Source: Thioalkalivibrio sp. (GTDB lineage: Bacteria > Pseudomonadota > Gammaproteobacteria > Ectothiorhodospirales > Ectothiorhodospiraceae). Taken from it: a DNA stretch of 40,756 nt. Positions 1 to 40,756 of this stretch are shown here, in pieces. The notes under the pieces are model-generated. The model had not been told where the DNA came from. It did not search any database and saw nothing but the letters and a program-made list of their open reading frames with translations. Position 1 is the stretch's first letter. The number at the start of each line of letters is the position of its first letter. The stretch is from positions 1 to 40,756 of the forward strand of contig SKJG01000075.1 in NCBI GenBank assembly GCA_007116035.1, given 5' to 3'. The position numbers and the translations under genes were made by a program.

Positions 1-1948
1 AGCCGAAGGCGACACCGGCCGCCAGCGGCAGCGCGACGATGTTGTAGCCGGCCGCCCACCATAGATTCTGCAGCATCTTGCGCCGCGTTGCGCTCGAAAG
101 CTTCACGATGCGCGGAATGTCTCGAGGGTCGGAGCGCACCAGGACGATGTGCCCTGCCTCCACGGCGACATCGGTACCCGCCCCGATGGCGATGCCGACA
201 TCGGCTGTCGCCAGCGCCGGGGCGTCATTGACGCCGTCGCCTACCATGGCCACGATCTTGCCCTGCTTCTGCATTTCCTCGATTTTCGAGGCCTTGTCCT
301 TGGGAAGGACTTCGGCGAAGACCGTATCGATGCCGAGTTCCTTCGCGACGGCATCGGCCACCGCCTGGGCGTCCCCCGTCAGCATGGCGACCTCGATGTT
401 CCGCTCGTGCAGCGCGCGCACAGCCGCGTAGCTCTCCTCGCGGATCCCGTCCGCGACCGCGAACACGGCAATGGCCCGACCGTCTCGGATGAGATAGATG
501 GCCGCCTGACCCTGGCCGGCGGCCTCGTCGGCAGCGCCTTTGATTTCTTCCGCCACGTCGATGTCCTCGCCGTCGAGCAGCGCCGGCCCCCCCAGGTGGT
601 ACTCCACACCGTCGACCGTGCCGGCGACTCCCTGGCCCGTGATCGCGTGGAAGTCATCGGCGTCCGGAAACTCGATCTCCCGCTCCCGGGCCGTCTGGAC
701 GATGCCCTGTGCGATCGGATGCTCGGACTCCGCCTCGACCGCAGCGGCGATGCGCAGCGCGTCGTCGTCGGAGAGATCCTCTCCCGAAGTGATGTCCACG
801 ACGCGGAACTCGCCCAGGGTGAGCGTCCCGGTCTTGTCGAAGACCACGACGTTCAGGTTTCGTGCCTCTTCCAGGCCTCGCCGGTCACGGACGAGCAGCC
901 CCCCCTGGGCCCCTTTTGTCGTCGAAATGGCGACAACCAGCGGCACCGCAAGGCCGAGCGCATGAGGGCAGGCGATGACAAGAACGGTCACGACGCGCAC
1001 CACCGTGAAATCGATTTCCGCGCCAACAAGCTGCCACACGGCAAAGGTTAGAAGTGCGGCGGCAATGGCGATGCCGGTGAGCAGTTGCGCGGCGCGATCG
1101 GCAAGACTTTGAGAACGCGATTTCGACTGCTGCGCGTCCGAGACGAGGCGCATGATGCCGGAGAGCTTCGTGTCCTCACCCACGCCTCGCACTTCGACAT
1201 GCAACGAGCCTTCTCCGTTGAGGGTGCCGGCGATGACTTCGTCGCCCTCGCTCTTCGAAACGGGCTTCGATTCGCCGGTGATCATCGCTTCGTTGAGTTC
1301 GCTTTTGCCTTTCTTGATCACGCCGTCCACGGGCACGCTTTCGCCGGGTCGGACCAGCACGAGATCGCCTTCGGAAAGCTCGTCGACCGTCACCTCCTCG
1401 GTTTCACCGTCGGCCAGGCGCGTCGCTTTATCGGGCAGCAGCTTCGCGAGTTCCTGCAAAGCGCCTTGCGCCTGCGCGATCGACCGCATCTCGATCCAGT
1501 GACCGAGCAGCATGATCGTGACCAGCGTCGCGAGTTCCCACCAGAGCGCCGTGGCTTCGAAGCCGAGCTCCACCGCCACGCTGAAAAGAAAGGCAACCAT
1601 GATGGCGAGCGAGATGAGCGTCATCATTCCCGGCGCCCGACTCATCAGTTCATGCCAGGCACCCCTGAGGAAAACCAGTCCACCGTAGAAGAAAACGACG
1701 GTACCCAGAAGAGCCGGGATGAACTCCGAACCGGGAAAAACCGGAGCTGAATAACCCAGGAGATCCTGGATGTGCTCGGACCAATAGACGACCGGGAGCG
1801 TGAGAACGAGCGAGAGCCAGAACTTGTTCCGAAACATTCCGACGCTGTGCCCGGCATGCTTGTCGTGGTTATGCCCCTCGTGATGGCTGGCGGACTCGTG
1901 ACCGTCCTGCTTCCGATTCCCGTTGCCGTGTCTGCGCGATGCGTTCAT
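1..1948 (-). CDS. copB: Copper-translocating P1B-type ATPase, CopB-like (3' end outside window)
   Basis: A P-type ATPase that exports copper (or silver) across the inner membrane using ATP. About 649 residues are visible from an ATG at 1948 with a GAGGGA ribosome site upstream; the C-terminal end lies beyond base 1. The N-terminus is histidine-rich (roughly residues 17-34), as in CopB-type pumps, with no CxxC metal domain. Visible motifs are TGES (actuator), the membrane metal site CPH near residue 326, DKTGTLT with phosphorylated Asp near 371, an SEHP motif, and GDGVNDAP near 570. CPH rather than CPC points to the P1B-3 (CopB) group, usually linked to Cu(II)/Ag(I). The family is certain; the metal is inferred. 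Downstream partners are not visible, and upstream lies only gene debris. Confidence 0.93.
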   Translation of the reverse strand, partial: MNASRRHGNGNRKQDGHESASHHEGHNHDKHAGHSVGMFRNKFWLSLVLTLPVVYWSEHIQDLLGYSAPVFPGSEFIPALLGTVVFFYGGLVFLRGAWHELMSRAPGMMTLISLAIMVAFLFSVAVELGFEATALWWELATLVTIMLLGHWIEMRSIAQAQGALQELAKLLPDKATRLADGETEEVTVDELSEGDLVLVRPGESVPVDGVIKKGKSELNEAMITGESKPVSKSEGDEVIAGTLNGEGSLHVEVRGVGEDTKLSGIMRLVSDAQQSKSRSQSLADRAAQLLTGIAIAAALLTFAVWQLVGAEIDFTVVRVVTVLVIACPHALGLAVPLVVAISTTKGAQGGLLVRDRRGLEEARNLNVVVFDKTGTLTLGEFRVVDITSGEDLSDDDALRIAAAVEAESEHPIAQGIVQTAREREIEFPDADDFHAITGQGVAGTVDGVEYHLGGPALLDGEDIDVAEEIKGAADEAAGQGQAAIYLIRDGRAIAVFAVADGIREESYAAVRALHERNIEVAMLTGDAQAVADAVAKELGIDTVFAEVLPKDKASKIEEMQKQGKIVAMVGDGVNDAPALATADVGIAIGAGTDVAVEAGHIVLVRSDPRDIPRIVKLSSATRRKMLQNLWWAAGYNIVALPLAAGVAFG

Positions 1949-2027
1949 AGGCAAGTCCCTCGTCTCGATGCCGGGGTGTCTCGCTGACCACCCACACGCA
2001 TGGTCGTTTGAGGCGCGCCAGCCTGAT

Positions 2028-2348
2028 TCAGCGGGCAGCCCAAGCCGCTTCGGGAGCGGTAGCTATACCCGACTTCCAGGGCGAATTGCGGCATTTCAAT
2101 CCGGATTGGCGGTCGCTCGGATGCGAAGGTGCCTGGCTGAAATCACCAAAGGCGGCGATGCCTGCAGCGTTGGTGCCGGGTGCATAGGCATCCAGAGAAA
2201 CCGCCATGCCGACACCCCCCATGGCCTTGTTCTGTGCGCCGTACCCCTGCTTGAAATAGCCATTCGTGGCGCCGGCGACACCGGACAGCGCACATGCGAT
2301 GGCAGCAGCCAGGGTCACAACGCTCCAGCGACAAGATCGTCCTTCCAT
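2028..2348 (-). pseudogene. Truncated OMPP1/FadL-type outer-membrane protein
   Basis: The first 65 or so residues form a good signal peptide followed by an ATNGYF...GYGAQNKAMGGVGMA stretch and a TNAAGIA segment, typical of the mature N-terminus of OMPP1/FadL/TodX channels, which carry hydrophobic compounds across the outer membrane. A strong GAGGAGA site precedes the ATG at 2348. After about residue 70 the sequence stops resembling the family and ends at 106 residues, where intact members have 400 or more. Another frame near 2050-2100 reads ALEVGYSYRSR, which may be a piece of the missing barrel, so an internal deletion with frameshift is likely. It cannot encode a working channel. Confidence 0.6.
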
Positions 2349-2699
2349 GTTTCGTCTCCTCGGAGCTCAGGTGAACAGGTCCATGCGAGGCATCCTCGCC
2401 TGAATCGCGAAGGCAATGCGGTCCTACGAAAAGTATAGGCGACATAAACCGCCTTTCTTAGCGGCTGCCGGGCGCTGGCAGTAAGGTCAACGTCTGTGCC
2501 GACGTGGATCGGTACCACTCTGGATCTGGGTGACCGATGCAGCCGCGTGGTGCAGCACCAGCGGTCGGCAGGCGCCGCACATTCGCACGTTCCAGGCCTC
2601 GGCAGCGCCGACAGTGACGGTGTGCACGGTACTCACCAGTGGAACGGAACTGTTGATGGACGCCACCGAGCACGATGCCCGTACCTGGGCTGGCTCACA
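2349..2699. other. Intergenic stretch without a convincing gene
   Basis: This stretch lies between the broken outer-membrane gene and the thioredoxin-like relic. Short open frames exist on both strands, but none has a ribosome site together with recognisable protein. It is probably decayed coding DNA of the same island. Confidence 0.4.
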
Positions 2700-2892
2700 C
2701 CGTTTAATGCCAAACCACGCGCTCGCTGAGCAAAGCACGCGAGGGATTCCGCAGCACTTGCTGATCGGTCCGGATGGCCGGACCTCGTATCGCTATATCG
2801 GTTTTCTCAACAGCGAAGCGATGATCCGGCTTCTGCATGAGTTCGAAGAGGGAGTAAGGGTGCCGAACGTGCGGCCACTGCACAGACGTTGA
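2700..2892 (+). pseudogene. C-terminal relic of a thioredoxin-like protein
   Basis: The frame ending at 2892 reads GIPQHLLIGPDGRTSYRYIG followed by an amphipathic helix. This matches the cis-proline strand, the beta-hairpin with a DPDG-like turn and the final helix of thioredoxin/TlpA-type folds. No CxxC active site is found upstream in this frame, and the preceding 150 residues do not look like protein. It is read as the surviving tail of a thiol-disulphide oxidoreductase. The identification rests on about 45 residues and is tentative. Confidence 0.35.
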
Positions 2893-3031
2893 AGGCCCAG
2901 CGGCAAAAATGATGGGCATCAGTCGTCCATCTGGTTCGCGAACCGGGGCGTTGCCAGCGTCTGTGCGATTTAGCCGAACGGATCTGACTCGCAACAACCG
3001 TCTTCTGGACAGCCCGGGGTGGTTCACGATT

Positions 3032-4105
3032 TCAGTCGCCCAAAAACTCGCGCTGCCACTGCTCCCAGTCGTCGCTGACGGTGACCGTCAGCAGGGCCCG
3101 GTTGATGGGTTCGCGGAGCGCTCCCGCCTCGATCACCGCGAAGCCGTAGTCCTGTTCGTCGAGGGTGAAGGGCAACACGTGCAGGCGCCGCATCTCAAAG
3201 GCGCTGATCTGGTAACGCAGCAAAGCCTCGTCAGAGACCACCGCCTCGACCTCGCCGCGCTCAAGACCCTGCAGCGCGTCGGTCAATGTCTCGTAGGCAC
3301 TGAAATCGATCCGCCGGCCGTTCAGCCAATCGGCCGCGGTGGTCCCTGGGAGGGCAGCAACGTGCGCATGGCGAAGATCCGAGGGGGCACTGACGCGGGA
3401 TTCCAACTGACCCACCGTCAGCGAGGAGGCAATCAGTGCGGTGAAGGTCGACACCGTGACCAATGCCGCGAACATCCAGACCAGACCGATCAGTCGTCCA
3501 AGGAATGTTACCGGCGCTTTGTCGCCGTAACCGACGGTGGTCATGGTGACGGCCGCCCACCAGAACCCGGAACCGATACCCTGCAGCGGGCGCTCGCTGA
3601 ACTGCTCTTGGTTGCGGCGCCGCTCAACCAGCCAGAGGAGCACTCCCCAGAACGTCAACACCCCGGTCAGGGCGAGCAGGACCATCATGAAATCGCGCGA
3701 GAAGAACACGCGAACCACAGCCCACCAGCCGCTGTCGTGGCGAAGATTGGCCGCTACTCCGAGGCCGGTGCGAAACCACGAATGAGTGAAATCGAGCCGC
3801 TCCTCGCGCTCTGCGGTGATGGTCAGCGCCCCGACCGCCACATCCAGTTCGCCGCTCGCGGTCTCGTCGAGAACCTCACGGATACCCCGCTCGTGGTAGA
3901 CGTAGTCGACCCCCATCTCCGCGGCGACCGCCTCCCAGAGGCGAATCGCGAGACCGTCGTAACCACCAGCACCATCGGGAACCACAAATGGGGGCGCCAC
4001 CCGCACGCCGACCTGCAGGGTCTCCCCTTCGATCCAGTCCTGGCCCTGTACCGGGGCCGAGAGAACGACCAGAAGGACGAGTAACGTGAACAGGAATCGG
4101 GTCAT
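3032..4105 (-). CDS. GluR0-like ligand-gated potassium channel (SBP domain plus K+ pore)
   Basis: A 357-residue protein built like prokaryotic ionotropic glutamate receptors. A signal peptide (1-21) is followed by lobe 1 of a family 3 solute-binding domain, with an amino-acid-binding Arg at about 100 in TITAERE. Membrane helix M1 (about 139-160) comes next, then a pore loop with the selectivity filter TVGYGD (190-195), helix M2 (about 203-229), and lobe 2 with the ligand Asp in SDEALL (292). The pore sits inside the binding domain, as in GluR0, and is inverted relative to animal receptors. TVGYGD predicts K+ selectivity. The ligand is probably an amino acid, but this is inference. The start at 4105 was chosen over longer frames because GGAGG lies just upstream and the signal peptide begins there. 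The gene stands alone. Confidence 0.88.
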   Translation of the reverse strand: MTRFLFTLLVLLVVLSAPVQGQDWIEGETLQVGVRVAPPFVVPDGAGGYDGLAIRLWEAVAAEMGVDYVYHERGIREVLDETASGELDVAVGALTITAEREERLDFTHSWFRTGLGVAANLRHDSGWWAVVRVFFSRDFMMVLLALTGVLTFWGVLLWLVERRRNQEQFSERPLQGIGSGFWWAAVTMTTVGYGDKAPVTFLGRLIGLVWMFAALVTVSTFTALIASSLTVGQLESRVSAPSDLRHAHVAALPGTTAADWLNGRRIDFSAYETLTDALQGLERGEVEAVVSDEALLRYQISAFEMRRLHVLPFTLDEQDYGFAVIEAGALREPINRALLTVTVSDDWEQWQREFLGD

Positions 4106-4631
4106 GCGGCCTCCGGATCGGGGTACGTGCCTATCCTGCCGTGCGGGTGCGCTAGTGTCACGGAGACCGGACCGACAACGGCAGGCCTCGCCAGTCTTGC
4201 GAGCGCTGCCTTTCCTCATGCTGACTGTAGGAGCGGCTGCAGACAGGGGAGGGGGCCAGGTCAACTCCTGAGGCGGCCCCGGGTCTCCACGCCCGGCCGC
4301 CACGGACTTGTGGGGTCTCAAGTCGACCCTGAGCGGCCAGTCAGTGTGGACGGATGAGGGGCTGACAGGAGGCAGAACTGTGACTGTATCCGAGTCTTGG
4401 GCCACGATCGTGAAGCCTGCCTAAGCTTGCGACGGGGCGGTACGGCCGAAGTCTTGTATCGAGGAGCCCGACTTCCTCGCGAAGATCCTCGCCCACCCAG
4501 TTGTGAGAGGGGTGAGCCCGAGGCCAGCGTGCCCCCTGGCCGAGCGCCGCTCGAGCGGGTCAACGTTCGCTGACTATCGACAATCGGCAGTAGACTTGCC
4601 GCAAAGTCTTTGACCAGCAGAGGATGTGGAT
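4106..4631. other. Intergenic region with one copy of a dispersed degenerate repeat
   Basis: This is a 526-base gap between divergent genes. No protein is recognisable in either strand. It contains the sequence at 4315-4343 that recurs at 6257-6285 and 40627-40655. The promoters of the channel gene and the DUF1622 gene must lie here, but none matches the consensus well. Confidence 0.5.
4315..4343. repeat. Dispersed 29-base repeat, copy 1
   Basis: GTCTCAAGTCGACCCTGAGC followed by GGCCAGTCA; identical at 26 of 29 positions to the copy at 6257-6285. Confidence 0.6.
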
Positions 4632-4994
4632 ATGACGGATGCCTTTGTTGAAATCGCCAATGCACTTGTTCTTGGACTCGAGGCAGTCGGTATGGCCGTG
4701 ATCATGGGTGGATTCGTGCTGGCAACTGTGGTTTGGCTGGTGAATATGCGCAACAGGAGTACACACGAGGCCTACGTCGACTATCGCCGTCGCAGCGTGC
4801 GCGGGCTGATTCTCGGACTGGAGTTCCTGGTCGCGGCCGATATCATCAAGACCGTAGCGATCGAGTACACCATGGAAAGCGTGCTCATGCTGGCGCTCAT
4901 CATTCTCATACGGACAATGCTGGTGTTTGCGCTGCACCTCGAAATCGAGGGCCGTCTCCCCTGGGCGCAGTCGGCCGACGATAGCAAGACCTGA
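4632..4994 (+). CDS. DUF1622 family inner-membrane protein
   Basis: A 120-residue protein with three hydrophobic segments (about 10-36, 58-78 and 84-100). The features GLEFLVAADIIKT and the C-terminal LEIEGRLPW match the DUF1622 family, whose function is unknown. The ATG at 4632 is preferred over the GTG six bases earlier because the AGAGG ribosome site ends about 8 bases before it. The gene is monocistronic. Conserved charged residues within the helices (E and D in LEFLVAAD) suggest a role beyond structure, but nothing in the context indicates one. Confidence 0.85.
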   Translation: MTDAFVEIANALVLGLEAVGMAVIMGGFVLATVVWLVNMRNRSTHEAYVDYRRRSVRGLILGLEFLVAADIIKTVAIEYTMESVLMLALIILIRTMLVFALHLEIEGRLPWAQSADDSKT

Positions 4995-5458
4995 CCCACC
5001 GACCGCGGCTGGCCCATGCCTGGCGTGATGGTGTTGAAGCGGTGCTGGGAGGCGATCGTTGAGTCGGCCACGCAGGAACGCTGCGGCTTCGAACTATCCC
5101 GAGCGGGACCGATTCGCTCACCCCGGCAAGCGGAGCCCCAAGAATACTGTAAGGTTGCGTGTTGCCGGCAAGTGCTGGGAACCGACTGGGGAGTCGGGGC
5201 GGTTTCGACCCTGACCGGTAGGTGACGAGATCTGCCGGAAGTCTGCAACCTGCCCCCTTGCTGACGCCGGATCTAAGTGAATCAACGTTGCGGACGTCTT
5301 TTGCCCGAAGCCGCTGGGGCGGCGGTGGCGGAAGGGCAAGGTATTCACGCGGACGGATCGGGCTTCGCCGTGCGCCCCGGCCGTGCTCTACAGAATCTGC
5401 CTATCATCGCCTTTCCAGCGTCTCGTCAGCACAATTGCTGCGACAAAGGAGGTTCTGC
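4995..5458. other. Intergenic region, no gene seen
   Basis: This is a 464-base gap. Open frames here have no recognisable protein character. The long frame running into the VOC gene from 5222 is judged non-coding before 5459, because a strong AGGAGG site precedes the ATG there. Confidence 0.45.
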
Positions 5459-6184
5459 ATGAAGCCACGGATCAGCATGATCACCCTGGGCGTCCGGGAT
5501 CTGGAGGAGTCGGTTCGCTTCTACGAGCAGGGTCTTGGTCTGCCGAGGATGAATTCGCCGCCCGAGGTGGCGTTCTTCACGCTCCATGGTACCTGGTTGG
5601 GACTCTACAGCCGCGAGCCCCTGGCCGAAGACGTAGGGGTGCCTGCCGACGGCACCGGCTTTGCCGGCTTCACACTTGCGCACAACGTCGATTCCGAAGC
5701 GGCAGTGGACGAGCTCCTGGAGCAGGCCATCTCGGCCGGCGCCAAAATGATAAAACCTGCGCAAACGGTGTTCTGGGGTGGTTACGCCGGCTACTTCGCG
5801 GATCCAGACGGCCCTCTATGGGAGGTCGCGCACAACCCGCTCTTTTGGGTCGGCCCGAAAGATAAAGTGAACAACCCAGTCCTGCCGCCGACCCTCGGGA
5901 CGCGCACGGCTGAGGTCCGGCGTCATGCGCCAACGATGAGGAATATCCTGTCACTTGCTTTCTTAGCCGTCGGGATGCTTGTGATGGCTGTTTCATTCAT
6001 GCACTACGCTGGAAATGCTCTTCCTTATCCAGATCCGACTGCCGAATTGCTTGCCCATCAAGCTGCCGAGGCAAGAAAATGGAGCCTGCTCTTCGCGCTT
6101 GGGTTGCTTGCAAGTGGGATTGGTGGACTTTGCCTTTGGAGGCGATCAAGGGCGAAGAGCTGCAGGCGCGGTTCAGCTAATTGA
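5459..6184 (+). CDS. VOC (glyoxalase/bleomycin-resistance fold) protein with two-helix membrane tail
   Basis: The frame encodes 241 residues. The first 130 or so form a single VOC domain: ITLGVRDLEESVRFYEQGLG at the start and YFADPDGPLWEVAHNP at the end of the second beta-alpha-beta-beta-beta module, with Glu in LWEVAHN as the usual metal ligand. VOC proteins of this type normally end soon after that point. Here the frame continues without a stop into a 26-residue linker and then a segment starting at Met160 with two membrane helices (about 163-183 and 208-228) and a basic tail. AAAGGAGG lies 6 bases before the start. The substrate is unknown. The tail is either a true fusion or a second small gene whose upstream stop was lost. 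Confidence 0.8.
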   Translation: MKPRISMITLGVRDLEESVRFYEQGLGLPRMNSPPEVAFFTLHGTWLGLYSREPLAEDVGVPADGTGFAGFTLAHNVDSEAAVDELLEQAISAGAKMIKPAQTVFWGGYAGYFADPDGPLWEVAHNPLFWVGPKDKVNNPVLPPTLGTRTAEVRRHAPTMRNILSLAFLAVGMLVMAVSFMHYAGNALPYPDPTAELLAHQAAEARKWSLLFALGLLASGIGGLCLWRRSRAKSCRRGSAN

Positions 6185-6643
6185 AGGGAAAGGCTGGCGG
6201 GGTGGGTTCAGCGACCGCAGATCTGGGCTGGCCACTGCCGCGATCGGTCATCGGGCGTCTCGAGCCGACCCTGAGCGGGCAGTCAACCGGGAGCGCATGA
6301 GAGGCCGCAACTGGACATAGAGCTGACGCTCGAAACGGGTCCTCGGCATGGACATCGACAACCTGCTCCGCTTGACCGCCAACCACCGAGACGCGCGGTG
6401 GTTGCGGTCAAGCGGCTTCGAACCCTGCACGATGCCCCGAAGGTCTTCGGCCCGGCGCGTGCTGGACTGAAAGAGGCGATCCTCGTCCGCGACGAGGTGC
6501 CTCATCGTTGTCGACAACTACCGACGCATTGCAGCACGAATGGATGCAGGTGCATCGTTGAGGGCAAAGAAGAGAGATTAATTGTCGGGACACCGTCCGG
6601 ACAGCCACAATTAGAGCATCCAAGATCAGTCCGGAGAAGCACC
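6185..6643. other. Intergenic region with dispersed repeat and palindrome
   Basis: No gene is supported here. It holds the second copy of the dispersed repeat (6257-6285) and, near its right end, an inverted repeat TAATTGT...ACAATTA (6579-6585 and 6607-6613) around an inner GTCCGGAC. Short frames exist but show no protein family. Confidence 0.45.
6257..6285. repeat. Dispersed 29-base repeat, copy 2
   Basis: GTCTCGAGCCGACCCTGAGC followed by GGGCAGTCA. It differs from copy 1 at three bases and from copy 3 at six. Confidence 0.6.
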
Positions 6644-6754
6644 ATGAGCGCCCTGAATCTTTCCAAGACCGAACGCATTCACGTTACCTCGCCCGCCGTT
6701 CGTCCCACAATGGCGCCGGGTCAACCGCCAGGTCGAACTAGGTTGACATGGTGA
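6644..6754 (+). pseudogene. Short ORF of 36 residues, possibly a truncated gene start
   Basis: An ATG at 6644 with GGAGAAG five bases upstream starts a frame of 36 codons (MSALNLSKTERIHV...) that ends immediately before the tRNA-like 3' fragment. The good ribosome site and protein-like first 15 residues, followed by low-complexity Pro/Arg-rich sequence, suggest the start of a longer gene cut off by a rearrangement. The family is not recognised. Confidence 0.25.
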
Positions 6755-6755
6755 G

Positions 6756-6786
6756 GGTCGTTGGTTCCAGTCCAATCGCGCGTACA
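6756..6786 (+). pseudogene. 3' fragment of a tRNA gene (T-arm and acceptor strand)
   Basis: GTTGG-TTCCAGT-CCAAT (6760-6776) folds as a five-pair T-arm with a seven-base loop containing TTC. It is followed by eight bases and CA, like an acceptor strand and discriminator before a damaged CCA. Position 57 of the loop is C instead of a purine, and no D-arm or anticodon arm fits upstream, so this is not a functional tRNA. A strong terminator follows, as expected behind a tRNA gene. Such 3' halves are typical of integration scars. The amino acid identity cannot be told. Confidence 0.4.
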
Positions 6787-6801
6787 AGAAATCAGCGACC
6801 G

Positions 6802-6838
6802 AAACGGCCGCCGGGGAACCGGGCGGCCGTTTCTGTTT
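6802..6838 (+). terminator. Rho-independent terminator after the tRNA remnant
   Basis: An 11-base-pair stem AAACGGCCGCC / GGCGGCCGTTT (6802-6812 with 6822-6832) is followed by CTGTTTT on the plus strand. Read on the minus strand the stem could also slow transcription from nrfH, but it lacks a U-tract in that direction. Confidence 0.7.
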
Positions 6839-6890
6839 TCGCTACAGACCGTCCGCATGCGCGAGTGCGGCGGTTGGCAGACCGGTGGCG

Positions 6891-7358
6891 TCACTGCTCC
6901 CCGCGCCGAGCGGCCAGATAGCGCTTGTCCCGGAGCTCTTTCACATGGCCTCCCTCGTGGCACGCAATGCAGTTCTCGGCGGCCACGAGATACTCCGAGT
7001 GACGTTCCATGTAGATCGGGTTCTTCTCGGCGACCTCGTCGGTCATGTGGCAGCCCATGCAGTTGGACATGGTCTTGTCCGGGTAGCTGGCCAGTCTGTC
7101 GTGGTGGGGGTCCACCTGCCCGGTGAACACCAGGTAGACCTTGCGCGTGCCCTGGGTCTTGTCGCGAACGAAGCCGCCGGTGTGGCAGTCCAGACAACCG
7201 ACGCTGTGGTGGACGCCATGATCCCAGGATGCCTTCTCGTAGGCATGGCAGGAGCTGCAGAATGCGTCCGTGGTGGTCACTTGGTGTCCGGCCGTTCCGC
7301 CCAGCGCCAGAAGCGCCAGCACGGCGGCGATGAGGACAACGATCCAAATCTTTTTCAT
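6891..7358 (-). CDS. nrfH: Cytochrome c nitrite reductase small subunit NrfH
   Basis: A 155-residue NapC/NirT-family tetrahaem quinol dehydrogenase that takes electrons from menaquinol and passes them to NrfA on the periplasmic face. An N-terminal membrane anchor (residues 4-22) is followed by four CxxCH haem sites: CSSCH (34-38), CLDCH (55-59), CMGCH (100-104) and CIACH (130-134). Its length agrees with NrfH rather than the larger NapC. It lies 64 bases downstream of nrfA on the same strand, so the two form an operon. AAGAGG precedes the start. Confidence 0.93.
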   Translation of the reverse strand: MKKIWIVVLIAAVLALLALGGTAGHQVTTTDAFCSSCHAYEKASWDHGVHHSVGCLDCHTGGFVRDKTQGTRKVYLVFTGQVDPHHDRLASYPDKTMSNCMGCHMTDEVAEKNPIYMERHSEYLVAAENCIACHEGGHVKELRDKRYLAARRGEQ

Positions 7359-7422
7359 TTCCTCTTACTCCCCGAATTCACTATGACGACGCTCCGGCGG
7401 GCATGGCGCCCGCCGGGAATCC

Positions 7423-8913
7423 TCAACGCAGTCGCTCGTTGCCGTCCCAGACCAATTCGGCCTCGGGAAGCAAGGGCAGATACTGCAGCCAAACATGGGA
7501 GTCGAGGTGCTCCTGGCTCTGCTGGAGTTTGCGGCTGTGTTCGCGGATCGGGGGCACGAGTTCCTTGATGGGCTTGTCCATCGATTCGGCAATCTCGTAG
7601 TTTGTCGAGCGGATCGCGAGCTGCACGGCCTCGTCGCTGTACTGCTGGGAAGAGGCGAGGGTATCGAGTGCCTTGACCGGGTTGTGCGCGCCCGCGCTGT
7701 TCTCGGCCGAGACGTAGTCCCAGAACCACTGTCCCTTGCGTACCATTTCCCGGGCCTGATTCAGGATTTCCTCGTCCGCGAAGCCGTGCTCCATCGCCTG
7801 GCGGACCGCCTCGTGGGCCCGGACCGACTTCTCCTGCGCGATGTTGAGCTGTTTCCAGACGCGTTCCTGGTTGTACACGGTACGGTCGCGAAGATCCGCG
7901 GGCGAGCGATCGGCGTGGCAGCCCATACAGGCGTTGCGGATCATCTGGTCGCTTTTCAGCGGCGAGGTCCAATGGTGTGAACTCGTGCGGATGGCTCCTT
8001 CCGTGACGCGGGGCATGTGGCAGTCGGCGCAACTCACACCGGCCTGGGCATGGACACTGTCATGGTACATCTCGTATTCCGGGTGCTGGACCTTGATCAT
8101 CGGGGTCTTCGACACAGCATGCACCCAATCGCTGAACTGGCCCTTGAAGCCGTCGCGCTCGGGGTCTCCATCCGCCTTGAACCGATAGATGTCCTCCGCG
8201 TTCATGCCCTTGTCCCAGGGGAAGTGCGGCTTGGCTGCGATACCGTGATCTGCCGTTTCGAAGTAATACTCGACGTGGCACTGGGCGCAGACCAGGGAAC
8301 GCATCTCGTCACGCGAGGCGTTGCGCCAGTCCTTTCCCTGTCGCTCGAGGGCCTCGGTCAGCGGGACACTGGTGATGGCCAGACGCATCTGATTGGCGGG
8401 ATCATGGCAGTTGGTGCAGCCGATGCTGTGTCGCGCCGGGTCATGCATCTTGCGGAAGTCATGGAAATTCATGGACCAGAGCGCGTCGCCGTGCTCTTCC
8501 AGCAACTGGGGCATCGTGTTGGTCTTGCAGTTCCAGCAGGTGGTCGGCAGGCCGGCCTGCTCGCTGTAACGGTTGATGCGATCAATGTGGGTCACGTCCT
8601 CGATCGAATACACGTGGCCGCGGGCCCGGTCGTATTCGTAGCTGAAGGGGTACCCAAGCCATAGGTTCTTCAGGTAAGGCTGCGCGTGCTTGTACCCCTT
8701 CGGCAACGGATTGAAGTCGTCATGCTTGCGGTGCGGTACGGATCCGCCGTATTCCGTCATCTGCGTATCGTCGTAATTCTTCAGATACGACTGATACTGC
8801 GGCAGATGCTGGAAGGCTTTGTTGCCTTCACCCAGTTCCCACTCCTCGGCACCTGCAGTCAGCACGGGCCCGAAGAGGATCGCGCTTGCGGCAAGAATAA
8901 CGATGTGGCGCAT
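7423..8913 (-). CDS. nrfA: Ammonia-forming cytochrome c nitrite reductase NrfA
   Basis: A 496-residue periplasmic pentahaem enzyme that reduces nitrite to ammonium with six electrons. A signal peptide (1-22) is followed by the active-site haem motif CWNCK (126-130) with its lysine ligand, then CTNCH (166-170), CAQCH (209-213), CADCH (295-299) and CMGCH (329-333). VEYYF after the third haem supplies the calcium-site and active-site tyrosines. KVQHPEY (274-280) carries the Lys and Gln calcium ligands and the catalytic His, so this is the calcium-dependent type. The ATG at 8913 with AAGGAGCG upstream was chosen over a longer frame without a signal peptide at its start. nrfA is first in the operon, before nrfH. 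Confidence 0.96.
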   Translation of the reverse strand: MRHIVILAASAILFGPVLTAGAEEWELGEGNKAFQHLPQYQSYLKNYDDTQMTEYGGSVPHRKHDDFNPLPKGYKHAQPYLKNLWLGYPFSYEYDRARGHVYSIEDVTHIDRINRYSEQAGLPTTCWNCKTNTMPQLLEEHGDALWSMNFHDFRKMHDPARHSIGCTNCHDPANQMRLAITSVPLTEALERQGKDWRNASRDEMRSLVCAQCHVEYYFETADHGIAAKPHFPWDKGMNAEDIYRFKADGDPERDGFKGQFSDWVHAVSKTPMIKVQHPEYEMYHDSVHAQAGVSCADCHMPRVTEGAIRTSSHHWTSPLKSDQMIRNACMGCHADRSPADLRDRTVYNQERVWKQLNIAQEKSVRAHEAVRQAMEHGFADEEILNQAREMVRKGQWFWDYVSAENSAGAHNPVKALDTLASSQQYSDEAVQLAIRSTNYEIAESMDKPIKELVPPIREHSRKLQQSQEHLDSHVWLQYLPLLPEAELVWDGNERLR

Positions 8914-8963
8914 GATTCGCTCCTTGTTTTCGCGTCCGGGTCTGTCAGGGGCCCGAAGCTTGG

Positions 8964-8977
8964 TTGAGTCCTGGCAA
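8964..8977 (-). promoter_or_regulatory. Weak FNR-like half-sites upstream of nrfA
   Basis: On the minus strand TTGCC-AGGA-CTCAA matches 7 of the 10 fixed positions of the FNR consensus TTGAT-N4-ATCAA. Its centre is about 57 bases before the nrfA start, a sensible place for an anaerobic activator. The match is weak and no clear -10 box follows. Confidence 0.2.
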
Positions 8978-9169
8978 ACCCGGATGCCGCGGGAGAGTCG
9001 ACCGGTCGGGAAGGGTTTCTGCGGAGGCGGTGGGCGCGGCAACCATGGGTCATGGGGGTCCAAGACACGGCAAAACAGGCAATCCCGATCCATGACGTAA
9101 AGGATAGGAAATCCGGAAAGTGCGGGCCAATCAAACGTGGTTATCTGCAGCCATCAGCAGAATTTGTAT

Positions 9170-9185
9170 ACCACAGGGGTGGTAG
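9170..9185. promoter_or_regulatory. Perfect 16-base palindrome, candidate operator
   Basis: TACCAC-AGGG-GTGGTA has perfect six-base arms. It lies about 260 bases upstream of nrfA, just before a micro-ORF, and about 200 bases before ppk2. The 16-base length and outer TAC...GTA resemble the 7-2-7 layout of NarL/NarP nitrate-nitrite sites, although inner positions differ. The regulator is unknown. Confidence 0.35.
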
Positions 9186-9189
9186 AATC

Positions 9190-9252
9190 ATGACCAGAAC
9201 GGAGTATCAGAGCTTGCCCCTGGTGCGCGAATCGCTGGCCAAGGTCTCCTGA
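9190..9252 (+). pseudogene. 20-residue micro-ORF, possible globin N-terminal fragment
   Basis: An ATG four bases after the palindrome, with GGGGTGG upstream, opens a 20-codon frame containing LVRESLAKV. This resembles the first helix of bacterial single-domain globins (typically LVQESFAKV), after which the frame stops. Loss of the rest of a globin gene, or a short leader peptide, would both fit. Twenty residues are too few to be sure. Confidence 0.25.
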
Positions 9253-9258
9253 CGAGCC

Positions 9259-9288
9259 TTCTCTTGGCTTGAGTTCTCTTGGCTTGAG
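9259..9288. repeat. Tandem 15-base duplication inside a hairpin
   Basis: TTCTCTTGGCTTGAG occurs twice in exact tandem (9259-9273 and 9274-9288). The flanks 9252-9265 and 9285-9299 pair as ACGAG-CCTTCTC with GAGAAGG-CGT-CTCGT, so the repeat lies in the loop and inner stem of a hairpin. Confidence 0.7.
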
Positions 9289-9326
9289 AAGGCGTCTCGT
9301 GGCGGACGGATTCCCGTACTTTCGTC

Positions 9327-9332
9327 TATAAT
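9327..9332 (+). promoter_or_regulatory. -10 box of the ppk2 promoter
   Basis: A perfect TATAAT stands 50 bases before the ppk2 ATG. No good -35 hexamer lies at the right distance, so an activator may be needed. Confidence 0.45.
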
Positions 9333-9381
9333 CGAATGTTTATTCTTTCGGGATGTGAGCCTCAATTCGAGAGGGGAGATA

Positions 9382-10470
9382 ATGGCCAAGATCGCTAAGG
9401 AAAGGGACCGTACCGAGCACGACAGCAAGCTCGCCGACGAGAGCGTGGAAACCTACACGGTCGTTCAGCAGAGCTCCGAGGCGCAGGATGCGCAGTTCAG
9501 TGCCGCCGAGGATATCCTGGAGCGTTCGGACCCGAAACCGCCTGATTACGATGCCGCGCTGAAAACCCTCGAGGCCATTCTCGAAGGCGCGTCCCCTGAT
9601 GATGCCGCCGCCTTGAAATCGGCCCTGATGCGCTGGCAGAAGTTCGAAACCAGGCTGCCGGTGAGTCCTGACGACGAGCTCGTGGATGACTGGCGCAGCG
9701 CGGTCTATCCGTACAAGAACCGCCTGTCGCGGAAGAGCTATGAGCGCCAGAAATACCACCTGCAGGTGGAACTGCTGAAGCTGCAGGCCTGGGTCAAGGA
9801 GACCGGACAACGGGTGGTGATCCTGTTCGAAGGTCGCGATGCAGCCGGCAAGGGCGGGACGATCAAACGCTTCATGGAGCATCTGAACCCACGCGGTGCA
9901 CGGGTGGTGGCGTTGGAGAAACCCACCACGGAGGAACTGGGTCAGTGGTACTTCCAGCGCTATCTGAAACACCTGCCGACGAGCGGTGAGATCGTGCTGT
10001 TCGACCGCTCCTGGTACAACCGGTCCGGGGTCGAGCGGGTGATGGGATTCTGTACCGACGAGGAATACGCGACCTTCATGCACCAGGCGCCGGAAATGGA
10101 GCGCCACCTGGTGAACAGCGGGATCCACTTGATCAAGCTTTGGTTCTCGGTCAGCCAGACCGAGCAGCGGCGCCGATTCAAGGAACGCAAGCTGCACCCG
10201 CTGAAGCAGTGGAAGCTGAGCCCGATCGACCTTGCATCGCTGGACAAGTGGGACGAGTACACCACGGCCAAGGAGGCAATGTTCTTCCACACCGATCACT
10301 CGGAATGTCCGTGGATCGTGGTCAAGTCCGACTGCAAGAAGCGTGCGCGGCTCAATGCGATGCGGTACGTTCTGAACTCGATGGATTACACCGGCAAGGA
10401 CATACGCAACGTGGGGCAGACCGATCCCCTGATCGTGGGCAGGGCGAGCTTCACCGGCAACATGGGCTAG
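9382..10470 (+). CDS. ppk2: Polyphosphate kinase 2 family phosphotransferase
   Basis: A 362-residue cytoplasmic enzyme that moves phosphate between polyphosphate and nucleotides. The PPK2 domain begins near residue 135. It has the Walker A loop GRDAAGKGG (about 151), RGARVVAL, the Walker B-type DRSWYNR (about 207-213), the lid segment with KLHPLKQWKLSP, and the C-terminal DYTGKD region. The acidic N-terminal 80 residues are an extension seen in many proteobacterial members. GAGGGGAG before the ATG at 9382 fixes the start over an upstream GTG. Single-domain class I architecture suggests use of NDP/NTP, but class cannot be proved from motifs alone. A transporter gene follows 18 bases or more downstream. 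Confidence 0.92.
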   Translation: MAKIAKERDRTEHDSKLADESVETYTVVQQSSEAQDAQFSAAEDILERSDPKPPDYDAALKTLEAILEGASPDDAAALKSALMRWQKFETRLPVSPDDELVDDWRSAVYPYKNRLSRKSYERQKYHLQVELLKLQAWVKETGQRVVILFEGRDAAGKGGTIKRFMEHLNPRGARVVALEKPTTEELGQWYFQRYLKHLPTSGEIVLFDRSWYNRSGVERVMGFCTDEEYATFMHQAPEMERHLVNSGIHLIKLWFSVSQTEQRRRFKERKLHPLKQWKLSPIDLASLDKWDEYTTAKEAMFFHTDHSECPWIVVKSDCKKRARLNAMRYVLNSMDYTGKDIRNVGQTDPLIVGRASFTGNMG

Positions 10471-10488
10471 GCCGCGCGGCCGGTTCCC

Positions 10489-11892
10489 GTGGGCAGGAGG
10501 GGCGACGGCTGGTGGCGGCGCTCCGTCCCGCCGTTGGCCGCAAGCCCGGCTTCTTCGCAGGAGTTCGCCATTACCAAGGCCAGGCGTGTGCGCAAGCGGG
10601 AGGTATTCGGGTGGGCGATGTTCGACTTCGCCAACCAGGCCTACACCCTGCTGATCATCACCGTCATCTTCGGTGACCTGTTCACCCGGGTGATCGTCGG
10701 TGACGGCCCGGATTACCGGCTGGGCAACCTGCTGTGGAGCGTGGCGCTGGCCATCAGCTACCTGCTGGTGCTGGTCGCCGCGCCGGTGGCCGGGTCGATC
10801 ATGGATGCCACGCGTTCGCGCAAGCGCTTCCTGATGGCCTCCTGGCTTCTGACCGTCTTCACGACCGCAACGCTGTACTGGGTGGAGCCGGGACTCATTA
10901 TGCTGGGCATGGTGCTGATCGTGATCTCGAACTTCGGGTATGCGATGGGCGAATCCTTCATCGCGAGTTTCCTGCCGGATCTGGGTCCGCCCGAGCGGTT
11001 GGGGTGGATCTCGGGTCTCGGGTGGGCGCTGGGCTACGTGGGCGGACTCGTGGCGACGGCCTTTGCGCTGGGTCTCCTGGGCGACGTCTCGGCCGAGAAC
11101 TTCGAACGCATCCGCTGGGTGGGGCCTTTCGCTGCGGCCTTTTTCCTGGTTTCGGCGTTACCCACGTTCCTGTTCCTGCGAGAGCGGGGCCCGCGCCGGA
11201 ACGTGGCCGGCCGGCTGCAGTTGACCATGGGCTTCCGGCGCGTGGCCAAGAGCCTCGTCACCCTGCGTCAGCGTCCGGAACTCCGGGACTTGTTCGTGTC
11301 GATTTTTTTCGTGATGGCGGGCATCTACATCGTCATCTCGTTCACCTTCATCTACGGGTCCCAGGTCATCCGGTGGGACGAGTCGACCCGTGTCGCCATG
11401 TTCATCATCACGCAGATCACGGCCGCGATCGGAGCACTGGGATTCGGCTGGCTGCAGGACCGGATCGGTGCGGTGCGCGTGTACCGGTTCACCCTGTTGT
11501 TCTGGACCCTGGCGGTATTGGGAATCTTCCTGACACCCTGGCTGGCGGAGCGACTGACGGGACTCCTCGGGCGCCCGGTGGAGCCGCAGCAGGTCTTCCT
11601 GTTCGTGGGAGCCTTGGCGGGTCTGTGCCTCGGTTCGGCCCAGTCGGCGGGCCGCGCGCTGGTCGCGATGATGGTGCCCGTCGGCGAGGCGGGCCGCTGG
11701 TTTGGCTTCTGGGGCCTGTCCGGTCGTGCGGCCGCCATCTTTGGGTTGATGGGGATCGGGCTGCTGCAGATGTGGCTGGGGCTGGCCAACGCGATCCTGT
11801 TCTGCCTGCTGCTGTTTTTCGCCGCGTTCGTGGCGACCTGGCGGGTGCGTCTGCCTGATCGCTCCGGCACCGCGAGGGCTCTTGTTCCCTAA
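10489..11892 (+). CDS. MFS transporter, UMF1 (Atg22-like) family
   Basis: A polytopic protein of up to 467 residues with about 12 membrane helices. [16 protein letters not shown] at the first helix is the signature of the UMF1 family within the major facilitator superfamily. The substrate is unknown; eukaryotic relatives (Atg22) export amino acids from vacuoles. The coordinates give the longest frame, from GTG 10489, which has no ribosome site. An AGGAG at 10559-10563 sits six bases before an in-frame ATT at 10570, and GTG 10588 is another option; both give an N-terminus closer to family length. The gene probably shares a transcript with ppk2. Confidence 0.85.
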
Positions 11893-12093
11893 CGGTCCTG
11901 ACCTTTTGGGGGACGGTGCCAACGGCGACGGGATCGCGAATTTCGCGTTCTTTCTCAAAACGCGCCATCTTCAACTATATTCACCGCATTGTGCAGCGTG
12001 CCTGCGCAAGGGTTCGTGAGCGGTGCCGCGCTCAGAGGGTTGCCTTGAGTCGCGCGCCAATTCCTGTCGTTGTCTCCGGAGGATGCCAAGGGC

Positions 12094-12507
12094 ATGTCGG
12101 AAAAGATCTTTGCAGTGAGCAAGTTGGCCGGTGTCAAGATGGCCGAGACTTTCCAGCTGCTGCTGCTCTTCCTGGCCGGGTTCGGCATCCTCTGGGCGAC
12201 CATCATCGAGGTGTTCGCGGTCGTGGGCAAGGGTGGCCCGAACCTCGGCGACGTGCTGATGCTGTTTCTGCTGATCGAGCTGGCGGCGATGGTGGCGATC
12301 TATTTCAAGACGAACCGCCTGTCGGTCCGGTTCCTGGTCTACATCGCGATCACCGCCCTGACCCGGGTTCTCGTGGTGGATGCCAAGACGATGGAAAACA
12401 CCACGGTCCTCACCCTGGTGGGCGCAATCTTCGTGTTGACCCTGGGCGTGCTGATTCTGCGCTGGTGCGAGGTCTGGTTCGGCGAGGACGACGAGCAGAA
12501 GGAGTAG
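12094..12507 (+). CDS. PsiE-family membrane protein (first copy)
   Basis: A 137-residue protein with four membrane helices. The layout of EVFAVV in helix 1-2, [21 protein letters not shown] between helices 2 and 3, and a helix 3 with [11 protein letters not shown] matches the PsiE family (phosphate-starvation-inducible in E. coli, function unknown). The ATG at 12094 lies 11 bases after GGAGG; a TTG at 12070 has no ribosome site. A second family member lies 1.6 kb downstream. It ends 16 bases before the convergent moaB. Confidence 0.85.
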
Positions 12508-12523
12508 CCGGCTGCGGACGCGC

Positions 12524-13036
12524 TCATTCCTTCAGGCGTGGCATCAGCATGGTCAGGTTGCAGGGCCGCGTGCGCGAGTCGAGCTGGGCCTCGATGACGC
12601 GGGTCCATGCCGTGCGGCAGGCGTTGCTCGAACCGGGCAGCACGAAGAGGAAGGTACGATTGGCGACGCCGGACAGCGCCCTCGATTGCAGGCTGGATGT
12701 CCCGATTTCCTCGTACGAAAGATTTCGAAAGAGTTCCCCAAAGCCACTGATTTCCTTGTCGAGAAGTGGCGCCACCGCCTCGGGTGTCCCGTCCCGCCCC
12801 GTGATTCCCGTACCCCCTGTCGTGAGGACGCAGTCCACGGCTGGGTCAGCGATCCAGCGTGAGATCTCTGCCCGGATCTGGTAGATGTCGTCCTTCACGA
12901 TCCGGCGCTCGGCGAGCCGGTGACCGGCAGCCTCCAGCAACTCGACCAAGGCTGCCCCCGAACTGTCCTCGCTCAGCGAGCGGCTGTCGGAAACGGTGAG
13001 TACGGCGATGTTGAGGGGTGTGGCCTGATCGGTCAT
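12524..13036 (-). CDS. moaB: Molybdopterin adenylyltransferase-type protein MoaB
   Basis: A 170-residue protein of the MoaB/Mog fold used in molybdenum cofactor synthesis, where the family adenylylates molybdopterin. Motifs include LTVSDSRS at the N-terminus, [17 protein letters not shown] in the middle and [12 protein letters not shown] near the C-terminus, all typical of MoaB. Length equals the family norm. It is transcribed away from the pseudouridine synthase gene, with 61 bases between starts. E. coli MoaB is dispensable because Mog does this job, so the activity here is presumed. Confidence 0.93.
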
Positions 13037-13097
13037 GTGGGCATCCTTTTGGTGTATCGTCGGCAGCCATCATAGACAGCCCAAGCGAGCCTTGAAA

Positions 13098-13904
13098 ATG
13101 GCAGATCGTCTGCAGAAATACCTGGCCGCGCGCGGCCTCGGCTCCCGGCGTGAGATCGAGGGCTGGATCGAGCGTGGCGAGATCCAGGTGAATGGCCGGG
13201 TTGCGAAACTCGGTGACCAGGTGGATGCCGGGGACACGATCCTCGTGCGCGGGAAGCGGGTGAAGAGCGACGAGCGCGCACACCGCTGGGTGGCCTACCA
13301 CAAGCCCGAGGGCGAGATCTGCACCCGCTCGGACCCCGAGGGCCGCAGCAGCGTGTTTGCGAGTCTCCCGCGGCTGCGCGGCCAGCGTTGGGTCTCTGTG
13401 GGGCGCCTGGACCTCAATACCTCGGGGCTGCTGCTGTTCACCACGGATGGCGGGCTCGCGCACGGATTGATGCACCCCTCGCGAGGGCTTGAGCGCGAAT
13501 ATGCCGTACGTGTGCTCGGGGAAGTGCCGGAGGAGATTCAGCACAGCCTGCTACGGGGCGTGGAACTCGAGGATGGCCCGGCCCGCTTCGAGTCCCTGGC
13601 CGAGGCCGGTGGCGAGGGTGCCAATCACTGGTTTCACGTCACCGTCAGCGAGGGCAGGAACCGGCTGGTCCGCCGCCTCTGGGACGCGGTCGGCGTCACG
13701 GTGAGCCGCCTGATCCGAATCCGCTACGGACCGGTCGATCTCGGGCGCGGACTGAAGGCCGGCCACTTCCGCGACCTCGATCCACGCGAGGTGCGGGCAC
13801 TGTATGTCGCGGCGGACATGAGTCCACCCCGGTCGGCGCGACCCACCGGCAAGCGGCCCGGGCGCTCCCGGCCCGCCCCCGGCAAGCCCCGCCGAGGTCG
13901 CTGA
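13098..13904 (+). CDS. rluB: 23S rRNA pseudouridine synthase, RsuA/RluB family
   Basis: A 268-residue RNA-modifying enzyme. An N-terminal S4 RNA-binding domain (DRLQKYLAARGLGSRREIE, residues 3-60) is followed by the catalytic domain with the key Asp in GRLDLNTSGLLL. EGRNRLVRRLWDAVG matches the conserved RNA-contact region. The basic C-terminal tail (Arg/Pro/Gly-rich) is typical of RluB, which modifies helix 69-90 region uridines of 23S rRNA, so RluB is preferred over RsuA or RluE, though this is inference. The start at 13098 was chosen because the S4 domain begins there; its ribosome site is weak. Confidence 0.9.
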   Translation: MADRLQKYLAARGLGSRREIEGWIERGEIQVNGRVAKLGDQVDAGDTILVRGKRVKSDERAHRWVAYHKPEGEICTRSDPEGRSSVFASLPRLRGQRWVSVGRLDLNTSGLLLFTTDGGLAHGLMHPSRGLEREYAVRVLGEVPEEIQHSLLRGVELEDGPARFESLAEAGGEGANHWFHVTVSEGRNRLVRRLWDAVGVTVSRLIRIRYGPVDLGRGLKAGHFRDLDPREVRALYVAADMSPPRSARPTGKRPGRSRPAPGKPRRGR

Positions 13905-13919
13905 GGCGAAGGATCGACG

Positions 13920-14000
13920 CGCCACGGAAGAACAGAGAAGCACACGAAAAAGCGTTGGCAAGCCCTTCGTTTTCCGTGATGTCCGTGTTCTTCCGTGGCG
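13920..14000. repeat. Inverted repeat element between rluB and the second psiE-like gene
   Basis: A perfect 15-base inverted repeat CGCCACGGAAGAACA / TGTTCTTCCGTGGCG (13920-13934 and 13986-14000) extends imperfectly inwards to about 31 bases. Motifs of the form CACGGAAGAACACGG recur in many proteobacterial intergenic regions, so this is probably a repeat family member rather than a simple terminator. Confidence 0.65.
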
Positions 14001-14136
14001 GTATTTTCTCGTTAACGAGGAGCGGCCTGCGGCGGGCGTGCGATCGGAAGGATACACTAGAGACCCTGATGTCCGGCGCCAACTCCCTGCCTGTGCCGGT
14101 CTGACAGGTGCACTTTGTGACAGCAATGGGGGCTAC

Positions 14137-14565
14137 ATGAATTTCGACAAGGTGAGCAGAAAAGCACTGCACGGGACGGAGATCGCTGTATTGATCGTGA
14201 TCGCGATCGCGACCGTGGTGGCGATCCTCCAGGAGATCGCCTTGATGATCGCCAACCTCGAGGTCACGCTGGCGGACCTACTGCTGCTGTTCATCTTCCT
14301 TGAGGTGCTGGCCATGGTCGGCATTTACTACAAGTCGGGCCGGTTGCCGGTGCGCCTGCCGCTGTATATCGCCATCGTGGCGTTGGCGCGGTACATCATC
14401 ATCGACATGAAGGCCATGGACTTCTGGGTCATGGTCGGTATCGCGGTTGCCATTCTCTTGATCACGATTTCCATTCTCATCCTGCGCTTTGGACATATCC
14501 GCTTCCCTTACACCGACGAGGCAGGCGACGCCGAGGGTCCGAAGCGGGGACATGGCTCCGCGTGA
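14137..14565 (+). CDS. PsiE-family membrane protein (second copy)
   Basis: A 142-residue, four-helix PsiE-family protein. LLLFIFLEVLAMVGIYYKSG and ALARYIIIDMKAMD align closely with the equivalent parts of the copy at 12094, so the two are paralogues. GGGGG five bases before the ATG at 14137 sets the start; the longer frame upstream is not protein-like. The stop overlaps the next start (GTGA). Function is unknown; the family name comes from phosphate-starvation induction of E. coli PsiE, and the presence of ppk2 nearby is suggestive but not proof. Confidence 0.85.
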   Translation: MNFDKVSRKALHGTEIAVLIVIAIATVVAILQEIALMIANLEVTLADLLLLFIFLEVLAMVGIYYKSGRLPVRLPLYIAIVALARYIIIDMKAMDFWVMVGIAVAILLITISILILRFGHIRFPYTDEAGDAEGPKRGHGSA

Positions 14566-15500
14566 CGGACGCAATGTCCGAGGTGCTGGTGCCAGGTCTC
14601 TGGCGGGTTCCCGGGCAGGACCCCGATCCGGCCACCCCCGCGCTGCTGGCCCGCATGCTGGGGCGCGGACGCCTCGACGACAGCACAAGCACGGGCTGGG
14701 AGACGGCCACCGCCGAGCTTCTCGGGTTCAAACGGGCCACCTCGGGCCGTCGACGCTGGCTGGCCATGCCCGTCTCCCTCACGGCAGGCATGACCGACCT
14801 GGTGGCGACCCGGGTCGAGGATCTGGCATTGGACGAGTGGGAATCCTTGCGGGCAGCCGTGCGGCCGGAGCTCGAGCAGGCCGGCGGGACCTGGCAAGCT
14901 GAGGTCGGAGGTTTGCCCACGCTGGAACTCGAAGGGGAGGGTGATTGGGAAGGTCCGCCGCCTTCGGTCGCTCTTGGGAAACCCATGCGCGTGCCCAAGC
15001 TGGACAGCCCGGTTGCCCGGCGCCTGCAGGTGCTGGGCAACATGGTGCAGATGCTCTGGTTCGAGCACCCGGTGAACCAGGAGCGGGTGCGCTCGGGTCG
15101 CATGCCCGTGCAGGGGCTCTGGTTCTGGTCGCCGGGGGTGCCGTCGGGAGTTTCATCTGTCCATCGCGTCGCTGGGGGGGGTAGCGTGGCGCGGTGGCTC
15201 GCCGAAGGCGCCGGCGTTGCGTGGTCTGCCGATCCCTTCGATTCCCAGGCCGAATTGGCGGTGATCGATGTCTTTTCGCGGGAAGAGCATGATCATCGGC
15301 GCGATGCACTGCTCCAGTCGCTGTCCAGCGACGTGCTCGCGCCGCAGATTGCGCGTCTGCGCAGCGGGCAGGTGGCCGAGATCCGCCTCCATGATCCCGG
15401 TGTGGCCTGCTTGCGGCTGGGGCGTGCGGACTGGCGTCGCTTCTGGCGCCGAGGCCGCGCGTTGGCGCCCAGGGACTTCGGCGCCGCCCCTCCTCGCTGA
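14562..15500 (+). CDS. Uncharacterised protein of the recJ-adjacent family
   Basis: A 312-residue soluble protein of unknown function. The signature NMVQMLWFEHPVN...LWFWSPG (about 158-195) belongs to an uncharacterised family, sometimes called phosphoglycerate mutase-like, whose genes usually stand just upstream of recJ in gammaproteobacteria. Here recJ is absent and prfB follows after 160 bases. The GTG at 14562 overlaps the preceding stop; an ATG at 14574 is an equally possible start. I see no catalytic motif. Confidence 0.75.
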   Translation: MTDAMSEVLVPGLWRVPGQDPDPATPALLARMLGRGRLDDSTSTGWETATAELLGFKRATSGRRRWLAMPVSLTAGMTDLVATRVEDLALDEWESLRAAVRPELEQAGGTWQAEVGGLPTLELEGEGDWEGPPPSVALGKPMRVPKLDSPVARRLQVLGNMVQMLWFEHPVNQERVRSGRMPVQGLWFWSPGVPSGVSSVHRVAGGGSVARWLAEGAGVAWSADPFDSQAELAVIDVFSREEHDHRRDALLQSLSSDVLAPQIARLRSGQVAEIRLHDPGVACLRLGRADWRRFWRRGRALAPRDFGAAPPR

Positions 15501-15542
15501 CCAGAAGGCCCGGTCGGTGTGGAGAAGGCCTGTGCGCGCAAA

Positions 15543-15560
15543 GCGGGAGCACGCTCCCGC
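15543..15560. repeat. GCGGGAGC palindrome (short copy)
   Basis: GCGGGAGC-AC-GCTCCCGC is a perfect 8-base inverted repeat before prfB. The same core occurs in the larger elements at 18304-18381 and 19507-19584. Confidence 0.6.
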
Positions 15561-15664
15561 GCTCCATGGGGGCGGTTGGCGCAAACTCTGGCGTTCGTGG
15601 ACCGGTGGCTTTGGCTGCGGGACCCTTAGTATACTGCTCGGCTTTGCCGTGGGGATGCATCGTC

Positions 15665-16760
15665 ATGGAACTGAATCCGTACTACTCCAATATTGCCGAC
15701 CTCCAAGGCCGCCTCGAAGGCCTTAGGGGGTATCTTTGACTTCGCTGCGCGGGAAGAGCGGCTGGAAGAGATCCTGCGTGAACTCGAGGCACCCGACGTC
15801 TGGAACGACCCGGAGCGCGCGCAGGGGCTAGGGCGGGAACGCGCGCAGCTGGAGGCCGTGGTCCTCAACATCCGTGAGATCGAAGGCGAGCTCAATGACA
15901 GCCTGGGTCTCCTGCAATTGGCGGAGGCCGATGACGACAGCGAGACCGTCGCCGCGATCGATACCGATCTGGCCAGGTTGAACGCTCGCGTCGAGGAACT
16001 CGAGTTCCGGCGTATGTTCGCCGGCGAGATGGATCCGTCGAACGCTTTTCTGGACGTCCAGGCCGGCTCCGGCGGCACCGAGGCACAGGACTGGGCGAAC
16101 ATGCTGCTGCGCATGTACCTGCGCTGGGGTGAGCGTCGCGGTTTCAAGGCCGAGGTGATCGAGCTCTCCGAGGGTGAGGTGGCTGGTATCAAAAGTGCGA
16201 CCGTGCGCTTCGAGGGTGAATACGCCTTTGGCTGGCTGCGCACCGAGACCGGCGTACACCGCCTGGTGCGCAAATCGCCCTTCGATTCGGGTAATCGACG
16301 CCATACCTCTTTTGCCGCGGTCTTTGTCTCGCCCGAGGTCGACGATTCCTTCGAGATCGACATCAACCCGGCGGACCTGAAGGTGGACACCTACCGGGCG
16401 AGCGGCGCTGGCGGCCAGCACGTGAATCGCACCGAATCCGCGATCCGGATCACGCACATGCCTTCGGGCATCGTTGTTGCCTGCCAGAATGACCGCTCCC
16501 AGCACAAGAACCGCGACACGGCAATGAAGCAGCTCAAGGCCAAGCTTTACGAGATGGAGATCCAGAAGCGCAATGCGGAGAAGCAGGCGGAGGAGGACGC
16601 CAAATCGGACATCGGTTGGGGCAGCCAGATCCGTTCCTACGTACTCGATCAGTCACGGATCAAGGACTTGCGTACGGGTATTGAAGTGGGAAATACACAG
16701 GCAGTGCTGGATGGCGATCTCGATCCGTTCATCGAAGCCAGCCTCAAGAGCGGACTCTGA
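15665..16760 (+). CDS. prfB: Peptide chain release factor 2 with programmed +1 frameshift
   Basis: RF2 ends translation at UGA and UAA. The protein of 364 residues is encoded in two frames: 24 codons from ATG 15665 reach an in-frame TGA at 15737, and a +1 shift continues to 16760. The shift site is the classical one, so low RF2 raises its own synthesis. The stop-recognition tripeptide SPF (in [12 protein letters not shown]) and the catalytic GGQ (about 249-251) are present, and the length matches E. coli RF2 (365). lysS follows after 6 bases, the usual arrangement. Confidence 0.97.
15725..15740 (+). promoter_or_regulatory. RF2 autoregulatory frameshift signal
   Basis: AGGGGG (15725-15730), a TAT spacer, slippery CTT (15734-15736) and stop TGA followed by C reproduce the known prfB element. 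The internal Shine-Dalgarno-like sequence, three bases before CTT, pulls the ribosome into the +1 frame. Confidence 0.97.
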
Positions 16761-16766
16761 CAAAGA

Positions 16767-18260
16767 ATGAACGCCCCGGAATTTGACGAGAACCGGCTCA
16801 TCGCGCAACGGCGCGACAAGCTCTCCGCGCTACGCCAGGAGGGGTCTGCGTATCCCAACGACTTTCGTCGGGACGCACTGGCCGCCGATCTGCATGGCAA
16901 ACATGGCGATACGGAACCCGGTGAACTGCAGGCGGCGGAGATCGAGGTCGCGGTGGCCGGGCGCATGCTCGGCAAACGCGTGATGGGCAAGGCCAGCTTC
17001 GCAACCCTGCGCGACATGTCCGGGGACATCCAGCTGTTTGTCCAGCGCGATTCGCTTCCCGAGGGCATTTACCCTGCGTTCAAGCAGTGGGATCTCGGCG
17101 ACGTGCTCGGCGCGCGGGGAACGCTGTTCAAGACCCGTACCGGCGAGCTGTCGATCCAGGTGCGGGAGTTGCGGCTGCTGACGAAGAGCCTGCGCCCGCT
17201 GCCGGAGAAATTCCACGGTCTGTCCGACCTGGAGACGCGCTACCGTCAGCGCTATGTCGATCTGATCACTTCCGAGGAGACGCGTGCCCTGTTCCGCAAG
17301 CGCACCCGGATCATCCAGTATATCCGCGACTACTTTACGGACGCCGGATTCCTGGAGGTCGAGACGCCGATGATGCAGGCGATCCCCGGTGGCGCCACGG
17401 CACGTCCGTTCGTCACTCACCACAATGCCCTGGGGATGGATCTGTTTCTGCGCATCGCCCCGGAGTTGTACCTGAAAAGGCTTGTCGTCGGCGGTTTCGA
17501 GAAGGTCTTCGAGATCAACCGCAACTTCCGGAACGAGGGCCTCTCCACCCGGCACAATCCCGAGTTCACGATGCTCGAGTTCTACGAGGCCTTCGTGACC
17601 CACCACGAACTGATGGACCGTACGGAGGAACTGGTGCGCGGTCTGTGCGCGGATGTACTCGGAACCACGGTGATCGAATACCAGGGTGAGAGCCACGATT
17701 TCGGCCGGTCGTTCGCGCGCATGACCGTGCGCGAGGCCATCGTCGCCTTCAACCCGGAGATCGCGGATGCAGACCTGGAGGATGCGGAGCGCATGCGCGC
17801 CCACTGCGATCGGCTCGGTATCCCGCTGAAGCCGGGTTATGGTCTCGGAAAGCTCTGGATCGAGGTCTTCGAAAAGACCGTGGAGACGGGGCTTCGCGAT
17901 CCGACCTTCATCACCGCCTATCCCACCGAGGTTTCACCGCTGGCCCGACGCAATGACGCCGATCCCTTCGTGACCGATCGCTTCGAGTTTTTCGTCGGTG
18001 GGCGCGAGATCGCCAACGGCTTCTCCGAGTTGAACGACCCGGAAGACCAGGCGGAGCGGTTTCGCAGCCAGGTCGTGGAGAAGGAAGCCGGCGACCTGGA
18101 GGCGATGCATTACGACGCCGACTACATCCGGGCCCTGGAATACGGCTTGCCCCCCACGGCGGGCGAGGGCATCGGCATCGACCGCCTCGTGATGCTGCTC
18201 ACCGATTCCCCGTCGATCCGCGACGTTCTGCTGTTCCCGCATCTGCGTCCCGAGACCTGA
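16767..18260 (+). CDS. lysS: Lysyl-tRNA synthetase, class II
   Basis: A 497-residue cytoplasmic enzyme that charges tRNA-Lys. The N-terminal OB-fold anticodon domain (about 55-150) precedes the class II core, with motif 1 around [16 protein letters not shown], motif 2 [11 protein letters not shown] and motif 3 [12 protein letters not shown] near the C-terminus. Length is normal for bacterial LysRS. It starts 6 bases after prfB and is surely cotranscribed with it. Confidence 0.97.
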
Positions 18261-18726
18261 TCCTCCATCCCAGCTCCGCGCTTGGGTCCGGGGATTGCTT
18301 TTCGGAGCGCGGTGGCTTGCCAGCGCTTTGGGCACGAGGGCGCGTCATGGGGCCGAAAGCGGGGGCAAGCTCCCGGAGTCCGGATGAGCACCCCCGTTTT
18401 CGCGTTAAACTGGGCCCGAAATCCTCTCGGGAGTCGAGGCATGGGTGGGTGGGGATGTCCGCACGAGGTTCGTGGTGAATGCCAGCGGGTGCTGGGCAGG
18501 ACCTGCGAGCCCGGAATGAAGGGGTGCGTGCTGGCGGGCCGCTTCCTGTTCAGCGATGCGGCGAAGAACACGCCGAGGGTATTGCGGGACAAGGACGGTT
18601 CGGGGCCGCGGGAGCCCGATTCGGGCCGTAAGCGCCAACGGCAATGACAGATGGGACAGTTCGGTTCCACATGGGTTGGCCGATTGAGGTGGCCCGCGGC
18701 GGCCCACCCACGCGGGAGCCGCAATA
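18261..18726. other. Intergenic region with a palindromic repeat
   Basis: A 466-base gap without a supported gene. The left part is the repeat described at 18304-18381. The remainder has no recognisable coding or RNA structure; frames on the minus strand are arginine/proline-rich shadow reading. Confidence 0.45.
18304..18381. repeat. Long palindromic repeat, copy B
   Basis: GGAGCGCGGTGGCTTGCC...GCGCTTTGG (18304-18332) pairs imperfectly with CCGAAAGCGGGGGCAAGCTCCCGGAGTCC (18353-18381). It is closely related to the element at 19507-19584. Confidence 0.6.
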
Positions 18727-19464
18727 GTGACCCTTCTCTTCCAGCGCTCCCCGCGATTGATCTGCCTCGATGCGGCAGGGACGCTGTTTCGCGTGCGGGG
18801 ATCGGTCGGGACCATCTATGCGGAGATCGCCGTGGCACATGGGCTGCCCGATCAGGAGGACCTCGCGCAGGTACTCGAGCAACGGTTCAGGACCGTTTTC
18901 CCGGCGATGCCTGCACCCGTCTACCGGCTCGGCGACCGTGTTCACAATGACAGCGTGGATCGCGAGTGGTGGCGCCTGTTGGTGGCTCGGGTGCTGGAAG
19001 GGCTGGGACCCCTGTCCTTCCTGGATTATTTCGATGACGTCTATGCCGTCTTTGCCGATCCTTCGGTGTGGGAGCTCTACCCGGAGGTGGCAGGGGTGCT
19101 GGAAGACCTGAGACGCAGGGGACTGCGGCTCGCCATCGTTTCCAATTTCGATGCACGGCTGCACCCGGTCTGTCAGGGATTGGGGCTGACTGCGGCGGTG
19201 GACGCGATCGTGATCGCATCTGAGGTGGGGGTGGCCAAGCCCGGGCCGGGGATCTTCCATGCCGTCGTACAGCGGTTCGGACTGCCGCCGTCAGCGGCCT
19301 TGCATGTGGGTGACTCGCTCGACGAGGATGCCCAGGGGGCGTTGTCCGCCGGACTCCTTGCGGTGCATCTGCAGCGGGACGGGGACGCCGGTTCGGTGGC
19401 GCTTCCGCCCGGTGTCCGGGTGATCCGGGATCTGCGCGAACTGCCCGCCATGACGGGGGTGTGA
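18727..19464 (+). CDS. HAD-superfamily hydrolase, HDHD3/DREG-2-like
   Basis: A 245-residue haloacid dehalogenase-fold phosphatase. Motif I is LDAAGTLF with the nucleophile Asp15; the usual second Asp is Ala17, as in the HDHD3/DREG-2 branch. Motif II is VSNFD, motif III the Lys of VAKPGPGIF, and motif IV HVGDSLDED. A helical cap domain lies between motifs I and II. The substrate is unknown. The GTG start at 18727 has GGGAG about nine bases upstream. Loss of the second Asp weakens general-acid catalysis in theory, so the reaction should not be assumed to be ordinary phosphatase. Confidence 0.85.
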   Translation: MTLLFQRSPRLICLDAAGTLFRVRGSVGTIYAEIAVAHGLPDQEDLAQVLEQRFRTVFPAMPAPVYRLGDRVHNDSVDREWWRLLVARVLEGLGPLSFLDYFDDVYAVFADPSVWELYPEVAGVLEDLRRRGLRLAIVSNFDARLHPVCQGLGLTAAVDAIVIASEVGVAKPGPGIFHAVVQRFGLPPSAALHVGDSLDEDAQGALSAGLLAVHLQRDGDAGSVALPPGVRVIRDLRELPAMTGV

Positions 19465-19506
19465 CTCGAGCAGCCGCAAGCCCTCGGCAGCGGCAGCGCT
19501 GACTCT

Positions 19507-19584
19507 GGAGTGCGGTGACTTGCTCCCGCTTTGCGGCGTGGTGCGGGCCCGGGGGCCGAAAGCGGGAGCAAGCTCCCGCACTCC
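19507..19584. repeat. Long palindromic repeat, copy C
   Basis: GGAGTGCGGTGACTTGCTCC-CGCTTTG (19507-19533) pairs with CCGAAAGCGGGAGCAAGCTCC-CGCACTCC (19556-19584). It stands between two convergent genes and could act as a two-way transcription barrier. Confidence 0.7.
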
Positions 19585-19602
19585 ATAGGGCGGGGGTGCT
19601 CG

Positions 19603-21651
19603 TTAATGCGCTTCGGCACGTCCGTTGTAGGCCTGTGCCAGGCGGGTCTGGACATCGTGGGGTGCCGGCTCGTAATCGCCTCCCGACACCACGAACTCGC
19701 TGTCCCCGGCACAGATCGACTTCAGCCGGGCCTCGAACCCGTCCATTTCGGCCAGCGGTATCAGGGCATGGATCTCGGTCCAGCCGGGACTCGGGCTGTC
19801 GGTCCCGGTGACGCGGCCGCGGCGGCTGGAGAATTCCCCGCTGATCTCGCCGAAGTGCCGTTCCGCCGCCTTGACGCTGACGTTCACGAGCGGTTCCAGC
19901 ACCACCGGCCTGGCGCCTCGCGTCGCCTCGAGGGTGGCGTTCTTTGCGGCGAGAGAGAACGAGATTTCGTTGGAATCCACCGCATGGTGCTTGCCATCGA
20001 CGATGGTCACGCGCAGATCCTGGATTGGGTAACCGGCCAGGGCACCGTCTTCCAGAGCCTGCATCACCCCCTTCTGCACCGCGCTCATGAAGTTGCCCGG
20101 GATCGCACCTCCCTTGACCTCGTCCTGGAACTCGAACCCCGCACCGCGTGGTAATGGCTCCACCCGCAGCGCGACCTCGCCGAACTGTCCGGAACCGCCA
20201 CTCTGCTTCTTGTGACGGTAACGGGCTTCGGCGGAGCCGGTGATGGTCTCACGGTACGGCACCTCGGGGGCAGCGGTGTCGAGCTGAAGATTCCAGCGCC
20301 CAGAGAGTTGATCCATCAGTAACTTCAGGTGCAGTTCCCCTAGGCCACGGACTACCGTTTGGCGCGTCTGGGGCTCGAAACCCACTTCGAGGCAAGGATC
20401 CTCGTCGAGCATGCGGGGCAGGGCTTCGGACAGCTTCTGCTCGTCACCATGCTTGCGTGGCAGCAGCGCCAGCCCAAAGACGGGTTTCGGGAACGGCGGC
20501 GGGACCAGGTGGAAGTAGTCCTCGTCATGGGAATCATGCAGCACCGCATCCCTGTGAAGTTCATCCACGCGGGCCACTGCGCAGATGTCTCCGGGAACGC
20601 CACGTGGCGTCTCGGTCTGATTGCGCCCCTGCAGGCGGAGCAGGTGGGAAATCTTGAACGGCTTTCTGGCGTCACCGATGAACAACGGGGTGTTCGGGGT
20701 CACGGTACCCTGATGAATGCGGAACAGTGCGAGATGACCGCGGAAGGGGTCGTTTTGCACCTGGAACACATGGGCAATCACGTGGCGGTCCGGATCCGGG
20801 ACGACCTCGACGGGCTTCGACGCGGCGCCCTCGCCCTTGACGAAGTGCGGCGGGTTGCCCTCGGTGGGATCCGGCATCAGACGCCCGAGGATATCCAGCA
20901 GCTCGCGAATCCCGGCACCGGTCTGCGCGGAGACGAAGCAGACCGGGATGAGGTGACCCTCGCGCAGCGCCTGTTCAAATGGGTCATGCAGCTGTTCAGG
21001 ATCCAGGGACTGCCCCTGTTCCAGGTAACGCGCCATCAGGTCCTCATCCAATTCGACGACCTGGTCCACGATCGCCTCGTGGGCACCCGCCACGCTGGAA
21101 AACGCGGTTGTCGCGGACTCGTCGGGACTGAAGAAGCAATCGATCACCCCAGCGCCACCCGGAGCCGGCAGGTTGATCGGCAGGCACTCCGGACCGAAGC
21201 TGTCGGTGATGCTGCGCATGAGGTCGCCGAGATCCTCGCCGGCGGCGTCGATGCGGTTGACGATGATCATGCGGCACTTGTCGGCGGCGGCATCCATCAC
21301 TTTGCGGCTGACGGCCTCGATCCCGGCGGACGCGTTGATGACCAGGGCCGCGGTTTCCACGGCAGGCAGGGCGAGCAGGGCCCGACCGAGCAGATCCGGT
21401 AGTCCGGGGGTGTCCAGGAGATTGATCCAATGCCCTGCCCATTCCATGTGCGCGAGGGTGGTGCTCAGCGAATGCCCCATGGCCTTTTCCAGGGGATCCT
21501 GGTCGCTCAGCGTGTCGCCGCGCTCGACCTGACCGGGGGTTTTGATTTCCCCCGCGGCTGCCAGAAGGGCCTCCAGCAGGGTGGTCTTGCCGCTGCCGGC
21601 GTGGCCGAGGAGGGCCACATTACGAATGTCGTGTACTGCGGTCGGAGTCAT
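19603..21651 (-). CDS. EF-G-like translational GTPase (FusA2 type)
   Basis: A 682-residue paralogue of elongation factor G with the full five-domain layout. G1 is GHAGSGKT (16-23), G3 DTPGLPD (80-86) and G4 NRID (132-135). The switch I RGITI of true EF-G is replaced by an AMGHSLST sequence, and the catalytic His after DTPG is Leu84. The domain IV YRHKKQSGGSGQFGEV and domain V GDSEFVV regions are kept. These changes place it with the FusA2/EF-G-like group, some of which bind GTP without ribosome-stimulated hydrolysis. The gene stands apart from the usual rpsL-rpsG-fusA-tuf operon. ATG 21651 was preferred to the adjacent GTG 21654. The exact role is unknown. Confidence 0.9.
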   Translation of the reverse strand: MTPTAVHDIRNVALLGHAGSGKTTLLEALLAAAGEIKTPGQVERGDTLSDQDPLEKAMGHSLSTTLAHMEWAGHWINLLDTPGLPDLLGRALLALPAVETAALVINASAGIEAVSRKVMDAAADKCRMIIVNRIDAAGEDLGDLMRSITDSFGPECLPINLPAPGGAGVIDCFFSPDESATTAFSSVAGAHEAIVDQVVELDEDLMARYLEQGQSLDPEQLHDPFEQALREGHLIPVCFVSAQTGAGIRELLDILGRLMPDPTEGNPPHFVKGEGAASKPVEVVPDPDRHVIAHVFQVQNDPFRGHLALFRIHQGTVTPNTPLFIGDARKPFKISHLLRLQGRNQTETPRGVPGDICAVARVDELHRDAVLHDSHDEDYFHLVPPPFPKPVFGLALLPRKHGDEQKLSEALPRMLDEDPCLEVGFEPQTRQTVVRGLGELHLKLLMDQLSGRWNLQLDTAAPEVPYRETITGSAEARYRHKKQSGGSGQFGEVALRVEPLPRGAGFEFQDEVKGGAIPGNFMSAVQKGVMQALEDGALAGYPIQDLRVTIVDGKHHAVDSNEISFSLAAKNATLEATRGARPVVLEPLVNVSVKAAERHFGEISGEFSSRRGRVTGTDSPSPGWTEIHALIPLAEMDGFEARLKSICAGDSEFVVSGGDYEPAPHDVQTRLAQAYNGRAEAH

Positions 21652-21805
21652 CACACATTTCCGTTTGGATAAACTGGTCGAATTCTGGCGTGTCGCTCAT
21701 GCCCTGACAACGGAAACGCTGCGTCCCCGCCCAACGGCACGGGAGGATGCTCCGGGGGAAGCCCGGGGCCGAACCGGTGGTATGCGCAACCCGCCTTTCC
21801 GAACG

Positions 21806-21970
21806 TCAGAAATAACCGTCGAGGCGCAGGTAGCCGATCACGAACAGGAGCGACAGCACGCCGGCGATCACGTAAAGGGTATTCGAAAGCTTCCGGTTGT
21901 TGGGCCGGCTGAAGAAGGCGGCCCAGAGCGACAGAAGGATCAGCACCACAAAGAAGAAAAGGAAACGCAT
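21806..21970 (-). CDS. Small two-helix membrane protein
   Basis: A 54-residue protein with two membrane helices (about 3-20 and 30-46) joined by a basic loop SRPNNRKL, ending in LRLDGYF. Its start lies 5 bases after the ygfZ stop, so it is translated from the same transcript. The hydrophobic pattern and clean loop make it a real gene, but I do not recognise a family. Confidence 0.65.
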   Translation of the reverse strand: MRFLFFFVVLILLSLWAAFFSRPNNRKLSNTLYVIAGVLSLLFVIGYLRLDGYF

Positions 21971-21975
21971 GGCTC

Positions 21976-23025
21976 TCAGGCACTCCCTGGGATCGTATAG
22001 GGAAGCGGAATCACGTGCGCGACGGAGCCATCGGGACTGCCCCAGCGCAAGGGTTCCTCCGCGGCGGCGATCTGCACCACCGCAAGCGCGGCGTAGAGGC
22101 CGTCAGGGTGCATGACCGCATCGACGATTTCGCCGTCGGGCTGGCCCGGATCGCCACTGGCGCGGTAGACCGGGCTGCCGGGCAGCGGGCGTTCCTGGCA
22201 CTCGATGGCCAACCGGAACATCCGCCGCTTCAGCTTGCCGAGATAATGCATGCGCGCCACCACTTCCTGACCCGGGTAACAACCCTTCTTGAAACTGATC
22301 CCATTCAGGGCGTGCAGGTTCACCATCTGCGGGACGAATGCCTCGCTGGTTTCCGGATAGATGGTCGGCACTCCCGCGAGGATGTCCAGCAGGCGCCAGC
22401 CCTGGGGTCCCACCGGCGCACTGTGCACATTCAAGTCGTTCCATAGCGATTGGCAGGCATCGATTTCGCCGGCGAATTCGAAGCGTGGGTGCACCATGTG
22501 CGGCACCCGAACCACGCTGACACCCTTGTGGCTCAGCACGTCCTGGATTTCCGCAGGAAAGGCACCGAGGGCATTGGCGAGCTGCTGCTCCGCCGTGGGC
22601 CCGGACAGGCCGAAGCGGATGCGAGAGTCTTCCGCGTTCTCGATCACCACCTCGGCCCGCATCACGAACATTGCCAGCCGCTTGCGCACCGTTTCCACCT
22701 GCCCCGGATTCATCTCCAGCAAATAGGCGTCACGGTCCAGCATGACCCGGAACACGGCGTAGGCACGACCCTTGGGGCTGGAGAAGCTGGACAGCTGGGA
22801 GCGGGTCTCACTGACCTCGCGGATGTCATTGCCGAATTGTCCCTGTAGAAAGGACTGCGCATCCTTGCCCCGCACCTCGAGCAGGCCCCTGTGCGAAAGG
22901 TCGCAGATCACGTCGCCATTGACCGCCACGCGCCGTTCGCGCTCGGCGTTGCCGAAATCCCGCAGCAGGTCGCCTTCGAACTCGGCGCCCACATCGATCA
23001 GGTGTCTTTTCCAGTCGTCGCGCAT
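21976..23025 (-). CDS. ygfZ: Folate-binding Fe-S cluster repair protein YgfZ
   Basis: A 349-residue protein of the GcvT-like/YgfZ family, which with tetrahydrofolate maintains Fe-S enzymes such as the MiaB methylthiotransferase. The diagnostic motif KGCYPGQEVVAR, with its essential Cys, is present in the C-terminal part. ATG 23025 with GAGGAAG upstream was chosen; the 13 extra codons of the longer frame lack a ribosome site. It is divergent from sdhC (115 bases between starts) and cotranscribed with the 54-residue membrane protein. Placement beside sdh suggests service to SdhB, but this is inference. Confidence 0.93.
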   Translation of the reverse strand: MRDDWKRHLIDVGAEFEGDLLRDFGNAERERRVAVNGDVICDLSHRGLLEVRGKDAQSFLQGQFGNDIREVSETRSQLSSFSSPKGRAYAVFRVMLDRDAYLLEMNPGQVETVRKRLAMFVMRAEVVIENAEDSRIRFGLSGPTAEQQLANALGAFPAEIQDVLSHKGVSVVRVPHMVHPRFEFAGEIDACQSLWNDLNVHSAPVGPQGWRLLDILAGVPTIYPETSEAFVPQMVNLHALNGISFKKGCYPGQEVVARMHYLGKLKRRMFRLAIECQERPLPGSPVYRASGDPGQPDGEIVDAVMHPDGLYAALAVVQIAAAEEPLRWGSPDGSVAHVIPLPYTIPGSA

Positions 23026-23139
23026 CGCTTGCTTCCTCGCGGTGTAGCTATACTGTGGAACCAACCTCGGCCATAGTAGACGAAGAAATCAACGGGCGTC
23101 AGGTAGGCTCACGGCGCGCGTGACGAAGAGGAGAAATGC

Positions 23140-23517
23140 ATGGCCAGCCAGGTACGTCCGGTCTTCCTTGATTTGACCAAGATCAGTCTTCCCATCAATG
23201 CCCTGGTCTCGATCCTCCACCGTATCACCGGGGTTCTGCTCATTCTCTCCATCCCAATGGTTTTATGGCTCTTCGGTCGTTCGCTCGCGGATCCCGGGGG
23301 ATTCGCGCAGGCCGTGGATGTGCTTCGACACCCGCTGGGACTGATGGTCCTTCTCGCCTGGCTGTGGCTCCTGATGCATCATTTCTTCGTCGGAATCCGG
23401 TTTCTGCTGGTGGAGATCGGCATCGGCGAGACGCGTGAGGGCGGGCGCCAGACGGCCTGGTCTGCGTTGATCGCCGGGGTGGTCGCCGCGGTCCTGCTCT
23501 GGGTATTGTTCCTATGA
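23140..23517 (+). CDS. sdhC: Succinate dehydrogenase cytochrome b556 subunit
   Basis: A 125-residue inner-membrane protein with three helices that anchors SdhAB and helps bind haem b and quinone. RPVFLDLTKISLPINALVSI and LHRITGVLL are conserved N-terminal features; His in HHFFVGIRFL is the probable haem ligand. GAGGAG precedes the ATG. It is first in the operon and its stop overlaps sdhD by four bases. Confidence 0.94.
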   Translation: MASQVRPVFLDLTKISLPINALVSILHRITGVLLILSIPMVLWLFGRSLADPGGFAQAVDVLRHPLGLMVLLAWLWLLMHHFFVGIRFLLVEIGIGETREGGRQTAWSALIAGVVAAVLLWVLFL

Positions 23518-23852
23518 GCCTCCTGAGCGGGCAGCGCGCCTGGCTGCTGCAGCGGGTTACCGCCATCTATGCCGGTCTCTACGTCTTCCTTGCGATTGCG
23601 GTGCTACTGGCGCGGCCACCAGTGGATCACGGTGCCTGGGTTGCCCTGATCACGCATCCGGTGGTCTGGCTGGCCACCGTGGCATTCATCCTTCTAATGC
23701 TGCTGCACGCCTGGATCGGGCTGCGCGACGTGATCCTCGATTACGTTCGACCCGTGTCCGTGCGGCTGACGGCCTTGGTGGTCGTGGCAGTGGTATTTCT
23801 GCTGCTCGGCTTCTGGGCACTGTGGATCCTGATCGAGGCGGCACTGACATGA
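23514..23852 (+). CDS. sdhD: Succinate dehydrogenase membrane anchor subunit
   Basis: A 112-residue protein with three membrane helices. LQRVTAIYAGLYVF and LLHAWIGLRDVILDYV are family signatures, the His probably being the second haem ligand and the Asp-Tyr pair lining the quinone site. It overlaps sdhC (ATGA) and sdhA (ATGA), so the three are translationally coupled. Confidence 0.94.
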   Translation: MSLLSGQRAWLLQRVTAIYAGLYVFLAIAVLLARPPVDHGAWVALITHPVVWLATVAFILLMLLHAWIGLRDVILDYVRPVSVRLTALVVVAVVFLLLGFWALWILIEAALT

Positions 23853-25612
23853 AGCTCACCACGCGGAAGTTCGATGCCCTGATCATCGGGGCCGGAGGCG
23901 CCGGACTGCGCGCCGCACTGCAGTTGTCCAATGGCGACGCCCGTGTCGCGGTGGTGTCCAAAGTGTTTCCAACGCGCTCGCACACCGTGGCCGCGCAGGG
24001 CGGTGTGAATGCCGCGCTGGCCAACGTGCTGCCGGACTCCTGGCACTGGCACATGTTCGACACGATCAAGGGCTCCGATTATCTTGGCGACCAGGATGCG
24101 ATCGAGTACATGTGCCGGGCGGCCCCCAAGGTCGTCTACGAACTGGAACACTTCGGGGTACCGTTCTCACGGTTGGACGATGGCGGTATCTACCAGCGTG
24201 CTTTCGGTGGGCAGAGTCAGAATTTCGGCAAGGAGCAAGCGGCACGAACCTGTGCCGCGGCCGACCGCACCGGTCATGCGATCCTGCACTCGTTGTACCA
24301 GCAGAACCTTCGCGCCCGGACGCACTTCTTCGACGAGTACTTCGCGATCGACCTCATCAAGGACGAAGCAGGGTACGTGCTGGGCGTGGTGGCCTTCGAG
24401 ATTCTGAGCGGCGAGCCGATCGTGATCGAGGCCAAGACCACGCTGATCGCCACCGGCGGCGCGGGGCAGATCTTCCGCACCAATACCAACTCCCTGAGCA
24501 ACACCGGCGATGGCATGGCCATGGCACTGCGCGCGGGTGTGCCGCTGGAAGACATGGAATTCGTGCAGTTTCACCCGACCGGGATCGCCGGTCGCGGGAT
24601 GCTGATCACCGAGGGCGTGCGCGGCGAAGGCGGTTTCCTGATCAACAGTGAAGATGAGCGGTTCATGGAGCGTTACGCGCCGCAGGCAAAAGACCTGGCG
24701 TCCCGCGACGTGGTCAGCCGTGCGATCGCGATCGAGGTGCGCGAGGGTCGGGGCTGCGGCAGGAACAAGGATCACGTCCTCCTGGATATGCGCCACCTCG
24801 GCGCCGATATGATCATGAAGAAACTCCCGGGCATCCGCGAGATGAGCATGACCTTTCTCGGCGTCGATCCCATCGAGAAACCCATTCCCGTCTTTCCGAC
24901 CTGTCACTACAGCATGGGCGGCATCCCCACCAACCGCGATGGCCAGGTGGTGGTTCCGGTCAAGGACACCCCGGAGGACCCGGTGCCGGGGCTCTATGCC
25001 GCGGGCGAGGCAGCCTGCGTCTCGGTGCACGGCGCGAATCGGCTGGGAGGCAATTCCCTGCTCGACATCCTGGTGTTCGGCCGTGCGGCAGCCAACCACA
25101 TCCTCGAATTCCTGAAGGACAACCGCTATCACCGTCCACTGCCCCAGGGCTCGGTGGACCAGGCCCTGGAACGCCTTTCGCGCTGGGAGCGCAAAGGCGA
25201 CGGCGAGGCGGTCGAGCCCCTGCGGCAGGAGTTGCGCAAGGTCATGGAGGATCACTGCGGTGTATTCCGCACCGCCGAGGTGATGCAGGAGGGTGTAGAC
25301 AAGCTGCGTGTTCTTCGCGAGCGGATCGCGAACGCAGTGATCCGGGACCACAGTCAGACCTTCAATACCGCCCGAATCGAGGCAATGGAACTCGAAAACC
25401 TGATGGACTGCGCGATGGCCACGATGTGCTCGGCGCTGGGCCGGGAAGAGAGTCGTGGCGCACACAGCCGGGTCGACTTTCCCGAGCGTGACGACGAGCG
25501 CTGGCTGAAGCATTCGCTCTATTCGCTGCTCGACGATTCGATGGACTACAAGCCGGTGCGCACCCAGCCGGTGTCGGTCGAATCCTTCCCGCCGAAGAAG
25601 CGGGTTTATTGA
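23849..25612 (+). CDS. sdhA: Succinate dehydrogenase flavoprotein subunit
   Basis: A 587-residue catalytic subunit that oxidises succinate to fumarate and feeds electrons to SdhB. It has the Rossmann motif IIGAGGAGLRAAL, the covalent FAD histidine in RSHTVAAQGG, the substrate-binding VQFHPTGIAG and HGANRLGGNSLLD, and the C-terminal NLMDCAMATM region. Length is usual. Start by ATGA overlap with sdhD. Covalent FAD attachment by SdhE, encoded downstream, is expected. Confidence 0.97.
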   Translation: MKLTTRKFDALIIGAGGAGLRAALQLSNGDARVAVVSKVFPTRSHTVAAQGGVNAALANVLPDSWHWHMFDTIKGSDYLGDQDAIEYMCRAAPKVVYELEHFGVPFSRLDDGGIYQRAFGGQSQNFGKEQAARTCAAADRTGHAILHSLYQQNLRARTHFFDEYFAIDLIKDEAGYVLGVVAFEILSGEPIVIEAKTTLIATGGAGQIFRTNTNSLSNTGDGMAMALRAGVPLEDMEFVQFHPTGIAGRGMLITEGVRGEGGFLINSEDERFMERYAPQAKDLASRDVVSRAIAIEVREGRGCGRNKDHVLLDMRHLGADMIMKKLPGIREMSMTFLGVDPIEKPIPVFPTCHYSMGGIPTNRDGQVVVPVKDTPEDPVPGLYAAGEAACVSVHGANRLGGNSLLDILVFGRAAANHILEFLKDNRYHRPLPQGSVDQALERLSRWERKGDGEAVEPLRQELRKVMEDHCGVFRTAEVMQEGVDKLRVLRERIANAVIRDHSQTFNTARIEAMELENLMDCAMATMCSALGREESRGAHSRVDFPERDDERWLKHSLYSLLDDSMDYKPVRTQPVSVESFPPKKRVY

Positions 25613-25687
25613 CGACTGCTCGCTCGGCGCTTGCAGTTGGTCGCTCTGTAGTTGGTCATTGGTCGCGCGAACCCAGGAGGCTTGCGG

Positions 25688-26389
25688 ATGGAATTTTCGA
25701 TCTACCGGTTCAATCCCGACACCGACAGCGCACCCTACATGCAGTCGTTCACGCTGCCGGACGACCAGATCGAACCCGGCATGATGCTGCTGGACGCCCT
25801 GCTGCTGCTGAAGACGAAGGATGACAGCCTCGGCTTTCGGCGCTCGTGTCAGCACGGTGTCTGTGGCAGCGACGGGATGAACGTCAACGGTACCAATGGG
25901 CTCGCCTGCATCATGCCGCTGGCGAATCTGAAGGCGCCGGTGGTGCTGCGACCGTTCCCGGGCATGCCGGTGATCCGTGACCTGATCGTGGACATGGATA
26001 ACTTCTACCGCCAGTACCGTGAGGCCGAGCCCTGGCTGATCAACGACTCGCCCGAGCCCGAAGTCGAGCGACTTCAGACCCCGGAGGACCGCGACCGCCT
26101 CGACGGGTTGTACGAGTGCATCCTCTGCGGCTGCTGCTCGGCGTCCTGTCCCTCCTATTGGTGGAACCCGGACCGCTTCCTGGGACCCGCGGCACTGCTG
26201 CAGGCCGCGCGCTTCATCGAGGACAGCCGCGACCAGGCCACAGAGCACCGGCTTGAGCGGCTCGACGACGCCTACCGCCTCTATCGCTGTCACGGCATCA
26301 TGAACTGCACCCAGGTCTGTCCGAAGGGTTTGAATCCCTCGAAGGCGATCAGCGACATTCGCCGGACCATGATCAAGCGCTCGGTGTGA
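25688..26389 (+). CDS. sdhB: Succinate dehydrogenase iron-sulphur subunit
   Basis: A 233-residue electron-transfer subunit. The 2Fe-2S site is SCQHGVCGSDG...LACI (Cys54, Cys59, Asp62, Cys74), and the C-terminal domain has CILCGCCSASCP and CHGIMNCTQVCPKG for the 4Fe-4S and 3Fe-4S clusters. AGGAGG stands eight bases before the ATG at 25688. The 75-base gap after sdhA contains short GTTGGTC repeats and no gene. Confidence 0.97.
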   Translation: MEFSIYRFNPDTDSAPYMQSFTLPDDQIEPGMMLLDALLLLKTKDDSLGFRRSCQHGVCGSDGMNVNGTNGLACIMPLANLKAPVVLRPFPGMPVIRDLIVDMDNFYRQYREAEPWLINDSPEPEVERLQTPEDRDRLDGLYECILCGCCSASCPSYWWNPDRFLGPAALLQAARFIEDSRDQATEHRLERLDDAYRLYRCHGIMNCTQVCPKGLNPSKAISDIRRTMIKRSV

Positions 26390-26417
26390 TCGCGAGCGGG
26401 TACCGGGGAAGGCCGCG

Positions 26418-26675
26418 ATGGTGATGCCGGACACCCGCACGCGCTGGCGTTGTCGCCGGGGTATGTTGGAGAATGACCTGCTGCTGGGTCGCTTTCTCGA
26501 TCATGGATATGACAGGCTTGACCAGGAGGGTCGCGATGCCTTCGAACGCTTGCTGGGCTACCCCGACAATCTGTTGCTGGACCTGGTGCTGGGGCGCCAG
26601 GCGACGGTGGATTCGGGCATAGCTCGCCTTGTCCCGCTCATCCGCGCCGCCACTGCGGATCGCCCTGAGCCATGA
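26418..26675 (+). CDS. sdhE: FAD assembly factor SdhE
   Basis: An 85-residue small helical protein that promotes covalent FAD attachment to SdhA. The signature RRGMLENDLLLGRFLD carries the RGxxE motif that contacts SdhA. GGGGAAGG lies five bases before the ATG. Its 3' end overlaps the next gene, the YgfX-NifU frame, by 47 bases; SdhE (CptB) and YgfX (CptA) form a pair in E. coli. Confidence 0.93.
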   Translation: MVMPDTRTRWRCRRGMLENDLLLGRFLDHGYDRLDQEGRDAFERLLGYPDNLLLDLVLGRQATVDSGIARLVPLIRAATADRPEP

Positions 26676-27573
26676 CCCTTTCCTGCCGCCGCTGGCGGCG
26701 CTGGGGCTGTTCGCAGTGGCGGCCGGCACGGTGCTCTACGCACTGGCTTACAGCGGCTGGATCGCCGCGCTGCTGACGCTGGTCCTTTCCGTTCTGGCCG
26801 TGGGCTGGTCCGTGCGTTTGCGTGGGCCCGACTGGGACTGGCTGGGCTGCGACGCCGAGGGGCAGTGGTGGCTGGCCACGCGAGAGGGGCTGCGCCACGA
26901 ACAGCGGACCGTCATCCGCGTATCGGGAGACAGCCGCGTCGGCGCCCGCATGGTCGTGCTGGTCTGCGGCGTCGCCGATACGGGAGCAGTCCAGGTGCTG
27001 TGGTTGCCCTGGTGGCGGCTGGACCCGGAGGACTTTCGACGCCTGCGGGTGCGCCTGCGCTGGCCGCCGGAGGCAGAGGACAAACCCAGCCTGATGGCGC
27101 GGCTTCAGGAGGGCATGCAGCGGGCCGTTGGTATACTCAAGGGCCTGACCAAGCGCGGAGCGCAGCCCATGAACACGCCCCGGGACATGGCCGCGGTCGA
27201 TCACCTGCTCAGTGACGACCCGGAACACGTCTACACCGAGGATGAACTGGACGCGATCGAGGCCGTCGACCCCGAGCTGGCCCTGCGCCTCGACCGCGCA
27301 CAGACCTTCGCGCAGCGCCAGGCCCACGATGAGCCCGCCGAGGGTCCGATCGACGAGGCGGCGGTGCGTCAGGCAGTCGAGGAGGCGCGCCGGATCCTGA
27401 TGCAGGACGGCGGTGACATCGAATACATGGGTCTCGATGGCCGTACGGTGCAGGTGCGTCTGAAGGGAGCCTGCGTGGGCTGCCCTCGCTCGACGCTCGA
27501 CCTGAAGAACGTCGTCGAACGTCTGGTGCGTGCGCGGGCCCCTGGCGTGGAGCGGGTCGCGAACACCTTCTGA
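26629..27573 (+). CDS. YgfX-NifU fusion: membrane protein joined to Fe-S carrier domain
   Basis: One frame of 314 codons. Residues 1-150 match YgfX: a PPLRIAL start, two membrane helices (about 18-62) and a cytosolic beta-rich part ending in LPWWRLDPEDFRRLRVRLRW. Residues 181-314 are an acidic linker and a NifU-like C-terminal domain with MQDGGDIEYMGLDG and the cluster-binding CVGC (Cys282, Cys285). The start is TTG 26629, overlapping sdhE. An internal ATG (27169) with GGAGCG and a TATACT box at 27132 could also give a free NifU-like protein of 134 residues. There is no stop between the parts, so YgfX translation must run on. Domain calls are firm; the biological fusion is inferred. Confidence 0.8.
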   Translation: MSRSSAPPLRIALSHDPFLPPLAALGLFAVAAGTVLYALAYSGWIAALLTLVLSVLAVGWSVRLRGPDWDWLGCDAEGQWWLATREGLRHEQRTVIRVSGDSRVGARMVVLVCGVADTGAVQVLWLPWWRLDPEDFRRLRVRLRWPPEAEDKPSLMARLQEGMQRAVGILKGLTKRGAQPMNTPRDMAAVDHLLSDDPEHVYTEDELDAIEAVDPELALRLDRAQTFAQRQAHDEPAEGPIDEAAVRQAVEEARRILMQDGGDIEYMGLDGRTVQVRLKGACVGCPRSTLDLKNVVERLVRARAPGVERVANTF

Positions 27574-27596
27574 CCCGTCGGTCTGACCGGTCAGGC

Positions 27597-29366
<1,770 letters not shown>

Positions 29367-29415
29367 TCAGGGACTCATTGTGCCTGTACCGGTTGGACGC
29401 AGTACACTGCGCGCC

Positions 29416-29910
29416 ATGATCCTGGAACGCCCATTGCCCACCCACCTGAATCCTCGCTACGTGACCTTTGCGGCGCTGATGGAACTGTACGAGAGCAACT
29501 ACCTGCGTCTGCGGCGCCTGAGTCCCGACTTGGATGCGATGAAGGGGGAGGGGGTGTCCCGTGTCGCGGGTGCTTCCGATCTGCACCTGACGGTGATCGA
29601 ACGTACGCCCTACACCACCCGGCTGCGCCTGAGCTACGAATTCGGGGACGGAGAGCGGGTACGGCGCCAGCCTGACATGGTCATCCGGATGTTCCACGAC
29701 GCCCGCCAGGCGGAGGTGGTGGGCCGGTATTGTCGGCGTCGCGGCGAAGACCTGACGATGGACGCCATCGCTGGCGTTTCCGGACTGGCCTGCCGCTGGC
29801 GCCACAACCGGTTCCTGTTCAAGTGGCTGGGGTTCTGCCTTACGCAGGGCCACCAGTTTCGGGCTCGGGACAAGACCGCGAGTCTGCCGCTGGTCGATCC
29901 CCTGGTTTGA
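29416..29910 (+). CDS. DUF1249 family protein (YqiB-like)
   Basis: A 164-residue soluble protein. It begins NPRYVTFAALMELYESNYLRL and contains PDMVIRMFHDARQAEVV and CRWRHNRFLFKWLGFCLTQG, features of the DUF1249 family, function unknown. E. coli YqiB lies by nudF and cpdA; here the neighbours differ (divergent from pgm). The ATG at 29416 fits the family N-terminus. Confidence 0.88.
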   Translation: MILERPLPTHLNPRYVTFAALMELYESNYLRLRRLSPDLDAMKGEGVSRVAGASDLHLTVIERTPYTTRLRLSYEFGDGERVRRQPDMVIRMFHDARQAEVVGRYCRRRGEDLTMDAIAGVSGLACRWRHNRFLFKWLGFCLTQGHQFRARDKTASLPLVDPLV

Positions 29911-30031
29911 TGCGAGTTGCCCGGGAGGGCGAGTGCGCGGCGGATTTCCTTCCGGGGGGGCGCGTCCCCGCAGACCCCCAGCCACGCCCGTACTCCCTCC
30001 CTCTGAGCGCTCGCAACGGTATCGCGAGCCG

Positions 30032-30355
30032 TCAACGCTCGAGGTATTGGAGCTTGTCGGGTTTGCCGTCCCACTCCTCGGCATCCGGCGGGGCATCCTT
30101 GCGCGTCGTGATGACCGGCCAAGACCGCGACAGTTCGGCATTCAGTTCGATAAAGGCTTCCTGTCCCTCCGGGACATCGTCCTCTGGAACGATGGCCTCC
30201 GCGGGACATTCCGGTTCGCACAGCGTGCAGTCGATGCACTCATCGGGATCGATCACCAGGAAGTTCGGACCCTCGTGGAAACAGTCCACCGGGCAGACTT
30301 CGACGCAGTCCGTGTATTTGCACTTGATGCAGTTTTCAAGAACGACGTAGGTCAT
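30032..30355 (-). CDS. fdxA: 7Fe/8Fe ferredoxin FdxA
   Basis: A 107-residue electron carrier of the Azotobacter FdI type. The first cluster region is [19 protein letters not shown], giving a [3Fe-4S] or extended pattern, and the second [12 protein letters not shown] binds a [4Fe-4S] cluster. The C-terminal extension after residue 60 is standard for FdxA. It lies downstream of mutS on the same strand after 129 bases, a common arrangement. Its redox partners are not encoded here. Confidence 0.94.
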
Positions 30356-30484
30356 CTGGTTCTCCGTTTGGGCAGTCCATCGGTGAAATTTGCCGCTGCA
30401 TTCTAACGCGAGCGGGGTTCGCGGGCGCTAACACGTACGCGCATTGGCGCAAAGGCGTCCCGGGCCCGTCGATGCAAGCACCCT

Positions 30485-33055
30485 TCACAGCCGTTCCCGC
30501 AGCCGATAGAGGGCCTCGAGGGCTTCGCGCGGTGTCAATTCGTCCGGGTTGAGGTCGCGCAGTTCGGCCAGCAACGACTCGTCCGGTCCCGCTTCGGGCG
30601 CGGGCGGCGCTTGCGTGAACAGTCCGAGTTGCGGCTGGTCCTCGGCCGCGAGCGCGCGGGCCTCGAGTTCGGCCAGATGCGCTCGGGCGCGTTTCAGGAC
30701 CGCCGCCGGGACACCGGCAAGGGCGGCCACCTGCAGCCCGTAGCTCTGGTTGGCCGGGCCTTCCTGGACCTGGTGAAGAAAGACGACGGTGTCCCGGTGC
30801 TCGATGGCATCGGTGTGCACGTTGACCACCCCACGCTGGCGTTCGGCCAATGTGGTCAGCTCGAAGTAATGCGTGGCGAACAGGGTCAGCGAACGGTTGT
30901 GTCGCGCCAACCGTTCCGCGCAGGCCAGAGCGAGCGCCAGCCCGTCGAAGGTGCTGGTGCCGCGCCCGATCTCGTCCATCAGCACCAGGCTTTCCGGCCC
31001 TGCGTTGTGCAGGATGTTCGCGGCCTCGGTCATCTCGACCATGAAGGTCGAGCGGCCCGATGCCAGGTCGTCCGAGGCCCCGATCCGGGTGAAGATGCGG
31101 TCCACCGGGCCAATCCGGGCACTGCGCGCGGGAACGAAGCTGCCCATGCAGGCCAGGATCACGATCAGCGCCGTCTGGCGCATGTAGGTGGATTTGCCAC
31201 CCATGTTCGGGCCGGTGATCACCAGCAGCCGTCGGGTCTCGGGGTCCAGGCGAACGTCGTTGGGAACGAAGGGTTCCTGCAGCGCAGCCTCCACCACCGG
31301 GTGCCGCCCCGCTTCGATCAGGATACCCGGTTCTGCGGGCATCACCGGGCAGGCCCAGTCCAGGCGTTCGGCACTATCGGCCAGCGCGCAGAAGACATCG
31401 AGTTCGGCGACCGCATCGGAGAATGCACGCAACATTGCGATCGCTTCGCGCAGACTGCCCAGGAGCCGTTCGAAGAGCTCCCGCTCCAGATTCAGGGCGC
31501 GGTCACGGGCCGAGAGGATCTCGTCCTCGAACTGCTTCAGTTCCTCGGTGGTATAGCGCTCAACGTTCTTCAGGGTCTGGCGCCGGACGAAGCGCGCCGG
31601 CACGCGGTCGGACAGGCTACGGGCGATCTCGATGTAGTAGCCGTGGACGCGGTTGTAGGCGACGCGCAGCTGCGTAAGCCCCGTGGCCTCGCGTTCGCGG
31701 ACCTCCAGTTCGCGCAGGAACCGGTCTGCGTCGGCCTGCAGGCCGCGCAGGCGGTCCAGCTCCGGGTCGAAGCCCGGGCGGATCACGCCGCCATCGCTCA
31801 GCCGCAACGGGGGTTGTTCCTCCAGAGACCGTTCGAGCAGGCTGGTCAGTTCGGTGCGCGGGAGCAGCCGGTCGCGGATCTCGTCAAGCAGGGCTGAGCT
31901 GCCCTCCGCGGGAAGGTTAGCCTGGAGTTCCGGAAGCCGCTGCAGGCCGTGAAGCAGGGCAGCCAGATCCCGGGGGCGCGCACTGCCGAGCGCGATGCGG
32001 CTGATGATGCGCTCGCAGTCGGCAAATCCGGAGAGATGCCGGCGCAATCCGCGATGCTGGCCGCCGTCCAGGAGTTCCTGCACCACGCCATGGCGTCGAC
32101 GGATGCCTTCGCGGTCACGTAGCGGCTGGTTCAGCCAGCGGCTGAGCAGGCGCGAACCCATGGCGGTCCGGCTGCAGTCCAGAAGAGCGATCAGACTGCC
32201 TTCGCGCCGACCCGATAGCGTCCGGTTCAATTCCAGGTTCTGCCGGGTTGCGGCATCGAGCTGCAGGGTATCGCCGCGCATCTCCCGGCGGAGACCGGTG
32301 ATGTGCCCCAGTTCGCCGCGATAGCGGGTCTGTACGTAGGCCAGCAGCGCGCCGGCTGCCGTGAGCCCGAGAGGCAGGTCGTCGCAGCCGAAGCCCGCAA
32401 GGTCCCGGGTTCCGAAGTGTGCGGTCAACACCCGCCGGGCGGACACCGGGTCGAAATGCCAGTCCGGGAACCGCTGACCGTCCGGAAGCCCGGCATCGAG
32501 GCCTTCGGGAACCAGGGTCTCCACCGGGCTCAGACGGGCGAGCTCGGCGGCGAGCGGCTCGCCCGCGACGACCTCGGTCACGCTGAAGCGGCCGCTGGCG
32601 AACTCGAGGATGCCGAGGCCGACCGCATCCGGGCCGGAATTGCTGGCGCCGGGGCACAGGGCGACGATCAGGTTGACCTCGCGGGCGTCGAGCAGCGCCT
32701 CCTCGGAAATCGTGCCTGGCGTGACGATACGTACGACCTCGCGCTGTACCGGCCCCTTGCCGGCACCGACCTCGCCGGTCTGCTCGCAGATTGCCACGGC
32801 CTCGCCCTTCTTCAGCAGCCGCGCAAGGTAACTCTCCAGGGTGTGTACCGGGATGCCGGCCATCGGGATCGGCTGTCCCGCGGACTCCCCACGCCGCGTG
32901 AGCGTGATGTCGAGCAGCTGCGCGGCGCGCTGGGCGTCGGCGTAGAACAACTCGTAAAAATCGCCCATGCGGTACAGCAGCAGGGTATCCGGATGTTCCG
33001 CCTTGATCCGGAGATATTGCTGCATCATCGGGGTATGAGCTGACAAGGGGTCCAT
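30485..33055 (-). CDS. mutS: DNA mismatch repair protein MutS
   Basis: An 856-residue mismatch sensor that starts repair with MutL. The mismatch-binding motif in [11 protein letters not shown] supplies the intercalating Phe and Glu; later come the Walker [14 protein letters not shown], the Walker B region [12 protein letters not shown] and the C-terminal FATHYFELT. Length is as usual for gammaproteobacterial MutS. The ATG at 33055 is preferred over the upstream TTG at 33073; neither has a strong ribosome site. It is divergent from pncC. Confidence 0.97.
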
Positions 33056-33223
33056 GGCGCTCGCGGCGGGCAAAACCGGGAGTATAGGGCAGCGGCCCGG
33101 TGCGTACGGACCCGCGGCGGGCAGCTTGTGGCCAACGGAAGGTAATGCGTATCCTCCCGGCGACGCGGGTTCAGGCCCGGGACCATGTCAGCTGGGTCAG
33201 GGTCTCCGGGTTCGGAGGGACGG

Positions 33224-33721
33224 ATGATGGCGGAACCATTGGACGAGCTTGTCTTGGCGCTCCGCCAGCGTTTGCGGGAGCGGGGTCAGCGGTTGTGTAC
33301 CGCGGAGTCCTGTACTGGCGGCGGCATGGCGCATGTCCTGACCGAGATCCCTGGCAGTTCTGAGTGGTTCGAGTGCGGCTGGGTGACCTACAGCAACGAG
33401 TCCAAGACCCGCCTGCTTGGTGTTCCGTCCGACCTGATCTGGCGTTGGGGCGCGGTCAGCGAAGCTGTGGCCGAAGCGATGGCCCATGGCGCCCTCGAGC
33501 ATAGTGCCGCGGATCTGGCCGTTGCCGTCACCGGCATCGCCGGTCCAGGCGGTGGCACCGCGGACAAGCCGGTCGGGCTGGTCTGGTTTGCCTGGGCAGA
33601 ACGCGAGCGAGGCTGCCGCACGGCACGCCAGATGTTCTCGGGAAACCGTGCCGAGATCCGGCGTGCCGCCGTGCGCTGGGGGCTGCAGCAACTGCTCGAT
33701 CACGAGCTCGCGTCGGATTGA
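33224..33721 (+). CDS. pncC: Nicotinamide-nucleotide amidohydrolase PncC (CinA C-terminal type)
   Basis: A 165-residue enzyme that deamidates NMN to NaMN in the pyridine nucleotide salvage cycle. Motifs are AESCTGGGMAHVLTEIPGSS, the family core, and VAVTGIAGPGGGTADKPVGLVWFA. It is the single-domain form without the CinA N-terminal domain. GGAGGG seven bases before ATG 33224 sets the start. It precedes recA, the common gammaproteobacterial order. Confidence 0.95.
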   Translation: MMAEPLDELVLALRQRLRERGQRLCTAESCTGGGMAHVLTEIPGSSEWFECGWVTYSNESKTRLLGVPSDLIWRWGAVSEAVAEAMAHGALEHSAADLAVAVTGIAGPGGGTADKPVGLVWFAWAERERGCRTARQMFSGNRAEIRRAAVRWGLQQLLDHELASD

Positions 33722-33748
33722 CCCGCGCCTGCATCTAAGCAACCGTGC

Positions 33749-33767
33749 CCGGTCCGGCGGGGACCGG
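33749..33767. other. GC-rich hairpin between pncC and recA
   Basis: CCGGTCC-GGCGG-GGACCGG forms a seven-pair stem (33749-33755 with 33761-33767). No U-tract follows, so it is at most a weak attenuator or part of a Rho-dependent end. No LexA box was found in this gap. Confidence 0.4.
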
Positions 33768-33856
33768 ACGCTTCGTGCGCCTGCTTGGGCTGGACCCGCC
33801 CGTTATGGGATACTCCCGCGCCATTGGACCGGTTGAAGAACACCAAGGAGGATAGT

Positions 33857-34859
<1,003 letters not shown>

Positions 34860-34888
<29 letters not shown>

Positions 34889-35336
34889 GCCGGAGGAGGC
34901 CCACGCAGCCGGCCTCCGGCTGCTCGCACGGCGTGAGCACAGTACGCTCGAGCTCACGCGCAAGCTGAAACAGCGTGGTTTCACCGTGGCGTCGATCGAA
35001 CCCGCGCTGGAGCAGCTGCGCGAAGCGGGATACCTGAGCGACGCACGTTTTGCCGGATCGCTCGCGCGGCATCGCGCCGCCCAGGGTTACGGGGACTTGC
35101 GCATCCGGGCCGAACTCGGCCAACACGGCATGAAGCAGGTGCTCGTCGATCAGGCGCTGGCGGAACTCGGCGTCGATTGGCGCGCGCAGGCACTCGCGCA
35201 GGCCCGCCGCCACTTTGCCGAAGCACCGGAGACCTCCGCCGCCAGGGCACGCATGCTGCGCCATCTGGCCCAGCGCGGTTTTGCCTCCAGTGTGGCGAGG
35301 GCGGCCGTCGCGGAGTGGAGCAAAAGCGTCCAGTAA
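34860..35336 (+). CDS. recX: Regulatory protein RecX
   Basis: A 158-residue helical protein that limits RecA filament growth. Helical repeats start at [20 protein letters not shown] and continue with [20 protein letters not shown] and [13 protein letters not shown], the RecX signature. The likely start is GTG 34860, inside the end of recA; the ATG at the recA stop is in another frame. The 29-base overlap suggests coupled translation at low level, as usual for recA-recX. Confidence 0.9.
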
Positions 35337-35411
35337 CCGGGGTGAAATGCGCGCAGGTGTTGCATTCGCGTGGTATTCTGGGTTTTTCCGCAACATATGT
35401 ATCGGACCTTC

Positions 35412-38027
35412 ATGAAAAGCGCCGACATCCGCCGGAGTTTTCTCGATTTCTTTGTCCGCAAAGGGCACGTCGAGGTGCCCTCCAGCCCACTGGTCCCTGG
35501 CAACGACCCCACCCTGCTGTTCACCAATTCGGGCATGGTGCAGTTCAAGGAGGTGTTCCTTGGACGCGAGAAGCGACCGTACACGCGCGCTGCGAGCAGC
35601 CAGCGCTGCGTGCGCGCCGGCGGCAAACACAATGATCTTGAGAATGTGGGGTATACGGCCCGTCACCACACCTTCTTCGAGATGCTCGGCAACTTCAGCT
35701 TCGGCGACTATTTCAAGAGGGACGCGATCGCTTATGCCTGGGAGTTCCTGACCGAGACCATCGGCATCCCGGCCGAGAAACTGTGGGTCACCGTTTACGA
35801 AACGGACGACGATGCCCATGCGATCTGGGTGAACGAGATTGGCCTTGCGCCTGAGCGCGTGATCCGGATCGGCGACAAGGCCGGCGGCGGGTCCGACAAC
35901 TTCTGGCAGATGGGTGACACCGGCCCCTGCGGGCCGAGTACCGAAATATTTTACGACCACGGTCCCGGCGTGGCGGGTGGGCTCCCCGGTACGCCCGAAG
36001 AGGACGGTGACCGCTACATCGAAATCTGGAATCTCGTTTTCATGCAGTACGATCGCGACAGCGAAGGGGTTCTGACCCCCTTGCCACATCCGTCCGTGGA
36101 CACCGGCATGGGGCTGGAGCGTCTCGCGGCGGTGCTGCAGGGCGTGCATTCGAACTACGAGATCGACCTGTTCCAGGATCTGATCCACGCGGCCGCCGAC
36201 ATCGTCGGCACGAAGGATCTGGACTCGGCGTCGCTACGGGTCATTGCGGACCATATTCGCTCGATCGCATTCCTGATCAATGACGGGGTGATGCCGGGCA
36301 ACGAAGGCCGCGGTTACGTGCTGCGTCGAGTCATCCGGCGCGCCGCGCGTCACGGACACAAGCTCGGCTTCGATAAGGCTTTTCTCTACCGCCTGATCCC
36401 GGCGCTGGTTTCGGTCATGGGCGATTTCTATCCGGAGCTGGCCGAGACGCAGGAGAATCTGCAACAGGTTCTGAGAAAGGAGGAGATGAAGTTTCTGGAA
36501 ACACTCGAAAAAGGAGTTCGTATCCTCGAGGACGACCTGGGCCGCCTGGAAGGATCGACGATCCCTGGGGACACCATCTTTCTGCTCTACGATACCTACG
36601 GATTCCCGGTCGACCTGACGGGCGATATCGCTCGGGAGCGCGGCCTGACGCTGGATCTCGAAGGCTTCGATGCCGCGATGGACGCGCAGCGCAGCCGCGC
36701 ACGGGCGGCCAGCCACTTCAGCATGGGGACGGCCGGGAGCCAGGAACTGGATGCGGTCACGGAATTTTGCGGCTATGACCGGCTGGAGGAAGAAGGCGAG
36801 GTCGTTGCCTTGTTACGGGATGGTGCTTTGGTCGATGCGCTCGAGCTGGGCGAAACGGGCGTGGTGATCCTCGACCGCACACCCTTCTACGCCGAGTCCG
36901 GCGGCCAGGTGGGCGACGTGGGTGCAATGATGGCGTCGGGCATCCGCTTCGACGTTCAGGACACGCGCAAGCAGGGTGAAGCCTATCTGCACGTGGGCCA
37001 GGTACGGGCCGGCCGGATCGAGAAGGGCATGCGTATAAGAGCCTCCGTTGCCGGACCCCGCCGGGATGCGATCCGCCGTCATCACTCGGCAACACACCTG
37101 CTGCACAAGGCATTGCGCGATCACCTGGGGTCCCACATCCAGCAGAAGGGATCCCTGGTGGATGCCGAACGGCTGCGTTTCGATTTCGCCCATTTCGAGC
37201 CGGTCTCGCAGGAACAGCTGCGCGGCATCGAGGCACAGGTGAATGCGGAGATCCTCGCCAACCAGGCGACCGATACCCGCCTGATGGACATCGAAACCGC
37301 GCTGTCTTCAGGAGCGGTCGCACTGTTCGGCGAAAAGTACGGAGCGCAGGTGCGCGTGCTGAACATCGGTTCCTCCACCGAACTCTGCGGCGGGACCCAT
37401 GTCGACCGGACCGGCGACATCGGCGCCTTCCGCATCGTATCCGAGGGCGGGGTGGCGGCGGGCATCCGCCGTATCGAGGCCGTGGCCGGGGCTGTGGCGC
37501 TGGCCTGGATGGATCGCCAGCTAGAGACGCTGGACGCCGTCGCCGGGCTTGTCCGTGGCAGCCGGAGCGAGGTTCCGGAAAAGGTGCAGACGCTGCTGGA
37601 ACGCAACCGGGAACTGGAAAAGGAACTGTCCGCGCTCCGGGGGCGGCTTGCGAACCAGGCAGGGAGCGACCTCGCGAGCCAGGCGGTGGAGGTGGGACCC
37701 CTCAAGGTACTGGCTGGAGAGGTTCCGGGCGTGGAACCCAAGGCGCTGCGCGACATGGTCGACCAGCTGAAGCAGAAACTCGGCGCGGCGGTCGTGGTGC
37801 TGGGCACGACGACGCCCGAAGGCAAGGTGAGTCTGGTCGCGGGTGTGACCAAGGGCGAGACCGGCCTGGTCAAGGCGGGCGATCTCGTGGGCTTTGTCGC
37901 CGCCCAGGTCGGCGGTCGCGGCGGTGGTCGCCCGGACATGGCGATGGCCGGGGGGCAGGAGGCGGACAAGCTGCAGGCCGCGCTGGCATCGGTGGAGAGC
38001 TGGGTGCGCGAGCGCATCCAAGGATGA
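35412..38027 (+). CDS. alaS: Alanyl-tRNA synthetase
   Basis: An 871-residue class II synthetase with editing. It has the catalytic N-terminal part ([17 protein letters not shown], then [21 protein letters not shown]), the editing domain zinc and hydrolysis motif [13 protein letters not shown] with CGGTHV further on, and the C-terminal C-Ala region with [15 protein letters not shown]. Length is normal. ATG 35412 fits the family N-terminus; an ATG five codons earlier (35397) is possible, and the ribosome site is weak for both. Confidence 0.97.
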
Positions 38028-38062
38028 TTTCCACACGCACGGGCAGACGTCAAAGAAACCAA

Positions 38063-38078
38063 TGGGTATGATTACCCA
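38063..38078. other. Small hairpin after alaS
   Basis: TGGGTA-TGAT-TACCCA is a six-pair stem in the 124-base alaS-lysC gap. No U-run follows. The gap shows no sign of a lysine riboswitch. Confidence 0.3.
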
Positions 38079-38151
38079 GATTGAACCCGGCATGACGTTC
38101 CACGCCCCCACCCCTGTCCCAATCCGCGCTTAACGGAGTTTCGAGATATCC

Positions 38152-39390
38152 ATGTCCCTGCTGGTACTGAAATTCGGTGGCACTTCCGTCGGAAGCCCCG
38201 AGCGCATCAAGAACGTCGCCGAGCGCGTGCTGCGCCTGCGCGGCGAGGGCCACGCGCTGATCGTCGTGGTCTCCGCGATGAGCGGCGAGACCGATCGGCT
38301 GTTGGGCCTCGCCCGCGAAATCCAGCCGCGGTCGGAGGGGCGTGAACTCGATGTGCTGTTGTCCACCGGCGAACAGGTCACCATCGCTTTGCTGTCGATG
38401 GCCCTGGAATCGCGCGGCTGCCCCGCGCGCTCCTACACCGGTGGCCAGGTCCGGATCCTGACCGACAGCATGCACAACAAGGCGCGGATCCGCAGCATCG
38501 ACGACCTGCGTATCCGTGGTGATCTGGACGCCGGGCGCGTCGTGGTGGTCGCCGGGTTCCAGGGTGTCGACGAGGAAGGTGCGATCACCACACTCGGACG
38601 TGGCGGATCGGACACGACGGCTGTGGCATTGGCCGCGGCCCTGAAGGCCGACGAGTGCCGGATCTATACCGACGTGGACGGTGTCTATACGACGGATCCC
38701 CGAGTGGTCAAGCACGCCAGGCGCCTGGAGCGCATCACCTTCGAGGAGATGCTGGAAATGGCCAGCCTGGGTTCCAAGGTGTTGCAGATCCGGTCGGTGG
38801 AGTTCGCCGGCAAATACAACGTGCCCCTGCGGGTCCTGTCCTCGTTCGAGGAAGGCCCCGGGACGCTCATTACAACCGAGGAGGGACGCGTGGAGCAGGC
38901 GTTGGTGGCAGGTATCGCGTTCACGCAGAACGAGGCCCAGTTGACGATTCAGGGGGTGCCGGACCAGCCCGGTGTCGCCTACGGCATCCTGGGCCCGATC
39001 GCGGACGCGAACATCGAAGTGGACATGATCGTGCAGAACATCGGCGGTGACGGCACCACCGACTTCACGTTCACGGTGAACAGGAACGATTACGAGAAGG
39101 CGATGGAAGTTCTGCAGGCAGTCGCCCAAGGCGTGGGCGCCCGGCAGGTCGCCGGCGACACCAAGATCGCGAAGATCTCGGTGGTCGGGGTCGGGATGCG
39201 CTCGCATGCGGGTATCGCCAGCCGCATGTTCAAGGCTCTGGCGAAGGAATCGATCAACATCCGGATGATTTCGACCTCGGAGATCAAGATTTCGGTGGTG
39301 GTGGACGAAAAGTACATGGAGTTGGGAGTCCGCACATTGCACGATACCTTTGAACTTGAGCGAGAACCGGCGGGTCCATCAGCAAGCTGA
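38152..39390 (+). CDS. lysC: Aspartokinase (monofunctional, lysine-sensitive type)
   Basis: A 412-residue enzyme that phosphorylates aspartate, the first step to lysine, threonine and methionine. The kinase domain starts [20 protein letters not shown] and contains [18 protein letters not shown] and [13 protein letters not shown]. The C-terminal third has two ACT domains for feedback control ([20 protein letters not shown] and [19 protein letters not shown]). In related proteins an internal start near residue 245 also makes a beta subunit; this is known of the family and not shown here. The alaS-lysC-csrA order is as in Pseudomonas. Confidence 0.96.
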
Positions 39391-39467
39391 GCGATATACG
39401 CATACAGCGGGAAGCAACGGCAACCGGGCGACCGATACCGTCCGACACAGGTACTGTGGAGAAAGGC

Positions 39468-39680
39468 ATGCTCATTTTGACTCGACGCGTGGGCGAGACC
39501 CTGATGATCGGTGAGGAGATTTCCGTCACCGTGCTGGGTGTGAAGGGGAACCAGGTGCGCATTGGCATCAACGCCCCTCAGGATGTCGCCGTGCATCGTG
39601 AGGAGATCTACGAGCGCATCCAGCGCGAAAACCGGGCCCCGGGATCAACGGACCAAGACCCAGAGGCCAGTAACAGCTAA
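39468..39680 (+). CDS. csrA: Carbon storage regulator CsrA (RsmA)
   Basis: A 70-residue dimeric RNA-binding protein that controls translation and stability of many mRNAs at GGA motifs. [18 protein letters not shown] and [12 protein letters not shown], with Arg44 needed for RNA contact, match CsrA almost exactly. ATG 39468 is preferred to the GTG 39456; GGAGAAAGG precedes it, and this GGA lies where CsrA itself could bind and repress. It precedes tRNA-Ser. Confidence 0.97.
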
Positions 39681-39767
39681 GCGGTACGGCCGGGAAGGGC
39701 GCCCCGGCGTCCGCCCTCCTTCGTCGGAAAATCCATGGGGTTTCGGCTCATGCGAGCCGCCACGGTC

Positions 39768-39796
39768 TTCCCATTTGCCCCTGGACCCCGTATTCT
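39768..39796 (+). promoter_or_regulatory. Promoter of the tRNA-Ser gene
   Basis: TTCCCA (39768-39773) and TATTCT (39791-39796) stand 17 bases apart, each matching four of six consensus positions. The tRNA begins 15 bases further on, and the segment after the -10 box is GC-rich (GCGACC), as in promoters under stringent control. Confidence 0.4.
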
Positions 39797-39810
39797 TTGC
39801 GACCAGTTTC

Positions 39811-39901
39811 GGAGAGATGGCCGAGTGGTCGAAGGCGCTCCCCTGCTAAGGGAGTATGGGTCAAAAGCCCATCGAGGGTTCGAATCCCTCTCTCTCCGCC
39901 A
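39811..39901 (+). tRNA. tRNA-Ser(GCU)
   Basis: A class II tRNA of 91 bases including an encoded CCA. The acceptor stem GGAGAGA pairs with TCTCTCC and the discriminator is G. The anticodon GCT is at 39845-39847 in a CCCCT-GCT-AAGGGG context, a long variable arm pairs ATGGG with CCCAT, and the T-arm is GAGGG-TTCGAAT-CCCTC. It reads AGC/AGU serine codons. Confidence 0.97.
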
Positions 39902-39917
39902 GATCATCAATGAAAAC

Positions 39918-39940
39918 AGGCGCTTACGGGCGCCTTTTTC
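39918..39940 (+). terminator. Rho-independent terminator after tRNA-Ser
   Basis: AGGCGC-TTACGG-GCGCCT (39918-39935) is a six-pair stem followed directly by TTTTC. Confidence 0.8.
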
Positions 39941-40187
39941 ATTTATCCCACGATGTACCCCACATAAAAAATCCGCTTAAGCCCGCTTGAAAACGGGGGC
40001 CGCGCGCGCCAGATCGTTGGTGCGCGGAGCAGGGTGCCGTGGCGCTCCTCGCGCGGGCGTGTCGGTTTGCCCTGACTAGATGGTCGTTGATGGCTGGCGT
40101 TTCACGTGCGGTTTGCCAGGTTGGCCCGCGCTGGTGTGCAGAACCCGTTCACGGGGGCGCACAGCTTCGATATCGGGTTTATCCAGC
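39941..40187. other. Intergenic sequence before the IS relic
   Basis: No gene, RNA or repeat is recognised in this stretch. Confidence 0.4.
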
Positions 40188-40380
40188 GACAATTACTTTG
40201 GCCGGTTGACGACAACTATTTTGGCCGGTTGCCCGTAACCTTGATCGTCTTTCCAGAGGACCCCGAAGGGGCGGGATGGCGGTCACCGAGCAACAGGTCA
40301 AAGTATTCATGGCAAAGCGAGCAGAAGGACAGAGTCAGGCGACGGCCGCCGCGCAGGCAGGGTTAGCGGCAGTTTGTCGG
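40188..40380 (+). mobile_element. Left end of an IS21-family element with broken istA
   Basis: Two 21-base subterminal repeats, GACAATTACTTTGGCCGGTTG (40188-40208) and GACAACTATTTTGGCCGGTTG (40211-40231), 19 of 21 identical, are typical of IS21-family ends. An ATG at 40276 starts a frame reading MAVTEQQVKVFMAKRAEG and GQSQATAAAQAG, the N-terminal helix-turn-helix region of IstA transposases. It loses similarity after about 35 residues. The remaining transposase and helper genes are absent in the window. Confidence 0.6.
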
Positions 40381-40756
40381 CCTTGTTCCAGGCCGGGCGA
40401 TCAAGGAAATCTCAGGTTCCGCCAGCACGGGTTGCGGAGGTTGGCTCCTTTCGTCGGTGTGTTTGACAGGTGGTTTCACTGTATCCGTTGGGCACCGGCT
40501 CCAGGGGCAATGTTCCCGAGCATTGGTGATGATCCCCCGTCCCGCGAGAAGAGTGTCAGCCACCGATGGTCCATCCCCCCGGTCCTACCGTTCCGGGCTG
40601 GCCACCGCTGCGACCAGCACATCGGCGCCTCTAGCCGACCCTGCTCGGGCACTCGAACCGAGACCTCGAGCGGCAGACAGGCGTGTCAACCGGACACTGC
40701 GAAACGATCGGAGGAGGCGATCGATGCTGCCGGGGAGCGTCAAACCCAACTATCCA
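40381..40756. other. Terminal region without intact genes; third copy of the dispersed repeat
   Basis: Downstream of the IS relic no protein frame is recognisable. The segment at 40627-40655 matches the dispersed repeat at 4315-4343 and 6257-6285. Confidence 0.4.
40627..40655. repeat. Dispersed 29-base repeat, copy 3
   Basis: GCCTCTAGCCGACCCTGCTC followed by GGGCACTCG; 23 of 29 bases agree with copy 2. Confidence 0.45.

Follow-up and report, generated by a model that had tools for sequence, protein, structure and literature searches.

A probable stop-loss fusion of ygfX and nfu, with an internal start for a second product, at the end of the Thioalkalivibrio sdhCDAB-sdhE operon

The gene that closes the sdhCDAB-sdhE operon of Thioalkalivibrio sp. 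in the window analyzed here, the whole stretch of 40,756 nucleotides of contig SKJG01000075.1, is most probably a fusion of the adjacent genes ygfX and nfu that arose through loss of a stop codon and that now encodes two products (Table 1). The gene lies directly 3' of sdhCDAB-sdhE, its start overlaps the 3' end of sdhE by 47 bases, and no other gene of its genome encodes a NifU domain. Translation, Pfam matches and conservation within the genus bear out the first-pass annotation, which had described a stop-free frame joining YgfX to a NifU-type domain with CVGC beside sdhE. All the parts belong to known families, but neither a YgfX-Nfu pairing nor a fusion of the two with a retained internal promoter was found in the literature searched, in which we found no mention of YgfX together with NifU. 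The locus illustrates how neighboring genes can fuse by a single stop loss while the downstream promoter is retained, so that promoter DNA becomes a protein linker, and it touches on two unsettled matters, namely the role of YgfX and the route by which Fe-S clusters reach bacterial membrane-bound respiratory enzymes.

Table 1. Features of the sdh operon and of the fused ygfX-nfu gene, in window coordinates.
Feature	Position	Strand	Details
sdhCDAB, succinate dehydrogenase subunits, operon start	23140..26389	+	Pfam Sdh_cyt, Fer2_3 and Fer4 on sdhC, sdhD and sdhB
sdhA frame	23822-25612		within sdhCDAB
sdhE, FAD assembly factor of SdhA	26418..26675	+	PF03937, 2.4e-21
Fused ygfX-nfu frame	26629..27573	+	TTG start, 314 aa, without internal stop
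YgfX (CptA-type) domain, residues 25-146	26701..27066	+	PF07254; two predicted membrane helices, then beta-rich part
Linker	27067..27168	+	stop-free in 31 sequences; low synonymous, near-neutral amino-acid change
CTTC, nearly invariant in the genus	27103..27106	+	~41 bases before inferred nfu transcription start
Candidate extended -10 promoter element TGGTATACT of nfu, inside frame	27129..27137	+	
GGAG, putative ribosome-binding site	27157..27160	+	8 bases before internal ATG
Internally started nfu, 134 aa predicted soluble Nfu	27169..27573	+	ATG in 27/28 genomes
NifU/Nfu cluster-carrier domain, residues 246-310	27364..27558	+	PF01106, E 4.4e-20
CVGC cluster-binding motif, residues 282-285	27472..27483	+	both Cys invariant, 13/13 alignment rows

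The match of the Pfam family Cpta_toxin/YgfX (PF07254) to the window protein (E 1e-4, 22.6 bits) falls below the curated cut-off of 27.3 bits. The same family matches 28 of the 37 members of the fused-family alignment (best E 5e-13), with 27-41 bits in relatives of the fused family and 32-41 bits in members of the related genus g3 (T. sulfidiphilus/T. denitrificans group), and an AlphaFold2 model places two membrane helices near the N-terminus (residues 19-41 and 44-63), with strands after them. The YgfX assignment is accepted on the basis of the matches in family members, the g3 scores, the adjacency to and overlap with sdhE, and the modeled helices and strands. Like the YgfX/CptA proteins that accompany SdhE/YgfY in E. 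coli, Serratia and Shewanella, this half is a small two-helix membrane protein encoded after, and overlapping, sdhE; unlike them, it carries a C-terminal Nfu extension. Accounts of a YgfX-SdhE partnership conflict: YgfX is a multimeric membrane protein binding SdhE according to the title of McNeil 2013, as cited in PMC8621075, and other groups have failed to find the interaction, as in Shewanella (PMC8621075).

For the C-terminal half, the PF01106 score of 72 bits lies well above the curated cut-off of 27, and both sequence and fold match solved Nfu structures (human NFU1 2m5o, S. epidermidis 1xhj and Arabidopsis CnfU 2z51). The CxxC ligands C282 and C285 are invariant in the alignments. Taken with PF01106, this motif identifies a putative Nfu-type Fe-S carrier for which cluster binding and transfer are predicted, Nfu proteins being [4Fe-4S] carriers (PMC8593673). 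Two more specific identities were rejected: NfuA, whose model TIGR03341 scores 13.5 bits against a cut-off of 269, and NifU proper, which combines an IscU-like N-domain, a ferredoxin-like middle part and Nfu and whose model TIGR02000 scores 42.5 bits against 273 in an alignment limited to the Nfu part. The NfuA proteins of E. coli, P. aeruginosa and A. vinelandii also bear an extra domain before a C-terminal Nfu, but this front domain is a degenerate A-type domain in NfuA (PMC8593673) and a YgfX membrane domain in the Thioalkalivibrio fusion. The standalone Nfu proteins (S. epidermidis and S. aureus Nfu, the C-terminal domain of human NFU1 and plant CnfU) share the CxxC Nfu domain, and translation from the internal ATG would yield a free carrier like them; the Thioalkalivibrio gene differs in sitting within a ygfX fusion and in having an N-terminal segment of its own. 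This conserved segment ahead of the Nfu domain, HVYSEEELDAIE..D.ELALRLDRAQ (window 27220-27310), lacks a Pfam match and defines a rare Nfu subfamily, which a survey of 369 genomes from across the class recovered in 20.

A search for the YgfX-NifU architecture, as the first-pass annotation had proposed, recovered it well beyond the window. The same open frame is present in 28 of 30 genomes of the genus, at 56-94% identity (the two genomes without a match are 66% and 80% complete), with TTG as the start codon in 28/28 sequences, and also in three of the five g3 genomes. Throughout the fused sequences the length of the linker is a multiple of three. A stop hidden by sequencing error, which the same annotation had named as a possible objection, is excluded by the unbroken, stop-free fusion in 28 Thioalkalivibrio genomes, and its other concern, that relatives might all carry two separate genes, applies to more distant relatives only. 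Trees of SdhB, PGM and Nfu do not separate one shared fusion from two fusions, one in the Thioalkalivibrio group and one in g3; in the PGM tree, g3 clusters with unfused lineages (support 85/94).

The more distant relatives point to the origin of the fusion. Three other families carry ygfX and nfu next to each other as separate genes, and two of these families show the unfused order sdhCDAB-sdhE-ygfX-nfu (L131, L132 and L090, and the Acidihalobacter-type loci L133, L135 and L137). A TATAAT box lies between the two genes in L090, L131 and L132, 32-35 bases before the nfu ATG, and in L090 both genes share one frame, with a single in-frame TAA between them. Loss of the stop from a layout of the L090/L131/L132 type would yield exactly the fused gene. 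The subfamily nfu also occurs as a standalone gene (L096-L101 and L033), and the internal ATG of the fused gene lines up with the ATG at which such standalone genes begin. The linker of the fused genes is the counterpart of the putative nfu promoter and leader that lie between the genes in L090, L131 and L132. The ygfX and nfu genes of Ectothiorhodospira overlap, and the pair faces the sdhE end of the sdh operon. Across L093, L095 and L146-L150, the Ectothiorhodospira pair is convergent with sdhCDAB-sdhE and does not follow it, and four relatives of that genus have lost nfu.

The best-supported part of the first-pass annotation is its internal ATG with a TATACT box, both of which are present and conserved at the nucleotide level, as is a GGAG ribosome site that it had not reported. 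The candidate element TGGTATACT fits the sigma-70 extended -10 form, TGN followed by a TATAAT-like hexamer (TATACT, 27132-27137), and is conserved as nucleotides in 26 of 28 genus sequences and in all three fused g3 sequences. Transcription would be predicted to begin some 7 bases beyond the hexamer, near 27144. The string TGNTATACT occurs once in the 40.7 kb window (0.06 expected), and in the fused genes it keeps a fixed spacing to GGAG and to ATG181: wherever a fused sequence retains TATACT, the hexamer ends exactly 31 bases before the ATG (29 bases in the unfused G033). Codon choice tells the same story: ATA serves at 26/26 Ile codons of residue 169 (2/207 elsewhere in these frames), GCT at 22/23 codons of residue 168 (43/976), GTT at 22/22 of residue 167 (51/884) and GGA at 27/27 Gly codons of residue 177 (54/606), counts for which Fisher p-values overstate significance because the sequences are related. 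An unbiased scan for unusual codon choice over the whole frame ranks codons 167, 168, 169 and 177 highest once the sdhE overlap is set aside; this overlap is bound to be constrained and therefore serves as a positive control. Another outlier lies further upstream, where CTT is used at 26/26 Leu codons at 27103 (42/1007 elsewhere), and the CTTC there may be a regulator site. The reading of TATACT as a promoter box is backed by its conservation and extended -10 form but not by a consensus -35, which was not found in the region searched and which an extended -10 may not need; nor was a terminator found there. An alternative internal start at M187 was rejected, this residue being Leu in L006 and L011 and lacking a ribosome site.

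From these elements we infer that both products are made. The sdh operon transcript would give an anchored protein of 314 aa in which two membrane helices are followed by the cytoplasmic domain of YgfX, a linker of 30 residues and Nfu, and the TGGTATACT promoter, with GGAG and the internal ATG, would give a soluble Nfu of 134 aa. The anchored form would place a [4Fe-4S] carrier next to SdhE and SDH. The Nfu cluster sits between two subunits, and the anchored Nfu could therefore associate either with soluble Nfu or with a second YgfX-Nfu. Defects of human NFU1 affect complexes I, II and III (PMC4238403), so that supply of clusters to SdhB would be plausible. Internal starts that generate N-terminal proteoforms are known in bacterial genes (PMC11005335), and the present gene resembles them in having one frame, two in-frame starts and a C-terminal domain that is also made alone. 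It differs from them in that an ancestral promoter forms part of the internal unit and in that its origin from two neighbors can be traced.

Whether the fused product matters is a separate question. Ribosomes that translate ygfX must run into nfu, so that any translation of ygfX inevitably yields the fused product, but it is a distinct possibility, though less likely than not, that soluble Nfu is the sole functional Nfu product, the ygfX stop having been lost by accident and the tail being tolerated or degraded within a fused frame that has no role. In several pairs the linker has a dN/dS close to 1 or higher and thus gives no sign of protein-level selection on the peptide; it is as DNA that the linker appears to be selected, which favors this reading. 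Against this stands the open frame itself. Among the 31 sequences no stop occurs in the coding frame of the linker, whereas nine and four sequences have stops in the other two forward frames, and when the linker was simulated forward on its own tree, with no selection against stops, 1% of runs ended with none of the 28 tips carrying a stop (6% when the tree was halved in length). There is, then, moderate support for an open frame kept beyond chance in the 28/28 genus sequences, and the three g3 genomes share it, even though one base change could restore a stop and leave the box unharmed.

Lineages that have lost the internal unit bear on the same question from both sides. In the complete genome G012 (L013; 3,756,729 bases), which we take to be probably T. 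paradoxus, the box, GGAG and ATG are all gone, and apparently no Nfu other than the fused form is left. The fused frame and CVGC are kept there, which speaks against a soluble product as the only one with a function. At the same time, constraint on Nfu falls once the internal start is lost: G012 shows 10 private changes, including K279Q and F314G, at Nfu positions invariant in the other 27 genomes, as against two at most in any other, and in pairwise comparisons the NifU domain has a dN/dS of 0.35 between G010 and G012, as against 0.00-0.09 in the other pairs. In the g3 genomes G066 and G067, box and Nfu have been lost together, YgfX is kept and no NifU domain is found in either genome, a pattern that also favors the soluble product. 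The YgfX frames of both (L155 1568-2284 in G067; L157 in G066) close with what is left of a decayed nfu start, GQERLEALPGETRR. What becomes of the Nfu half thus tracks what becomes of the internal unit, which suggests that most of the function lies with the soluble product, and most selection on Nfu probably acts through it. Living relatives display the stages unfused, fused, internal start lost and Nfu lost.

Within the two-product reading, we put forward only tentatively, as a proposal with the odds against it, that YgfX-Nfu as a fused protein works as a membrane-tethered Fe-S donor and that it and SdhE jointly make up a site at which succinate dehydrogenase is assembled, balanced by soluble Nfu from the buried promoter. 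The conserved YgfX-Nfu pairing beside sdhE, fused in one lineage, suggests that YgfX is tied to Fe-S or SDH assembly and not to a toxin.

In a stronger version, function would reside mainly in the fused protein, which would link the delivery of clusters to SdhB to the SdhE-dependent flavinylation of SdhA. This version seems to us decidedly unlikely. It draws on the retention of the order sdhCDAB-sdhE-ygfX-nfu in two to three families, on the survival of the ygfX-nfu pair even in Ectothiorhodospira, on human NFU1, whose deficiency affects complex II among others (PMC4238403), and on G012, with its apparent reliance on the fused form. The relaxed constraint on Nfu where only the fused form remains argues the other way, as do the several relatives that have SdhE and YgfX without Nfu and the conflicting reports on YgfX and SdhE noted above. 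Finally, that two separate genes were misjoined by sequencing or assembly error is hardly conceivable, for although the window genome is a fragmented draft of 186 contigs and L090 has a stop at the equivalent place, the same open frame is carried by isolates and by the complete, single-contig genomes G010 and G012.

Some 3-5 kb downstream of the fused gene, g3 has a set of genes that reads as iscR-iscS-iscU in translation, and this fits an Fe-S context. At L160 2506-4814 (G034), the iscR-iscS-iscU-like set is a few kb 3' of the fused gene and a second IscU copy is located elsewhere in the genome. A canonical IscU match was not found in the clade of the window (G000, G010 and G012) and is present in G029 and g3. 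The only NifU_N match of the window's clade is a SufU-like protein encoded beside a SufS-like desulfurase (L164 2150-3966, minus strand, contig C97 of the window genome).
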